Source: Candidatus Zixiibacteriota bacterium (GTDB lineage Bacteria > Zixibacteria > MSB-5A5 > GN15 > JAAZOE01). From it: a stretch of DNA of 64,000 nt. This document shows, piece by piece, positions 1-64,000 of the stretch (positions within the stretch are counted from its first letter, which is position 1; every line of letters starts with the position of its first letter). The stretch covers positions 1 to 64,000 of the forward strand of contig JAGLON010000033.1 of assembly GCA_023138975.1 (NCBI GenBank), in the 5' to 3' direction. The notes below the pieces were generated by a model, which was not told where the DNA came from, did not search any database, and worked only from the letters and a program-made list of their open reading frames with translations. Made by a program: the position numbers and the translations under genes.

Positions 1-434
1 TGACACTGAACAGTGGACATCTGCCGCCCAAGGAACCCCAACCATGAATGGTTGGACCAAAGGCCTCATGAGGGCACCCGGCAATGATGAAAATGGGTTT
101 GTTTTTCATATTAACCTATTATTTCTAAGCACATTTTCCCTGAAAATGACCATAAAGAGTAACAAGTTATAGTGTTACGGTAATTCATGTTTTCTTGCTG
201 ATATTTTAAATATTTTCCTTTAATCATATTGAAATTAAATCGCATAGCGGATATTGGTTGTCTTGTAAAGGCAGTGCTTTTCATAATTATTGTTTTCATC
301 GTCAGCTCCAAGTACTGGTGTTAATTATATTGCTGCATTCGGGATTAGTAGTATATTGGTAGTGAAAGTGCCTTCTGGATAGTTGAATACCCGACAGGGG
401 CCATGGCCGCCCACCGAGGGTTCGATTTAGTACG
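1..434. other. Intergenic, no gene supported
   Basis: No coding region is supported here. The 66-codon minus-strand ORF at 111-311 has no recognisable protein features. The stretch holds a hairpin CCAACCAT-GA-ATGGTTGG near 38-55 that recurs near 2419-2436, and a GC-rich patch near 390-425 containing the palindrome GGCCATGGCC. The rest is AT-rich and featureless. Confidence 0.6.
38..55. repeat. Short hairpin repeat, copy 1
   Basis: CCAACCATGAATGGTTGG is an 8-bp inverted repeat around a GA centre. The same 18 bases occur at 2419-2436, and both copies are followed by a GGGCACCCGG-like stretch (here after an insertion of about 20 bases). The pair flanks the potassium-channel gene in the same orientation. 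Function unknown. Confidence 0.6.
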
Positions 435-2126
435 TTATTGATAGGTGTCCATTAGACATTTTTCAGCATCGCTCGTCCCAATCAAGACCATTTCATCATG
501 TTTATCAAGAAGAATTGAGGGTTCGGGATTGATATTCAATTTATTCTCTCTAACAATAGCAATTACGCTGCAGCCTGTTTGTTTCCGGACTTGACTTTCA
601 GCAAGAGATTTACCCGCAAGGGATGGGTGTACCGATGCACGGAAGATGTTCAGTCCTTCTGCAAACATCAGTATTTTATTGGGTTTTAGAAGATTAATTA
701 TGGTATTTGCTCCCATTGAAGCATGTGACATGACAAGGTCTGCTCCAGCGCTGTGCAGTTTGGAAATATTTCTGTCCAGATTTGCCCGGCTGACAATCTG
801 TATATCGGATCGCAGTTTACGGCAATAGATCGTGAGATAAATATTCATAGAGTCATCATGAGTGGTAATAATTACAGATGTAGCTTCCCGTATTCCGGCA
901 CGATTCAAAGTATCAAGATCGGCGGCATTTCCTTGAATATACTCTTTATTTTTAATGGCTTTCGGATTCTTTTCCACAACCTTATAAACAATCTGTCTCT
1001 CTTTCAATATCTGTGCTGCCGCACGCCCAACACGGCCGCCACCCAATATGAGAACAGGAGCATCGGTGGTGTGATAACCGCGATAAATAGAGAAGACCTC
1101 GTCATATTTTTTGAGTTGTTCGGCCGAGCCGGCAAGTACGAGCACAGTCGTGGAATTGATTCGAGTCTGTGGCTCTGGGATTTTGAATTGGCCTCTCTCC
1201 CAAAGCCCGACAACTGTTACGCCGGTTTTTTCTCGCAGATTGCTTTGAATGAGGGTTTTTCCCTCAAGTGGCGTTCGCATTGCAGATGCTTCGGCGATTA
1301 GAAGCTTATCGAATTTTCCGATAACATTTGCTCCCATACTCATCCCGAGTGTTCTTCGCGCTAAGGATTCTCCAAGCATCTTCATAAACTGAAAGACATA
1401 AGTGCTGCCGGCAAGCTCCAGAATATCGATGGAATCATCCGAATCCGCATTAGTAACGATAGGTACATTTACAGAAATATCACGGACAGTAAAGGATATA
1501 TTCGTGTTGGTCATATCATCGTTGTTGGCAACCAGCATGGCGGCATCTTGTATGCGGAGACGTTTGTATGTTTCCGGATCACCCAAATCTCCCACGACCA
1601 CCTTGAAACCTAAATCATAAAGTTCTAACGCACGCTGCAAATCAGTGGAGATTATGGCATAATTATAATCATATTTTTTCAGTTTCTCTACGAGGTTTAT
1701 AGTTATCGGATCAAAACTTGTCAGTATCACATGCCCTGTTGTGCCTTCCGGCAATTCCCGTGGAGTTCTGGCCCTTGATTGGGTTTCAAGCCAGGGGGCA
1801 TAAAAAAATTGAATGAAAGTAAAGGGCAGCATAACGAGAAGAAAAAGAATGCCGGACATGAGTACAAGCAACGTGAAAGCCTTGCCTAAATCACTTGTGA
1901 AGGTGATATCTCCGAAACCAAGAGTGGACATTACGGTGAGCGTCCAATAGAAACCCGTAATCCAGCTAAACTCCTTATCTTCATAAAGCATTATAAAATG
2001 AAACAAAATGCTGTACATCACCACCAGAATTGTCAACGCCAAAAGGAACTTGAATAGAAGTTTGAAATTCCTCTTAGTTGTTCTGCTTCGAGTAAAGTAA
2101 AGAATTTGGGAAGGAATGAATTTCAT
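435..2126 (-). CDS. Potassium channel protein with two TrkA/RCK modules
   Basis: A 563-residue two-helix K+ channel. Membrane segments are seen around residues 25-47 and 83-110, with a pore loop between them carrying the selectivity filter TLGFGD (residues 68-73), a TVGYGD variant. The cytoplasmic part holds two RCK modules in tandem: a TrkA-N-like fold from about 130 and a TrkA-C domain from about 265, then a second Rossmann domain opening with GGGRVGR around 365 and a second TrkA-C domain near 490-560. Members of this family gate K+ flux in response to nucleotides or ions. The gene stands alone, separated from the ABC exporter genes by about 400 bp. Assignment to the channel family is secure; the ligand is unknown. 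Confidence 0.93.
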   Translation of the reverse strand: MKFIPSQILYFTRSRTTKRNFKLLFKFLLALTILVVMYSILFHFIMLYEDKEFSWITGFYWTLTVMSTLGFGDITFTSDLGKAFTLLVLMSGILFLLVMLPFTFIQFFYAPWLETQSRARTPRELPEGTTGHVILTSFDPITINLVEKLKKYDYNYAIISTDLQRALELYDLGFKVVVGDLGDPETYKRLRIQDAAMLVANNDDMTNTNISFTVRDISVNVPIVTNADSDDSIDILELAGSTYVFQFMKMLGESLARRTLGMSMGANVIGKFDKLLIAEASAMRTPLEGKTLIQSNLREKTGVTVVGLWERGQFKIPEPQTRINSTTVLVLAGSAEQLKKYDEVFSIYRGYHTTDAPVLILGGGRVGRAAAQILKERQIVYKVVEKNPKAIKNKEYIQGNAADLDTLNRAGIREATSVIITTHDDSMNIYLTIYCRKLRSDIQIVSRANLDRNISKLHSAGADLVMSHASMGANTIINLLKPNKILMFAEGLNIFRASVHPSLAGKSLAESQVRKQTGCSVIAIVRENKLNINPEPSILLDKHDEMVLIGTSDAEKCLMDTYQ

Positions 2127-2524
2127 GATGAAGAACCTTTCACTACAATGATTGGGCTATGGCTAATTCACCAATTAGCTCCCAATAAAACATAAGCTGC
2201 TAACTCAGCGCTGTATGTCTTCAGACAATTAGGACCCGAGTAGCTAAAATCTAAGACATAATTTGTCTTTCGGCAATCGATTTATTGTATTCTCTTTTCC
2301 TCGGTTTCATAGGATAATACAGTCGACCATGAACGCCAGAATGACGGATCGTACCGTATTCAATGGGTGCGAAATATTGGTAAAAAAGCTGGATAATGCG
2401 ATACTGGCTTATCCAATCCCAACCATGAATGGTTGGGGCACCCGGGAATCATGCGATTCTAATATCGGGCCATATTACTATAACCGCATCCATTGGGCGC
2501 GAGAGAGAATAATCACTAATTGAA
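2127..2524. other. Intergenic, no gene supported
   Basis: This gap lies between the K+ channel gene and the ABC permease, both on the minus strand. The 86-codon plus-strand ORF at 2263-2523 looks random. It contains the second copy of the CCAACCATGAATGGTTGG hairpin; no other structure was recognised. Confidence 0.55.
2419..2436. repeat. Short hairpin repeat, copy 2
   Basis: The same 18-base inverted repeat as at 38-55. Here it extends by one pair (CCC...GGG) and runs directly into GGGCACCCGGGAAT, which resembles the sequence downstream of copy 1. Confidence 0.6.
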
Positions 2525-3331
2525 TCAGAGTCGTGCGCCCATCCTGTTGCCGGATTCGTATGACCGCAATCCCAGATGAAAAACTCCATAGGCAATGCTG
2601 GCGATAACAAAATCAGCGCCGATTAACAGAAGTAGTTTTGTAAGATCGAAGTTTTTTATGATTTCGTATGGTATCCAGGCGGCGAATGCGGCCGGGATAA
2701 GGGTATGGAGGACCAGCAAGACTGGGCCTTTAAATAACGTTCCCGGGTAGAGCGTAAAACTAATAATGGCGTCTGAACTTCTCGCCGCCAGTTCTTCGGC
2801 ATTTCCCATGAAAAAAGTTATGCTGTGATACATCACTCTGAGAGATACAAGGATTAATGCAAATAGTAAGCTGAATATCCCGAATAGAAAGAGATGACTG
2901 ATGGATGTATCTTGGGTGAAGAGAAACAGGATTATGCCGTAGCTTAAATCGCCCCAGCCTGAGACGTGTGTGCGAGACATGAGGAGATTGGGTAATACAG
3001 GTTTGGGATGAAGTAAATATACATCGAGTTCACCATTGTATATTATGCGAGAAAGATAGGTTGAATTGCCGAAGAAAACAGCTGCGATACCAAAACCAAC
3101 TGCGGCCAGAGCCCAGAGAAACATGACCGCCTGAAAATCATATCCTTCGATAGTCCCGACCCTGTCAAAGAGAATCATCCAGAAAATAATAAAGGCTGAG
3201 TTATTCAGGATCATGGCAAAGACCTGAGTGAAAAAGGCGGCTCGGTATTCCATTCCGGCTGATAAGTTAGTCTTTTGATAGCTGATGAACAGCTTGAATG
3301 CTTTTACGATTGCTGTTAGAAAAGACTTCAT
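2525..3331 (-). CDS. ABC-2 type permease (DUF990/ABC2_membrane_6-like)
   Basis: A 268-residue integral membrane protein with about six hydrophobic segments and the EYRAAFFTQ-type N-terminal region seen in ABC2_membrane_6 (formerly DUF990) permeases. It directly abuts the preceding permease gene: that gene's TAA is followed at once by this ATG. It is the last gene of a three-gene ATPase-permease-permease operon. The two permeases are predicted to pair in the inner membrane and be driven by the upstream NatA-like ATPase. Substrate unknown; nothing in the neighbourhood names it. Confidence 0.88.
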   Translation of the reverse strand: MKSFLTAIVKAFKLFISYQKTNLSAGMEYRAAFFTQVFAMILNNSAFIIFWMILFDRVGTIEGYDFQAVMFLWALAAVGFGIAAVFFGNSTYLSRIIYNGELDVYLLHPKPVLPNLLMSRTHVSGWGDLSYGIILFLFTQDTSISHLFLFGIFSLLFALILVSLRVMYHSITFFMGNAEELAARSSDAIISFTLYPGTLFKGPVLLVLHTLIPAAFAAWIPYEIIKNFDLTKLLLLIGADFVIASIAYGVFHLGLRSYESGNRMGARL

Positions 3332-4111
3332 TTAACCACCCTGTACATGAACTCGTTTACGAGCTATTTCAAAGATTACGGTGGAACACAATAGCAGGCC
3401 CGAAGCATAAATGATTAATCCCAGAAAGCCGGTAAGGAAAATATCCTGATTGAACTGCACCATTGTTCTGGCCGGCCAATAGGCTGAAAACGCGAACGGG
3501 AGATATTTGGCAATGCCGGCCAGCCAGCCCGGGAAAAGATCAATGGGGAAGAATAAGCCTCCCATGATGAAGACCATTTTTGTTAATATCCAGTAAAAAG
3601 GACCAACCTCTTCAAACCAGAATGATAGCAAGCCAATATTAATCTGCCAGAGAACATTGAGCAGTAAGCCTCCGATGAGTAAAATAAGGGCGAAAGGCAG
3701 AGCGGTAAAGTATCCGTCCAGCGGACCTACAAAGATATAGGCGAAAGCATAACCGAGTATAAGAACAGGTAAACACCTGACCATACTTTCACCCATACCG
3801 CGAGATATTTTAAATATTACATAATAATATGGCCGTGCTAACCCATAGACAACAGATCCGTCTTTAATTTCCTCCTGGATTTGGTTCATTACCCCGCATC
3901 GGGATAATTCGATGGCCTCGGCAAAGGTCAAGTACCAGATCATCTGGATAATGGTAAAGCCTTCAATTGTTTCCCGGTCCTGATATATCGCCGACCAGAG
4001 CGAATAAAAAATATAGAAAATTATAATGAAGAATATATTTCTCAGCAGCATAACCGGTAAGTAGGCAATCTGTTCTCGAATTGAGATTGTGAATATTCTC
4101 AAATACTTCAT
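3332..4111 (-). CDS. ABC-2 type permease
   Basis: A 259-residue membrane protein with about six transmembrane stretches and a conserved cytoplasmic segment (QIQEEIKDGSVVYGLARP) characteristic of this exporter family, in which the permease comes as two unequal subunits. The start codon overlaps the ATPase stop by four bases (ATGA), implying translational coupling. It is the middle gene of the operon. Function as one half of an efflux channel is inferred from the family and context. Confidence 0.88.
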   Translation of the reverse strand: MKYLRIFTISIREQIAYLPVMLLRNIFFIIIFYIFYSLWSAIYQDRETIEGFTIIQMIWYLTFAEAIELSRCGVMNQIQEEIKDGSVVYGLARPYYYVIFKISRGMGESMVRCLPVLILGYAFAYIFVGPLDGYFTALPFALILLIGGLLLNVLWQINIGLLSFWFEEVGPFYWILTKMVFIMGGLFFPIDLFPGWLAGIAKYLPFAFSAYWPARTMVQFNQDIFLTGFLGLIIYASGLLLCSTVIFEIARKRVHVQGG

Positions 4112-5091
4112 CGTTTGTCTTTAGAGTAAATCAGGGAAATAACCTCATCGAGAGGCGGATTTGAGACCGTCATATCTTTTATCTGATTGGTCTGCATGAT
4201 TCGATCGAATACGGCTGTAAGGTCAACCAGATCAAGATTGATTTCCAGCTTGGCAGAGCTGTTTTTTGTTTTAAGAATTTTTACTCCGTCCATCTCAAGT
4301 TGCAGGGGAGACTGCAGCCTCAGGTCAACAGTTTTCTTTTTGAAGAATGAGTACTTCATTTTGTTCACCGTATCATCCCACACTATTTGACCGTGGTTAA
4401 TGACAATCGCTCTTCGGCAGATGCTGCTGATATCTCCTGTATCGTGAGATGTCAGGAAAATGGTAGTCTTGTCTTCGGAATTAATAGTTTTTATCAAGTT
4501 TCTGATGCGCTGCTTAACAATTACATCAAGCCCGATAGTCGGTTCATCGAGAAACAGTATCTCCGGCTCATGAATAAGAGAGGCGGCGATTTCGCATCGG
4601 ATTCTTTCACCAAGAGACAGTTTTCTGACCGGGACCTTAAGGTAGCTGCCGATTTGAAACACTTCTGTCAAAAAGTTTATGCGTTTCTTCGCACGGTTAC
4701 GATCGAGATCATAGATATCAGCCAGCAGGTAAAAAGAGTCAACTGGGGGCAGGTGAAACCAGAGTTGCGATTTTTGTCCGAAGATGGTGCCAATTCGATA
4801 GGCGAGCTGTTTCCGTTGCCGGTGCGGATCCATCCCTAAAACTTTAACATTACCGCTGTCAGAATACATAATACCGGTAATGATTTTTATTGTCGTTGAC
4901 TTTCCGGCTCCATTCGGGCCTATAAAGGCCAGTACTTCGCCGCGCTCAACTGAGAAGGATATATCATCAACGGCATGAGTGGTTTGATATTGCGGATTGA
5001 AAAGGCTTTTTACCGCGGCCGCAAACCCTGAAGATTTTATTTTTGTGTTAAACTTTTTCCTCAAGTTTTGAATCTGAATTACCGTATTCAA
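4108..5091 (-). CDS. ABC transporter ATP-binding protein
   Basis: A NatA-like ATPase. Walker A is GPNGAGKST; a signature-type segment (LSLGERIRCEIAASL) is followed by Walker B ILFLDEPTIGLD and the H-loop TSHD. The ORF track opens at 5178, but the first 29 codons look non-conserved. A TTG at 5091 has an AGGGG ribosome-binding site six bases upstream and begins the protein at NTVIQIQNL, where the family normally starts (327 residues). The start is therefore an inference; the protein identity is secure. It heads the ABC operon and energises the two downstream permeases. Confidence 0.88.
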   Translation of the reverse strand: MNTVIQIQNLRKKFNTKIKSSGFAAAVKSLFNPQYQTTHAVDDISFSVERGEVLAFIGPNGAGKSTTIKIITGIMYSDSGNVKVLGMDPHRQRKQLAYRIGTIFGQKSQLWFHLPPVDSFYLLADIYDLDRNRAKKRINFLTEVFQIGSYLKVPVRKLSLGERIRCEIAASLIHEPEILFLDEPTIGLDVIVKQRIRNLIKTINSEDKTTIFLTSHDTGDISSICRRAIVINHGQIVWDDTVNKMKYSFFKKKTVDLRLQSPLQLEMDGVKILKTKNSSAKLEINLDLVDLTAVFDRIMQTNQIKDMTVSNPPLDEVISLIYSKDKR

Positions 5092-5205
5092 TGAACGCCC
5101 CTGCAAGAGTTTATAATTTCCGGATATTATCATTAACACATTATTGTAGAAGATAAGTTTGTACTTAGATATTTGCAAATAGTTAAAACTAATTTTCTCG
5201 ACTTT

Positions 5206-7533
5206 TTATTTTATTTCAAATGTGATGCGGCTGGAGCGGCCGAATTCATCGACGCACATCAGCGAATGATATCCTTTCTCCGGTTGATAGAAAAGGTTAT
5301 CATCACTGCCTCCGGTGGCTAATAAAACATCATCCACAAACCAGTGCAGTTTTCTCGAATCCAGCGATGCTGATGCCTTAAGCTGAATTTTTTGAAATTC
5401 AGAGGGGATATCCTGTCTTATTTCATAAACGGTATTATGCTCAGGAGAAATAATGACCGGAGCATTGTCGGCGAGGACACCGTTACAGACTGGGTTATGT
5501 TCCGGCAATGGAGTCGTTAAGCCGTTTTTCAGGAGCCAGTTTGAAAGGCGAGCCGGCCACTTTTCAACTACCTGATGAGTGATAGTCTTACCGTAGGCAC
5601 AAGCCCGGCAGAGTTGTTTGCCTGTCATAGCATCGACAAGTATTTCCTTATGGACATCGCATTTTTGAGTGTGAGACACTCCTCTGATATAATAATCGGC
5701 GATGGTGACGGGGCAATGTTCACCGGGGAGTTTACCGCTGATGGCGCAAACTTCTCGCTGAGCGACGCGTTCCGGCTTAGTAAACCAGGCCGCATCACCG
5801 CTTTTTGTCAAATGTCTGAATACCTGCAATAAAAGTGGAGCCGATGATTCTACTCCGACAATATACGGAGAGCTTTCCGCCGAGAAGTTTCCGGTCCATA
5901 CGCCAATGGTATAATCCGGATTGTAGCCAATAGCCCAGGCGTCTTTTCGGCCATACGAGGTTCCGGTTTTCCAGGCGATTTGCGGTTGATCCGGAGTGAA
6001 TTCCCAGCAGGTGTTGAGCACCGGGCGATTCAAATCAGACAGGATGTCGGAAACAATGTAGCAGGCTTCGGGGGACAGGATCAATCTGCCAGTATCGGAT
6101 TGGTTATCTAACAAAGCAGTGGTCTTAAAATATCGTCCTCCCCGCGCCAGAGTCGCATAAAGATTGCTAAGTTCCATAAGAGAAACTTCGCACGCGCCGA
6201 GAACAAGTGGAAGGCCGTAGTTATAGTACTCACCGGTTAAAGTGGAGATACCGCCGTCTTTTAAAAGACCATGAAAATGGTGAAGTCCGATATTCGCGGT
6301 CAGATTGACCGCAGGTACATTGTATGATTGAATCAGGGCATTTTCAAGCGTAACGATGCCATGATAGGTCTCGTCATAATTGTCTGGCGAATACCCCCCA
6401 TAGTTTACAGGGATGTCATCTATTCTTGAAGATGGCGTTACGAGACCACGGTCGATTCCGAGAGCGTAGGCAAACGGTTTGAGTGCCGAACCGGGCGAAC
6501 GAATCGCCAGGGCTCCATTTATTTGACCGTTATGAGGAGCATCATTGAAATCGGGCGAACCGATTTGAGCCAGCAACTCGCCACTGTGATTATCAATGAT
6601 GACGACCGCCAAGTTGTGAATACCAAGCGGATGGAGTTGTTCTATATAATCCGAGGATACTCTTTCCAATTCGCATTGGAGACTGAAATCAATAGTCGTA
6701 CGTAAAACCGGTATATTTGAGAAATCAGAAATAAGAGACTGGCAGAAATGTGGCGCGATAAACGGTCTTGTCACTCGTCTATATGGGATTTCTTCGGCAA
6801 TAGCATCTTGATATTGGGAACTATCGATAAGATTACTTTTTAATAAACCGGACAGTATTAAATCCCGCCGTGCTTTCGTTTTACTGTCCGGTATGTCCGG
6901 ACGGTATTTATTAGGGGAAGCCGGAATTCCGGTCAAGATTGCGGCTTCGGATAGCGTAAGATGCGACGGTGATTTTCCAAAGTAAAAATATGAGGCGGCT
7001 CCGATTCCTTCGATATTGCCGCCATAGGGAGCCAAATTACAGTACAACTCAAGCAGTTCATCTTTACTATAGTGCAGTTCCAATTGAATGGCCCGGAGTA
7101 TTTCTATTATTTTTGCGCTGACGGTACGCTCTTTGGGTTCCATCATTCGGGCTATCTGCATCGTTATGGTCGAACCGCCACGGACAGTTTTTCCGGCCTT
7201 ATAATTATCATAGACAGCTTGAATGAGAGACACCGGATTAAACCCGGGGTGATAATAGAACCATTTGTCTTCGGCGTTAATTACAGTTTGACGAAACACC
7301 GGCGCAATACTGTCTACCACCACCGGTTTTCGCCAGAAGAAATCTTTGGATGCGAAGGCGTTTAGCAAGCGCCCGTCCCGGCTGTATATAAACCGGGAGG
7401 CGGGCTTATTTAAACTATTTACAGGAAGCGGAAAGATATAGGCATCACAAATCCATAGCGCGACAACACAGAAGGCTACCGCAATTACTGATTTCGAGTA
7501 CCTGAATAAGTACTTTTTTACAAACCAGTTCAT
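5206..7533 (-). CDS. pbpC: Penicillin-binding protein 1C
   Basis: A bifunctional peptidoglycan synthase of 775 residues. An N-terminal anchor helix (about 13-33) is followed by a GT51 glycosyltransferase domain with the catalytic stretch NAEDKWFYYHPG (Glu88). The transpeptidase domain carries SALK (Ser349), SYN (QSYNVP) and KTGTSYG. The C-terminal Cys-containing segment and a final beta domain match the PBP1C C-terminal domain. It acts at the periplasmic face of the inner membrane. The alpha-2-macroglobulin gene ends seven bases before this start, the same pairing as E. coli pbpC/yfhM, where the macroglobulin is thought to protect a wall breached by attack. All active-site motifs are intact. 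Confidence 0.95.
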   Translation of the reverse strand: MNWFVKKYLFRYSKSVIAVAFCVVALWICDAYIFPLPVNSLNKPASRFIYSRDGRLLNAFASKDFFWRKPVVVDSIAPVFRQTVINAEDKWFYYHPGFNPVSLIQAVYDNYKAGKTVRGGSTITMQIARMMEPKERTVSAKIIEILRAIQLELHYSKDELLELYCNLAPYGGNIEGIGAASYFYFGKSPSHLTLSEAAILTGIPASPNKYRPDIPDSKTKARRDLILSGLLKSNLIDSSQYQDAIAEEIPYRRVTRPFIAPHFCQSLISDFSNIPVLRTTIDFSLQCELERVSSDYIEQLHPLGIHNLAVVIIDNHSGELLAQIGSPDFNDAPHNGQINGALAIRSPGSALKPFAYALGIDRGLVTPSSRIDDIPVNYGGYSPDNYDETYHGIVTLENALIQSYNVPAVNLTANIGLHHFHGLLKDGGISTLTGEYYNYGLPLVLGACEVSLMELSNLYATLARGGRYFKTTALLDNQSDTGRLILSPEACYIVSDILSDLNRPVLNTCWEFTPDQPQIAWKTGTSYGRKDAWAIGYNPDYTIGVWTGNFSAESSPYIVGVESSAPLLLQVFRHLTKSGDAAWFTKPERVAQREVCAISGKLPGEHCPVTIADYYIRGVSHTQKCDVHKEILVDAMTGKQLCRACAYGKTITHQVVEKWPARLSNWLLKNGLTTPLPEHNPVCNGVLADNAPVIISPEHNTVYEIRQDIPSEFQKIQLKASASLDSRKLHWFVDDVLLATGGSDDNLFYQPEKGYHSLMCVDEFGRSSRITFEIK

Positions 7534-7540
7534 CTTGTGC

Positions 7541-10500
7541 TTACTGTTCGTCCCGAATAATAATTATTCCCGAAGATGATATCGACGATATCATCGGGTT
7601 GTACATGCATTCGGCTGCAATCGGAGGCAAGATAAATTCTCCGGCCGCGATAGTCCTCAGGCTATAATAGAAATCAATCGGTTGGCCCAGCTTCAGGTCA
7701 CCAAATAACAGCATGCGGTCGTCGCGGATATCCTGATAATCGATATGCGGCGATGATTTTGGTACCCAGGACATTCGAGGTGTTGTCTTGAGCCGGGGGT
7801 TTTCTATTTCGCAACCAGCCGGAAGCAAATCGTTTATGACTACATTCTCAAGGTTTTTGTCAGTTGCTTCAGCATGGATATGACAGATGAGTTGAGTACC
7901 AAGAGGAACATGCCGCAAATTGACAAACTCTCCGTTAACGCTTTGATACGTTCGCGTGACCTTAATACCGCGGTTGAATTCGGCGGCGGCGTTAGCGGTT
8001 GATACGCCGCTTGACTGCCAGAAATAGTAACAGGGGCCGGTTCCTATTATGCTAATTTCAATAGTTTTTCCGCTAATGTCATTTCGTTCAAGGCGGAGAT
8101 CGTCGGTAGTGAAGCTCTTTGGAGACTCGTTCTCAATTGTTATTTCTCCGGTGAAATCAGGGACTTCCCGGTCCTTAAGGTAACGCCCCAAAGCCATCAA
8201 TGCCCAAGCGGTTTCCTGGGTCGTATACCAGCGTCCGACGCGAGCATCATCTGATAGAGCTTTTGCCAGGACCGCACAGGAAGGGCTCTCTGGAGATATC
8301 TCAATCAAGACACTAAGCAGGATGGCGTTGGTTCTGACTCCCGAACTAAATCGTCCACCCGTTTCCGGCTCGAATGTTTCCGGAAAGACTGTTTCCGGCA
8401 GAAGTGTTTTGGCATACTCAGTGTCGCCGTAGGCGTGATAGACTGCTGCTAACTGATACCGCGAATAACTGGGTAAATCGTCGATGAAAATAGATTTCAG
8501 GGAATTTAGTATTCTCTTTTCATGAACTTCGGCTTTTGACAGCGCATACGCCGCATATATCTGTTCGACATTCCCAACATAACGACTGTCTGTATTCTTT
8601 CTAAGTGCGATTTCTCTTAAGGACTTAATTATATGGTTATAAAAGCCTTTATTTACCTGATAGCCTGCCTGCCGGGCTTCTATGATAAAATGCGAGGCAT
8701 AGATGGAGCTCCAGCCGTTTATCCGATTTCGACCGGGCCAATATGAGAACCATCCGTCGGGACGCATCATACCGTCGAGCTTGATTATTCCCTCCCGAAT
8801 AAAGTAATCGGGTCCACGGGTACCGTAAAAACCGGGTTCCGCGAATTTCGATAAATCGTTGAAGTTAATTAAAGGCATAAGTTTTGAGGTCGTTTGCTCA
8901 AGGCATCCGTAGGGATAACGAAGCAGGAAGGACATGTTTTTCATATAACCAACGGCGGCCAGTGATGAAGTTTTAATAACCGTCTGTTCGGTTGATTCGA
9001 CCCACTCATCGGGAATAGTAAAAGAACTACTGCTGTCAGATGTGATGGCGCCGAAACCGAATTTGGTCGTGACCGGTTGAGCCGGACGATTGGGAAGCTC
9101 GATTGATACTGTGCTGGTATCAATCCCATCGGTGGCGATGAATTTCAGCTTGATTTTACCCGGACTAATTTGTGCCGTGAAGGGAAATAGGACCGAGGCT
9201 TCACTGTTTTGGGCTACCGTAAGTCGTTTTTCAGAGTCTTCAAACTTGATCGGTCCTTCCGCAATGACGCGCACGTTAATATCAGAATCACGCCCGGTAT
9301 TATTAAACAGGGTTAAATGGCCGTTAACCTTATCGCCCGGAGTGACAAATCTGGGGAAAGATTCCTGAATGATGATTTTATCACGGACGATAATGTCGGC
9401 CGAGGATGATCCGAACTTGTTATTTTCAACCGCAACCGCGCTCAACCGAAGTTTTCCGTTGAATTCGGGAATTACGAACGGTACCTCGGCATGACCGAAT
9501 TCATCACACGTAATGATGCCTGACCAGAGCGCGATAGATTTTACCCGCCGGGCGCTAATCGGATTTACGTGTCTCTTTCGCTGTGAGGAAAACAAACTGC
9601 GCCCTCCGCCCCAAGTCAGGTGACTTTTGGCTCGTTCGACTTCGGGGAAGATGAATGAGTAGATGTCATAAATTTTTAATCCCGGCTGGCGTTTTCCGAA
9701 AAAGAATTTCAACGGATCGGGAGTTTGATAATCGGTCAATTGAAGGATGCCGACATCAACAGCGGATAATGTGACTTTGGCGTAGCGGCCGTTTTTTATA
9801 TCCAGAGAAACGGAGATATCAGTATTAGGCTTAATTATCTCGGGAGCCGTAATAGTAATAGGAAGTTTATGCTCGGCTCGATTGATGTTTATCGGTGCAA
9901 TTCCGAATGCCCGGGCCGGAGTTTTGCTGTCAACTTCAGCTGCCTTTTTTATGATTGTAGCGGTGATATAGGCATTAGGAAAGAAATCCTTTTTTACAGG
10001 AATCGTAATCTCCGCAGTATTACCGTCCATGTCATAGGTGATGAATTCAAGGACTTTGTTTTTCTCGACGGTAAGTAAGAGTCGTCCGCCGAAAGGAGCT
10101 CGTATCTGAATTACTGCTTTATCATCCTGATGGTAGCTATCCTTATCGAGGTCAATCTCAATCCGATCGGGCTGTTCCATTGACCAGGGAGCGTATCCCC
10201 AGCCGGAGGCGTAAAAAGTTCTTGAGGCTGAATGCCTGCCTTTTCGATCAGAGACTACTATTTTGTAACTGCCGTATTGGGGCGGTGTAAATGTTTGTTG
10301 AATTCCACCTTCAGGCATCGCAATAGTCATTGAGTCTACCGGAATGTCAGTTTTTTCGGATTTATAACGGTAGTTTCCGTTTCTGTCTTTTCTTAGAATT
10401 GAGTTATGTACAACCCGATAAATGGTGATATCAATGCTATCGACTGCCTCCTTTTGGCCATCGTGGTTGATTGCTATAGCCGAGAATTCCACCGGTTTAC

Positions 10501-13012
10501 CCGGTTGGGCATATCCGTCAAAGTCAAGTCTAAGGCCGATGTATTTTTCATACGGATGAATCAGGACCTCAGAATAGGCAAATACCGCTCGGCCGCCCTG
10601 TTCAGAAACTCCTGCCGACAATAATCCTTTTAGCGCCGAGGGTGAAGAGAACGATTTGGGAATCTGATAATTAAAAACATATTTTCCGTTTTCATCTAAA
10701 TTACCCGCAGGAAAAGTTTTTTCTGTTCGGGAAAATTGCACATCTCCATTTGAAAAAGTATAGGACTCAAATCCAGCCGGACGAAACTCATGCGATTCAA
10801 TTGTGATGTTTCCCGTTACCTTATGTCCTTTGGCCGGCGGACCGAACAAAAACATTCCGGAGACCTCGGCCTTAATGGTTTCACCCGGACTGTATTCATC
10901 GGCTCCGGTGGCAATCGTTGTTTTAATTCTGTCCGGCATGAACTCTTCGACCTGAAAGCTTACCGTTCCGAGACGCAAATCATCGCCGATACCGGCCAAG
11001 GTTGTGTAGGCTCCGGTTTGGGCAAAATCAGGAACAGGGAAATCTATGGATGTGACGGCATCGCCGGAAGTGACGACTCGAAAACTTGCCATCTCACGAC
11101 CGGTGGGATCTTTTATTTTTATAAAGTAGGGAAACTCTGAAGGTGTACTGCCGTTTTCATCCCTTACTATCGAAACTATATGGGCTGTATCACCGGGGCG
11201 ATAGACACCACGGTCGAGATACAGCATGGCTTCGTAGCCTCTTGACAAAAAGGGTCGCCCCTTGACATCGAATTCTGATATCGGAAGTCGGCATTCGGCA
11301 AATCGCACATAGGAGAGATCGTTGTCCTTTTCAACAGTAATTAGGAAAGGAGCGAATCCATCAATATCTTTGACTATATTATCGAAGACTGCGATACCTC
11401 GCGAATCTGTTTTGCCGGTTACCAGCAGTTGATTATTTTTACTATAGAGAGAGACGATTGCCTTTTTTATCGGCTTTGATTCTGAAAGTGAGTTGGCCCA
11501 CACCATAAGATAATTATTACTTAGACGGGCTGAAATACCGATATCAGTCAGCATGATAAGCCGGGCATCATTCACCCAGCGGCTGGTATGGCTTCGCGCA
11601 TGAACTTTATAAATACCGAGAACAGTATCGGACAGGATTGATCCGATATCAATGGTCGAGACCAGTGATTTATTTGTTTCCGAGTTTAATTCTATCTCCT
11701 CCGAGAAAAGCGTTTTCCCCAGCTGTTCAAGATTGGAATAGTAATTATTCGTAGTTCTGTTAAAGTTTGAACCGAGTGCATAGACAAGATTGTTTGCGAA
11801 AACTTGCTCTGCCTCGACCGATAATTTGTCGATGTTAACTGTTTCTAATTCGAGAAGCCTATTGCCCTCTTTAGGTAAGAATATTCCGCGTGCGTTAAAC
11901 GTGATTGAGGGTGATAAATTAGGGATTTTTACACGGGAGGAGAATTCTGTTTTTAATATCGATCCGTTTTCGGCAGGCATACCCGATGCGATAGTAACAT
12001 CGTAATATTCTCCCGGCTTGAAATTTCCTCGCAGTGTCAGTGAGTTATAATACTGGTCGAGTGTAAAAGGAATTTCAGGATAAACAGATATATATTCTTT
12101 GGCCGCATCAGCACTCACCCGGTTCTGGCATCGTATTTTTATTATACCGGATTTACCGGATGTGCTTCCGCCGGCACTACTAATATACTGACGCACCATC
12201 GAGTCGATTCTTATCCGATGAGTACTTTTCTGGCGAAGCGCATCTCCGCACCGATAACAGGGAATACCGTCTTTGATGTGAATAACATAATCCTGACTCT
12301 TCTCGGTGATTTTGATAGGTTCGGAAAGGAGTACAAGTTCATAGGCATACCAGACCCGGACACTATCTGAGGGGGCGTTGGTAAGGCTGGATGAGTAATC
12401 AATAATTTCGTAATCGGGCGATTTAATCGAAGCGTTTTTGCCTCCAGTAATGCTAATCATCTTTTTTATATCATGAAAATTTACATCATGGTTAAAATTG
12501 ATGAATATCCGCATACGGGTTGTGCCGCTCGGCGTGTCGAGGTTATCCTGATAGCTATTGACTCCTGAGACCATAAGGGGGGGAGTGGAAACCTCGAATT
12601 CTCGTTCCTCGTTTATCTTATTTCCATATTGATATGTGTCTTGTGATTCAATCTTAATTTTATACGAGGTTGCCGGAGCGAATCCTTTATCGGGGTAAAA
12701 ACGGATACTATTTCTGTCTATCCATCGGGCGATACCGCTTAAGTAAGGTGTAATTTTAATGGGATGATCTTTAATAGTTTTATTCAAGCTGTCTTCAGGG
12801 ACCATATTACGTGAAAAAACAATGGTCATGTTGGATTTAGTGTTGATTTGTCCCCTTGGTGTAAAACTTAGAACGGTAACGTTTTCATCCGGTTTAGTCT
12901 GCTCGGTATCGGCAAGAATATCGACTGAAATACCGATAGCAATGAAAGCAATCAGACAAAAGGGGAGAAGTACGAAGTGGGTTTTATTGCCCAAGCGTGA
13001 GAAATAATTCAT
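7541..13012 (-). CDS. yfhM: Bacterial alpha-2-macroglobulin, YfhM-like
   Basis: A very large exported protease-trapping protein. It shows Ig-like macroglobulin domains from the N-terminus, an MG/bait-like middle, and the thioester motif YGCLEQTTS (coded near 8890-8915), identical in form to the CLEQ thioester of E. coli YfhM, followed by the alpha/alpha toroid repeats. The ORF track starts at a GTG at 13045. The ATG at 13012 is preferred because AAGGA lies nine bases upstream and the resulting protein begins directly with a signal/anchor segment (FVLLPFCLIAFIAIG). Unlike many homologues, no lipobox cysteine follows the hydrophobic stretch. It is the first gene of the operon with pbpC. Confidence 0.94.
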   Translation of the reverse strand: MNYFSRLGNKTHFVLLPFCLIAFIAIGISVDILADTEQTKPDENVTVLSFTPRGQINTKSNMTIVFSRNMVPEDSLNKTIKDHPIKITPYLSGIARWIDRNSIRFYPDKGFAPATSYKIKIESQDTYQYGNKINEEREFEVSTPPLMVSGVNSYQDNLDTPSGTTRMRIFINFNHDVNFHDIKKMISITGGKNASIKSPDYEIIDYSSSLTNAPSDSVRVWYAYELVLLSEPIKITEKSQDYVIHIKDGIPCYRCGDALRQKSTHRIRIDSMVRQYISSAGGSTSGKSGIIKIRCQNRVSADAAKEYISVYPEIPFTLDQYYNSLTLRGNFKPGEYYDVTIASGMPAENGSILKTEFSSRVKIPNLSPSITFNARGIFLPKEGNRLLELETVNIDKLSVEAEQVFANNLVYALGSNFNRTTNNYYSNLEQLGKTLFSEEIELNSETNKSLVSTIDIGSILSDTVLGIYKVHARSHTSRWVNDARLIMLTDIGISARLSNNYLMVWANSLSESKPIKKAIVSLYSKNNQLLVTGKTDSRGIAVFDNIVKDIDGFAPFLITVEKDNDLSYVRFAECRLPISEFDVKGRPFLSRGYEAMLYLDRGVYRPGDTAHIVSIVRDENGSTPSEFPYFIKIKDPTGREMASFRVVTSGDAVTSIDFPVPDFAQTGAYTTLAGIGDDLRLGTVSFQVEEFMPDRIKTTIATGADEYSPGETIKAEVSGMFLFGPPAKGHKVTGNITIESHEFRPAGFESYTFSNGDVQFSRTEKTFPAGNLDENGKYVFNYQIPKSFSSPSALKGLLSAGVSEQGGRAVFAYSEVLIHPYEKYIGLRLDFDGYAQPGKPVEFSAIAINHDGQKEAVDSIDITIYRVVHNSILRKDRNGNYRYKSEKTDIPVDSMTIAMPEGGIQQTFTPPQYGSYKIVVSDRKGRHSASRTFYASGWGYAPWSMEQPDRIEIDLDKDSYHQDDKAVIQIRAPFGGRLLLTVEKNKVLEFITYDMDGNTAEITIPVKKDFFPNAYITATIIKKAAEVDSKTPARAFGIAPININRAEHKLPITITAPEIIKPNTDISVSLDIKNGRYAKVTLSAVDVGILQLTDYQTPDPLKFFFGKRQPGLKIYDIYSFIFPEVERAKSHLTWGGGRSLFSSQRKRHVNPISARRVKSIALWSGIITCDEFGHAEVPFVIPEFNGKLRLSAVAVENNKFGSSSADIIVRDKIIIQESFPRFVTPGDKVNGHLTLFNNTGRDSDINVRVIAEGPIKFEDSEKRLTVAQNSEASVLFPFTAQISPGKIKLKFIATDGIDTSTVSIELPNRPAQPVTTKFGFGAITSDSSSSFTIPDEWVESTEQTVIKTSSLAAVGYMKNMSFLLRYPYGCLEQTTSKLMPLINFNDLSKFAEPGFYGTRGPDYFIREGIIKLDGMMRPDGWFSYWPGRNRINGWSSIYASHFIIEARQAGYQVNKGFYNHIIKSLREIALRKNTDSRYVGNVEQIYAAYALSKAEVHEKRILNSLKSIFIDDLPSYSRYQLAAVYHAYGDTEYAKTLLPETVFPETFEPETGGRFSSGVRTNAILLSVLIEISPESPSCAVLAKALSDDARVGRWYTTQETAWALMALGRYLKDREVPDFTGEITIENESPKSFTTDDLRLERNDISGKTIEISIIGTGPCYYFWQSSGVSTANAAAEFNRGIKVTRTYQSVNGEFVNLRHVPLGTQLICHIHAEATDKNLENVVINDLLPAGCEIENPRLKTTPRMSWVPKSSPHIDYQDIRDDRMLLFGDLKLGQPIDFYYSLRTIAAGEFILPPIAAECMYNPMISSISSSGIIIIRDEQ

Positions 13013-13113
13013 TATAGGATGTCCTTGTAATAGAATGCCCGTCACATCAGATTTGATATGCTCTTATACACCGGTGGTTTCAAATCGTTCAATAAACATT
13101 TAATTATCACGGA

Positions 13114-16110
13114 TTATTTCCTGTCAATCTCTCTACGAACCGCCTCAGCCAGTGATTGATGTGTGAGCGGTTTTCGAATGTATGCTCCGGCTCCGTTTGC
13201 AAGAGCCAATTGAACCCGATCTGATTCGGAATATCCGGAAACTACAATTGCTTTTATCCCGGGGTATACTTTCCGAGCCCGGATAAAAGTTTCGGCGCCA
13301 TCTATGCCATTGGGCATAATCATATCGAGGATGAGCAGGTCAGGCTTATCCGTCTTGAGATACTCTAGCGCCTCCTCACCCGATGGAGCGGTATTCACTT
13401 TATATCCCCATTGGATGAGAATTTTACTAATGACATCACGTTGAATTTTATCATCATCAATAACTAAAACTGATTCGCTGCCGCCCTGAATATCGATATC
13501 TGGTTTGGCTGATTGCTTTTCACGGTTTACGGGGAAATAAATTTTGACACTGGTACCTTCACCGGGATTGCTCTCAACATCAATATAGCCGTTATGATCT
13601 TCGATGACTGAATGAACAACGCTCAAGCCTAAGCCCGACCCTCGTTTTCGATCGGCCTTTTTAGTAGTGAAGAAGGGATCAAATATCCTTGGGAGGACTT
13701 CAGAGTTGATCCCGCATCCTGTATCGGTCAGGGTAAGCTTGATATATTCGCCAGTAGGTATACTATGATTTTTGCTCGATTGTTTATCGATATAGTGGTT
13801 TGCTGTGCTGATATGTACTCGGCCAATACCTTCGATTGAATCTATGGAATTGGTAATGAGGTTTATTATGATTCGTGAAAGCTGAGCTGCTCCGCCTTGA
13901 ATCGGAAGCAGATTTGAAGACAATTCAGTCTGAATTGTTATCGCTTCAGGCAGAGGCTCAATTTGGGCAATAGTTTGTTCAATCAGATTATTGAATTGAA
14001 CCTGCCCCTGATTATAATGTCCCCGCCGGCCAAGAGTAAGGAGCTGTTGATTGATATTGGCGATTTGATCAGCGGCTTGTTCCATATCGTTGATATATTC
14101 TAAGGCAGGGTGGTCGGGTGGGAGTTCATCACGGATAAATGACGGGTAGGCAACCAACGGCCCTAAGAGGTTGTTGAAATCATGTGCCACCTGGCCGGCA
14201 ATACGGCCGGCAGTCTCAAGTCGCTGAGCTCGGGAAGCGACTTCCTGGAGGCGTTTGGTTTCGGTAATATCAAGTGCGGTAAAAATAACTCCGGCTGATA
14301 AATCCTCAGGATTCAATGCTGTCGAGCGCAGATGAACATCAATTTTGGTGCCATCCTTTTTCTGCCAGACAGTATCAATCCACCCTATGCCATATTTGTT
14401 TAGTTGGTTATATTTTTCTCTTCCAACACGATCATACTCTTCTTTGTCGGGATAGAATATCATTGCGCTTTTGCCGACCAGCTCATTTTTTAAATACCCG
14501 ACCATACCAGTCAAATAGTCGCTGACCCAGTTGAGTTTTCTATTATGGGTCAACCCTATACCTACCGGAGCGGCCATGAGAAGACTTTGCAGAGTTGCTT
14601 CACTTTGGCGAAGTTCTTCTTCGACTTGTTTTTGTTCGGAAATATCCAGCCAGCTTCCTATTATTCCAATAACCCGGTTGTTCTCATCTAATAAGGGATT
14701 CATAATATCATATATCCAGATATAGTTACCATCCCTATGACGCAAACGATATTGCCGCCCAGCCGACTCGCCGCTGCTAATAGAATTAAGAAGGTTTAAA
14801 GCTTTTTCTTTGTCATCGGAGTGAATTAATTTGGTCCAGAAGAACTTATCGTTATAAAAGTCCGATGGGGCAAAACCGTACTTACTTTTTAAATTATCAC
14901 TGATATATTCAGTCGGATAATCCGGGCCGGGACCGCACCTGTAAATCACGGCAGGGCTTAATTTCAGTACCTGCTCAAGTTGGTTTTTAGTTTCTAAAAG
15001 CTGTTCCTGGTATTGTTTTCTCTGAGTAATATCCAGGACAATTCCGTCGAAATATTCTACTTCCCCGTTATCGTCGTCGATGGCTCTTGAACTAATTGAA
15101 ATCCACTGTTTTCTTCCATCCTTATTAGTCATCTGTAGTTCAAGATTCTTGATTGATTTGTTTTTTAATATCCGGTCTTTGTAACGTGTCCAGTCTTCCT
15201 GGTGTATGATGAAGTCGGATGCTATAGAACCTATGAGCTTTTTCAGCGAAGGATATCCGTATATTGCAGCCAAAGCCTGATTTGCAGAAATTATTTTACC
15301 GTTTGTATCGGTTCTGAAAATTCCGACCGGAATATTTTCATGCAGCGATCGATATCTTTGTTCGCTCAAAATCAACTCGCGTTGAACTCGAAAAATATAA
15401 ACTACAATCAAGGCAACAATAATGAGAGACAGCAAAATGGAGATACTAAAAACCATGAATATTCTATTGTCGATATCGGCTGATAACCGGTTCACCGTTT
15501 CTGAAAACAATACCGAAAACCGCTCATGCGAAACGGAAACAATAAAGCTTATGTCATCTGTTAGTTCATGCAGGGCAAGGTGCTCATTAGATAAGCCGTG
15601 ACGGCCCAATTTTGATCCAAGATCAAGAAGCAAACTACGGGGGATTTCTGTGGATTGAGTATCATATTCCAAGGAGTACATACGAAGACGAAGCTGGAGG
15701 TTTTCAAGCCGAGGATAGAGTGATTGCCATAAACTGTCAGAATCTTTGATCATGTTTCTGAATTTTAAATTATCATCAGCCAGTTGTTTAATCAAATTAG
15801 ATTCAATAAAGGCTGAAAACTGGATATCAAAGGTGTCGATAGATAATGCCAATGTGTATTGGGCGCCGTCTAAATCAGGTGATGTAAGTGTTTGCTGAAT
15901 TGAACCTTTGAGGCTGCTCCAGGCTTTTAAGACATGTATTGCCTCGGTATTCTTTTTTGAGAGATATTTTATCTGAAGAATGGAATAATAGGCCAGAGAA
16001 GTTATGGATAGAAAACCAATGATTAGAATGATTAAAACGGTTCGTTGCTGGATTATTGAAGAAGGTATTTTTAGCATTCGCTTTTCGTCCGAGATTAAAT
16101 CACTTCCCAT
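13114..16110 (-). CDS. Hybrid PAS histidine kinase with C-terminal receiver
   Basis: A 998-residue sensor kinase. Two membrane helices (about 20-42 and 215-240) bracket a periplasmic helical sensor region. Three PAS/PAC units follow (about 250-365, 375-500, 505-625). The phosphoacceptor region is VAHDFNNLLGP, then an HATPase domain with an N-box (INLITNSIDS), DTGCGI and GSGLGLSVV. The final 120 residues form a receiver with phosphoacceptor Asp in LLILDMIMPNG and conserved Lys in IRKPL. It is transcribed divergently from the multi-PAS LuxR regulator across a 237-bp gap, suggesting but not proving a shared circuit. The signal is unknown. Confidence 0.92.
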   Translation of the reverse strand: MGSDLISDEKRMLKIPSSIIQQRTVLIILIIGFLSITSLAYYSILQIKYLSKKNTEAIHVLKAWSSLKGSIQQTLTSPDLDGAQYTLALSIDTFDIQFSAFIESNLIKQLADDNLKFRNMIKDSDSLWQSLYPRLENLQLRLRMYSLEYDTQSTEIPRSLLLDLGSKLGRHGLSNEHLALHELTDDISFIVSVSHERFSVLFSETVNRLSADIDNRIFMVFSISILLSLIIVALIVVYIFRVQRELILSEQRYRSLHENIPVGIFRTDTNGKIISANQALAAIYGYPSLKKLIGSIASDFIIHQEDWTRYKDRILKNKSIKNLELQMTNKDGRKQWISISSRAIDDDNGEVEYFDGIVLDITQRKQYQEQLLETKNQLEQVLKLSPAVIYRCGPGPDYPTEYISDNLKSKYGFAPSDFYNDKFFWTKLIHSDDKEKALNLLNSISSGESAGRQYRLRHRDGNYIWIYDIMNPLLDENNRVIGIIGSWLDISEQKQVEEELRQSEATLQSLLMAAPVGIGLTHNRKLNWVSDYLTGMVGYLKNELVGKSAMIFYPDKEEYDRVGREKYNQLNKYGIGWIDTVWQKKDGTKIDVHLRSTALNPEDLSAGVIFTALDITETKRLQEVASRAQRLETAGRIAGQVAHDFNNLLGPLVAYPSFIRDELPPDHPALEYINDMEQAADQIANINQQLLTLGRRGHYNQGQVQFNNLIEQTIAQIEPLPEAITIQTELSSNLLPIQGGAAQLSRIIINLITNSIDSIEGIGRVHISTANHYIDKQSSKNHSIPTGEYIKLTLTDTGCGINSEVLPRIFDPFFTTKKADRKRGSGLGLSVVHSVIEDHNGYIDVESNPGEGTSVKIYFPVNREKQSAKPDIDIQGGSESVLVIDDDKIQRDVISKILIQWGYKVNTAPSGEEALEYLKTDKPDLLILDMIMPNGIDGAETFIRARKVYPGIKAIVVSGYSESDRVQLALANGAGAYIRKPLTHQSLAEAVRREIDRK

Positions 16111-16347
16111 AATTCTATGTTATAAACATGAACCGTATTCACACTAGCCGAATATGATGCGAACAGTCCCGTATCAGTTAATGTACCTATTACATCGTAT
16201 TGTGCTCTATATATTTACCCCGAGTTTCCTAATGAAGGATAATAGCTGGTTTGATTATCGTCAAGAGTTGAATTAAAAAATCGCTTGCTCAGTCGTTGCA
16301 GTCCCGTTAGCTTAATGGACATACTTTAAATAACATAGGTTTGAATT

Positions 16348-19182
16348 ATGAGTAAAAAATCAAATAGCGGGAAACTTAATAAAACAGATAATCCCATATT
16401 AACAGAACTATTCCGGCAGGCTATTGATCTTTTCGACGATGCGGTATATATAATCGATAAATCTTATAATATCCTGTTTTATAATCAAACGTTCAAGAAG
16501 TTATCTTCTGTTATTGGAATTTCAGAGGAGGATCTCAAACAGCCCCTAACTACCGCTTATGCTTTTCGTTCCGAGTCTATTATTCAGCAGTGCCAGCAAG
16601 TTTTTTCCACAGGTAAGGAATTATCCAATCAAATGGTTGAGCATGTTGGCGGGGCTGTAGTAATGGCTTCTATAAAGCGTGTACCAATTAAGGTGTCAGG
16701 CAAAACGGAATATATCGTTAACGTTGTCCGAGATACATCTAAGGTTGAAGCCATTAAAGAGGAAGCCTTGGATGAGCGTAAGGTTTACAACGCGGTATTT
16801 TTTAATCTTCCCATAGGTATTTCAGTTCGGGACCCCAATGGGACTTTACTCAGTCATAACGATGCCTGGAAAAAAATATGGGGTCATGACGATAGCGAGA
16901 TTGAGGAAAGAATAGGCCGAAAGCGGGAGCAGCTGTCATTTGATGAAAGCGACTCCTATTTAGGTGAGTGGGCTCCAAGAGTAGAAGATATTTATACAAC
17001 CGGGGGACATCTTTTTATACCGGCGATAGAATTGTATAGCGAAAAGAAAAACGAGAAAATATGGGTTTCCCAACGCTTTTACGCAATTCAGGATGAGCAT
17101 GACAAAGTAGAACGAGTCGTAATTTTGACTGAGGATCTATCCGAGCAAAAACTATCCGATAAGGCTCTTCAGGCAAGTGAGGAAAAGTTCAGCCAATTGG
17201 TCGCGAGCCTTCCTATGATAGTAGCAATCGTTGATTATGATGGAACACTAAGTTACATCAATGAATTCGGTGCGGCAATAAGGGGAGCCAAGGCTGAAGA
17301 TATAATAGGTACCAAATTCCAAAGCGTGTTAGATAAAAAAACCGGGCGAGAAAGACTTGACAGTGTTCGCCAGGCTATTGATTCGGGAGAAAAATTCTAT
17401 GGTGAATCTCATGTCATAATCAACGGAGAAGACATATGGCAAGAAGCGCATATACTGCCATATACCGAAGGTGATAGTACGGTTGTAAAGGCTCTTGTTA
17501 TAGCTAATAATATAACCGAACGGAAAAAAGCCGAACGCGACCTTCAGCAGAGTGAAGCAAAATATCGGGTATTAGTTGAGAGTCTTCCTATAACTCTGGC
17601 AGTTATCGATTATAACGGGATAATGTGCTACATAAATGATTTCGGCGCAGAGCGAAGAGGAGCCAAAGCCGAAGATATTATAGGTACTAACTTCCAAGAT
17701 ATATATAGTGATGAAAAGGTCAAACAGGAAAGCCTAAACAATATCCGCAGAGTTATTGACTCAGGAGAAAAACTATTTGATGAATCTCATGCGGTAATGC
17801 ATGGTGTTGAAAAATGGTACGAAGCCTATCTGGCGCCGTATCCCGAAGATGGAAGTATGGTTAAGAAAGCGCTGGTGATTGCCAATGATGTTACCGAACG
17901 GAGAAAAGCCGAGCGGGACCTTCTGGAAAGTGAAATCAAGTATCGGGTGTTGATGAGGAATATACCGGATAATATCGCGGTCTTTGATGAATCAGGAACA
18001 TTGCTGTTTATAAATAAATATGGAGCCAAATCATTTAACACAGATCCGGATAGCATTATAGGTCAGACCCAGTGGGATATATTTCCAAAAGAGGTTGCCG
18101 ATAGGCAAATGGCTACTATTCGCCAGGTTATTGAAAGCCAGCAGAGTATTACTGTCGATTCGAATTATGTGATGAACGGGAAGGAGCACTGGTTCACGAC
18201 TAACATTCAACCATATCGGAATCTGACGGGAGGCATTAGTGGCGCAATGATAATCGCGACCGATATTACGGAAGCTAAAATTGCTCAGCAGGCACTACAA
18301 AGCAGTGAAGAAAAACTACGCTCAACAATTTCATCAATGGATGACCTGGTTTTCGTGCTGGACAAGGATCTGATCTTTGTGGAGTACTATCAGCCCAAGA
18401 AAAAGAAGATTCTCTATAAAGAGCCGATTGAGTTCATCGGTAAATATATTGGAGACATAGTCCCAAAAGAAGCGACCGATAAGCTAATAGCCGCCGTTGA
18501 CAATATTGTTGAAACCGGCGAGGTTCAGCAGTTCGACTATAGTCTGGATATTAATAATGACCGCCAATGGTATAATGCGAGTGTCTCTAGGTATCGGGGT
18601 CCCGGGGATACCTATGAAGGAATAATCGTTGTCGCACGAAACATTACCGACCGTAAATTAATAGAATACGAGCTTATTGAAACAAAACAGGAACTTGAAG
18701 ATCGTGTTAAAAAACGGACTAAAGAACTGGGCGAAGCCAACGATGCCCTGAGAGTGGAAAGGGAAGCCCTCTACCAGAAGAATATTGCTCTTCAGGAAAT
18801 CCTGGGACAAATAGAAAAAGGTAAACAGCAGATGTCTGCCGGAGTCCAGGCTAATATCGACAGGATAGTAATGCCGATTCTTGAAACCCTGGATAACAAG
18901 GTAAGCAAAACCATCAAGACCTATATTTCGCTCCTCCGAGAGAATCTGGTGGATATTACATCGCCATTTATCAATCGGCTTGAATCAGATTTTGCCAAGT
19001 TGACACAGCGAGAACTTGAGATATGCAATAATATTAAAAACGGTTTAAGTAGCAAAGAAATAGCTTCCAACCTAGAGATATCAGTTCAAACCGTATTAAA
19101 ACAACGAACTATAATCCGGCGTAAACTGGGGTTGAGTAATAAAAAGGTTAATCTGGCTTCTTTCTTAAAGTCGAAAAAATAG
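16348..19182 (+). CDS. Multi-PAS sensor with C-terminal LuxR-type HTH
   Basis: A 944-residue cytoplasmic regulator with no membrane segments. It contains about six PAS domains in series (roughly 20-135, 145-270, 275-395, 398-525, 528-650, 650-775), a coiled coil around 775-840 and a C-terminal LuxR/GerE helix-turn-helix (LTQRELEICNNIKNGLSSKE) at about 880-944. PAS domains 3 and 4 are near duplicates, sharing GAKAEDIIGT. There is no kinase domain, so it likely converts small-molecule, redox or protein signals directly into DNA binding. It is divergent from the hybrid kinase at 13114-16110. The ribosome-binding site is weak. Architecture is clear; ligand and targets are unknown. Confidence 0.9.
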   Translation: MSKKSNSGKLNKTDNPILTELFRQAIDLFDDAVYIIDKSYNILFYNQTFKKLSSVIGISEEDLKQPLTTAYAFRSESIIQQCQQVFSTGKELSNQMVEHVGGAVVMASIKRVPIKVSGKTEYIVNVVRDTSKVEAIKEEALDERKVYNAVFFNLPIGISVRDPNGTLLSHNDAWKKIWGHDDSEIEERIGRKREQLSFDESDSYLGEWAPRVEDIYTTGGHLFIPAIELYSEKKNEKIWVSQRFYAIQDEHDKVERVVILTEDLSEQKLSDKALQASEEKFSQLVASLPMIVAIVDYDGTLSYINEFGAAIRGAKAEDIIGTKFQSVLDKKTGRERLDSVRQAIDSGEKFYGESHVIINGEDIWQEAHILPYTEGDSTVVKALVIANNITERKKAERDLQQSEAKYRVLVESLPITLAVIDYNGIMCYINDFGAERRGAKAEDIIGTNFQDIYSDEKVKQESLNNIRRVIDSGEKLFDESHAVMHGVEKWYEAYLAPYPEDGSMVKKALVIANDVTERRKAERDLLESEIKYRVLMRNIPDNIAVFDESGTLLFINKYGAKSFNTDPDSIIGQTQWDIFPKEVADRQMATIRQVIESQQSITVDSNYVMNGKEHWFTTNIQPYRNLTGGISGAMIIATDITEAKIAQQALQSSEEKLRSTISSMDDLVFVLDKDLIFVEYYQPKKKKILYKEPIEFIGKYIGDIVPKEATDKLIAAVDNIVETGEVQQFDYSLDINNDRQWYNASVSRYRGPGDTYEGIIVVARNITDRKLIEYELIETKQELEDRVKKRTKELGEANDALRVEREALYQKNIALQEILGQIEKGKQQMSAGVQANIDRIVMPILETLDNKVSKTIKTYISLLRENLVDITSPFINRLESDFAKLTQRELEICNNIKNGLSSKEIASNLEISVQTVLKQRTIIRRKLGLSNKKVNLASFLKSKK

Positions 19183-19276
19183 GGGTATCTTGTTGTCAGT
19201 CAATTAGTTACTTTGTGTTTGTGTCGTGCGCGATGGTTTTTAAGGGAGATTTTATACTCTACTCTCTCCTCATAAT

Positions 19277-19293
19277 GGGTATGACTCATACCC
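19277..19293. promoter_or_regulatory. Perfect 17-bp palindrome, possible operator
   Basis: GGGTATGA-C-TCATACCC has two perfect 8-base arms around one base. There is no T-run after it, so it is not a simple terminator. It resembles a dimeric-regulator operator, but no start codon follows closely. Function is inferred only. Confidence 0.35.
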
Positions 19294-19366
19294 TATAGTT
19301 ACCTTAAAATACCATAAAGTTTGTTCTTGCGCTTGGTCTTTTATTGTATATGTTATACATATCATG

Positions 19367-19450
19367 GTGCTTGATCGGACGGACCCCCTCGGTGGCGCGC
19401 CCCCCCAAGAGCGCATTAGAGCACAGCGCCCCCTAGGTTCGATCAGGCAC
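19367..19450. ncRNA. GC-rich nested hairpin, candidate structured RNA or repeat
   Basis: The outer arms GTGCTTGATCG and CGATCAGGCAC pair over 11 positions with a single G-T wobble. Inside them GGCGC (about 19394-19398) pairs with GCGCC (19426-19430), and the intervening sequence is strongly GC-rich while everything around is AT-rich. No known RNA family was recognised. It could be a structured RNA, a processed repeat or an extragenic palindromic element. Confidence 0.35.
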
Positions 19451-19597
19451 TTCCTTATTTTAAACCATCTGTTCTGAAATAACATTGACAATTCCTTATT
19501 AATGGTTATACTATAAACGGAAAACAAAACCCCCAGCTTTTATGTACTGCCTTATCAATGACGGGGTAAGTTGACAAAAGCAATAAAACAGGGGCTG

Positions 19598-19632
19598 TCC
19601 GGTGGTGTTTGTGCTCTCATCACCGGATGTTT
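19598..19632 (+). terminator. Rho-independent terminator-like hairpin
   Basis: TCCGGTG and CACCGGA form a 7-bp stem (extendable past one mismatch), followed by TGTTTTTG. On the opposite strand the structure is followed by CCCCTGTTTTATTG, so it may act in both directions between the convergent genes. Confidence 0.6.
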
Positions 19633-19699
19633 TTGTATCTGAAAGGCTATGAATCTTCACCACCAAAGCAGCCTTTGCCTCATTGAACAACTAACTATA

Positions 19700-20131
19700 C
19701 TATTCGCAGTAGATTCTCACTCTTTCTTTTTCATCGTTAATATCAATTGCTGTTTCACCTAATGCAGTCAGAATAGCATCCAGGGAGTTATCATCCAATT
19801 TGCCTAAATCTACATCAAGGCCTCTTTTCTTGAGATGTTCACTGATTTTATCCTGAGATTTCCCGGGAATAACCGATCCGATTTTTATCCCGGCCTTTAT
19901 CAGCATCACCGGTATCTTAATGTTTACTTCTTCTTTGTGACGATGTCCTTCTTTCGGAATAACCTTCACTCTTAGGAATTTCGGTTTTCCGTTTCCCGAA
20001 GGCTTTGTTTTTGCCTCATTCGGTTCTCTGTCTGAAGACTTGCCCACTGCTGTAAGTAGTTTTTCCGCCTGTTCAACATCAATTTTACCATCAGACAGCA
20101 TTTGCAGAATTTTCTTTTTTTCCTCTGACAT
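19700..20131 (-). CDS. SHOCT/YvlB-like N-terminal domain protein
   Basis: A 143-residue protein starting EEKKKILQMLSDGKIDVEQAEKL, the short helical SHOCT-like motif found at the N-terminus of YvlB/LiaX-type and DUF2089-linked proteins. A basic stretch and a C-terminal domain (about 50-143) of unrecognised fold follow. The ORF track start at 20239 would overlap the upstream gene by 107 bases; the ATG at 20131 is preferred because AAGGA precedes it and only one base separates it from the upstream TAA. It is co-transcribed with the DUF2089 gene. Probably regulatory; the molecular role is unknown. Confidence 0.78.
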   Translation of the reverse strand: MSEEKKKILQMLSDGKIDVEQAEKLLTAVGKSSDREPNEAKTKPSGNGKPKFLRVKVIPKEGHRHKEEVNIKIPVMLIKAGIKIGSVIPGKSQDKISEHLKKRGLDVDLGKLDDNSLDAILTALGETAIDINDEKERVRIYCE

Positions 20132-20132
20132 T

Positions 20133-20501
20133 TTAGTTTCCTTTATGTAGGTCGTTGATTGCCTTATCAACCGATATTTCACCGCTTTCCAGTCTTTCGA
20201 GAATTCTGATTTTCCCGGCTGCCGGCTCAATCTGGACAAATTCTAGCTGATCCGCTATTTTGTTTAACCGGTTTTTAATTGTTGGGTAACTTACACCAAA
20301 GAATTTTTCCATTTGTTTGATAGAGCCATGGCAGCGTATAAAAGCGGAAATAAAAATCTGATCATCTGCTGACAGCCTGACCAAAGGTGGAAGGTTAAAC
20401 TCACCCTCAATAGAGATACCCTCTTGCGGTAATTTAACTCGTTCGACAATAATTACTCGCTTTCCAGTGATTTCTGTTAAATCCTGCCAATCCTTCGACA
20501 T
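20133..20501 (-). CDS. DUF2089 family putative DNA-binding protein
   Basis: A 122-residue protein matching DUF2089 regulators. The central segment (about 45-85) reads as a helix-turn-helix (QMEKFFGVSYPTIKNRLNKI), followed by a C-terminal SHOCT-like helical pair (ILERLESGEISVDKAINDL) that resembles the start of the neighbouring protein. The N-terminal Zn-ribbon of some DUF2089 members is absent here. It is likely a small transcription factor controlling its own two-gene operon; the target is not visible. Confidence 0.82.
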   Translation of the reverse strand: MSKDWQDLTEITGKRVIIVERVKLPQEGISIEGEFNLPPLVRLSADDQIFISAFIRCHGSIKQMEKFFGVSYPTIKNRLNKIADQLEFVQIEPAAGKIRILERLESGEISVDKAINDLHKGN

Positions 20502-20680
20502 ATTTTGACCCTTTATTAAGTATATTAATAAATGATACGATTAATTATTGAAAAAGTTTATAAATATGTCAATAAATATGAATATTTTTAATATGGAGGT
20601 GAGTTTTAGAGGAATTGAAAAAGTGAAAAAAAGCATGATAGTGGTCTGGTTGTTATTTGTTAACTCGCCATTTGAGTTTT

Positions 20681-21001
20681 TCAGCCCTGAAGTGCCCGGG
20701 TAATTTCAATGATTTTCTCATTAGGAATTGCCGCCCAGCTTTCAACAACATGAGCACCGTGAGATCGGGTTATCAAAGAGACTTTTACCGCGGTTTCTTC
20801 ATCCGGTGCTTCATAAATATCCATGAAATCCCATGTGCCAAGTAGGGCAAAGTGGCTAATGAATTTCACTTCGGGACACCTTTCTTTGATTTCCGTGAGC
20901 CAGGTACGGGCATCCCCAGTTCGATCTCTTAGCTTACAGGCAACCTCGACAAGGTTTGCGTCCGGTCGGGCGATTTTGGTCATGAGCACAAATGTTTTCA
21001 T
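20681..21001 (-). CDS. GYD/Lrp-ligand-binding-like dimeric alpha-beta barrel protein
   Basis: A 106-residue ferredoxin-like alpha/beta protein. The pattern TFVLMTKI... LLGTWDFMDIYEAPDEETA ... VVESWAAIPNEK fits GYD-domain proteins, small soluble proteins of unknown role related in fold to Lrp/AsnC ligand-binding domains. The start is set at the ATG at 21001 because GGAGG lies six bases upstream; the track uses the preceding GTG. It is monocistronic. Confidence 0.8.
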   Translation of the reverse strand: MKTFVLMTKIARPDANLVEVACKLRDRTGDARTWLTEIKERCPEVKFISHFALLGTWDFMDIYEAPDEETAVKVSLITRSHGAHVVESWAAIPNEKIIEITRALQG

Positions 21002-21192
21002 CACTTGCCTCCGATAAGATTCAGTTTTTCCAGTATTTCGGCCCTTGATGTGAGAGAGAAGTTTCTCTGATGTGTAAAGATTATACGAGTGAAATTATTA
21101 TTGCAAGAGCAAAATTTCGTTTGTAAATACTACATTCTGTATTAACTTATCTATGTCGTATGCACTACATGCCCAGCGCTCAGGAGGAAAAA

Positions 21193-23565
21193 ATGAAATC
21201 ATCTCTTTTTAAGCTATTGAAAGTTACTATCATAGTTATGCTGCTAATAACGTTTTGCAGCACTTCCGGGTTCTGTCAGGCATTAATTGCCGATCATACC
21301 TCAAGTGATGAGTTTTCCAACATTCCGGATTCTATCATCACTTTTATTCGCGGTAATTACTATTACTACTACGCCCATACCTCCCACGGAAGCCAAATAA
21401 TGACCGGTTTGGATATGGTATATGCCGAGGATAATTTATATCAGGAGCCGTATTTTTATGAGCGCAGTGATGATTTAGGGCATGTGGGCGATACCTCATG
21501 GGTTCCTTATATGCGGACCTATCTGGCCTCGAATCCGGATTGCAATATGGTGATGTTTTCGTGGTGCGGGGGCTGTTCGGATAATTCCGAGGCAGGTATG
21601 AATATATACCTAAATAAAATGAATGAGCTTGAAAGTGACTATCCATCGCATACTTTTATTTATATGACGGGGCATCTGGATGGGGGTGGAATCACAGGCA
21701 ATCTTTATCTCCGTAATAATCAAATCAGAGATTACTGCAATGCCAACGATAAAATCCTGTTTGATTTCGCTGATATCGAAAGTTATGATCCGGACGGGAC
21801 ATATTATCCTGATGAAAATGATGCCTGTGGCTGGTGTGAAACTTGGTGTGCTTCTCATAGTTGCCCGAGTTGCGCCGGTTGTGCCCATTCCCATTGTTTC
21901 AACTGCTATCGAAAAGGGAAGGCATGGTGGTGGATGATGGCCAAGATATCAGGCTGGCAGGCGACTCTTGATACGATTCCTGATATTGTTTCCTTCTCAC
22001 CGGAGCAGAATGAGATGAATGTTGGGTTATCATCAGATATTTCAGTACAATTTGATATCCCTATGGATGAAACGACCTTGACAAGTTCATCAATTAACCT
22101 CTTTTCCAAATATAAAGGCAAATTACCGGGAACATTCTCATACGATGCGCCTACCAACACGGTGCTATTCAATCCCACTACTGATTTTGTTGTCGGTGAT
22201 GTGATTCAGGTGGTAATAACCGATGCTGTTCTATCTGCGGCGGGAGTGCCGTTAACTAACGGGTTTGGATGGAGTTTTACGTGCGAGGTTTCCGCCGGAA
22301 ATGCTCAATTTGGAGACACTGCATCATTTGCTATACCCACTTACCCGCGTCAAGTGAAGGCAGCGGATTTAAATGGGGACAATAATGTTGATATTGTGGT
22401 AGTAAACAGCGATGGTTTTCATGTGATGCTTGGCACCGGAACCGGAGCTCTACAGCCGTTTGTTACTTACACGACCCCATCATATTCCTATTCAATGACG
22501 TTAGCAGATGTCAACAATGACGGTTATCCTGAAGTAGCGATTGCCGGGGAGTCTTCGGAGTACTATGGGTATACTTCAATATATATAAATAATGGTGACG
22601 GTACGTTTGGTGATCCTATCTCTTATGATGGAGGCGGCGAAGGGGATATCACTTCTGCGGACTTAAATCTGGATGGATATTTAGATTTAATTGTAGTGCA
22701 ATCTTTTCTTTCCAGCAATATATATGTATTTCTCAATAACGGAAACGAGACTTTTACAACGGATACGATCTATACGGCTGAGCTTGGTTCCCAGAGTGTT
22801 GCCGCTGAAGATTTTAATGGAGACGGATATTTCGATATTGTGGTTGGCTGGAGTCAATCGAACACAGTTGAGGTTTTTTTGAGCACTGGCCCGGGGCGCC
22901 TTTCAGAAGGTGTCGAGTATCTTACCAGTTACGCAGTACAGTCACTTTATGCGGCAGACTTGGATAATGATGGTGATGTTGATATTGTAACGGGGGATGA
23001 AACCAGCGAATATATGGGGATTGCATCATATCTTTACAATAATGGTGATGGTACGTTTGGTAATTTAAGTGGAGCCTATGTGGAAGGTGGTGCAGTGGCG
23101 GGTATATACTGTACCGATTTGAATAACAACGGGTTTAATGATATCGCCTGCGTTGCCTGGGGAGAATATTTTAGATATATGCTAAATCAAGGTGATGGAT
23201 CGTTTGGCGCAGTTCAAACCGAAACGATTTTGGACAGAGTGCGTGATATGACCTGTGCCGATATGGACAACGACGGCGATATGGATATCATTTCCATGCA
23301 TGATGGTCCAATGCTTGTCACGGTTACTAAGAATGGAATGGTAATAAACCCTCCATATTGCGGCGATGCCAATAATGATGGCTCGCTTGATGTAGGTGAT
23401 GCTGTGTATCTCATCAATTATGCCTTCAAAGGTGGACCTGCACCGAATCCTGTGTGTCAGGGCGATGCGAATAATGATAGTGATGTCAATGTTGGTGATG
23501 CTATCTTTATTGTCAATTATGCATTTAAAGGAGGTCCATCTCCGGGCACTAACTGCTGTGATTAA
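21193..23565 (+). CDS. Exported SGNH-like / FG-GAP repeat / dockerin protein
   Basis: A secreted multidomain protein of 790 residues. A signal peptide ends near SGFCQA. The first 250 residues form the family module found five times in this window: IADHT..., the motif HTSHGSQI, FSWCGGCS, IYMTGHLDG, FDFADIESYDPDG, a Cys-rich segment with eight cysteines, then HCFNCYRKGKAWWWMMA. An Ig-like Big_5-type domain (about 255-365) and about six FG-GAP/VCBS-type repeats with DxNxDG calcium loops follow. A dockerin-like pair (CGDANNDGSLDVGDAVYLIN) ends it. AGGAGG five bases before the ATG at 21193 fixes the start, which is 11 codons inside the track ORF. Probably cell-surface; enzymatic role unproven. Confidence 0.85.
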   Translation: MKSSLFKLLKVTIIVMLLITFCSTSGFCQALIADHTSSDEFSNIPDSIITFIRGNYYYYYAHTSHGSQIMTGLDMVYAEDNLYQEPYFYERSDDLGHVGDTSWVPYMRTYLASNPDCNMVMFSWCGGCSDNSEAGMNIYLNKMNELESDYPSHTFIYMTGHLDGGGITGNLYLRNNQIRDYCNANDKILFDFADIESYDPDGTYYPDENDACGWCETWCASHSCPSCAGCAHSHCFNCYRKGKAWWWMMAKISGWQATLDTIPDIVSFSPEQNEMNVGLSSDISVQFDIPMDETTLTSSSINLFSKYKGKLPGTFSYDAPTNTVLFNPTTDFVVGDVIQVVITDAVLSAAGVPLTNGFGWSFTCEVSAGNAQFGDTASFAIPTYPRQVKAADLNGDNNVDIVVVNSDGFHVMLGTGTGALQPFVTYTTPSYSYSMTLADVNNDGYPEVAIAGESSEYYGYTSIYINNGDGTFGDPISYDGGGEGDITSADLNLDGYLDLIVVQSFLSSNIYVFLNNGNETFTTDTIYTAELGSQSVAAEDFNGDGYFDIVVGWSQSNTVEVFLSTGPGRLSEGVEYLTSYAVQSLYAADLDNDGDVDIVTGDETSEYMGIASYLYNNGDGTFGNLSGAYVEGGAVAGIYCTDLNNNGFNDIACVAWGEYFRYMLNQGDGSFGAVQTETILDRVRDMTCADMDNDGDMDIISMHDGPMLVTVTKNGMVINPPYCGDANNDGSLDVGDAVYLINYAFKGGPAPNPVCQGDANNDSDVNVGDAIFIVNYAFKGGPSPGTNCCD

Positions 23566-23745
23566 CTGTGAATCCGGGCTTTGTTCGATAATATCAATTA
23601 GTGAATAAAGACTGTATCCATGAAAACAGGCTTGCGATTAGCTATTATTATTTATTAGATTAATGGGATGGCGGGCAAGGCTCTACAAAATTTGATAATA
23701 TGCCGAATATAGGATTATGAACGGTAATAGTCGGCAACGGATGGC

Positions 23746-24318
23746 ATGAAAAAAATATCAAAAAAATCACTGGCTGATTTAATTGAGAAGTGCAATAACG
23801 GGGATGAAGCTGCCTGGCATATTCTTATTGATTTTATCGCGCCATATGTTTTTGCCATTTGTTCCAAAAGTAGAATGACCCGGGATGAGAGCTTCGATAT
23901 TTTTGGCCAGGTTTCTCTACAGCTTATAAAATCGATCAAACGGCTAAAAGAACCGGGTAGTTTGTTGGCTTTTGTCGGGACGATTACTCGGCGAGAAATA
24001 TACGCCTTTTTCCAGAAAATCATGATGACAGATTCGATCGATGAGGAAATCGTCAATTCTGTACCTGACTTGTATAGTAAGTCGCCTGAAGATGATTTTG
24101 TTTTGCTGGAAAAGAGGGAAATGCTTATGGAAGCCATGCTTTCTTTGTCAGAAAGAGACTTTTTGTTGATTAAAATGCTTTATTTTGATCCCGGAGAGCC
24201 TTCGTATAAAGCAATCGCTAAAAAACTGAATATGCCGGTTTCATCTATTGGGCCGATTCGTGGAAAAATATTAGTCAGATTGTATAAGTACTTGAAAATA
24301 AAGAACAAAGGAAAATAG
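23746..24318 (+). CDS. RNA polymerase sigma factor, ECF-like
   Basis: A 190-residue sigma-70-family factor with region 2 (about 10-90: NGDEAAWHILIDFIAPYVF) and region 4 (about 125-180: LSERDFLLIKMLYFDPGEPS) ending in a helix-turn-helix, and no region 1 or 3. It is the first gene of a four-gene operon with an anti-sigma-like protein, a TPR-CHAT protease and an exported subtilase. By analogy with ECF systems it would be held inactive by the next gene product and released by a signal. The similarity to canonical ECF factors is moderate rather than strong, so this may be a divergent subfamily. Confidence 0.85.
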   Translation: MKKISKKSLADLIEKCNNGDEAAWHILIDFIAPYVFAICSKSRMTRDESFDIFGQVSLQLIKSIKRLKEPGSLLAFVGTITRREIYAFFQKIMMTDSIDEEIVNSVPDLYSKSPEDDFVLLEKREMLMEAMLSLSERDFLLIKMLYFDPGEPSYKAIAKKLNMPVSSIGPIRGKILVRLYKYLKIKNKGK

Positions 24319-24364
24319 AGGTATTTTCTGCCGAGTGTTTTAATACCATTATGTAGGTGCATTT

Positions 24365-24955
24365 ATGAACTCCGAAGGTATAGATTTTAAAAAAATTGCC
24401 GCTTATTTGCAGGGTAAGTTAAAAGCAAATGAGAAAAAGGCGACTGAGAAGGAAATTGCTCAGAATCCGGTCCTTAAGACACTCATTGAAATGTCTCTTG
24501 ACTGGAAATCTGAGTTAGCCGATAAAAACTGGCAACAAGCCGGAAAGTCGGTTCATGCTCTATTGTCTAAGCAATTGGATGAAATAAAAGCGGCTGAAAA
24601 GAATACTCAATGGATGAGGGGAATCACAACCTTCGACTCCAAATTACTGCCGATTCCTGAAGGAGTCCGCCCGGCAACTGTCGATACGCGTCGTATTAAA
24701 ATACAGCTCGGTAATTCGCAATTAGATATATCCCTATATCCTGTGTCCACTGGCTCGTATGAACTAATAGGACAATTAATTGATTGGAATTCTGTTGATA
24801 TACACACGATTGTCTTAAAAGGTTCAAATCAATCGCTTTCGGCTGATACCAATCAATTTCAATTATTTCAATTCCCGAGAGTATCGGCGGGGCATTATTC
24901 TATGAAAGTTAAGCTGGGGCGGAAAATTATCGCCGTCATTGATCTTGATTTATGA
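24365..24955 (+). CDS. Anti-sigma-like protein with beta-rich C-terminal domain
   Basis: A 196-residue soluble protein without transmembrane segments. The N-terminus (KIAAYLQGKLKANEKKATEK) has the helical layout of anti-sigma N-terminal domains but lacks the zinc-binding HxxxCxxC. A linker follows, and residues 105-196 form a beta-rich domain (IKIQLGNSQLDISLYPV ... FPRVSAGHYSMKVKL) of the kind seen between sigma-factor and CHAT-protein genes in other bacteria. It lies 46 bases after the sigma gene and overlaps the CHAT gene by four bases (ATGA). The role as sigma antagonist and possible CHAT substrate is inference from position. Confidence 0.65.
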   Translation: MNSEGIDFKKIAAYLQGKLKANEKKATEKEIAQNPVLKTLIEMSLDWKSELADKNWQQAGKSVHALLSKQLDEIKAAEKNTQWMRGITTFDSKLLPIPEGVRPATVDTRRIKIQLGNSQLDISLYPVSTGSYELIGQLIDWNSVDIHTIVLKGSNQSLSADTNQFQLFQFPRVSAGHYSMKVKLGRKIIAVIDLDL

Positions 24956-27714
24956 TCTGTCTGGAAGATATTCGAGAGCTAAAAACGAAAAAAGCGGTTG
25001 AATCATATATTCAACAGCATTTTAGCGGTGACACTGATGCTTTTGCCGTAGAAGTAAGCCGTACGCTCAATAGTCTCCTTCATGGTAATTTGAAGAAAGC
25101 TGAAGCCTTCTATCGATCCTGTGTCAAATTATTTTCACTATTGCCAGAACATACACCGGTACTATTCATTACAATGGAAGCCCGTCTTGCTCATTGGTCA
25201 GGCAATCACAAGAAAGCGATAACAAAGTATAATTCGGCTATAAGGATGTATCAAAAACGCCGTGATTTTGCAGCCATTTCTAAAACCCGCCAGGGATTGA
25301 TGGATGTATTTATGTATCTTGGTGCCTATGATAAGGCTCTTGATACCGGGAAAAAAGCTCTTTCCTATTTTCAGCGAACAGGTAAACAGGTTAGTGCTGC
25401 GCAAGTTATGACGAATATCGGTAATGTTTACCATCGAATGGATAAAAATAAGCTATCAATGCGCTACTATGATAAGGCTCGAGAAATCTTTGCGGCCAAA
25501 GGCGGAGTTCCTCTGGCAATCGTAGATTACAATCGGGCCAATGTGTTAGCTAATATGAATCAGCTCGATGAGGCAGAGAAGCTTTATCAGTTTGCAGCTG
25601 ATGTTTATCGCCAGAATGGTCTGGAATTGATCGCTTGCAAGTCAGAATACTCGCTTGCCTATCTGCATTTTCTTTCCGGCAATTATTCCGATGCGTTGGA
25701 AATATTCGACCGGGTGTATGATACTTTTGATAAACTGGGGGATACCAAGGCCAAGGCCGTAACCGATCTTGATTTGGCGGAAATAAATATAGAGTTGAAC
25801 CAATTCGGCACGGCCATGATGCAGGGAGAAAGAGCCTGTACGGTCTTCGAGAACCTCGGGCATACCTATGAGCAGGCGAAGTCCTCATTTTTTGCTGCCG
25901 AAGCTTCTCGGAAATTAGGCGATTTATCTCATTCCCGGAAGTATCTAAGTAAATCTGAGAAACTCTTTCAGAAAGAGGGGAATCGTTTCTGGAAAGGAAT
26001 GATTGCTCTCGAAAAATCAAGGCTATTGACAGCGATGGGTGAATCTTCCAAGGCTGTATCGGCCGGCCGGTTGGCCCGTAAATCATTTATTGGTAACCAC
26101 GATGAGAGAAGAAGAATTGATGCGGATATCTCCCTTATTCACGCTTCTTATAATTCGGGAAAAATAAAACAGGCAATAGAATTGGCTTCTAAAGTTGAAC
26201 GGGGCAGATTGACCCGGGGGCAAAAGCATGATGTTCAATTTCTATTGGGGCAGTGTTATCTCCGCCGGAAATTACCAAAAGAGGCACTGAAGCATTTTAA
26301 AACAGCTATTGATGCGGCCGAGAAAATGCTTAGTAATCTTTCCAGCGATGAAATTAGATTTTTCTTTGCGTTTGACAAGTATCCAACCTACTTATCTGCG
26401 GTTGAATGTTTATTGGCAATGGGGAAAAGCAAAGAGGCGTTTTTGCAAAACTCTAATGCTATGTCAATATTGAACCAACGCATTGTTCCGGATACAAAGC
26501 TTCGACGGGAAGTGCCTGCGGAATTGCTAAACCGCCGTAAGGAATTGCGCTCAGCTTTAAAAAGGCTTGAAAAAAAACCAGAAACAGCCGGACAGCGAAT
26601 ACTTAGTACCGGTTCTGAGTATAGAAAAATTGAGTATGGCCTCTGGGCAAATGAGCAAAAAATTCGATCAGTTTTTACAAGCGGTAAAAAAGAGCGAGTA
26701 GCAATAAATCGCACGTCAATGGAAATTCAGAAAAATCTCTGTAATGATGAGCAAATAGTTAACTTGATTTGTCTTGACGGTCGAGTGGGCGCTTTCGTGT
26801 CAACTAACCGGAATACCAGATTCGTTAAGTGTCCGTTGGATCAGCAGGAGTTTAGATCTACTCTTCATAAACTACAGTATTTAATGGAGCGTGAGGTTCT
26901 ATCCGGTGGGCGCAGACAAGACAGTTCAGGAATAATAAATTTCTACTTAGCTCAACTATATGAGTGGTTAATCAGCCCATTACATCTTTCCAAAGAACAA
27001 AAACGAGTAATCATGCTGGTTGACGGAGAGTTTGCTCAAGTACCATACTTAGCATTGTTAAACTCGAACAAAAAACGATTAAAAGATATTTTCCATATCA
27101 GAGTGATTGCAAACCCGCGTGATATTTTAGGCAAACGGCGAAACCTTAAATTTGCAAAAAAAAATAACTCAATCTTTGCTGTCTCCGATATTGGATTACC
27201 GATGATCTTGAGGGAAGGTAAGGAGATAGCATATGAGTATCCGCGAGCCAAATTATATTCAGGAAAACAGGCGAATAGTGTTCATCTTAAGCAGGTTCTA
27301 AACCGCTCCGATGGCTTCATTCATATAGCGTCTCACGCTTCGCGTGCTTCAGAAAATCCTCTTTTTTCACGTATTTTACTTCACGATGGGCCGTTTTTCC
27401 CGTTTGACCTGTTCGAAAACGGAATAAAAGCGGAATTAGTGAGTTTATCAGGTTGCCAAACTGCCGCTCCTGGTATATATTATGGTAACTCTTTTAGTCT
27501 GGCAAAAGCCTTTTATCAGGCCGGTTCGAGATTTGTCTTAGCGTCGTTATGGTCGGTTTCCGATAAAATGAGTATGCTGTTTATGACGCAGTTTTATAAA
27601 TCTCTAAAATCTGTCGATGATATCGGGTTGGCATATTATACCGCAGTAAATCAGACTGAAAAGATTAATAGTAATCCAGCGCTTTGGAGTCCATTTATTC
27701 TGATTGGGATGTAA
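24952..27714 (+). CDS. TPR-CHAT caspase-like protease
   Basis: A 920-residue cytoplasmic protein. Residues about 40-480 are tetratricopeptide-type helical repeats (for example SAAQVMTNIGNVYHRMDKNK). A spacer follows, and residues about 590-920 form a CHAT (caspase HetF-associated with TPRs) domain. The catalytic pair is visible: His795 in IHIASHAS and Cys835 in VSLSGCQTAAPG. CHAT proteases cut specific protein partners; in type III-E CRISPR systems a TPR-CHAT protein cleaves an inhibitor of a sigma factor. Here the gene sits directly behind a sigma factor and an anti-sigma-like gene and 21 bases before a subtilase gene. Family and active site are well supported; the substrate is inferred. Confidence 0.92.
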   Translation: MICLEDIRELKTKKAVESYIQQHFSGDTDAFAVEVSRTLNSLLHGNLKKAEAFYRSCVKLFSLLPEHTPVLFITMEARLAHWSGNHKKAITKYNSAIRMYQKRRDFAAISKTRQGLMDVFMYLGAYDKALDTGKKALSYFQRTGKQVSAAQVMTNIGNVYHRMDKNKLSMRYYDKAREIFAAKGGVPLAIVDYNRANVLANMNQLDEAEKLYQFAADVYRQNGLELIACKSEYSLAYLHFLSGNYSDALEIFDRVYDTFDKLGDTKAKAVTDLDLAEINIELNQFGTAMMQGERACTVFENLGHTYEQAKSSFFAAEASRKLGDLSHSRKYLSKSEKLFQKEGNRFWKGMIALEKSRLLTAMGESSKAVSAGRLARKSFIGNHDERRRIDADISLIHASYNSGKIKQAIELASKVERGRLTRGQKHDVQFLLGQCYLRRKLPKEALKHFKTAIDAAEKMLSNLSSDEIRFFFAFDKYPTYLSAVECLLAMGKSKEAFLQNSNAMSILNQRIVPDTKLRREVPAELLNRRKELRSALKRLEKKPETAGQRILSTGSEYRKIEYGLWANEQKIRSVFTSGKKERVAINRTSMEIQKNLCNDEQIVNLICLDGRVGAFVSTNRNTRFVKCPLDQQEFRSTLHKLQYLMEREVLSGGRRQDSSGIINFYLAQLYEWLISPLHLSKEQKRVIMLVDGEFAQVPYLALLNSNKKRLKDIFHIRVIANPRDILGKRRNLKFAKKNNSIFAVSDIGLPMILREGKEIAYEYPRAKLYSGKQANSVHLKQVLNRSDGFIHIASHASRASENPLFSRILLHDGPFFPFDLFENGIKAELVSLSGCQTAAPGIYYGNSFSLAKAFYQAGSRFVLASLWSVSDKMSMLFMTQFYKSLKSVDDIGLAYYTAVNQTEKINSNPALWSPFILIGM

Positions 27715-27735
27715 TTTTTCCCAAAGGATAGTCTT

Positions 27736-29166
27736 ATGAACGCACACAAAAACTCTTTCATTGTTCTATCATCATTGATGTGTTTGTTTTTATTTGCATC
27801 GATTTCAGCTCAACCCGTCGAAATTGATAATCAAATAGTCGTAGTTACCAAGAAAAACTGCAATCCTGAGAATATTTGGGGGACCGGTAAGGCTACTGTT
27901 CGAGATAGCATAAAAGGCTGTAATACTTTTTTGATTGATATCAATTCTGATGAATCCGGGGTAAGAGCCTATCTTGACACGTTGGCAAAGAACCCGAGTG
28001 TTGACTATTTAGAGCCAAATTATCAGGTAGAACTTCCAGAAAATTTCCAGATGAGTATTTCGTTTCCGGACGAAGGATGTCCGCCTTTGGTTAAGGGTAC
28101 CAGCCCTCCGGATTTCTTTGGCTTACCGGCTATATATGATCTTGGAACCGAGATGGCTCACGAGTTAACCACTGGTGAAGGTATTATTGTCGCGATTATT
28201 GATAACGGCATAGACCAGAATCACCCGCTTTTTCAACAATCTATCATGCTTCCCGGTAAAGACTTCATCGATATGGATGACGATCCCTCCGATGAGGGAG
28301 GTGATGTATATGGGCATGGGACCTTTGTAACGGGACTTGTATTACTTAACGCCCCCGATTGTGGAATTGTGACCGTTCGGGCATTTAACGGCAATGGTAT
28401 CGGAAGCTCGTTTTCAATTGCTCGAGCCATCCGTTGGGCCGCCAATCATGATGCAGATGTCATTAATATGAGTTTCGGTATGGAGACTGATAGCAAGCTT
28501 GTAAAAAATGCGATAAAGTTTGCAAATAATAAGGAAGTTGCATTAGTCGCCGCAAGTGGTAACGAAGGTTTGACGACACGTATATTCCCGGCAGCATATA
28601 ATACTGTAATTGCAGTGTCGGCTATTGATTCGCTGGAACATCTTGCCGATTTTTCGAATTATGGTGAATACATAGACGTGTGCGCCCCCGGGGTCAATTT
28701 ATACAGTAGCTTAGCCGGTGAATACAATTGGGGTACCTGGAGCGGTACTTCCTTTGCCGCACCGCTTGTTAGTGCGGCCTGTGCATTGACTCTATCTCTG
28801 AATGAAGAGGTGACACCCAATAGAATCGAACGGCATGTCGGACTGACTGCCCGAAGGGTTTTAAGCTGGGGAGAGATAGTTCCTCCCGATTCACAATATG
28901 GCAATGGGTGCATTGATATTTTTGCTGCAGTTAGCCAAATTAATGAACCTGATATTATTCTGTGCGGTGATGCTGATGGCAATGGTGTTGTGAATATGGG
29001 GGATGTTCAATATATTGTCCGTTATGTATTTAAAAGCGGATCGCAGCCTTCTTCAATGAGCGCCGCCGACGTTAATTGTGATTTCCATGTAAATGAAGCG
29101 GATGCGACATTTTTATTGAATTTCTTGTTAAAAGGAGGTCCGCAGCCCTGTTGCTGGGCCAGATAA
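27736..29166 (+). CDS. Exported S8 subtilase with dockerin-like tail
   Basis: A 476-residue secreted serine protease. A signal peptide (about 1-26, ending FASISAQ) precedes a short propeptide (about 30-100) and a peptidase S8 domain with an intact triad: Asp156 in AIIDNGID, His194 in YGHGTFVTG and Ser339 in SGTSFAAP, plus the oxyanion Asn in AASGNEG. The last 70 residues are a dockerin-like pair (CGDADGNGVVNMGDVQYIVR) ending in PCC. It is the fourth gene of the sigma/anti-sigma-like/CHAT operon, 21 bases after the CHAT stop, and is followed by a strong terminator. It would act outside the cytoplasm, perhaps as an effector or signal-sensing arm of the system. Confidence 0.92.
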   Translation: MNAHKNSFIVLSSLMCLFLFASISAQPVEIDNQIVVVTKKNCNPENIWGTGKATVRDSIKGCNTFLIDINSDESGVRAYLDTLAKNPSVDYLEPNYQVELPENFQMSISFPDEGCPPLVKGTSPPDFFGLPAIYDLGTEMAHELTTGEGIIVAIIDNGIDQNHPLFQQSIMLPGKDFIDMDDDPSDEGGDVYGHGTFVTGLVLLNAPDCGIVTVRAFNGNGIGSSFSIARAIRWAANHDADVINMSFGMETDSKLVKNAIKFANNKEVALVAASGNEGLTTRIFPAAYNTVIAVSAIDSLEHLADFSNYGEYIDVCAPGVNLYSSLAGEYNWGTWSGTSFAAPLVSAACALTLSLNEEVTPNRIERHVGLTARRVLSWGEIVPPDSQYGNGCIDIFAAVSQINEPDIILCGDADGNGVVNMGDVQYIVRYVFKSGSQPSSMSAADVNCDFHVNEADATFLLNFLLKGGPQPCCWAR

Positions 29167-29190
29167 AAGCTTTTACAGAAAAATGTATTT

Positions 29191-29239
29191 ATACCCCCTT
29201 ATTTAGATGATTATTTTTAATTTAGGGGGTATTTTTTTT
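29191..29239 (+). terminator. Rho-independent terminator after the subtilase operon
   Basis: ATACCCCCT and AGGGGGTAT form a 9-bp stem with an AT-rich loop, followed at once by a run of eight T. It sits 24 bases after the dockerin-subtilase stop. Confidence 0.8.
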
Positions 29240-29314
29240 GTATTTAGATTATACCATTTATTGGAGTTGCCACATATCTTGTGGCGTTCTTCCGACTCTT
29301 GAAGCGCAGTGCTG

Positions 29315-29345
29315 GGGGTGGGACGGCAATCCCGCCCCTGTTTTT
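29315..29345 (+). repeat. GC-rich hairpin with T-run, shared with 34546
   Basis: GGGGTGGGA pairs with TCCCGCCCC over nine positions (one wobble) and is followed by TGTTTTT. The 20 bases GCAATCCCGCCCCTGTTTTT recur exactly at 34546-34565. It looks like a terminator but follows another terminator and no gene, so it may be a dispersed repeat. Confidence 0.5.
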
Positions 29346-29569
29346 ATTGAATCAAGTAAAATTCAGAATTTTCCGAAAACACATAAACATTAGGAAAGAT
29401 AAAGCTTTTCGGTATTTATTAGTGTCTATTCGCATACCTTTTAGCATGGGGCTATCTACATATACACGCGTTTTAAAAAACTTACTATTTTATCAAAAGG
29501 GGAGGACCTTACTAATTGACGGTTTAACCCTCACGTAAACCCTTTTCCATATTACCATCTGGAGGATTC

Positions 29570-32500
29570 ATGAAAAAGATAGGATCTTATGCATTTCTAT
29601 TTATCTTTGTATTATCTTCTTTTGCTTTCGCGGTCGATCAGCTTGATGTTGATCCGGCCAAATTTATTAAAGGACAAACATTTATAGGGCACGTCCCGGA
29701 TCGGTTTATCGTCGTTCTTAAGGATGATGTTGTGGTCGATCACGGAAAAGATATTTCTACCGACCTGGCTTTATCAGACCGATCGGATTTTTCCGCTTTG
29801 GCTCAACAGTTTCAGGTGATAAAACTTCAGCCGCAATTTCCGGGAACAGACCGGGGAGCTTTTGCGTCATCTGATGAAGCGCAGAATTTATCCCGGCATT
29901 ACAAAATTACTATTTCGGAAGGAACGCTCGAAGAGGCCATGGAGGCCTATGCGGGACTACCTGAAGTTGACCATGTCGAACCGATTAGTGTTCACATGCT
30001 AAAGGCGACCCCGAATGATGGGTATTATGACTCTTATCAGTGGCACTATTACGATACCCACGGAATTGATGCTGATCTTGCCTGGGATTCACAAACCGGT
30101 GATGCGACCGTTGTCGTCGGTGTCCTGGACACAGGCGTAAAGTATGATCACGGGGATCTGGGGGGTAGTAACCCTCCGGGACCGAATGATGCCAGTACAA
30201 ACGGAAATATCTGGGTAAACAGTGCTGAGACTCCCGGTAATGGAATTGATGACGACGGCAATGGATATACCGATGATATCATTGGATGGGATTTTGTAGA
30301 TCGCACCGATTGGTATAGTTATGATTGCCTTGATCCTGATTGTGGAACAGCAGATAATGATCCATTTGACCACAATGGTCATGGAACACATGTCGCCGGC
30401 ACAATTGCCGCGATTACCAATAACGGCTATGCTGTGGCCGGTATCGCTGGTGGATATGGTGATGGTACATTCGCTGGCACTAATGCCACAGGTGTCAAAA
30501 TCGTCCCATGCCGAATCGGATATACGCTTTTATACCAGGGACAGGATGTTGGGGTCGTAATTATGGACTATGTCGCCGAGGCGATGTATTACATGGGCAA
30601 CCTCAAGCAGTCCGGTGTCAATGTTGCCGCGATTAACTGTTCCTTTGGTTCGTCCAACGATGGCGGCCTTGGTGCCGCGGCCGATTTCCTGATTGCGCAG
30701 GATGTTATGGTCATTGTTGCGGCCGGTAACAGTAACTCGAGTAGTGCAGATTATCTCGGTTCACGAACTGACTGTATGGATGTCGGCGCTACCGACCAGA
30801 GTGGCGATGTGGCCAGTTTCTCCAATTATGGTACTTGGGTAGATATTGCGGCACCGGGCGTTAGCATTATGAGCACGACGACCGATCCTGCTGACCCGAC
30901 TGGAGATTATGTAGCTCAGTTTGATGGAACATCAATGTCATGCCCGCACGTTGTTGGTGTCGCGGCTATGCTTGAATCAAAAGATGCCTCACTCAGTGCT
31001 GCCGATAAATGGAATCTGATGGTTGATAATACTACTCCCTATACCGGCAGTAAATATGTCGGAACAGGTATTGTCAATGTTAAGGATGCTCTGGATGCGA
31101 CCGGAACAAACGAAAATCCGCCGGTAGCTGCCTTTGTTGGTTCACCGACTTCAGGTGAATATCCGCTGACAGTTAATTTCACTGATCAGTCGACCAATAC
31201 TCCGACTTCATGGAGTTGGAACTTTGGGGATGGAGTAGGGACCTCTACGGCTCAGAATCCAAACTATACTTATACTTCTGCGGGAACCTACACGGTCTCC
31301 CTGACGGCAACTAATGCCTATGGGTCTGATGTTGAAACCAAGACTAACTATATCACTGTGACGTCTCCGCCTCCGCCGGTAGCGGCCTTTGTCGGTTCAC
31401 CGACATCGGGTGATTATCCTCTGACGGTTGATTTTACCGATCAGTCGACCAATACACCGACTTCATGGAGTTGGAACTTTGGTGATGGAGTAGGGACTTC
31501 AACAGCTCAAAATCCGTCCTATACTTATACTGCGGCGGGAACCTACACGGTATCTCTGACAGCAACCAATGCCTATGGTTCTGATGTTGAGACCAAGACA
31601 GATTATATCACCGTAACGGCTCCGGCTCCGCCAGTCGCCAATTTCAGCGGTTCACCGACTTCGGGCGAATACCCGCTGACGGTTAACTTTACTGATCTGT
31701 CGAGCGGTTCTCCAACGACTTGGAGTTGGGACTTTGGTGACGGAGTGGGAACATCAACAGCTCAAAATCCGTCATATGTTTATGATGCGGTAGGGACTTA
31801 TACCGTGACTCTGACTGTTTCAAATACGTTTGGATCAGATGCGGAGACCAAGTTAGATTATATTACTGTTACCGAACCCGGTGTTTCGACAGGTGCTAAT
31901 GCACTTTCAGATATTCCAGTAACAGGATCTGTAACTGGTAGCTATGCAAATACATACAGTAGTGATAACGTCTATGAAGTCATCACTGAAGTGGCCTATA
32001 CGGGGCACCCGCGTAAGACATATAGTTATCTTGAGCATAAGTGGGATTTCAATGTCCCGGGCGGGTCCGATGTGGTATTTTATGTTGAAGCATATCGCCC
32101 TACCAATAGTGACGGTGATAATTTCAGCTTCGCGTACTCGACAGATGGAGCAAATTATACAACTCTGATTACTGTCGCCAGCGCTACCGAGCAGACCTAC
32201 TCGGCTGCATTACCAGGTGGAACGAGTGGCACAGTATATATTCGTGTCCTTGATTCTGATCGAAATTGGGGTAACCTGTCAAATGATGCAATATATATCG
32301 ATGACATGTATATCGAATACAGTAGTTCACCTCAGCCGCCGGTTGCTAATTTTGCCGGTACACCGACTGCCGGATATGCTCCGCTAACAGTCAATTTCAC
32401 TGACCTGTCGACCAATGCTCCGGACTCATGGACCTGGGACTTTGGTGATGGTTCCGGTACATCTACGCTACAGAACCCGTCATATGTCTATGATGCTGTC

Positions 32501-33223
32501 GGCACCTACACAGTCAGTCTGACGGTGAGTAATGCGTATGGTTCTGACTCGGAAATTAAAACCGGATACATTACGGTTTCGGAGCAGGGTACAGCGACGA
32601 TGCATGTTGGAGCTATGACAGTTGGCCGGGCAAAGGCTGGACCTAATTATTTTGGTTCATGTACGGTTACTATTGAAGATGATAACAGTCTTCCTGTTTC
32701 CGGTGCAACGGTATATGTAACGGCTACAGGATCCACCGGGGGCAGTTACAATGGCGTCACAGGAACCGATGGAACTGTTACATTCCGGACCTCAACCGGA
32801 TTGAAAAAACCGATCGGTGAATGGTGTTTTGAAGTTACTGATGTCACTCATGCAACTAATTCATATGAGTCAGCATCAAACGTAGCGACCTACACCTGTG
32901 AAAGTGGTATTGTTTACGGTGAAAACGGTGAAGTTATCGCTGTTAATCCGAACTTGCCATCCGAGTTTTCTCTGTTGCAAAACCATCCGAATCCGTTTAA
33001 CCCGGTAACGACTATTGCATTTACATTACCGGAAGCAATGTATGTTAGACTTGATGTGTTCAATATTATGGGCCAGCGAGTTACTACACTGGTAGACGGA
33101 GTCAAGGAAGCAGGATATCATTCTGTTTCGTGGGGTGGCGGCAACGTAGCCAGTGGAGTTTATTTCTATAAAATTCAGGCTGGTGTGAATTCGGAAACAA
33201 GAAAAATGGTACTTATGAAATAA
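29570..33223 (+). CDS. Exported S8 subtilase with PKD repeats and sorting domain
   Basis: A 1217-residue secreted serine protease. After a signal peptide (about 1-21) and an I9-like propeptide (about 45-145), the S8 domain carries Asp187 (GVLDTGVK), His271 (NGHGTHVAG) and Ser455 (GTSMSCPH). Three consecutive PKD domains (about 517-765, FGDGVGTSTAQNP repeated) precede a jelly-roll-like domain (about 770-920), a fourth PKD (about 923-1005) and an Ig-like domain. The C-terminus (NHPNPFNPVTTI ... ETRKMVLMK) is a FlgD-like/type IX-type sorting domain, unlike the dockerin on the neighbouring subtilase. GGAGG is seven bases upstream of the ATG. Likely a large surface-attached protease; substrate unknown. 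Confidence 0.93.
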   Translation: MKKIGSYAFLFIFVLSSFAFAVDQLDVDPAKFIKGQTFIGHVPDRFIVVLKDDVVVDHGKDISTDLALSDRSDFSALAQQFQVIKLQPQFPGTDRGAFASSDEAQNLSRHYKITISEGTLEEAMEAYAGLPEVDHVEPISVHMLKATPNDGYYDSYQWHYYDTHGIDADLAWDSQTGDATVVVGVLDTGVKYDHGDLGGSNPPGPNDASTNGNIWVNSAETPGNGIDDDGNGYTDDIIGWDFVDRTDWYSYDCLDPDCGTADNDPFDHNGHGTHVAGTIAAITNNGYAVAGIAGGYGDGTFAGTNATGVKIVPCRIGYTLLYQGQDVGVVIMDYVAEAMYYMGNLKQSGVNVAAINCSFGSSNDGGLGAAADFLIAQDVMVIVAAGNSNSSSADYLGSRTDCMDVGATDQSGDVASFSNYGTWVDIAAPGVSIMSTTTDPADPTGDYVAQFDGTSMSCPHVVGVAAMLESKDASLSAADKWNLMVDNTTPYTGSKYVGTGIVNVKDALDATGTNENPPVAAFVGSPTSGEYPLTVNFTDQSTNTPTSWSWNFGDGVGTSTAQNPNYTYTSAGTYTVSLTATNAYGSDVETKTNYITVTSPPPPVAAFVGSPTSGDYPLTVDFTDQSTNTPTSWSWNFGDGVGTSTAQNPSYTYTAAGTYTVSLTATNAYGSDVETKTDYITVTAPAPPVANFSGSPTSGEYPLTVNFTDLSSGSPTTWSWDFGDGVGTSTAQNPSYVYDAVGTYTVTLTVSNTFGSDAETKLDYITVTEPGVSTGANALSDIPVTGSVTGSYANTYSSDNVYEVITEVAYTGHPRKTYSYLEHKWDFNVPGGSDVVFYVEAYRPTNSDGDNFSFAYSTDGANYTTLITVASATEQTYSAALPGGTSGTVYIRVLDSDRNWGNLSNDAIYIDDMYIEYSSSPQPPVANFAGTPTAGYAPLTVNFTDLSTNAPDSWTWDFGDGSGTSTLQNPSYVYDAVGTYTVSLTVSNAYGSDSEIKTGYITVSEQGTATMHVGAMTVGRAKAGPNYFGSCTVTIEDDNSLPVSGATVYVTATGSTGGSYNGVTGTDGTVTFRTSTGLKKPIGEWCFEVTDVTHATNSYESASNVATYTCESGIVYGENGEVIAVNPNLPSEFSLLQNHPNPFNPVTTIAFTLPEAMYVRLDVFNIMGQRVTTLVDGVKEAGYHSVSWGGGNVASGVYFYKIQAGVNSETRKMVLMK
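31120..31865 (+). repeat. Tandem PKD-coding repeats, period about 255 bp
   Basis: Three successive units starting near 31120, 31375 and 31629 encode PKD domains that remain closely similar at the DNA level (for example GGTTCACCGACTTCAGG versus GGTTCACCGACATCGGG). A fourth, more diverged unit begins near 32338 after an inserted domain. The similarity suggests recent internal duplication. Confidence 0.8.
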
Positions 33224-33785
33224 GAAAGACCTCACTTTATCCTACGCCATGAGAGAAAATTAGTATCTCGCTCAAACGCCCGGTAATCAATTACCGGGCG
33301 TTTTAATATAAGTAATGCTTTCCAGACAGTTTTTATGATAGTTTGGTGTTATAAGAGTTTTTGTACCAGTTAATTGTAAGCTAATTTTAGATTGCATATA
33401 AGGTTGTGTTACCTGTTGCCAACGGGAAACCGCAGGAAGTTTTTTTATCGTGAGAGTGTCTGCCAAAACGGCGGTTAATTGTTTGTAACTTTATAATAGT
33501 TAAGTGGTTACTAATCAAATAGTCACTTGAGAAAGTGTTAATATCTCTGTTATCTTCTATTATTTTGTGTTATTTGAAACAATTGGCATATTAAATATGT
33601 TTAAGACATAAGAAAAAACTTGTATTTTGTAGCAAGAAAATATTGCCAAAATGGCATTTGTAGCGTATAATAACTGTGCCTACAAGTTGGTCGTCCCTAT
33701 TTAGCATCGATAATTATTATTAACTAATGCTAATAATGACCGATACTTTAGTAGGCAGAGAAAAATCTATACCGGAGAGTGTGAC
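33224..33785. other. Intergenic, terminator and AT-rich leader
   Basis: After the subtilase terminator (33275-33305) the gap is AT-rich. It contains small stems such as TGCCA-AAA-TGGCA near 33645 and a GGGAAACCGCAGG stretch near 33424. No ORF or known RNA was recognised. The promoter of the following small-ORF/DUF2335 pair presumably lies at its right end. Confidence 0.5.
33275..33305 (+). terminator. Strong rho-independent terminator
   Basis: A perfect 13-bp stem AACGCCCGGTAAT / ATTACCGGGCGTT with a two-base centre, followed by TTTTAAT, 51 bases after the PKD subtilase stop. Confidence 0.9.
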
Positions 33786-33995
33786 ATGACGGATGTAAGA
33801 AACTCGTCGACATTTAGTCTTTTTGCCAAGCCGTCCTTCATTGAAGGGGTGGCAAGAGTCTTTGACTTTGGCGCGACCTTGCAAGTATACAATTATTCCA
33901 ATCGTCCTGATAGAAAAGCCTTGCGCAATGATTGGGAAGCTGTCGGGGATGCTTTAAGGGAGTCTATTAAAAAGTATGGGAAAGAAAAGCGGTAA
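33786..33995 (+). CDS. Small conserved protein upstream of DUF2335 gene
   Basis: A 69-residue soluble protein (FAKPSFIEGVARVFDFGATL ... LRNDWEAVGDALRESI). Small proteins of this pattern are, from memory, recurrent partners encoded just before DUF2335 membrane proteins. GGAGAG lies seven bases before the ATG. Its last 20 bases overlap the start of the DUF2335 gene, implying coupled expression. No domain of known function is visible; an antitoxin or regulator role is only a possibility. Confidence 0.75.
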   Translation: MTDVRNSSTFSLFAKPSFIEGVARVFDFGATLQVYNYSNRPDRKALRNDWEAVGDALRESIKKYGKEKR

Positions 33996-34488
33996 AAAAA
34001 GAACCCAGAAACACCCATTACAGAAAAATACCTATAATAACCAACAACCTCCCAACCAAAAGAATCAAGAGATATCAATTCTAAAAGAAGAATATAGCGG
34101 TATTCTTCCGCTTCCATCTCATTTACTTCAATATGAACAAGTAATTCCTGGTGCCGCCGATCGAATAATTTGCATGGCAGAAAATCAAATGAAACACCGG
34201 TTTGGCATGGAAGATAAGGTGATTAGTTCGGATACATGTAACGCTAAAAGAGGTGTGGTTTTTGCGTTTATTATTTGTGTCTTAGCCCTAACAATCGGTG
34301 GGTATTTAATCAGTATAGACAAAGCTATTTCAGGTGGCTTATTCGCTGGAACTATTGTTGTTACCCTTGTAGGGACTTTTATATATGGAACTAATCAGCG
34401 CCGCCAAGAGAGGGAGAGCCGTCAAGAAAGGGAGAATCATCAGGAGGGGGCCGGCCCTCAAGATGAAGATTCGCATGTGACAAAATAG
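33976..34488 (+). CDS. DUF2335 family membrane protein
   Basis: A 170-residue protein. A basic, Gln/Asn-rich N-terminus (about 1-40) is followed by the DUF2335 signature (YSGILPLPSHLLQYEQVIPG ... AADRIICMAENQMKHR), two transmembrane helices (about 94-114 and 118-138) and a charged RQERE-rich tail. Family function is unknown; members are patchily distributed and often lie in accessory regions. It overlaps the small upstream ORF by 20 bases. A terminator follows at 34540. Confidence 0.85.
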   Translation: MGKKSGKKRTQKHPLQKNTYNNQQPPNQKNQEISILKEEYSGILPLPSHLLQYEQVIPGAADRIICMAENQMKHRFGMEDKVISSDTCNAKRGVVFAFIICVLALTIGGYLISIDKAISGGLFAGTIVVTLVGTFIYGTNQRRQERESRQERENHQEGAGPQDEDSHVTK

Positions 34489-34539
34489 TCATATTGTCAC
34501 ATTCCAAAACCCGTAACCCATTGATAGATATAGTAAAAT

Positions 34540-34567
34540 AGGGGAGCAATCCCGCCCCTGTTTTTTT
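34540..34567 (+). terminator. Terminator after DUF2335 gene, repeat copy
   Basis: AGGGG pairs with CCCCT around a 10-base loop and is followed by G and seven T. The segment 34546-34565 is identical to 29326-29345, so this terminator belongs to a small repeat family. Confidence 0.65.
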
Positions 34568-34605
34568 GCGAAGAAATTCTCTGGCAAAATACCAACAAAC
34601 GAAAT

Positions 34606-35394
34606 CTAACAGTGAAGCTTACCTCGTAGAGTGATAACAGCTTTACCTGAAAGTAAGACCCGATCTCCCTTCAGCTCCAAAGACAGCTTGCCTCCGCGAG
34701 CTGATGCCTGATAGGCTGACAGCTTTGTCTTGCCGAGTTCGTTTGCCCAGTAGGGAGCAAGGGCGCAGTGAGCCGAGCCGGTAACGGGATCTTCGTTGAT
34801 GCCGTAAAGTGGAGCAAAGAATCGAGACACGAAATCAAAGTCGAACCGAGACCTACCCGAAACAGCTACACCTCGGACCGGGAGTCTTCCCAGTAGATTA
34901 AAGTCCGGATTGACATCTTTGACGATTTCATCCGAAGAGACAATTACCATGTAATCCTCGCCAGCCTTGGCAACATATTGTGCCTGGACTCCAAGGGATT
35001 CGAGCAATCCGTCGGGGGGAGAGCAGGGTACCGATTTGATCGCCGGGAAATCCAGCTCAATAAAACCGTCAACATAAGAAGCTTTCAGTTCACCACTCTT
35101 AGTTAGAAATGACACCGGTTTGGATTTGTCGACTAGATTATCACTAAACAACACAAAAGCCGAGGCGAGAGTCGCATGGCCGCACAGATTGACCTCAGAA
35201 GCAGGTGTAAACCACCTGAGGTTATAGCCGGTATCTGTGGGATACAAGAAAGCAGTTTCAGAGAGATTCATTTCCATTGCTACAGCCTGCATCCAGTCTT
35301 CAGAGGCAGGTTTATCGAGCAGGCAAACCGCAGCCGGGTTGCCAGTGAATGGTTGATCTGCAAATGCGTCAACTTGAATTATAGAATGAGTCAT
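34606..35394 (-). CDS. PhzF family isomerase-like protein
   Basis: A 262-residue protein with the two-fold hot-dog-like repeat of the PhzF/diaminopimelate-epimerase fold. Key stretches are QVDAFADQPFTGNPAAVC, NLSETAFL (the catalytic Glu of PhzF-type enzymes) and LCGHATLASAFVLF, with the second-half DPVTGSAHCALAPYW. PhzF itself isomerises DHHA in phenazine synthesis, but no phenazine genes are nearby and most family members act on unknown small metabolites. It is monocistronic, transcribed away from the sigma-54 activator. Confidence 0.93.
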   Translation of the reverse strand: MTHSIIQVDAFADQPFTGNPAAVCLLDKPASEDWMQAVAMEMNLSETAFLYPTDTGYNLRWFTPASEVNLCGHATLASAFVLFSDNLVDKSKPVSFLTKSGELKASYVDGFIELDFPAIKSVPCSPPDGLLESLGVQAQYVAKAGEDYMVIVSSDEIVKDVNPDFNLLGRLPVRGVAVSGRSRFDFDFVSRFFAPLYGINEDPVTGSAHCALAPYWANELGKTKLSAYQASARGGKLSLELKGDRVLLSGKAVITLRGKLHC

Positions 35395-35498
35395 ATGACC
35401 TCACATAACGATTAAAATGCCAGGAGCAAATTTGGTGTTATATAGTATAATTGTAAGCTATATTTGAGTAAAGTAGATTCTTTGGTGAGCTACGCAAT

Positions 35499-35527
35499 AA
35501 AAAAAGGGTCAGGTCGTGACCTAACCC
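35499..35527 (-). terminator. Hairpin with T-run on minus strand
   Basis: GGGT-c-AGGTC-gt-GACCT-a-ACCC is a nested hairpin. Read on the minus strand it is followed by seven T. No minus-strand gene lies upstream of it, so it would block antisense read-through toward the phzF-like gene. Confidence 0.5.
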
Positions 35528-35760
35528 CTCTACTAGCCCCCATTCAACTTATGGTTTGTGAACTAAATCCTTTTAATTCATTCTCCAGTTAGTAATAAGC
35601 AATCATTATGCCAACTGTTCAGTTTTTGCGCACAATAGTTAATCTGTTGTCTGTCAATCTGATACAAAAAGCCACTAACGAGAGATGTCGTCAGGTGGGG
35701 TTAGTTGAGGCCTTTTTATGAAAATGTATGGGTCATTTAGCCTCTTTTTTTGATTTTTTC

Positions 35761-35790
35761 TTGACTTATGACAGTGTTAAGTCGTAGATT
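35761..35790 (+). promoter_or_regulatory. Possible sigma-70-type promoter
   Basis: TTGACT, an 18-base spacer and TAGATT lie about 110 bases before the sigma-54 activator start. The match is by eye and the organism's promoter consensus is unknown. Confidence 0.3.
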
Positions 35791-35897
35791 ATTGAGAGCT
35801 AAGAGTGTTTTTTTATGATTGCGCCCAATTGCCGGAAGATTCCGAACTTGTTTTAGAATTATTGACGGGGAATAATTATTCAATACGGGATCTGTAG

Positions 35898-37265
35898 ATG
35901 AAGAACTATAAAGAGTTTATACTGTTAGGAATAGACTTCAACGGATTATTTCGTGGGCAGGTCGAGGCAATACTCAAAGACTATTACCAAATAATTTGGG
36001 CCGACTCAGTTTCTAAAGCTCAGGAAGTACTTCACCAGACAGATTCTGTTGGCGCCGTTGTTTTACAATCATATTCAACCGGAGACTCTGGATCTGAAGC
36101 GGTCCGGACAATCAAGTCATCTTTTAGTGAACTGCCGATAATAATCTACCAAAGTCCCGTATTGTCTTCCCAACAAAGTAATTCTGAAGAAGAGACTGCT
36201 TCCCAAGTTGAAAATGCATCTTACTTTATTCAATCAATAAGGCGATCAGCAGAATCATATATTTACGCCCAGGATCCTCAACAGCTGATATCCTATGCCG
36301 AAGAAGTTTTCAGAATGATCGGGCATTCCAAGCCTATGCGCAGAGTATATGAATTAATTCGTAAAATTTCTCAATCCAATAGCAAGGCAATGATTTTCGG
36401 TGAGACTGGTACGGGCAAGGAATTAGTGGCGCGGGCGATACATTTTACCAGCACTCGCAGGGAAATGCCATTTGCAATATTAAATTGCAATCATAAATCT
36501 CCCGAGCTGGTCGAGTCAGAATTATTTGGACATACTCGGGGATCGTTTACCGGGGCTATAAACGATCGGCCCGGTATCTTTGAATATGCCAACGGTGGAA
36601 CGCTGTTTTTGGATGAAATTGGTGATCTGGATCTGTCGACTCAGGCCAAACTGCTTCGTGTTCTTGAAACCGGAGAGTATCAAAAAGTTGGTGCTGAGCA
36701 GATGAAAAAAACCGAAATTCGGGTTCTTTGCGCGACACATAAAAATCTTGATAAGATGGTCGATGAGGGAGCTTTCCGGAAGGATTTATATTTCCGTCTA
36801 AAAGGAGTGACTGTAATTCTACCGCCGTTGCGTGAACGGCCGGAGGATATTTCGGTTTTAATTGAAAAGACTGCAAGCTCTTACACTCACGCTCATGGAA
36901 TCGCGCCGAAATACTTTGAAACTGACGCTATTGATATAATGATTGACTTTAAATGGCCGGGAAATGTCAGGCAGCTTATCGACACTATCGAATCATTGTT
37001 AGTACTGGCCGAATCTGATATCATATCGGCGGCAGAGGTTAGAGAGTATCTTGGCATTCGAGCCTCCAATAATGGAAAGTCTGAAGATGGACTCACCATC
37101 AGGGTGCGTCAGTATGAAAAACTGCAAATTATTAATATGCTCCACAAAACCTGTTATAATATCAGTGCGGCAGCCCGTTCGTTGAAACTCGACCGGACTA
37201 ATCTGAAAAGAAAAATAACTCTTCACGGAATAGAGATACTTCGCCCTAACAGAAAACCAGTTTAA
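35898..37265 (+). CDS. Sigma-54-dependent activator with degenerate receiver
   Basis: A 455-residue NtrC-type regulator. The N-terminal 115 residues have the receiver alpha/beta layout, but the phosphoacceptor Asp position reads VVLQSYSTGDSG, placing Gln57 there, and the acidic pair after strand 1 is reduced (LLGIDFNG). The AAA+ domain (about 140-380) has Walker A GETGTGKE, the sigma-54 contact loop GSFTGA, Walker B GTLFLDEIGDLD and an R-finger region. A FIS-type HTH ends it (NISAAARSLKLDRTNLKRKI). It probably activates sigma-54 promoters without classical phosphorylation; partner and targets are not visible. Confidence 0.92.
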   Translation: MKNYKEFILLGIDFNGLFRGQVEAILKDYYQIIWADSVSKAQEVLHQTDSVGAVVLQSYSTGDSGSEAVRTIKSSFSELPIIIYQSPVLSSQQSNSEEETASQVENASYFIQSIRRSAESYIYAQDPQQLISYAEEVFRMIGHSKPMRRVYELIRKISQSNSKAMIFGETGTGKELVARAIHFTSTRREMPFAILNCNHKSPELVESELFGHTRGSFTGAINDRPGIFEYANGGTLFLDEIGDLDLSTQAKLLRVLETGEYQKVGAEQMKKTEIRVLCATHKNLDKMVDEGAFRKDLYFRLKGVTVILPPLRERPEDISVLIEKTASSYTHAHGIAPKYFETDAIDIMIDFKWPGNVRQLIDTIESLLVLAESDIISAAEVREYLGIRASNNGKSEDGLTIRVRQYEKLQIINMLHKTCYNISAAARSLKLDRTNLKRKITLHGIEILRPNRKPV

Positions 37266-37330
37266 TCTAAAACTGAATCGTTTGCTCTTTCCCGTATCTA
37301 AACCTGAAGACTTAAGGAGATCATCGTGCA

Positions 37331-38662
37331 TTAATACGGTGCCTTTTTTCCGTAGAATAAATCCTCACCCAGAACTGATACGGTTCGGACAAAGGACGAG
37401 TTTTTAATACCCATGCGAACAAGATTGTGCACAAGGGATGACGGGTGACTGAAGGGACACACTTTCATGCATATTCCGCAATCGGTACCGATATTGCGCC
37501 AGTATGTCATGCATGATTCAACCTCAAGAGGCCATTTTGTGACACCTTTGACTTTTTGAGGATTACCTAGAGGAATAGAAGCGGAGGGACAATTGGTTGC
37601 GCACCGCTTACATTTATCGCAGAAATCCTGAACGCCAAAGTTTATTGGTTTATCATGTAAGAGCGGCAGGTCGGTCGTGACGGCTCCAAGCCGGATTCTG
37701 GAGCCGAACCTGGGAGATATTAAGTAACCATGTCGACCTAATTCTCCAAGCCCCGCGTCATAAGCGACCGCCGGAAGCATAATCTGATAATTACTTCCTG
37801 AAATGTGGGCGCGTGCGGGGTACCCGAGATCTCTTATAAACCGGGCCAGGACGATAGATATAATCGTAACATCTAAATATCTTAATGCGGTTTCTTCAGT
37901 AATTGGCAACTGAGGGGCTTTTTCAACCTTTTCATAATCCATCTCAATGGTGAATACAATAACAGATTTATGAGATAAATTAATTTTCTCCCCATATGGT
38001 TCCGGCCCCCGGCCGACATGAGAGTATACGTAACTTTGGTTTAATGGTGCAAAACCAACCTCAACAGCGCCCAAATGCCGGGTGATTTTCTTAATCTCCC
38101 GCGATATATTCAGGATATCAAGTTCAATCTTTGAAGGGTTTACGTCGCCATCCACGCTGTTAGTCAATTCATGAATAGACTCAAAGATAGTCTCGATATA
38201 ATGGGAGCGGACAGGATCGTAGTATTTGGCTCCGGGAGCCATTAGCCAGGGTAGCTTTCTTATTTTATCATCGATGCGTTTATTTTCCGGCTGCCGTGAG
38301 TAATAATCGTCGTAGATTTTGGTTCCGGGCTCATAATCCTCGCGAGCGAACATAGTATCCCGTTCGTCAACTTGCTCATTGCATTCTTCAATCGGAATAT
38401 CCCGGCTATGTCCGAGTGGAATAAAAAATACAATAGTTATAAAGCAGATACATACGGGTACTACAATCAGAAAAGGGCTGTCCGGTGGTAATAACAACAG
38501 AACGCTAACCGTTAAGAATCCGACAATTAATGCTGAGAATAGGCTTATTATTGCCGCCCGAGTTTTTTTTTCGGAGAGCGATGTGATAAAAAAGTGCAGA
38601 AAGAAATACACGACTGCGATGCTGAATGCCAAATATATCCACTGAAGAGTATTCATAATCAT
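37331..38662 (-). CDS. Membrane-anchored RdhA-like (reductive dehalogenase-like) Fe-S protein
   Basis: A 443-residue protein with three N-terminal transmembrane helices (about 8-25, 35-60, 64-82) and a soluble domain resembling the C-terminal half of reductive dehalogenases: AYDAGLGELGRHGYLISPRFG, then two 4Fe-4S motifs, CDKCKRCATNCP and C-x10-CGICMKVCP, followed by FSHPSS. There is no twin-arginine signal and no separate RdhB anchor gene; the N-terminal helices take that place. The catalytic substrate is unknown; epoxyqueuosine reductase is the nearest other cobalamin/Fe-S relative, but the motif order fits RdhA better. It converges on the sigma-54 activator gene. Confidence 0.82.
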   Translation of the reverse strand: MIMNTLQWIYLAFSIAVVYFFLHFFITSLSEKKTRAAIISLFSALIVGFLTVSVLLLLPPDSPFLIVVPVCICFITIVFFIPLGHSRDIPIEECNEQVDERDTMFAREDYEPGTKIYDDYYSRQPENKRIDDKIRKLPWLMAPGAKYYDPVRSHYIETIFESIHELTNSVDGDVNPSKIELDILNISREIKKITRHLGAVEVGFAPLNQSYVYSHVGRGPEPYGEKINLSHKSVIVFTIEMDYEKVEKAPQLPITEETALRYLDVTIISIVLARFIRDLGYPARAHISGSNYQIMLPAVAYDAGLGELGRHGYLISPRFGSRIRLGAVTTDLPLLHDKPINFGVQDFCDKCKRCATNCPSASIPLGNPQKVKGVTKWPLEVESCMTYWRNIGTDCGICMKVCPFSHPSSLVHNLVRMGIKNSSFVRTVSVLGEDLFYGKKAPY

Positions 38663-38762
38663 TAATTCTATCTATCGGCAAGAATAGTTGATTAGATGCT
38701 TTTTTACAAGACCTTTTGACTTAAAATTCGGGCAACATGTTGATTTATGCGACCAGAATAGA

Positions 38763-38790
38763 AAAAGCCGGGGAATTAACTCCGGCTTTT
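38763..38790 (-). terminator. Rho-independent terminator after the S9 peptidase gene
   Basis: AAAAGCCGG and CCGGCTTTT form a stem of at least nine pairs flanked by A- and T-runs, so it can act on either strand. It lies 19 bases past the stop of the S9 peptidase gene. Confidence 0.8.
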
Positions 38791-38808
38791 ATCATTGGCA
38801 CTTATTTA

Positions 38809-40932
38809 TTATTGAGTTCGATTCAGTAAATCTAAAATGAACGCATACTCGAACGCGATTTCTTTAATATAGTCGTATCGTCCCGATACACCCATATGAC
38901 CGGCGCCCATATTCGTTTTCAGGCATAATCTATTCGTATCAGTTTTCATCGCCCTTAGCTTGGCTGTCCATTTGGCCGGCTCCCAGTATTGTACCCGAGG
39001 ATCATTTAAGCCGGCGGTAATCAGCATATTAGGATAGATTTTGGCTTCAACATTATCATAGGGTGAGTACGACATCATATAGTCGAAATACTCTTTTTCA
39101 TTTGGGTTTCCCCATTCGGTATATTCATTTATTGTTAAAGGAATAGTGGGATCCATCATCGTATTCATCACATCCACAAAGGGGACATCGGCTACGGCAA
39201 TATAGAATAAATCCGGCCGCATATTGACGACGCCGCCAATGAGCAGTCCGCCAGCACTTCCGCCGTTAATGACCAACTTTTCTTTTGAAGTATATCCTTC
39301 GGCTATCAGGTATTCGGCACAGGCAATAAAATCGGTGAAGGTATTCATTTTATTTTTTAATTTACCCTGTTCGTACCACCAGCGCCCCATTTCACTGCCG
39401 CCGCGTATCTGGGCCTTGACATAGACAAAGCCGCGATCTATGAGTGAAAGACGATAGCTGCTGAAAGTTGGCTCGGTATTCATGCCATAGGCTCCGTAGC
39501 TGTAGAGATAAAGCGGGTTTGAGCCATTGAGCTTGACACCTTTTTTGTACATGACTGACATGGGAATTTTCGTACCGTCGGAGGCGATAGCAAACAGCCG
39601 TTTGGTAATATAGTGAGTCTTATCGAAGCTTCCGCGAACCTCCTTCTGTTTCCTCAGAATCAGTGATTTGTTTGAAATATCGTAGTCATAAACAGTTCTC
39701 GGTGTAATCATCGATTGATAACTCAACCGCAGATATGGCGAGTTTATCATAGCATTATCTCTGGTTGAAACTGTATAAATCGGTTCAGGGAACTCAATAT
39801 AGTGTTCATTCCCGGAAGAAAAATCGCGAATCCAAACCTGGCTGACGCCGTTTTCTCGCTCCGTTAATGCCAAATAATTTTTCAAAACGATAAAACCTGA
39901 AATTAAAACGGAATCGCGATGGGGGATAAGTTCTTTCCAGTTTCTGGAGGAGAGCTTGTTTACTGGAACTGTCATCACTTTGAAATTGAGAGCGTTTTCG
40001 TTAGTCAGGATATAAAATAAGCCATCACGATGAGTGACTTCGTATTCGACACCGGGTTGACGCTCCTTGATCAATTTGAATTTACCAGTGGGGCGGTCGG
40101 CACGGAGAAAATAGTATTCGGATGAGTTATTGGCCCATAGCCCAAGCAGGAGATAGTTACGACTCAGAGTTTTACTGACATAGAGGCCGAAGGAATCGTC
40201 CTTTTCATGAAAAACCATGACATCATTCTTGGGCAAGTGCCCTAATACATGGCGGAATAGTTTGTTGGGGCGGTTTATTTCATCGAGAGTAGTGTAGAAG
40301 ATTGTTTTATTATCGCTAGCCCAGACGGCTCGGCCGTCCATGTCGGCAATTACATCTTTGAGAAGTTCGCCGGTTATTAGATTCTTTATATAGAGCGTAT
40401 AATGCTCATCTCCGGTTATATCAACAGTATATGCCATAAGTTTGTGATTGGGGCTGATAATATAATTACCCAGATCGTAATAATCTTTGCCTTCGGCCAA
40501 TTCATTGACATCGAGGATAATTTGCTCCTCGGAAGTTATCGCATGGAGCTTACGGCAATAGATTCGATACTGTTTCTCTTTCTCGGTGCGCGAATAGTAA
40601 TAAAAGGAGTCGATTTTAACGGGAGCGTCAATATCGTCTTCGACGATTCTCCCGCGGAGTTCAGTAAATAGTTTATCCTGAAAAGGCTTGGTATGGCTCA
40701 TGATCGAGTCGGTATAAGTATTTTCAGCTTCTAAATAGGAAATGACCTCAGGGTTTTCCTTATCTCTAAGCCAAAAATAATCATCCGAGTATTCCTGACC
40801 GTGCCATTCCTCAATATGTTTTACTTTTTTTGCGATGGGAGGCTTCGGACCGGATTCGGCGCACCCGATTAGGCCTGCAATAATACCGAGTATTAAAACG
40901 ACTCTAATGCATGACAGAATTTTCTTGTTCAT
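38809..40932 (-). CDS. S9A prolyl oligopeptidase/oligopeptidase B-like lipoprotein
   Basis: A 707-residue serine peptidase. The N-terminus is a lipoprotein signal with lipobox LIGC (Cys24), so it is predicted to be membrane-attached on the periplasmic side. A seven-bladed propeller (about 80-430) precedes the alpha/beta-hydrolase domain with the nucleophile in NGGSAGGLL, an acid in GLNDPRVQYWEP and the His in GAGHMGVSGRYD. The start HIEEWHGQEYSDDYFWLRDK is typical of oligopeptidase B-type enzymes. Family members cleave short peptides after basic or proline residues; which applies here cannot be decided from sequence alone. Confidence 0.92.
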   Translation of the reverse strand: MNKKILSCIRVVLILGIIAGLIGCAESGPKPPIAKKVKHIEEWHGQEYSDDYFWLRDKENPEVISYLEAENTYTDSIMSHTKPFQDKLFTELRGRIVEDDIDAPVKIDSFYYYSRTEKEKQYRIYCRKLHAITSEEQIILDVNELAEGKDYYDLGNYIISPNHKLMAYTVDITGDEHYTLYIKNLITGELLKDVIADMDGRAVWASDNKTIFYTTLDEINRPNKLFRHVLGHLPKNDVMVFHEKDDSFGLYVSKTLSRNYLLLGLWANNSSEYYFLRADRPTGKFKLIKERQPGVEYEVTHRDGLFYILTNENALNFKVMTVPVNKLSSRNWKELIPHRDSVLISGFIVLKNYLALTERENGVSQVWIRDFSSGNEHYIEFPEPIYTVSTRDNAMINSPYLRLSYQSMITPRTVYDYDISNKSLILRKQKEVRGSFDKTHYITKRLFAIASDGTKIPMSVMYKKGVKLNGSNPLYLYSYGAYGMNTEPTFSSYRLSLIDRGFVYVKAQIRGGSEMGRWWYEQGKLKNKMNTFTDFIACAEYLIAEGYTSKEKLVINGGSAGGLLIGGVVNMRPDLFYIAVADVPFVDVMNTMMDPTIPLTINEYTEWGNPNEKEYFDYMMSYSPYDNVEAKIYPNMLITAGLNDPRVQYWEPAKWTAKLRAMKTDTNRLCLKTNMGAGHMGVSGRYDYIKEIAFEYAFILDLLNRTQ

Positions 40933-41130
40933 TGGGAGCTATTTCCTTTCCGAATTTATTGTCTGAGCTTAAAGCATTTTGCCTGCTCAGGATATGTTTT
41001 ATTAAGTGTAGTATAAAATATCTATTGAAGTTGAACAAGGGGCTTTCGAAATATTATCCCGTTAGAATTAAAACATCTATCTGGAAAGTCAGGGGGGATA
41101 CGTGATTAAGTGAGAACACAGCAATAAAAA

Positions 41131-41204
41131 TACGCCCAGGAGGATTTGAACCCCCAGCCTTCTGGTCCGTAGCCAGACGCTCTATCCAATTGAGCTATGG
41201 GCGC
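41131..41204 (-). tRNA. tRNA-Arg (anticodon ACG)
   Basis: On the minus strand the sequence folds as a full cloverleaf: acceptor GCGCCCA/TGGGCGT (first pair G-T), D-arm GCTC...GAGC, anticodon stem TCTGG/CCAGA with loop CTACGGA giving anticodon ACG, and a T-arm GGGGG-TTCAAAT-CCTCC. The discriminator base is A and the 3' CCA is not encoded. A T-run follows. Confidence 0.95.
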
Positions 41205-41295
41205 ATAAATTCCAATATTTCAGGCGCTCAATATACACATATCAAGCTAATTGTCAAATAAATAATATTATGTGAAAAGAAGAGTCTTTTCTTAT

Positions 41296-42273
41296 CTAAC
41301 CTTTAAAAACAAGGTAGAATATAGCGGCGAGCAAGGTGATAATAAATATGGCGGATATTATAGAGAACCCCTTACTTTTTGAATCGTCCTCCTTATCATC
41401 GTCGTCACCATCTTCACTTTTTGCCGCCCACTCCTCTTCGCCTGAGAAATACTGTGATGATTCACCATCAACAGTAACGGTATCAAGTGACGGGAGAGCC
41501 GAGGGCTCCACTTTACCATTGATTCTGAAGGCAACTATACTGACATTGTCTGAGCCACCTCGTTCGTTAGCCAAGCGAACTAATTGGTTGCAGATTTGAT
41601 CAACATCCTCTTCGCATGCTACGGCAACATCGCGGATATCACCGTCATCAACAAAGCCGCACAAGCCATCACTACAGAGGATGTAAATATCATTTTCCTG
41701 AATTTTCTTTACAGCTACGTCTATTTCAACGTTTTGCTTTACGCCAAGAGCACGGGTAATGACGTTTCTATTGACTAATGTTTTGGCTTCTTCGGCTGTT
41801 ATTTTCTCGGACTGCTCCAGCTCGGCCGCCCAGCTATGGTCGATAGTAAGAGGATACAGTTTGCGGCTTGCGAGACGGTATATTCGACTATCACCAACAT
41901 GTAAAAGTGTTACAATGTCCTTTTCGACAGCGGCAGCCACGATTGTTGTGCCCATTCCCTGAAGTGACGGGTTTTCGGATGATTTTTTGTAGATCCAGTG
42001 ATTGGCTATACGTACAGCCTTAACCAGAATGTCGGTTGATGGAGGGAACATGCGGGGGAGCTTGAGCTGATCGTCGTTGAGAAGCTCATTATAATATTGT
42101 TTATAGAGATTGGCTATAATATCACACGCTGTTTTTGACGCAACTTCTCCGGCACTGTGCCCGCCCATACCGTCGCAAACAATAAACAGTTTTTGGTTTG
42201 AAAGAAGCTTTATGGAATCTTCATTCAGCTTACGTACTAATCCGATATCCGTTTTTCCAGCAGCTTGTATCAT
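41296..42273 (-). CDS. PP2C-type Ser/Thr protein phosphatase with C-terminal membrane anchor
   Basis: A 325-residue protein. Residues about 1-245 form a PP2C (PPM/Stp) domain with the metal-binding motifs KLNEDS, VCDGMGGHSAGE, CSDGLCGFVDD and GGSDNVSIV. An acidic linker (about 255-300) and one transmembrane helix (about 303-323) end it. It would dephosphorylate Ser/Thr phosphoproteins at the membrane. No Ser/Thr kinase gene is adjacent in this window. Confidence 0.94.
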   Translation of the reverse strand: MIQAAGKTDIGLVRKLNEDSIKLLSNQKLFIVCDGMGGHSAGEVASKTACDIIANLYKQYYNELLNDDQLKLPRMFPPSTDILVKAVRIANHWIYKKSSENPSLQGMGTTIVAAAVEKDIVTLLHVGDSRIYRLASRKLYPLTIDHSWAAELEQSEKITAEEAKTLVNRNVITRALGVKQNVEIDVAVKKIQENDIYILCSDGLCGFVDDGDIRDVAVACEEDVDQICNQLVRLANERGGSDNVSIVAFRINGKVEPSALPSLDTVTVDGESSQYFSGEEEWAAKSEDGDDDDKEDDSKSKGFSIISAIFIITLLAAIFYLVFKG

Positions 42274-42376
42274 GATAAGATCAGGTGTGCTCCTATGATA
42301 TACATCGTCCCGTTGTTCATTCTACAATATATATGAATTGAGAACAAGAAAATAATTTCAAATTTTCTGCTTACTT

Positions 42377-43024
42377 TTATGAAGACAAAATTACTAACAC
42401 CGGAGCCGTAACTTCAACTATAGCCTTTTGAGCCGTTATTACATTGCGAAGGCTTTTTGTCTGACCGGGGAAGACAGATAACTGCCGGGCTTTATATTTA
42501 ACTCCAGATAATGATACTCGTGTTTCTCCCTGAATTGGCAATACGGATAAACCGTATCCCTTTTTATTCCTGATTGTTATTCTACCTCTATGAATAGGAA
42601 TCACCGTCTGCCTGCTGTTGATAAACTCAAGTGATAATTGGCAAGAAAAAGCCGGATTAATACCGAGGAATAAATTCCCGAGTAGATGATCTGTCTCACC
42701 ATTGGCATCGTACCATCCGAATAATTTTACAGATTTCATATTTTTAGTTACGCAAAGATCAAGGGCCAATTCGGTATCGGTTTTATCTTTGTCGGATGGA
42801 TAAACGAACAGCTCAGTACCAGATAGGAAACCTTTTTTTATTTTTGGAGCCGAATCGAGATCTGTTACCCAGTAATCCGGTCTGGTATCAACTCTCTGGA
42901 GGAACTTGATTCCTCCATCTACCGCGATGATGGTTGGTTTGCGTCTTTCAGATGTTATACTATGTCTGACGAGGCAGGCATCATTCTTATAATAATGACC
43001 GTTTAGGAAAACAAAAGCGCTCAT
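42377..43024 (-). CDS. Thiamine diphosphokinase-like protein
   Basis: A 215-residue protein of the thiamine pyrophosphokinase family. Visible motifs are AVDGGIKFL, VTDLDS (the GDxDS-type metal site), DKDKTDTELAL and NGETDHLLGNL, with a C-terminal beta sandwich. The enzyme transfers pyrophosphate from ATP to thiamine. The GDxDS glycine is replaced (TDLDS), so activity is probable but not certain. It lies 63 bases downstream of the Wzz-like gene on the same strand; no other thiamine gene is nearby. Confidence 0.85.
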   Translation of the reverse strand: MSAFVFLNGHYYKNDACLVRHSITSERRKPTIIAVDGGIKFLQRVDTRPDYWVTDLDSAPKIKKGFLSGTELFVYPSDKDKTDTELALDLCVTKNMKSVKLFGWYDANGETDHLLGNLFLGINPAFSCQLSLEFINSRQTVIPIHRGRITIRNKKGYGLSVLPIQGETRVSLSGVKYKARQLSVFPGQTKSLRNVITAQKAIVEVTAPVLVILSS

Positions 43025-43087
43025 TTTAACCGTGGCAACTTCCCCAAGTTATGGTATGCGGAAAGTTAATCTCCGTAATTAAACGGA

Positions 43088-44608
43088 CTAATTGATCTTA
43101 ACTTTGCCCCTAATTGAAGCGATATTGGGAATAGTAGCCAATACCGGAGCGTTTAAAATATCTTCGACATCTTCGACTTTCTTAAACGAATTGTCAAAAA
43201 TTTCAGATAATATCACAGCAACCCCGCCGATGACAATACCGAGGACAAACCCCATGAGCATAAGTTTAATTCTATCCGGTTTAACTGGCGAAAGAGGGAT
43301 CGCTGCCGGTTCCATAACTCGATATTTCGATTCGGCGCCGCCTCGCATCAGAGATTGAGATATTTCCGAACCAGTCAACTGATTGCGGAAGGTATCGTAT
43401 ATACGACGAGCAGATGTGACTTCATTTTCATAATTGGTGAGTTGGACTTCATACTGAGGCTGCTTGGCAATACGTCCTCGAAGCATAGATAAGGCAACCT
43501 CAAAATCCTCTTTTTTCTGGCGGTATATAGTTTCGCGCATTTTCAGCGTAAAGAATTCAGCCAAAAGATCATTCTCGTCATCAGAAATATCTTTAAATTG
43601 GTCGGTTACTTTACTTTCAATTATGTATTCCAATTCCCTGATTTTCCTGTTTATGGCTAAATTTGCATTGAGCACCTTGGGATCGGACCAAGTGTATTTG
43701 GGCATAAATTCAGTCAATCGCTGAGACTCGGCAAAGATTTCCTTCTGTGTCTTATCGTACTTGGTACCGGTATTAAGCTTTAGCTGAGACTTACGGTATT
43801 GTGATAATGAGGTTCGAACTCGGGTACGGTCAGCTGTGTTTTGTTCAATGAGAAGTGAGGTGTTGTCGATGTCAGCCATAATTGCTCTGATATTAGTATC
43901 GGCGACGACTGACTCATCCAGTTGATTTTGAAGATACTGAGTTCTAAAATCTGAATATTCCTTCTCAGCATCATCCAGGTTTTTACGATAGATGGCGAGT
44001 TGTTCATCGGAAAAATCGAGAGCTCCGCGCACACCGCTCAAGTCCCGCTTCAGCTGTTCGTCTTTAAAAATCTCCGCCAGCTTAGTCGCGATGTTCTTAG
44101 CCTCTAAAGGGAGGTCTGATTCGGCCGTAATTTCAACAATATTCTGACCATTAAACACGACTCTTATATTTCTCCGGAGGTCTTCAATCAATAGCCTATA
44201 AACAAGTTCTTGAATTTCGACATCCGGGCGCTCGTTATGCATTTTCTGCGCCTTCAATAGAATGGTTGGATTCTGCGACATGTTTAATTCATCGATAAGC
44301 CGGGATAAATAGGTTGAGGAGATAATTTCATTACGAATCGATATCAACTTGTTTTCGCGTTGCTGCATAGCCGCGAAACCTCGTTCGGTTTGACCGGGAA
44401 CAATCTCCCGAAGTTCGCGTGATAGTTGCATATCCTCATCAATGACTATCATTGTCGATGACTCAAATCGTTCGGAAAGAAGGAATGACCCGGAAAAAGT
44501 CAAAGCGGTAATCAATATAGTTGGAATAATGACAAGCCATTTACGACGGCGAAGGATAGCGACAATATCTTTTATTTCAATAGTACCATTTTTACTGGAG
44601 ATAGCCAT
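43088..44608 (-). CDS. Wzz/GumC-type polysaccharide chain-length determinant
   Basis: A 506-residue inner-membrane protein with two flanking helices (about 30-50 and 440-462) around a long periplasmic coiled-coil region (about 180-420), the layout of polysaccharide co-polymerases. The Pro-rich segment MEPAAIPLSPVKPDRIKL before helix 2 is diagnostic. The C-terminal cytoplasmic tail is short (FKKVEDVEDILNAPVLATIP) and has no tyrosine-kinase domain. It would set chain length of an exopolysaccharide or O-antigen, consistent with the serine-acetyltransferase-like and flippase genes at the far end of the window. Confidence 0.9.
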   Translation of the reverse strand: MAISSKNGTIEIKDIVAILRRRKWLVIIPTILITALTFSGSFLLSERFESSTMIVIDEDMQLSRELREIVPGQTERGFAAMQQRENKLISIRNEIISSTYLSRLIDELNMSQNPTILLKAQKMHNERPDVEIQELVYRLLIEDLRRNIRVVFNGQNIVEITAESDLPLEAKNIATKLAEIFKDEQLKRDLSGVRGALDFSDEQLAIYRKNLDDAEKEYSDFRTQYLQNQLDESVVADTNIRAIMADIDNTSLLIEQNTADRTRVRTSLSQYRKSQLKLNTGTKYDKTQKEIFAESQRLTEFMPKYTWSDPKVLNANLAINRKIRELEYIIESKVTDQFKDISDDENDLLAEFFTLKMRETIYRQKKEDFEVALSMLRGRIAKQPQYEVQLTNYENEVTSARRIYDTFRNQLTGSEISQSLMRGGAESKYRVMEPAAIPLSPVKPDRIKLMLMGFVLGIVIGGVAVILSEIFDNSFKKVEDVEDILNAPVLATIPNIASIRGKVKIN

Positions 44609-44833
44609 AATATATACAATTCCTTAAAATGCCCGGAGTATCAATTGCAAAAAATACTACCGGCTGTAATTTCCCTATTATTTAAAATCGACGAAAACTC
44701 AAATTATTTTATCAAATGAAACCAACTACCCGCAATTAAGTCAAGAATAATCGAGATTCTCATTGTAATGAATCTCAGTATTTCTTATACGGTAATGGGC
44801 TGGAAAAGACTGGAGAAAACTGAACAACAGGCT

Positions 44834-45775
44834 TTATTTGAGATTAAAAGTAAGAGTGAAACGATGAATTTCTTCGTTGCCGAAATTATAACTTGGAGAA
44901 TAAGTATAATCAATTTGAGTATTACCTACTAATGTCCCGAGTCCGAATGAAAAGCTGCGATCCAGAGTTCTAATTTCCTGTCCGGGAATAAACTCATATC
45001 CGCTTCTAAAGAAATAGCTTCCGCCAATTGAGTATTCGGTACCACCTTTTAAAATCAACTCTCCGTGCAACTGTTTTTCAGCTTCGGCGGTTATAATGAG
45101 ATTATTGGCATAGGGATAAACTGCGGCCCCGAGCTTTATTGAAGTAGGAAGATTTTCGTCCCGGTCTATAATACGTATTTTCCCTCCGGCGTTAGAGAGA
45201 ACCGCCCCGAGAGAAAAATCGGTAAAGTGCAGTTGAGCACCGGCATCAAAGGCAAATGCTGAAGCGTTATTATTATCGAGAGCGATATTGATAAATCTTA
45301 CTGTTGTTCCGATATGGAAATCATCGGAGGCACGAAAACCAAAGGATAAAGAGCCTGACATGTCGTAGGTACTGTTTAGTTTACCGGTTGGAATATCATG
45401 AATATCGTATCCTTGAATTGTCCCATAGTTTACATAAGAAGCGCTGGCCGCAATTGTAAACTTAGGACTTACAGGAATTGCCGCGGCAAAATACTCATAG
45501 GTTATATCCTGGTACCAGGCAAAATGAGAAAACTGCACCTGAATCGATGTAATATTGACTAATCCTCCGGGATTCCAGTATGAAGCCGAAGCATTATTTG
45601 CTACGGCTGTAAAGGAACCTCCCATGGCGGAAGAGCGTGCATCTACCGGAATATTTAAAAACTCAGCCGATGTCTTTCCCGAGGTTCCGGCTGAAACCAG
45701 AGAAGAGAAAGAGAACAGGCTGATGATACAAATTCCGACAATGATCCTCATATCTTTTAGTCGGAGCTGCCTCAC
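44834..45775 (-). CDS. PorV/PorQ-like outer-membrane beta-barrel protein
   Basis: A 313-residue exported barrel. A signal peptide ends near SLVSAG. The start of the mature protein (TSAEFLNIPVDARSSAMGGS followed by ANNASASYWNPGGL) is the signature of the PorV/PorQ (UPF0164) family, followed by alternating amphipathic strands to a C-terminal FTLTFNLK. In Bacteroidetes PorV takes part in type IX secretion and sorting. Here it may serve the NPFNP-tailed proteins, but no other T9SS gene is visible. The GTG at 45775 has GGGAG seven bases upstream; an ATG at 45751 is the alternative start. Confidence 0.88.
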   Translation of the reverse strand: MRQLRLKDMRIIVGICIISLFSFSSLVSAGTSGKTSAEFLNIPVDARSSAMGGSFTAVANNASASYWNPGGLVNITSIQVQFSHFAWYQDITYEYFAAAIPVSPKFTIAASASYVNYGTIQGYDIHDIPTGKLNSTYDMSGSLSFGFRASDDFHIGTTVRFINIALDNNNASAFAFDAGAQLHFTDFSLGAVLSNAGGKIRIIDRDENLPTSIKLGAAVYPYANNLIITAEAEKQLHGELILKGGTEYSIGGSYFFRSGYEFIPGQEIRTLDRSFSFGLGTLVGNTQIDYTYSPSYNFGNEEIHRFTLTFNLK

Positions 45776-46398
45776 CGAAGCACTCCCGCTAAAGGCAAGA
45801 GAGATATTTTAATCATTTTGTTTTTGCCACTGGGCATGTAATGTTGTTGTGTCTGCTGACACATTGCCATCCACTCTATTTTATAAAAGATCGATAACTG
45901 CAGATAAGATGTGTAACTGGAAGCGTAAGTGAGGTGTGAGTTGGGTCGCTTCGCTGTAACTTAAACTGGGTCTGCAACTTCCAAAACTTTTGTTTTTCTC
46001 CTTCTGCCAATCATTTAGCTTGTTGGCAGTTTTCCTGGCGGTTTTATTTTATACCTGAACAAAGAAATGCTAATAAAAGAGTGAGTCAACTAAAAACTCA
46101 GAGTTGGGTCAAAATATACACTGCTTTGCATTTGCTTGTTCTTTATGAGCAGTAGAAGTGATGTAAATATGGATATCCTGTTTCATTTCTAAACGTGCCA
46201 TGGCATTTTACCTGTTTCATTCTTGAGTACTGTTCAATTGATGAGCAGGAAAACAAGAGATTTCCTGGAATTGAAATTTCCTTATTTGTTTCCAACCTGC
46301 CACCCGGTATGCGATTATCCTTTTAACTCCATTTCGGCCCATTTTTTGTATTACTCCTTCGGCGATACACATTGTGAAACAACTAAAGGGGAAGTGAT
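45776..46398. other. Long divergent intergenic region
   Basis: This 623-bp gap lies between the divergent PorV-like and FnIII genes. No ORF was recognised. The last 75 bases contain ACTCCATTTCGGCCC-ATTTTTTGTA, which matches a segment at the same distance before the second FnIII gene (57214-57240). Confidence 0.5.
46325..46350 (+). promoter_or_regulatory. Conserved leader element before FnIII gene, copy 1
   Basis: AACTCC-ATTTCGGCCC-ATTTTTTGTA aligns with TACTCCCATTTTGGCCCGATATTTGTA at 57214-57240. Each ends 48-49 bases before its ATG. It could be a promoter, operator or leader RNA. Confidence 0.4.
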
Positions 46399-47646
46399 AT
46401 GATGAGTTTTTTTCAGGGAATGCGTCAAACTGATGTTATTACTTCGCATGGATCGGTTGCGGGGATTATATTGATTTTTACACTTTTACTTACTCCGGCA
46501 TTATTGTCGGCGGCAACGGCAACACCGACATCGATAACTATTTCATGGACATCTCCGGGTGATGATGGAAGTTCCGGTACAGCGTCCGAATATGATATCA
46601 GGTATTCGGCTTCACCGATAACCGGAGCCAATTGGGACGCGACGACTCCTGCAGTCGGAGAGCCGACTCCGCAGGTCGCCGGGGCGACTGAAAGTTTTAC
46701 GATAAGCGGCCTGACTCCCTCGACACAATATTATATTGCAATAAAGGCAGCTGATGAAGTACCGAACTGGTCAGCATTGTCTAATGTTGTTGCCGTAAGT
46801 ACTCTGCCCGAAGATACTGCACCGGCTCGAATTGCCGCTCTGAATATTACAGGCAACACTTCGACCACAGTAGGTTTATCTTGGACCGCTCCGGGAGATG
46901 ATGGCAGTTCCGGTACAGCATCAGAGTATGATGTACGCTTTTCGACATCTCTTATCACAGCAGCTAATTTCGCTTCTGCTACTCAGGTCTCCGGAGTGCC
47001 GGCTCCTCAGGCGGCGGGGAATACCGAAGTTTTGACAATTACCAGCCTGACCCCGGGTACTCAATACTATTTTGCAGTAAAAACTTCTGATGAGGTTCCC
47101 AACTGGTCGGAAATGTCAAATGTTGTAAGCACGACTACCGGGGCCGAAACGAATGCTCCGGCAGATATTGCTAACTTGGCGACTGGAGCAGTTACCGGAA
47201 ATAGTATCGTCTTAACCTGGACATCTCCGGGTGATGATGGTAGTACTGGAACGGCTTCTCAATATGATATCAGATATTCGACATCACTTATTACCGGAGC
47301 CAATTTTGCATCGGCCAACCAGGTTTCGGGTGAGCCTTCACCAATGGCAGCAGGCGGTTCAGAGTCGTTTACCGTAGCTGGTTTGAATTCTGATACTCAG
47401 TATTATTTTGCCATCAAGACAGCTGATGAAGTTCCGAACTGGTCGGGTACTTCCAATGTTGTTACCGCAACGACACCGGATATAACTCCTCCAGCGATAA
47501 TTATAGATTTGGCGTATTTGGATCTAAACCTAATACAGCCTTTTGAAAGTAATTCTTTGCCTGCAACACAGAACAAGAGAGCAGCGGTTTTATATCGAAA
47601 GGAGACTGATATACAAATCAGCCTTTCCGGCCAATTGTCCGCTTAG
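46399..47646 (+). CDS. Exported fibronectin type III repeat protein, C-terminally truncated
   Basis: A 415-residue secreted protein. After a signal peptide (about 20-40, ending LLSAA) it has three FnIII-type domains of about 110 residues, each with WTSPGDDGSSGTASEYDIRY and TQYYFAIKTADEVPNWS-like segments. The paralogue at 57288 continues into a fourth domain and an NPFNP sorting tail; this copy breaks off just after DITPPAIIIDL into about 45 residues unlike either. It therefore lacks a recognisable sorting signal and may have lost its 3' part by deletion. A terminator follows. AGGGGAAG precedes the ATG. Confidence 0.8.
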   Translation: MMSFFQGMRQTDVITSHGSVAGIILIFTLLLTPALLSAATATPTSITISWTSPGDDGSSGTASEYDIRYSASPITGANWDATTPAVGEPTPQVAGATESFTISGLTPSTQYYIAIKAADEVPNWSALSNVVAVSTLPEDTAPARIAALNITGNTSTTVGLSWTAPGDDGSSGTASEYDVRFSTSLITAANFASATQVSGVPAPQAAGNTEVLTITSLTPGTQYYFAVKTSDEVPNWSEMSNVVSTTTGAETNAPADIANLATGAVTGNSIVLTWTSPGDDGSTGTASQYDIRYSTSLITGANFASANQVSGEPSPMAAGGSESFTVAGLNSDTQYYFAIKTADEVPNWSGTSNVVTATTPDITPPAIIIDLAYLDLNLIQPFESNSLPATQNKRAAVLYRKETDIQISLSGQLSA

Positions 47647-47974
47647 TTCACCTCAGGTACATCAAGTATGTTACCGAAGAAAAGCCCTCTCCTCCGGGGG
47701 CTTTTCTTTATTTGTTTAACCCGCAATCTCAGGAGATAAAAAGTTTATGAACAGCATCTTGAGTTTTTTACTGCAAGGAGCGATACCGTTAACACTAATA
47801 AAAAGCCGATTTGGATCTTTGGGGCGGCTGTTTTTTATTGCGATATATGTTTCGGGTATGTTCAATTAGTTTTAGACTTCATCTTAGCGTAAACATTTTG
47901 GAACCGTATCAGGCGAAACGGACATTAGCCGATATGAAAAGTAACGACTTTCTTGGATGGAATTAGGAAACGAT
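47647..47974. other. Intergenic, terminator then featureless
   Basis: Apart from the terminator at 47680-47708, nothing was recognised before the ligase gene. Confidence 0.5.
47680..47708 (+). terminator. Rho-independent terminator
   Basis: AAAAGCCC and GGGCTTTT form an 8-bp stem followed by CTTTATTT, about 35 bases after the FnIII gene stop. Confidence 0.75.
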
Positions 47975-49564
47975 ATGAGACTTTTTGATCTGTTGCGTCG
48001 GGGAGCGGCAAATTCCCCGGACAAAATCGCGGTGACTCACGGAGATATTCAAATTTCCTATTCTGAACTGCTGTCTCAAGCTCTGACATTGTTACAACAT
48101 TTGAAAAATCTTTCGATAGATAGCGGTGATAGAGTCGCTATCATGTTAGAAAATTCGGTAGATTATATAATAGCATATTTCGCTGTTACGGGCGCAGGAT
48201 ACATAGTCGTACCATTAGACACTTCTTTAAAACCAGAAAAGTGCGGTTATATATTAAAAGACTGTGAAGCCAAAGCGCTTATTATTCAAAAAAAATACAC
48301 GCGCCATATAAATATAATTCTCGACAATGATTCTACTGTCAAGCATGTGATTTCCGATAGAAAATTGGATCTGTCTGAACAGGGAATAACCTGTGAGTTA
48401 TGGGATGACGCGATGATGTCCGATGTGAAACCTGACATAAGTTCGCATTTGACAGAAATAGAAAAGATTGCTCCAATGAAGACTCTACGCCACGATAATC
48501 TGGGTGATTGTCCTCACGAACTGGCCGCGATTTTTTATACTTCAGGCAGTACCGGCAGCCCCAAAGGAGTGATGCTATCTCATCGTAATCTGGTTTCCAA
48601 TACGGTTGCGACAATCGAGTATCTGAAGCTGACCTCAGATGATTCAATAATAACCATTCTGCCGTTCTATTATATCTATGGTAATTCCCTGTTATTGACT
48701 CATCTGGTATCCGGGGGAAGAGTCGTTATCGATAATCGATTTGCATTTCCTCAGGTCATACTAGAGACAATGGCTCGGGAAAAAGTTACCGGATTTTCGG
48801 GAGTTCCGTCCAATTTCATGATTCTTTTGACCAATACGAATTTTATCTCAGCCGGGTTTCCGAAATTGCGCTATTTAACACAGGCTGGAGGAGGTATGGC
48901 TCCGGAGATCATCAGTCGGGTAATGGGCGCCTTTCCTTCTAAAGAGATTTACATCATGTACGGCCAAACAGAGGCTTCGCCTCGAATAACTTACTTGCCT
49001 TCGGACATGTTAAAGAAAAACATTGGTTCTATCGGCATTCCGGTTCCGGGTGTAACAATAAAGCTCATGAGTGAGGAGGGCAACGAAGTTCCTGAGGGAG
49101 AGGTTGGTGAAATTGCTGTTTTAGGCGATTGTGTCATGATGGGCTATTGGAATCAGCCGGATGAACAGGAACAAGTCTTAAAAGACGGGTGGCTCTATAC
49201 CGGAGATTTGGCCAAACGGGATGCAAATGGGTTATTATTTATAGTATCTCGAAAAAAAGAGATTATGAAGGTTGGCGGCAACCGGGTCAGTGCCAAGGAA
49301 GTCGAAGAGAAGATTCTTGAACTTGATGAGATTCAAGAAGTTGCGGTAATTTCTGTACCTGATGATATTCTTGGCGAAGCCATTAAAGCCGTGATTGTAT
49401 GTAAGAACGGTCAAGACAGTGATGTAAAGAAAATCCAAAACTATTGCAAGGCCGGTTTGGCGATGCACAAAGTACCCAAGTTTGTGGAATTTATAGATGA
49501 ACTGCCAAAGTACCAATCGGGCAAAGTGAATAAACAGGAACTTTCCCGAGGCAGTAAAACCTAA
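47975..49564 (+). CDS. AMP-dependent acyl ligase (ANL superfamily)
   Basis: A 529-residue adenylate-forming enzyme. The P-loop YTSGSTGSPKGVMLSH, the adenine-binding YGQTEASPR, the hinge region LYTGDLAKRDANGLLFIVSR and the C-terminal catalytic Lys in YQSGKVNKQEL are all present. The track start at 47957 lacks a ribosome-binding site; the ATG at 47975 has AGGA six bases upstream. It probably activates a fatty or other carboxylic acid and loads it onto the small ACP coded at 53412, a combination seen in lipid or exopolysaccharide-linked clusters such as exosortase loci. Substrate not determinable. Confidence 0.9.
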   Translation: MRLFDLLRRGAANSPDKIAVTHGDIQISYSELLSQALTLLQHLKNLSIDSGDRVAIMLENSVDYIIAYFAVTGAGYIVVPLDTSLKPEKCGYILKDCEAKALIIQKKYTRHINIILDNDSTVKHVISDRKLDLSEQGITCELWDDAMMSDVKPDISSHLTEIEKIAPMKTLRHDNLGDCPHELAAIFYTSGSTGSPKGVMLSHRNLVSNTVATIEYLKLTSDDSIITILPFYYIYGNSLLLTHLVSGGRVVIDNRFAFPQVILETMAREKVTGFSGVPSNFMILLTNTNFISAGFPKLRYLTQAGGGMAPEIISRVMGAFPSKEIYIMYGQTEASPRITYLPSDMLKKNIGSIGIPVPGVTIKLMSEEGNEVPEGEVGEIAVLGDCVMMGYWNQPDEQEQVLKDGWLYTGDLAKRDANGLLFIVSRKKEIMKVGGNRVSAKEVEEKILELDEIQEVAVISVPDDILGEAIKAVIVCKNGQDSDVKKIQNYCKAGLAMHKVPKFVEFIDELPKYQSGKVNKQELSRGSKT

Positions 49565-49687
49565 TAACCAGGTGGGATTATTTGCGGATTCATACAAAAA
49601 CAGCTTGAAATAATCTGAATCATTACTACATTGATATTGTCTAACCTCACGCCGCTTATTTCCCGCCGATTGCGGAAGGTAATAGTT

Positions 49688-50788
49688 ATGGGAACTCTAA
49701 AGATCAAATACGTATTATTGTCTGTAATAATGTTGGTGCTGGTGTTTTTATCACAGCCGGTATTAGCTGTAATCTGTGCCGATCATAATTGTATTTCTGA
49801 GTTTGAGGAAATTCCGGCCGATGTTATTACTCAGATCAAAAACAATTACCGGATATTTTACGGCCATACTTCTCATGGCGGCCAAATCGTTACCGGAATG
49901 GATATGATCAAAGCCGAGAACGGTCTCTTCGATTTTAACAACGGCTCGGGAACGCTTCAAATGCATGAGATAAGTGATGATTTGGGAGCAGGCGGTGATA
50001 TCTCATGGGCAAATATAACACGGGGTTATCTTGATAATCCTTCATATGACTTTAATGTTGTTATTTGGTCATGGTGCGGGGGAGCTGGCTATACTTCTGT
50101 TGCTGGTATCAATATGTATCTTAATACCTATGCACTACTCGAGGCAGAATATCCTGATGTGACTTTTGTCTATATGACAGGTCATTTAAACGGCACCGGC
50201 GAAACCGATACGATATTTCGAAGCAACAGTCTAATAAGAAACTTCTGCGCAGACAACGATAAGGTTTTGTTCGATTTTGCTGATATTGAGAGTTATGACC
50301 CGGATGGGGTGTATTTTATAGATGAAACCGATGCGTGTAATTGGTGTGCCACCTGGTGTCAGACTCATTCCTGTCCTACCTGCGATGCTTGCGCTCATTC
50401 ACATTGTTTTAACTGCTATCTAAAGGGTAAAGGGTTTTGGTGGATGATGGCTCGTTTAACCGGTTGGACACCGGTTTTGGCAGCTGATGAAGACGAGGCT
50501 GTTGTGCCGGATGCGTTTTATTTGGGACAGAATTTTCCTAATCCGTTTAATCCCGGAACTACTATAGAATACCGTTTGAATTCAAATTCCGGGGTAAATA
50601 TCATCGTATATAACCTGTTAGGCGAGCTGGTAACAGTTTTAGAGGATGCAAATAAACTGGCGGGGACTCATCGTGTTGTTTGGAATGGCACTGATTCTGA
50701 TGACCAATTAGTTCCCAGCGGAATATATTTCTACTTACTTCGTACCGATACATATACTGAGTCGAAGAAAATGGTTTTACAGAAGTAA
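49688..50788 (+). CDS. Exported SGNH-like family protein with sorting domain
   Basis: A 366-residue secreted paralogue. After a signal peptide (ending QPVLA) it shows the family module: CADHN, GHTSHGGQIVTGMDM, WSWCGGAG, VYMTGHLNG, FDFADIESYDPDG, an eight-Cys segment with the same spacing as in the 21193 protein, and HCFNCYLKGKGFWWMMA. The C-terminal 85 residues are a FlgD-like/type IX-type sorting domain (NFPNPFNPGTTIEYRL ... ESKKMVLQK) in place of the dockerin used by its sisters. GGAAGG eight bases before the ATG at 49688 sets the start. Enzymatic role inferred only. Confidence 0.85.
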   Translation: MGTLKIKYVLLSVIMLVLVFLSQPVLAVICADHNCISEFEEIPADVITQIKNNYRIFYGHTSHGGQIVTGMDMIKAENGLFDFNNGSGTLQMHEISDDLGAGGDISWANITRGYLDNPSYDFNVVIWSWCGGAGYTSVAGINMYLNTYALLEAEYPDVTFVYMTGHLNGTGETDTIFRSNSLIRNFCADNDKVLFDFADIESYDPDGVYFIDETDACNWCATWCQTHSCPTCDACAHSHCFNCYLKGKGFWWMMARLTGWTPVLAADEDEAVVPDAFYLGQNFPNPFNPGTTIEYRLNSNSGVNIIVYNLLGELVTVLEDANKLAGTHRVVWNGTDSDDQLVPSGIYFYLLRTDTYTESKKMVLQK

Positions 50789-50838
50789 ATCCAACCGGCA
50801 CTGAAAAGTTATAGTGTCTGTTGTGTTTCAGGAGTTGT

Positions 50839-52203
50839 ATGAAAGATAGATTATTTAAGATAGCATTGATGCTGCTAATTGGATTTGGTAGTTTTATAAT
50901 CGCGACACCCAATGCCTTTGCCGAGGCTATCATTGCCGATCATAATGCCGTTGACGCCTTTGATAATATCCCGGATAACTGGATTGACTCGGTCAGAAAT
51001 TATCAATTGTTTTATATCCATCAATCGCATGGTTCTCAACTAATTCAAGGATTAAAAATCCTGCACAACGAAGATAATAAGTATTATCCGAACGCGATGG
51101 AGGCATTGTGGTGGATATATCCGACCGGTCAGGAAATCGGTTGGAACGGGGATACGGCTTTTGCATACTATGTACGTCAGTATTTAGATACAAATTCGGT
51201 CAACTGTGATGTTGTATCGGTTTCATGGTGCGGTGGAGCTTACACTAATAGCGAATCTGAAATCAATAAGTTTATGACGGGGTGGCTGAATCTGTCCCAT
51301 GATTATCCGGATGTGAATTTTATCGTACAGACTTCTCGTCTGATGGATGCTCATGGTGAGAGCTTTGAATCAACTGGCCGGAGTATTATGAAGGCCAATC
51401 AATATATGCGTAACTTCGCTATTGCAAACAATATGTATATCCTTGATTATGGCGATATCGAAGGTTTTAATGTAGTAACCGGTCAACTTGATTCAATGGC
51501 AACCGATTCAGGAACAACCTGGTGGAATGATTACTGCAATGCCGGGAACAATTGTCCCGATTGCATAAGTGCTCCGGTATTTCCAAGTTCTCATTGGAAT
51601 CGCAGTATTCAAGGGACAACGGAATCCTGCGCTCACTGCTATAGTCCTTCGTGGGAAGGCATTAACTGTTACCGCAAGGCTAAAGCCTGGTGGTGGCTGA
51701 TGGCTCGAGTTGCCGGTTGGGATGGCGGTACTCAGACTAACCATCCCCCTCAAATCACATCGGCTGGTGACGTTGATGCCTATATGGACTCACTATTTTA
51801 CTATATCTCAACGGCTTATGATCCGGAAGGCCACGAAGTACATTTCAGCTATATCAACTACCCCCATTGGATGAGCGTGAGTAGTCAGAACATTACAGGA
51901 ATGGCCAGAGATAGCGATGTGGATACTTCGTTTTTGGTTATTGCCTCGGATGGAGTTTTAGCTGATACCAACGAGGTGAATGTCACCGTTTGGAGCTTAA
52001 CTCCCTGCGGAGATACTAATCGGGATAAATCGGTATCGTTGGGGGATGCTGTTTTTTTGATAAGTTATATTTTCAGAGGTGGGCCTCCTCCAAAACCGGA
52101 AACAAATGGTGATCCAAATCATGATTTCGAAATCAATGTTGCTGATGTGGTTTATCTCGTGAATTATGTTTTTAAGGGTGGCCCGGAACCAAACTGCCCC
52201 TAA
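50839..52203 (+). CDS. Exported SGNH-like family protein with dockerin tail
   Basis: A 454-residue secreted paralogue. The signal peptide ends near NAFAEA. The module (ADHNAVDAFDNIPDNW, YIHQSHGSQLIQ, VSWCGGAYT, CAHCYSP, INCYRKAKAWWWLMA) is nearly identical, even at the DNA level, to that of the 59258 protein. A cadherin-like domain (about 300-390, NHPPQITSAGDVDAYMDS) and a dockerin-like pair (CGDTNRDKSVSLGDAVFLIS) follow. AGGAG lies four bases before the ATG. It is convergent with NAD synthase across a shared bidirectional terminator. Confidence 0.86.
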   Translation: MKDRLFKIALMLLIGFGSFIIATPNAFAEAIIADHNAVDAFDNIPDNWIDSVRNYQLFYIHQSHGSQLIQGLKILHNEDNKYYPNAMEALWWIYPTGQEIGWNGDTAFAYYVRQYLDTNSVNCDVVSVSWCGGAYTNSESEINKFMTGWLNLSHDYPDVNFIVQTSRLMDAHGESFESTGRSIMKANQYMRNFAIANNMYILDYGDIEGFNVVTGQLDSMATDSGTTWWNDYCNAGNNCPDCISAPVFPSSHWNRSIQGTTESCAHCYSPSWEGINCYRKAKAWWWLMARVAGWDGGTQTNHPPQITSAGDVDAYMDSLFYYISTAYDPEGHEVHFSYINYPHWMSVSSQNITGMARDSDVDTSFLVIASDGVLADTNEVNVTVWSLTPCGDTNRDKSVSLGDAVFLISYIFRGGPPPKPETNGDPNHDFEINVADVVYLVNYVFKGGPEPNCP

Positions 52204-52250
52204 CTTCGGTTATAGTAGCACAAGATTTCTTTTCTTCTTCTGTTAAACCA

Positions 52251-52284
52251 AAAAAGCCCTCCGAACTTCGGAGGGCTTTTTTAT
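52251..52284. terminator. Bidirectional terminator
   Basis: AAAAAGCCCTCCGAA and TTCGGAGGGCTTTTT form a 15-base perfect inverted repeat with T-runs on both strands, between the convergent dockerin protein and NAD synthase genes. Confidence 0.9.
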
Positions 52285-52297
52285 TATATCATATTGT

Positions 52298-53266
52298 CTA
52301 TTGATTGAAATGCAGAGGTTCGGAGCGCAGATAATTGGTTCCTCGTATTTTCTGCTGAATATCTTTGAATACCCGCTCCACCTGCTCAGTGGACAGCTTG
52401 AGCACCTTGGCTACTTCGTCGGCTGGGATGTTGTTTTCCAACGCATACCAGCAAGGGTCCAAAACCTCAAAAGGCGAACCATAGAAAAACTCGGTCTGGT
52501 CCACTTCCGAGCTGTAAGTGTCGGTGGTTGGTGTCCGACTGATGATTTCTTTGGGAACCGGCAGCGCCTCGGCCAATTGGAATACCTGGAGCTTAAACAG
52601 ATGGGCAATCGGTTTGAAATCGGCTCCGCCGTCACCATATTTTACAAAGAATCCGAGCTCATGTTCATCTTTTTGACCGGTGCCTGCTACAGCATAGTTC
52701 AGTCTTTCGGCATGGTAATAGAGGTGAGTCATGCGGGAACGCTGTTTGAGATTCGAAGCCGCAACAATCTGTAAATACTCGTTTCTGGGGAGGCGTTTTG
52801 ATTTTATGTTTCCGTCAGGGTCCTCAATGACCACATTAAAGAAGTTTAAGGAAGCCTTTTCCAGAGGTTTTGAGGCAATTGTAATCTTTACGTTATATCC
52901 TTTGCCATATTCTGGAAAAACGCGCCTGATTGCTTCATCTCGCATATCGTAGCAGCCGAATCCTTCGAGAGACGGCGAGATATTATTTACGATGGTTTTT
53001 ATGCCGATCTGATCAGCGAGTTCCTGAGCCAGATTGCGGCTGTCGGGAGCTGACTCTTTTTCCGGAAGCATGATTCCGAGTACGTTTTCCGGCCCGAGGG
53101 CTTTGGCGCAAAGCGCAACAACTACTGACGAATCAATACCGCCTGAGATACCAACGACGACTCCGGCTCGTTTTAAATCCTGTCTAACCTGTCGTTTAAT
53201 TACCGCCGCGATTTCTTCCGCTGTCTTCCCCGCGTCTATCTTCATGACATCCTTGTGAAATTCCAT
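52298..53266 (-). CDS. nadE: Ammonia-dependent NAD synthase
   Basis: A 322-residue PP-loop ATPase with the pyrophosphate motif GISGGIDSSVVVALC and the downstream segments AVAGTGQKDEHELGFFVKYG, GGADFKPIAHLFK and SRTPTTDTYSSEVDQTEFFYG of NAD synthetases. There is no nitrilase/glutaminase domain, so it should use free ammonia to amidate nicotinate adenine dinucleotide. It is the only minus-strand gene in the 47-61 kb tract. A side role in the local biosynthetic cluster is possible, but the housekeeping role is the simpler reading. Confidence 0.92.
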   Translation of the reverse strand: MEFHKDVMKIDAGKTAEEIAAVIKRQVRQDLKRAGVVVGISGGIDSSVVVALCAKALGPENVLGIMLPEKESAPDSRNLAQELADQIGIKTIVNNISPSLEGFGCYDMRDEAIRRVFPEYGKGYNVKITIASKPLEKASLNFFNVVIEDPDGNIKSKRLPRNEYLQIVAASNLKQRSRMTHLYYHAERLNYAVAGTGQKDEHELGFFVKYGDGGADFKPIAHLFKLQVFQLAEALPVPKEIISRTPTTDTYSSEVDQTEFFYGSPFEVLDPCWYALENNIPADEVAKVLKLSTEQVERVFKDIQQKIRGTNYLRSEPLHFNQ

Positions 53267-53411
53267 AGTAAACTACCTCAACAAGCTGGTTAAATTAATT
53301 GCGAAATGGTTCGATAAAGTATATATATTGTTTTTTACGAAACATCCCAAGCCTTTTATGGTTGTCGGAACTTTTGTTTGATAATTTTAACTTGTTTTAC
53401 GTAAAGAGAGT

Positions 53412-53666
53412 ATGGAAAAACAAAAAATTAGTGAAAAAGTAGCGCAATTTATTGCCGAGCAGTTCGTTTTTGACGAAGAGCTCTCAATCAGCAATGATGA
53501 CTCACTGCTGGAATCGGGTACTATTGATTCAACCGGTATCCTGGAATTGGTTTTGTTTTTGGAAGAGAATTTTTCAATGTCCGTTGAGGATGATGAACTT
53601 GTTCCGGATAATCTGGATTCAATCAACAAAATAGCCGATTTTGTGGCTCGTAAAAACGCGGCGTAA
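53412..53666 (+). CDS. Acyl carrier protein
   Basis: An 84-residue four-helix carrier protein with the phosphopantetheine site ESGTIDSTGILEL (the Ser in DST). It is more like the stand-alone carriers of polysaccharide, exosortase-type or D-alanylation clusters (short IDS motif, acidic helix 3) than FabC-type AcpP. It lies 110 bases before asparagine synthase and is the probable acceptor for the ligase at 47975. Confidence 0.88.
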   Translation: MEKQKISEKVAQFIAEQFVFDEELSISNDDSLLESGTIDSTGILELVLFLEENFSMSVEDDELVPDNLDSINKIADFVARKNAA

Positions 53667-53776
53667 ACCAGTGTGCTGAAAACAGGCGTCTGAATCTGTT
53701 TCTTTTATTAAAATGAATTCGGGCGTATCTTTTTTTATGGCATAAGTGCCATAAAAGTTAAAACTGCGGATACATT

Positions 53777-55759
53777 ATGTGCGGAATTGCTGGATATTTT
53801 AAACTAAAAGGCAAAGCTACTCCTGATCGCGAGCTTATTACCCGAATGGTGAATGCTATAAAGCATCGTGGACCGGATGAGTTTGGCGCCTACTTTGACA
53901 ATGTCTGCTCTCTGGGGCAGGCACGTTTGTCTATTATTGATTTATCTACCGGTTCACAACCACTCTGCAACGAAGACGGTACGATATGGATATCCTTTAA
54001 TGGCGAGATATATAACTATATCGAACTTCGTCCCGAACTGGAGAAGCTGGGGCATGTCTTCAAAACCCAATCCGATACCGAAGTAATTGTCCATGCTTAT
54101 GAACAATGGGGTCGTGATTGCGTCAAACGGTTCAATGGTCAATTTGCTTTTGCGATATATAATAAAAGTGAACAATCCCTGTTCCTGGTGCGCGACAGAA
54201 TGGGCATTCGTCCCGCTTTCTATACAATTCAGAATGGTCGTTTTTATTTCGCCTCCGAGATGAAATCAATTTTTTGTGACCCGTCGATTCCCAGAAGACT
54301 TGATATGAGGGCGCTGGATGAGACATTTTCCTGGTGGACTTCGGCACCTCCGCGGACTCCGTTTGAAAATATCAATGAACTTGAGGCGGGAACCTGGATT
54401 GAAGTGAAAAACGGTGAAATTACCAAAGGCCGGTATTGGCAGATGGATTTTCCTGAAAGTTTTGATTATTCACGTCCAATTGAAGATTATGCCGCCGAGT
54501 TGAAGGAGCTTCTGACCGATGCTGTCAGGTTGCGTCTCAGGGCGGATGTTCCGGTCGGCGCATATTTATCCGGCGGATTGGATTCAGCGGTTATTACCGC
54601 TCTTATTCGTCAGGTAGACAAAACCAGACTGGAGACTTTTTCGGTAACATTTGATGATGATGCGTTCGATGAGTCCGAATTCCAAAAGCAGATGGCAGAG
54701 CATCTGGGAACGAGTCACCATACAGTTAGCTGTGATTATAAGTCAATTGCCGAATCATTCCCAAAAGTTATCTGGCATACTGAACGACCGATTATAAGAA
54801 CTGCTCCAACTCCGCTATATCTTCTATCAGGTTTGGTACGTGAGAATGATTTCAAAGTGGTTTTGACCGGAGAAGGCTCTGACGAGATTCTCGGCGGGTA
54901 TGATATTTACAAAGAAACAGTCATTCGAGCCTTCTGGGCGAAAAATCCTGATTCGGAGATCCGACCCAAGCTGCTAAAAAAACTGTACCCGACTTTACCT
55001 GTCTCTGGGGCACGAGCCAAGTTTTACCTGGAGCAGTTTTACAAATCAGGCCTGGAAAAAACGGGCGAGTATTATTTTTCGCATATACCGAGATTTAACA
55101 CTACTTCGAAAATAAAAGATTTCTTAACTTCGGAAGCTCGAAATGCAGTTGCGGAAAATGATACCATTATGGCGTTTGGAAATGATTTGCCTGAGAAGTT
55201 TGATTCGTGGCACCATTTACCGCGGGCTCAGTTTTTAGAATCAAAATCTCTATTGGCCGGATATTTATTGTCTTCACAGGGTGACCGGGTTTCAGCGGCC
55301 AATTCCATTGAAGGGCGCTTCCCATTTTTAGACCACCGGGTCGTCGAGTTTGCCTCAACTATTCCTCCCGGATATAAAATCTGGGGTTTGAATGAAAAAT
55401 ATGTTCTTAAAAAGGCAATGTTGTCTGATTTGCCGAAAGAAATCACCGCCCGAGTCAAACAGCCTTACATGGCTCCCGATTCCAATAGTTTTGTCCAGAA
55501 AGATTCGCCGGAGTACATTACCGAACTGTTGTCTGAGGTTGAACTGAAAAAAAGCGGTTTGTTTAATCCGGTCGCGGTAAGTAAGCTCTATAAAAAATGC
55601 AGCCGCTTTGCGGATTCCCATTTATCGTTTAAAGATAATATGTCGTTTGTGGGGATTCTTTCTACACAACTGCTACACCAGCAGTTTATTGAGAGTTTCC
55701 CGATGCCTGAAAACCTTCCCAAGACCGCCTTTTCAGTCTGGCATGATGAGTCTCAATAA
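53777..55759 (+). CDS. asnB: Asparagine synthase (glutamine-hydrolysing)
   Basis: A 660-residue amidotransferase. The N-terminal Ntn glutaminase starts with the nucleophile Cys2 (MCGIAGYF) and has RLSIIDLSTGSQP and FNGEIYNY. The synthetase half carries the PP-loop YLSGGLDSAV, LTGEGSDEILGGY and EGRFPFLDHRVVEF. Enzymes of this size inside exopolysaccharide or exosortase-type clusters often amidate a pathway intermediate rather than free aspartate; its place behind the ACP supports that reading but does not prove it. The motifs needed for activity are intact. Confidence 0.92.
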   Translation: MCGIAGYFKLKGKATPDRELITRMVNAIKHRGPDEFGAYFDNVCSLGQARLSIIDLSTGSQPLCNEDGTIWISFNGEIYNYIELRPELEKLGHVFKTQSDTEVIVHAYEQWGRDCVKRFNGQFAFAIYNKSEQSLFLVRDRMGIRPAFYTIQNGRFYFASEMKSIFCDPSIPRRLDMRALDETFSWWTSAPPRTPFENINELEAGTWIEVKNGEITKGRYWQMDFPESFDYSRPIEDYAAELKELLTDAVRLRLRADVPVGAYLSGGLDSAVITALIRQVDKTRLETFSVTFDDDAFDESEFQKQMAEHLGTSHHTVSCDYKSIAESFPKVIWHTERPIIRTAPTPLYLLSGLVRENDFKVVLTGEGSDEILGGYDIYKETVIRAFWAKNPDSEIRPKLLKKLYPTLPVSGARAKFYLEQFYKSGLEKTGEYYFSHIPRFNTTSKIKDFLTSEARNAVAENDTIMAFGNDLPEKFDSWHHLPRAQFLESKSLLAGYLLSSQGDRVSAANSIEGRFPFLDHRVVEFASTIPPGYKIWGLNEKYVLKKAMLSDLPKEITARVKQPYMAPDSNSFVQKDSPEYITELLSEVELKKSGLFNPVAVSKLYKKCSRFADSHLSFKDNMSFVGILSTQLLHQQFIESFPMPENLPKTAFSVWHDESQ

Positions 55760-55885
55760 AACCTATTCCTGATATGCTCTTAAAGATTATCAATTACTTC
55801 CGATACCAACAATAAGTAGTATAAATTCGTAGATTACTTAAGTCTTGTTATTTTAAGGTTTTGATAAACAGGTTTGGAGTGCAAA

Positions 55886-56995
55886 ATGGTTTTTTATCAT
55901 ATAAGAGTTTTCTTTCTGGCCGTATTGGTATTTTGCCCGGTATTTGTTTCGGGAGTATCAGGGACCGGAATAAAGGCTGATCACGCTGCTGTCGATTTGT
56001 TTTCCACGATTCCAGCCAGTTGGGTGTCGGCGGTCAAAGACAGTCTGGTTATTTATAACCTGCATCAATCTCATGGATCGCATAATATAATGGGTATGAA
56101 AATGCTCTATGAAGATGATAATATGTATTATCCTCCGGAAATGTGGGGCCAGTGGTGGACCTATCCCGGGAGTTGTCAGGATATTGGCTGGAATGGCAGT
56201 ACCTGCTTTGCTAGCTGGACTCGAACATATCTCGATACAAACTCGGTTGGTTGTAATGTTGTGACGGTCTCGTTTTCTCATGCCGCCAACTCTTGTGATA
56301 GCATAGAAATTAATAATTTTGTAAATGGTTGGGTTTCACTGGCAACCGACTATCCCAATGTCGATTTTATTATGCAGTCGGCCCGTTTGCGCCACCAGGC
56401 CGATGATTATAATACTACCGGTCTAATTATTATTCGAGCCAATCAATATATGAGAGATATTTTTGAGACACTATCTATCACAAATCTTCATCTCTATGAT
56501 GTAGGGGATATTAGTTGGTGGGATCGAGGTAATAACCGAATCGATTCACTTTCGACCGATTCCGGTGATACTTGGATGCCAGCTTATGTTCAGGCCGGAA
56601 ACTCGCCAATCGGTTGCGCCCCCCAGGACAATAATTTCGGTGGCAGTTGGCATTACTCAATTATGGGCAATACAGATGTCTGCGCTCATGCCAATGGTGG
56701 TTCTGCATATGCGTGCCTCATGTGTGAGATTATGGGCAAAGCCTGGTGGTATATGATGTCCCGGATTGCCGGTTGGGATCCTAATCCTCCGGTTTGCGGA
56801 GACTCCGATCTTGATGGTGTTGTTAACGTTGATGATGGTCTGTTTTTAATCAATTATATATTCAGAGCCGGAGCAACTCCGATAAATATGAATCTCAGTG
56901 ATGTGAATAATGATTCCCGCGTTAATATCGGGGACGTTGTATATCTCGTCAGATTTGTATTCTCCTCTGGTCCGTCTTTAAACTGCCCGGAATAA
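55886..56995 (+). CDS. Exported SGNH-like family protein with dockerin tail
   Basis: A 369-residue secreted paralogue. The signal peptide ends near FVSGVSG. The module is more diverged (IKADHAAVDLFSTIPASW, NLHQSHGSHNIMGMKM, CAHANGGS, KAWWYMMSRIAGWDP): FSHAAN stands where sisters have the SWCGG segment, and the Cys pattern is thinner. A dockerin-like pair follows (CGDSDLDGVVNVDDGLFLIN ... LNCPE). GGAG lies six bases before the ATG at 55886. It is the most divergent of the five, possibly with altered specificity. A terminator follows. Confidence 0.84.
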   Translation: MVFYHIRVFFLAVLVFCPVFVSGVSGTGIKADHAAVDLFSTIPASWVSAVKDSLVIYNLHQSHGSHNIMGMKMLYEDDNMYYPPEMWGQWWTYPGSCQDIGWNGSTCFASWTRTYLDTNSVGCNVVTVSFSHAANSCDSIEINNFVNGWVSLATDYPNVDFIMQSARLRHQADDYNTTGLIIIRANQYMRDIFETLSITNLHLYDVGDISWWDRGNNRIDSLSTDSGDTWMPAYVQAGNSPIGCAPQDNNFGGSWHYSIMGNTDVCAHANGGSAYACLMCEIMGKAWWYMMSRIAGWDPNPPVCGDSDLDGVVNVDDGLFLINYIFRAGATPINMNLSDVNNDSRVNIGDVVYLVRFVFSSGPSLNCPE

Positions 56996-57020
56996 AAATA
57001 GCCCATAAATTTCAAAATGA

Positions 57021-57048
57021 AAAGTCCCGGTTCGGCCGGGATTTTTTG
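57021..57048 (+). terminator. Rho-independent terminator
   Basis: TCCCGG-TTCGG-CCGGGA hairpin followed by six T, 26 bases after the dockerin protein stop. Confidence 0.85.
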
Positions 57049-57213
57049 TATTCCATTGTATAAGTTTTAATCAATCTTACCATCTCGTTTCATGCATCCT
57101 TCTCTGTTTAATCCATGAGCAAATTCAAAAATCGAACAGGCAGTAGGGGAAACTCCCCATATGCCATTGGTCTATATTCGCCCTAACTGGTTGTCTCACA
57201 TAGAGGTTAAAAT

Positions 57214-57240
57214 TACTCCCATTTTGGCCCGATATTTGTA
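57214..57240 (+). promoter_or_regulatory. Conserved leader element before FnIII gene, copy 2
   Basis: TACTCCCATTTTGGCCCGATATTTGTA matches the element at 46325-46350 and ends 48 bases before the ATG, the same spacing as copy 1. Confidence 0.4.
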
Positions 57241-57287
57241 ACTAATGTTTGCGATGGTTCAGACGATGACAATATAAGGGAGTTAGG

Positions 57288-59030
57288 ATGAACATATTGG
57301 TACCGCATTTGCTTAGAAGAATTGGCTTTAGTGAAAACGGAACAGCTTTTTTTGCTTTCGTTTTTGTTGCCGTGCTTTTGATTGGCGGGAGTCTGTTTGG
57401 CGCCGAAGTAACTCAGACGACCGTAACGCTGACCTGGACCGCTCCCGGAGATGACGCCGGGAATGGTACAGCTTCTCAGTATGATATTCGTTATTCGAGT
57501 TCATTGATTACTGGAAGCAATTGGGCGAGCGCAACTCCTGCCAGCGGAGAACCGGTTCCTCAATCGGCTGGAGCACTGGAAACAATGACTATTACCGGTC
57601 TACAGCCGGGAACGGTCTACTATTTTGCTATTAAGGCGGCTGATGAAGTTCCGAACTGGTCGGCTTTATCAAATGTCGTTTCGGTTACAACACTTCCCTC
57701 AGATCCACCACCGGCAGCCATTCTAACGCTATCAACTAATAATGTTACGTCAAATAGTGTCGGTTTATACTGGTTGGCACCGGGTGCTGACAGTATTACC
57801 GGAACTGCCTCGACCTATGATATTCGATATTCTACTTCACCGATAGATGATGGCAATTGGGGCGCGGCTACGCAGGTCTCCGGTGAGTCATCACCTCAGT
57901 CACCTGGTAGTATTGAGTCGTTTACGGTAAACGGACTGAACTCAGGAGTGCAGTTCTTTTTTGCGATTAAAACTGCTGATGCCGGAAATAATTGGTCTGG
58001 GCTGTCTAATGTTGCCAGCACGACTACCGGAGCTGAGCAGGTTGCACCGGATGATATTTCAAACTTTATCATTGTAAGTACCTTGCCTAATAGCGTAACT
58101 CTAGGCTGGACAGCATCGGGTGACGACGGGGCCGTCGGTACGGCAGACCGTTATGAAATCCGGTATGCCATTTGGCCGATTACAAATATGAATTGGGGAG
58201 CCGCTGCGGTAGCCCCGAATCCTCCGACTCCACAGGCGGCTGGGAGTCCCGAAAGCCATACCGTTACCGGGCTGATTTCCGGAGCAACATACTATTTTGC
58301 CATTAAAGTTGCCGATGAGGTTCCCAACTGGTCCAATCTGTCTAATGTCGTTAATACCGTGACAGGCGATAATATAGCTCCGAATCCGATTACTGATTTG
58401 GCGGCAATAGCCGGTGATAACTCCGGTGATTTGATTATCAGCTGGACTGCTACCGGTGACGATGGCATGTCCGGTCTCTGTCACCATTACATAATAGCCT
58501 ATTCAACTGATACGATAACAGCTACAAACTGGCAGTCAGCCTCAGTCTGGGTAAGTCCTCCAGATCCGGAAATGGGTGGTAATAATCAGGAGTATACTCT
58601 TGACGGATTAGAAGAGGCGATCGAATATTGGGTGGTTTTAGTAGCCGTTGATGAGGCTAATAATACTTCCGGTATCTCAAATGTCGCTAGCGGCGAGAGC
58701 GGTTTTGAATTTGGAACCGGCGCTGATGATGATGATCCCGCGGGTATTCCGGATGAATACGAATTGCATCAGAATTTCCCGAATCCGTTTAATCCGACTA
58801 CTACGATAGAGTATTCTGTACCGGAACAGAGTTATGTGGCGCTTACTGTATACAATATAATTGGTCAGAAGGTAGCACTGTTGATTGACGGCGAAAAGAA
58901 TGCCGGGACCCATACGGTAACTTGGGATGGCACTGATGATAATGGTGTTTCGGTAACTTCGGGAATATATTTTTATACCATTCAGACCAGCACATTCCGT
59001 CAGAGCCGTAAAATGGTATTGATGAAATAG
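57288..59030 (+). CDS. Exported fibronectin type III repeat protein with sorting domain
   Basis: A 580-residue secreted protein. After a signal peptide (about 20-42, ending SLFGA) come four FnIII-type domains of about 110 residues (WTAPGDDAGNGTASQYDIRY ... VYYFAIKAADEVPNWSALSN) and a C-terminal FlgD-like/type IX-type sorting domain (NFPNPFNPTTTIEYSV ... SRKMVLMK). It is the full-length paralogue of the truncated 46399 gene. It probably serves as a surface adhesin or scaffold; no catalytic residues are visible. GGGAG precedes the ATG and a terminator follows. Confidence 0.87.
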   Translation: MNILVPHLLRRIGFSENGTAFFAFVFVAVLLIGGSLFGAEVTQTTVTLTWTAPGDDAGNGTASQYDIRYSSSLITGSNWASATPASGEPVPQSAGALETMTITGLQPGTVYYFAIKAADEVPNWSALSNVVSVTTLPSDPPPAAILTLSTNNVTSNSVGLYWLAPGADSITGTASTYDIRYSTSPIDDGNWGAATQVSGESSPQSPGSIESFTVNGLNSGVQFFFAIKTADAGNNWSGLSNVASTTTGAEQVAPDDISNFIIVSTLPNSVTLGWTASGDDGAVGTADRYEIRYAIWPITNMNWGAAAVAPNPPTPQAAGSPESHTVTGLISGATYYFAIKVADEVPNWSNLSNVVNTVTGDNIAPNPITDLAAIAGDNSGDLIISWTATGDDGMSGLCHHYIIAYSTDTITATNWQSASVWVSPPDPEMGGNNQEYTLDGLEEAIEYWVVLVAVDEANNTSGISNVASGESGFEFGTGADDDDPAGIPDEYELHQNFPNPFNPTTTIEYSVPEQSYVALTVYNIIGQKVALLIDGEKNAGTHTVTWDGTDDNGVSVTSGIYFYTIQTSTFRQSRKMVLMK

Positions 59031-59065
59031 TAAATCAGGCTATAAGTGTTATGCGGTACTCCGAT

Positions 59066-59115
59066 AAAAACGCTCATTCACTTAAGATTTGTCATCGCGT
59101 GGATGAGCGTTTTTG
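59066..59115 (+). terminator. Rho-independent terminator
   Basis: AAAAACGCTCAT and ATGAGCGTTTTT form a 12-bp stem with a 25-base loop, 35 bases after the FnIII gene stop. Confidence 0.8.
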
Positions 59116-59257
59116 CAAAGTTTATTAGTTCATCTGCTGGGATTTGGCTGCATTATTGAACAAAATTCGGAGTAAATCTGCAAAAAATATAGAGGATTTG
59201 CACAGAGATGATTCGTAATATAGTTAGAGACAGACGATGCGGATAACCGGAGGTATA

Positions 59258-61066
59258 ATGTTCAAATCTGTTTGGTGTCGGATATTTCTATTTGTTCTGA
59301 TGCTGCTAATCATACCATCAATGGTTTCGGCCCAAGCTATTATTGCCGATCATAATGCCGTTGACGCCTTTGATAATATCCCGGATAACTGGATTGACTC
59401 GGTCAGAAATTATCAATTGTTTTATATCCATCAATCGCATGGCTCTCAACTAATTCAGGGATTAAAAATCCTGTACAACGAAGATACCAAGTACTACCCG
59501 AACGCGATGGAGGCATTGTGGTGGATATATCCGACCGGTCAGGAAGTCGGGTGGAACGGCGATACGGCTTTTGCATACTATGTACGTCAGTATTTAGATA
59601 CAAATTCAGTAAATTGTGATGTGGTATCGGTCTCTTGGTGCGGTGGAGCCTATTCCTGCAGCGAATCTGAAATCAATAAGTTTATGACGGGGTGGCTGAA
59701 TCTGTCCCATGATTACCCGGATGTGAATTTTATAGTACAGACTTCTCGCCTGATGGATGCCCACGGTGAGAGCTTTGAATCAACCGGCCGGAGTATTATG
59801 AAGGCCAATCAATATATACGTAACTTCGCTATCGCCAACGATATGTATGTTCTTGATTATGGCGATATCGAAGGTTTTAATGTAGTAACTGGTCAGCTTG
59901 ACTCAATGGCAACTGATTCAGGAACAACCTGGTGGAATGATTACTGCAATGCTGGGAACAATTGTCCCGATTGTATAAGCTCTCCGGTCTTTCCAAGTTC
60001 TCATTGGAATAGCAGTATTATGGGGACAACGGAATCCTGCGCTCACTGCTATAGTCCTTTATGGGACGGCGTTAACTGTTATCGTAAAGCTAAAGCCTGG
60101 TGGTGGATGATGGCGCAAATCGCAGGCTGGGATGGCGGTTCCGGAGGTGGAGATACTCTGGCACCGGTCATAAGCAATATAAACGCAAGTAATATTTCAG
60201 AAAATTCGGCGACTATAACCTGGACGACCGATGAGCCGGCGACATCTCAGGTGGAGTATGGATTTGATGCTAATTATGGTTGGTTCTCCTCTATAAATAC
60301 GAACTTAACTACCGGTCATAGTGTGACCCTAACCGGGTTGAGCTCTGATACACCTTATCATTGTCGCCCGAAAAGTCGTGACGGATCGTCGAATGAGGCC
60401 GTCGGGAGTAATTCTTCCTTTAGAACAGATGCACCTCCACCTCCACCGGATACGGTCAATATTGGGAGTCTGGTCATTCCTTCCGGTACTCAAACGATAG
60501 CGGTCCCGGTAAATTTGCAAAATTTCCAGAAATTGGCGGCTATAGATTTTCCTGTAAAGTGGAGTTCTCCTGATTTGACTTGTGATTCGGTTTCGTTTAC
60601 CGGTTCACGGCTATCATATATTAGCACCAAGCTCTCCGATATCGATAACGATAATCGAAGAATGCACGCTGGTGTTGTGGTAGTGATGGAATCATATATC
60701 CCTGTCGATTCCGGCCTTGTTTTTACAGTTTACTTTTCGGTGAATCCTTCAGCTGCAGCCCAGACTATAGTCGTTGATAGTACGTTGTATCCGCCTTCGT
60801 TTTCATATACAACGACCGATACTACGGGAACGGGACATCCCGCCAAGTGTAAGTCCGGTACAGTTGAGATTTTTATTGTCCCCGATACGATTCCGCCATC
60901 ACAAATTGATGATTTGGGGACGCTTCCAGGAACGATTCTTGGATATCCCGGATTGCGCGATTTCCGGCATTTGGATGCTTTGTTGGCAGGGCAAACTGTT
61001 GCTGTCGAATACCGGCAAAGGTTGAGAATAAAGTTGTTATCGAGATTAAAATTATTGAATATTTAG
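59258..61066 (+). CDS. Exported SGNH-like protein with FnIII and cohesin-like domains
   Basis: A 602-residue secreted paralogue. The signal peptide ends SMVSAQA. Residues about 25-290 are nearly identical to the 50839 protein module (YIHQSHGSQLIQ, VSWCGGAYS, NCYRKAKAWWWMMA). They are followed by an FnIII-like domain (about 300-385) and a beta-rich domain (about 395-545: VNIGSLVIPSGTQTIAVPVN) that resembles cohesins. The last 55 residues start like another FnIII (DTIPPSQIDDL) and then lose all similarity and all hydrophobic pattern, suggesting 3' deletion or decay; no dockerin or sorting domain remains. GGAGG lies four bases before the ATG at 59258. Confidence 0.82.
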   Translation: MFKSVWCRIFLFVLMLLIIPSMVSAQAIIADHNAVDAFDNIPDNWIDSVRNYQLFYIHQSHGSQLIQGLKILYNEDTKYYPNAMEALWWIYPTGQEVGWNGDTAFAYYVRQYLDTNSVNCDVVSVSWCGGAYSCSESEINKFMTGWLNLSHDYPDVNFIVQTSRLMDAHGESFESTGRSIMKANQYIRNFAIANDMYVLDYGDIEGFNVVTGQLDSMATDSGTTWWNDYCNAGNNCPDCISSPVFPSSHWNSSIMGTTESCAHCYSPLWDGVNCYRKAKAWWWMMAQIAGWDGGSGGGDTLAPVISNINASNISENSATITWTTDEPATSQVEYGFDANYGWFSSINTNLTTGHSVTLTGLSSDTPYHCRPKSRDGSSNEAVGSNSSFRTDAPPPPPDTVNIGSLVIPSGTQTIAVPVNLQNFQKLAAIDFPVKWSSPDLTCDSVSFTGSRLSYISTKLSDIDNDNRRMHAGVVVVMESYIPVDSGLVFTVYFSVNPSAAAQTIVVDSTLYPPSFSYTTTDTTGTGHPAKCKSGTVEIFIVPDTIPPSQIDDLGTLPGTILGYPGLRDFRHLDALLAGQTVAVEYRQRLRIKLLSRLKLLNI

Positions 61067-61229
61067 GAGTGACAAAGATCGCCTGAAAAGATTGAAAACC
61101 GGTTTAGCCAGAGAGCTATTGACTAATTAGTGACTTGGCAAGGTGTTAAAACAGAATGAATTAGCGTAATATACAGAAACGATTGAAAACCAGCATAGCT
61201 GGGTGTAACAACTTAATCGAACTAATAAA

Positions 61230-61259
61230 AAACGGCCGATAGATGCATCTCGGCCGTTT
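61230..61259 (-). terminator. Terminator, mainly for the minus-strand gene context
   Basis: AAACGGCCGA and TCGGCCGTTT form a 10-bp stem. The minus-strand T-run (TTTTTTATT) is the stronger, matching the end of the 61289 gene; the plus-strand side may also serve the 59258 gene. Confidence 0.75.
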
Positions 61260-61288
61260 ACTATTTTAACCATTCAGATTAAACAGTG

Positions 61289-62173
61289 CTAGATAATTTC
61301 AGATTTGTTTTGCCACTCTTCTATTATCGGTTTGAAGAATTTAAGGAAATCTTCGGCGATTTCCTTTTTGGCGATATCATTCGGGTGAGAATCTCGTTCA
61401 TTTGATTTCCGGTATTTTGCTTTCAGGGTATTATCTTCTCCTGCCAGGAAGTTAAACAGATCATAAATTACCAGATTACTAAAACCGGTTTCTTCTTTAT
61501 AGCGGGGAAGATATTCCTTCATCAGCCAGGTATTGAAATCTCTTGCCCGTTGCGCATTTTCCGGAGTTGTGACTGCGGGTACGTTTGGCGGAGCGGTCAT
61601 GTAGATGAATAACTTATCCGGATACTTGCCTAACTCTGCTTTAAGACCCTCAAAGGTTGCTTTGTAGTTGGCAATACTGCGGTCATGGCTGGCAGCATTG
61701 CCTTCACCGGAGCCCTCCGATGTAATAATACTGTTTGGATAGCAGGATTTGAACATGATGATATCGTTTGTTTTGCCATCTTCATAGTATTTATTAGGGT
61801 GAGCCTTGAAATTAAGGATATTGTCCATATCGGTTTTGAATTTGGGCAGCCAATCGCTAATATCGGTTTTTTGACCGATTTCATCTCCGTAAGTACAGCT
61901 GCGGATTACAATGCCCATATTAAGCAGGTTGTCGCGCAACTCTCCACGATACATGAATCCATTTCCTACCGAGTGGTGCAGGAAGACCATTCTGGTTGAG
62001 TATATACCGTCGAGATGATCTAAGAGTCCTTCAGCGATGATATATGAGTTTTCCACACTCATTTGCGCCATTGCGGCATGTCTTTGTGCCTTTATCATTT
62101 TGTACCCGATGTACAATCCTATGACAATTCCTACGGCAATTAAGGCCAGAAGAAAAATAGTCATTTTGTTCAT
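61289..62173 (-). CDS. Membrane-anchored SGNH-hydrolase-like protein (HHSVG type)
   Basis: A 294-residue protein with one N-terminal membrane helix (about 4-26) and an exported SGNH-like domain. In place of GDSL it has VFLHHSVGNGF; later blocks are IMFKSCYPNS, KLFIYMTAPPNVPAV, VIYDLFNFLAG and a C-terminal RDSHPNDIAKKEIAEDF, where SGNH enzymes carry the catalytic Asp/His. The block order and spacing parallel the five secreted paralogues (HxSHG, SWCGG, IYMTGHL, FDFADIE, SHCFNCYRKGKAWWW), making it a plausible simpler relative. Likely an esterase or acyl-processing enzyme; substrate unknown. It is convergent with the 59258 gene. Confidence 0.75.
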   Translation of the reverse strand: MNKMTIFLLALIAVGIVIGLYIGYKMIKAQRHAAMAQMSVENSYIIAEGLLDHLDGIYSTRMVFLHHSVGNGFMYRGELRDNLLNMGIVIRSCTYGDEIGQKTDISDWLPKFKTDMDNILNFKAHPNKYYEDGKTNDIIMFKSCYPNSIITSEGSGEGNAASHDRSIANYKATFEGLKAELGKYPDKLFIYMTAPPNVPAVTTPENAQRARDFNTWLMKEYLPRYKEETGFSNLVIYDLFNFLAGEDNTLKAKYRKSNERDSHPNDIAKKEIAEDFLKFFKPIIEEWQNKSEII

Positions 62174-62475
62174 TTTCAGCTCCTCCTGATTATTTTGTAT
62201 CTATTTCATATTTTACACCCATTTCAGAATAGGATGCAATAAAAAACGGAGAATTCCGAAATTCTGTATTAAATAAAATGTTGTACTGAGTGAAATAGAG
62301 TTATATATTTGAGCTGCATGGACGTAAATCATTCTATCACATAGACGATAATTCAAATAAGGCACTGTAATATCTGATTTGCTTGTGTCTTTAGCCAATG
62401 GTGATAAGGATAGAACATTATTGCTAGTTCAATATAGTAGAATCTAAAAATCTAATCCCGGTGGGAGTTGTGTTG

Positions 62476-63120
62476 ATGAGTTACCAGAAGGGTTCTTTAC
62501 GAACTGATATTGACAAGTTTTACAAGATACATTTTGGGACGACAAATCCAACTTTTCTCAGAAAGTTAAAATTCTGGTTGTATCATTTCGGACTCCATTG
62601 TGTTGTTATATACAGATTTGGGAAATGGGCTCGTAATCTTAAAATGCGAAATAAACTGTTTGGCGTACCTGTTTTTATTATTCAAAGGTTCTTTAACTTT
62701 TATATGCGTTTAATGTACCATGTCGAGGTTGATGACGCTGATATTGAGCCGGGGTTTTATATCGGGCATATTGGAACTATCTTTGTCGGACCCAGTAAAA
62801 TCGGTAAGAATTTCAGCATTCATCATAATGTAACAATCGGAATCGGTCATGCTCAGGCTGCTGAAGGTGTACCCACTATCGGAGATAATGTCTGGATCGG
62901 GGCCGGAGCGATGATTTCAGGGGCAATTAAAATTGGCAGCAATGTGACTGTCGCCAACGGATGCATGCTATCGAGAAATATCCCGGATGGAGCGTTAGCT
63001 GTAGGAAATCCGGGCCGGGTTATTATGAAAGAATATGACAACAACCACTTATTGAGTGGGGAGGCCATTGAAAAACCTGCCGATCCGAAAACCGATCCTC
63101 CAACGGTTTCGGATTCTTAA
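62476..63120 (+). CDS. Serine O-acetyltransferase-like hexapeptide acyltransferase
   Basis: A 214-residue protein. An N-terminal helical part (about 1-85) precedes a left-handed beta-helix of hexapeptide repeats with the acetyl-CoA/serine-site residues in GFYIGHIGTIFVGP, FSIHHNVTIGIGH and PTIGDNVWIGAGAMISG. It resembles CysE and the EpsC-type transferases of polysaccharide loci. The flippase gene follows 29 bases later on the same strand, so transfer of an acetyl group to a sugar intermediate is at least as likely as cysteine synthesis. The ATG at 62476 has GGAG eight bases upstream; the track uses an upstream GTG. Confidence 0.87.
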   Translation: MSYQKGSLRTDIDKFYKIHFGTTNPTFLRKLKFWLYHFGLHCVVIYRFGKWARNLKMRNKLFGVPVFIIQRFFNFYMRLMYHVEVDDADIEPGFYIGHIGTIFVGPSKIGKNFSIHHNVTIGIGHAQAAEGVPTIGDNVWIGAGAMISGAIKIGSNVTVANGCMLSRNIPDGALAVGNPGRVIMKEYDNNHLLSGEAIEKPADPKTDPPTVSDS

Positions 63121-63149
63121 ATAGCCGTAGTATTTAATAGAATGCACCT

Positions 63150-64000
63150 ATGTATAAGCTGATAAAATCGATATTAAAACATGCTTCAGTGTACGGACTG
63201 GGGGATATTTTGGCAAAAGGCATTGCCTTTTTCATGATCCCTTTTTATACCCGCTTTCTTTCCACCGAACAATATGGCACACTTGAGCTGCTTGATCTAA
63301 CCAGTTATGTCGTTGCGATGATATTGGCTACCGGAGTCGGCGAAGCCGTTTACCGTTTTTATTACAACTATGATGATCCGGAAAAAAAGAAAACAGTTAT
63401 CAGTACGGCCATGATTACCTATTGGGTGAACCTGGCAATAGGTCTTCCGCTGTTACTATTATTTTCAGCTGATATTTCAAACTTGGTGTTCGAAACGGTC
63501 GATTTTTATCGACTGTTCCATATTATGTTTATCACGACCGGCATCGCGCTTAGTAATGAGATTCCACGTGTATTTTTACGGATTCAGCGGAAATCGAAGC
63601 TATTCGTAGCTGTTTCTCTTACTAAGCTGGTTATTAATCTGGGACTGAATATCCTGTTTATTGTTAAGTATGATATGGGTGTCGAAGGAATTCTATATGG
63701 TGGTTTGATTGCCACTGCGATAGTAGGCATTTTCCTGCTCATTTATGTTTTCACACAAGTTAAACTAAAATTCTCGTTCGAGATTTTAAACGCGATGGTA
63801 AAATATGGACTGCCGCTGGTATTAAACTGGTTGGGGATGTTTGTCCTTCATTTTGGAGACCGGTTTCTATTACAACGGTTTTCATCTCTCGCCGATGTAG
63901 GTATTTATGGGGTAGCGTATAAATTTGGTATGGTTCTTAATTTCATGATCCTCACACCGTTTTTAAATATCTGGAAACCGAAGCAGTTTGAAATCGCAAA
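63150..64000 (+). CDS. Polysaccharide flippase (Wzx-like), cut by window end
   Basis: An open frame from the ATG at 63150 to the window edge, about 283 codons, absent from the ORF track because it has no stop here. The translation (YKLIKSILKHASVYGLGDIL, IAFFMIPFYTRFLSTEQYGT, then repeated hydrophobic helices) is typical of the polysaccharide-transport/MATE-like flippase family that moves lipid-linked oligosaccharides across the inner membrane. Seven to eight helices are visible; the C-terminal half is missing. It extends the exopolysaccharide cluster beyond the window. Confidence 0.9.
   Translation, partial: MYKLIKSILKHASVYGLGDILAKGIAFFMIPFYTRFLSTEQYGTLELLDLTSYVVAMILATGVGEAVYRFYYNYDDPEKKKTVISTAMITYWVNLAIGLPLLLLFSADISNLVFETVDFYRLFHIMFITTGIALSNEIPRVFLRIQRKSKLFVAVSLTKLVINLGLNILFIVKYDMGVEGILYGGLIATAIVGIFLLIYVFTQVKLKFSFEILNAMVKYGLPLVLNWLGMFVLHFGDRFLLQRFSSLADVGIYGVAYKFGMVLNFMILTPFLNIWKPKQFEIA

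Follow-up and report, generated by a model that had tools for sequence, protein, structure and literature searches.

The window, by which we mean the whole 64-kb stretch of DNA analysed here, comes from a Zixibacteria MAG and contains one cohesin-bearing gene together with genes whose products end in a dockerin or in a T9SS-type sorting tail (Table 1). The preliminary description had placed dockerin-like pairs at the ends of the proteins starting at 21193, 27736, 50839 and 55886. This was confirmed, as Dockerin_1 (PF00404) scored above the Pfam cut-off of 22.9 bits in all four proteins and two loops of the type D-x-[ND]-x-[DN] were visible in each. The predicted model of the protein at 55886 has two helices in its dockerin region, but with pLDDT of only 47-60, and its fold search gave a single, weak hit on a dockerin chain (3ul4_B).

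Table 1 Features of the window. Positions are those of the 64-kb stretch; positions in brackets denote the dockerin.
Start	End	Strand	Feature	Basis
21193	23565	+	SGNH-like + Big_5 + FG-GAP + C-terminal dockerin (23362-23520)	Pfam
27736	29166	+	Subtilase (S8) + C-terminal dockerin (28966-29130)	Pfam
29570	33223	+	Subtilase + PKD repeats, T9SS-type sorting tail at end	Pfam
49688	50788	+	SGNH-like paralogue, T9SS-type sorting tail in place of dockerin	
50839	52203	+	SGNH-like + Ig-like segment + C-terminal dockerin (52009-52170)	Pfam
55886	56995	+	SGNH-like + C-terminal dockerin (56798-56953)	Pfam
57288	59030	+	FN3-repeat protein, T9SS-type sorting tail at end	
59258	61066	+	Cohesin-bearing protein, secreted: hydrophobic N-terminal segment, SGNH-like, FN3-like, cohesin, tail	ORF + Pfam
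59330	60139	+	SGNH-like domain region of cohesin protein	DNA identity to 50920-51729
60170	60418	+	FN3 / purple acid phosphatase N-terminal-like domain	PF16656 E=3.2e-6, PF00041 E=1.6e-4
60434	60871	+	Cohesin domain	Family profile, predicted fold
60890	61066	+	Tail of cohesin protein, starting past PPSQIDDL	Module search, six frames

The SGNH-like domain had no Pfam match. Several of the best matches in a fold search were SGNH acylhydrolases, but at E of at least 0.013 on a model of pLDDT 65, and the label "SGNH-like" is therefore weakly supported. Paralogues of this domain cluster between 49688 and 61066 with C-terminal modules that differ from copy to copy (T9SS tail, dockerin or cohesin), an arrangement that may reflect a recent exchange of modules on a unit that had been duplicated. 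Homologues in four other genomes (G011, G017, G019 and G034) each carry a single in-frame stop, TGA or TAA.

In order to judge whether the closeness of cohesin and dockerins in the window is informative, we compared it with the genome average. With about 101 terminal dockerins over 4.15 Mb, roughly 1.6 are expected per 64 kb, and the Poisson probability of at least the four that were seen is about 0.07. Of these four, three moreover belong to copies of a single SGNH-like gene. Their closeness to the cohesin is for these reasons unremarkable, while the modules themselves are real.

Identity of the cohesin domain and state of its gene

The open reading frame of the cohesin protein spans 59237-61066 with an in-frame ATG at 59258, which gives 609 residues; numbered from this ATG, the cohesin occupies residues 393-538. 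As a single sequence, the domain scores below threshold in Pfam (PF00963, E=0.013; 16.2 bits, cut-off 24.1), although several sister domains of the same genome do pass this cut-off, and a PDB search with the single sequence returned nothing useful. We then built a family profile from homologous domains of the same genome and of relatives (52 aligned) and searched the PDB with it. Useful matches came only from this profile, with cohesins occupying the top of the list and 4uyp as the best match (E=4.1e-10). An AlphaFold2 model of the window domain, computed from its alignment with relatives titled Candidatus Zixiibacteriota or FCB group bacterium, reached a pLDDT of 92.5, and all of the 50 PDB matches listed in the fold comparison were cohesins (TM 0.80 to 4uyp). 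Because profile and fold both match cohesins, they outweigh the sub-threshold Pfam score, and by homology and predicted fold the domain is a divergent cohesin. The preliminary description had read a cohesin-like domain at about residues 395-545, and the family profile and the predicted fold confirm this reading. Relatives of the window cohesin were not found in viral contigs.

The remainder of the protein is less regular. The SGNH-like region has 92% DNA identity with that of the dockerin-bearing neighbour at 50839, which argues that this part is a recent duplicate of the neighbour, with a different C-terminal half. Both Pfam matches to the FN3-like domain fall slightly short of the cut-off. 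Past the cohesin, the residues PPSQIDDL resemble the start of another FN3 and are followed by a stretch that has no match in any frame. The tail-profile search gave no T9SS tail in this protein. A T9SS tail or dockerin displaced by a frameshift 3' of the cohesin was ruled out, since none of the six frames of 60880-61400 matched such a tail, a dockerin or a cohesin. A second copy of the region downstream of the cohesin was not found elsewhere in the genome, and no SGNH-cohesin fusion occurred in relatives among the matches listed. The tail is thus a possible truncation or the end of a chimera, and the protein may either function with its single socket or be a decaying chimera.

That the gene is a non-functional recombination product, made of the SGNH-like duplicate and a cohesin fragment, or else a chimera of the assembly, we consider rather unlikely, though it deserves to be taken seriously. 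The near-identity to the neighbour that gives way to divergence, the lack of a recognisable C-terminal module in any frame and the absence of the same fusion from the relatives listed would all be expected of such a product; a frame that stays open over 609 codons and an intact cohesin with a confidently predicted fold would not. This reading concerns one gene and is compatible with the genome-wide explanation given below, since the system as a whole would still be real. Unless its abnormal C-terminus marks a decaying chimera, the window protein would connect its SGNH-like domain, a recent duplicate, with a dockerin client.

Cohesins and dockerins across the genome and the phylum

Profile searches at E<=0.01 gave 116 Dockerin_1 matches in the genome, about 101 of the dockerins being C-terminal, and 31 matches to the cohesin family profile. 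Profiles for cohesin, dockerin and T9SS tail were then run on 814 ORFs, in stretches that cover nearly all matches. A T9SS-type tail ends 14 of the 31 complete cohesin ORFs, compared to only one of 93 dockerin ORFs without cohesin (Fisher p=3e-9), and in that one ORF the dockerin is internal. A further 13 of the 31 cohesin ORFs carry dockerins and no T9SS tail. In Pfam, the tails of cohesin proteins appear as Por_Secre_tail/FlgD_ig matches. An ORF of 1294 aa on contig C34, outside the window, combines four cohesins, BACON-like repeats and a T9SS tail, and similar four-cohesin proteins are present in members of the same family. From their domain content, these multi-cohesin proteins are natural scaffoldin candidates.

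Other architectures were also seen in this genome. At L109, L137, L142, L083 and L144, a cohesin-like domain directly precedes a terminal dockerin, forming compact dyads that resemble adaptor modules. Large cohesin proteins at L002, L006, L008, L009 and L010 have a degenerate dockerin-like pair in their interior (type GDxNMDG...VADAVMFTNYFI), which usually precedes a T9SS tail and is unlike the dockerins of client proteins. At least five tandem dockerin-like domains lie in an ORF of 568 aa (L087:1172-2875, G000:C18), a "poly-plug" rather than a poly-socket, and three in an ORF of 377 aa (L118:584-1714).

The terminal dockerin repeats follow a consensus of roughly DANGDGxVNVGDAVYIINYAFKGGPAP. 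The calcium ligands (positions 1, 3, 5, 9 and 12) are conserved, and so are positions 11 (G), 17 (I), 18 (N) and 21 (F). Positions 4, 6 and 7 vary freely, and the terminal dockerins are therefore not mere recent copies of each other. A shared signature at positions 10, 11, 17, 18 and 22, which we take to be the cohesin-contacting recognition positions of cellulosomal dockerins, is present in 135 of 182 terminal repeats versus 4 of 34 internal ones, and in 49 of 83 proteins a stricter version of it fits both repeats. These patterns point to partners that the dockerins have in common, and perhaps to dual binding. The recognition positions of the dockerins in this genome read V/I-G...I-N; those of C. 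thermocellum dockerins read S-T...K-R.

Among 92 dockerin-only proteins, Pfam found peptidases of families S8, M14, C25, M28, M6, C10, M4, M1 and C1, a peptidyl-arginine deiminase-like protein and many beta-propellers. Glycoside hydrolases, including cellulases, were not found in these 92 proteins at E<=1e-14, and at E<=1e-4 none occurred among the 25 families listed for each half of the set. Since the majority of dockerin proteins have no match to a catalytic family, "protease array" would be a partial description of the clients.

In the phylum set (98 genomes, at least 85% complete), cohesins were found in 93 genomes and dockerins in 93, and the same five genomes (G064 and G097-G100) lack both. 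The odds of such joint absence are about 1 in 68 million if genomes are treated as independent; the five belong to two families, and the independent events number perhaps one or two. In the nearer set, drawn from the same order, both modules were present in 60 of 60 genomes, and cohesin and dockerin counts correlate weakly (rho=0.26, with counts that are lower bounds and genomes treated as independent). Loss of the T9SS was considered as a cause of the joint absence and rejected, because the T9SS protein SprA is present in all five double-negative genomes. SprA_N was found in 94 of the 98 genomes. The MAG that contains the window (93.6% complete) gave no match, probably because it is incomplete.

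These data also bear on two other explanations. In the first, the terminal dockerin serves in sorting or retention in place of a T9SS tail, as a signal that the export or anchoring machinery reads with no need of a cohesin. It would account for dockerins standing where T9SS tails stand in alternative SGNH-like paralogues, and for the large excess of dockerins over cohesins. However, the genomes without dockerins also lack cohesins yet keep SprA, and the conservation of the repeat beyond its calcium ligands is what a binding face would be expected to show. We consider this explanation improbable. In the second, which we rate slightly lower still, the cohesin-like domains no longer bind dockerins and act as beta-sandwich spacers of a generic kind or in adhesion. 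Their location within large BACON, FN3 and Ig-like surface proteins and their often sub-threshold single-domain Pfam scores fit such a role, but the profile and fold matches are specifically to cohesins and the presence of the domains tracks that of dockerins over the phylum.

Proposed surface assembly and comparison with known systems

With a probability of about 0.72, we interpret these modules as a non-cellulosomal cohesin-dockerin system in which dockerin proteins dock onto T9SS-secreted cohesin proteins and form a degradative array on the cell surface. About 100 secreted proteins, many of them peptidases, terminate in a dockerin and would be the clients; the sockets would be the cohesin proteins, which are fewer and of which several combine 2-4 cohesins with a T9SS C-terminal tail. 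The type IX system would export and anchor the tailed cohesin proteins, the dockerin proteins would plug into them in a calcium-dependent manner, and the docked proteins would build up the array, with proteins that carry both a cohesin and a terminal dockerin acting as adaptors.

A more specific version, which we hold tentatively and at somewhat less than even odds, is a two-tier system shared across the phylum. The T9SS tail would export and anchor the cohesin scaffolds, and a uniform dockerin code would let the roughly 100 secreted proteins, many of them peptidases, share these anchors. The dockerin would then functionally replace the T9SS tail, and enzymes could move between tiers by exchanging the module at their C-terminus, as may have happened among the SGNH-like paralogues of the window.

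The preliminary description had inferred a non-cellulosomal surface assembly joining proteases and SGNH-like proteins. Genome-wide, with peptidases among the clients, this holds as the best reading, apart from the weakly supported SGNH-like naming. A local assembly of these few genes does not hold, because the consensus shared by the dockerins points to the same partners for about 100 proteins, and because better scaffoldin candidates lie elsewhere, on contig C34.

If the proposed docking system is correct, an uncultured phylum of sediments and aquifers breaks down biopolymers, probably protein, by means of an array of surface-docked enzymes that exceeds in size those proposed in relatives. 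The cohesin-dockerin principle would extend phylum-wide to T9SS bacteria, and the system could be a source of new plug-and-socket pairs for protein engineering. The pattern of presence and absence across the phylum makes the dependency between dockerin and cohesin directly testable.

Comparable systems have been proposed in other groups. In Ca. Stygibacter (Cloacimonadota, PMC8542988), a putative cellulosome-like complex has been described with biopolymers other than cellulose as proposed substrates. It shares with our case a scaffoldin-like protein in which tandem cohesins are combined with a C-terminal surface-attachment tail, and dockerins on S8 and C25 peptidases. Its clients, however, include GH18 and GH57, whereas we found no glycoside hydrolase at E<=1e-14, and our case differs in its phylum, in the roughly 100 terminal dockerins of a single genome and in a pattern that spans the phylum. 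The proposed "planctosome" of freshwater Planctomycetes (Nemodlikiaceae, PMC6461901) likewise has peptidase clients including M14, a layout of anchor and adaptor, and no role in cellulose degradation; that model has a lamin-tail anchor, whereas here we see tails of the T9SS type, several proteins with multiple cohesins and a far larger number of dockerin proteins. With the clostridial cellulosome (e.g. Pseudobacteroides cellulosolvens, PMC5590126), the Zixibacteria modules have in common the cohesin fold, paired-loop dockerins, multi-cohesin proteins and two-module adaptors, and they differ in their T9SS-type surface tails and in the absence of cellulases among the matches listed. Scaffoldin-like proteins that combine a dockerin with up to 5 cohesins are also known, outside any cellulosome, from ANME archaea (PMC9012536), but there the surface is archaeal and dockerins are commonly borne by transporter substrate-binding and S-layer proteins. 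Limousia (PMC12997984) is a mucin-degrading example of cohesin and dockerin use that has expression support. Our literature search, which covered few subscription journals, gave no description of a cohesin-dockerin system in Zixibacteria. Set against these examples, the Zixibacteria system is a new, unusually large and phylum-wide case of the kind of non-cellulosomal cohesin-dockerin assembly already proposed elsewhere.
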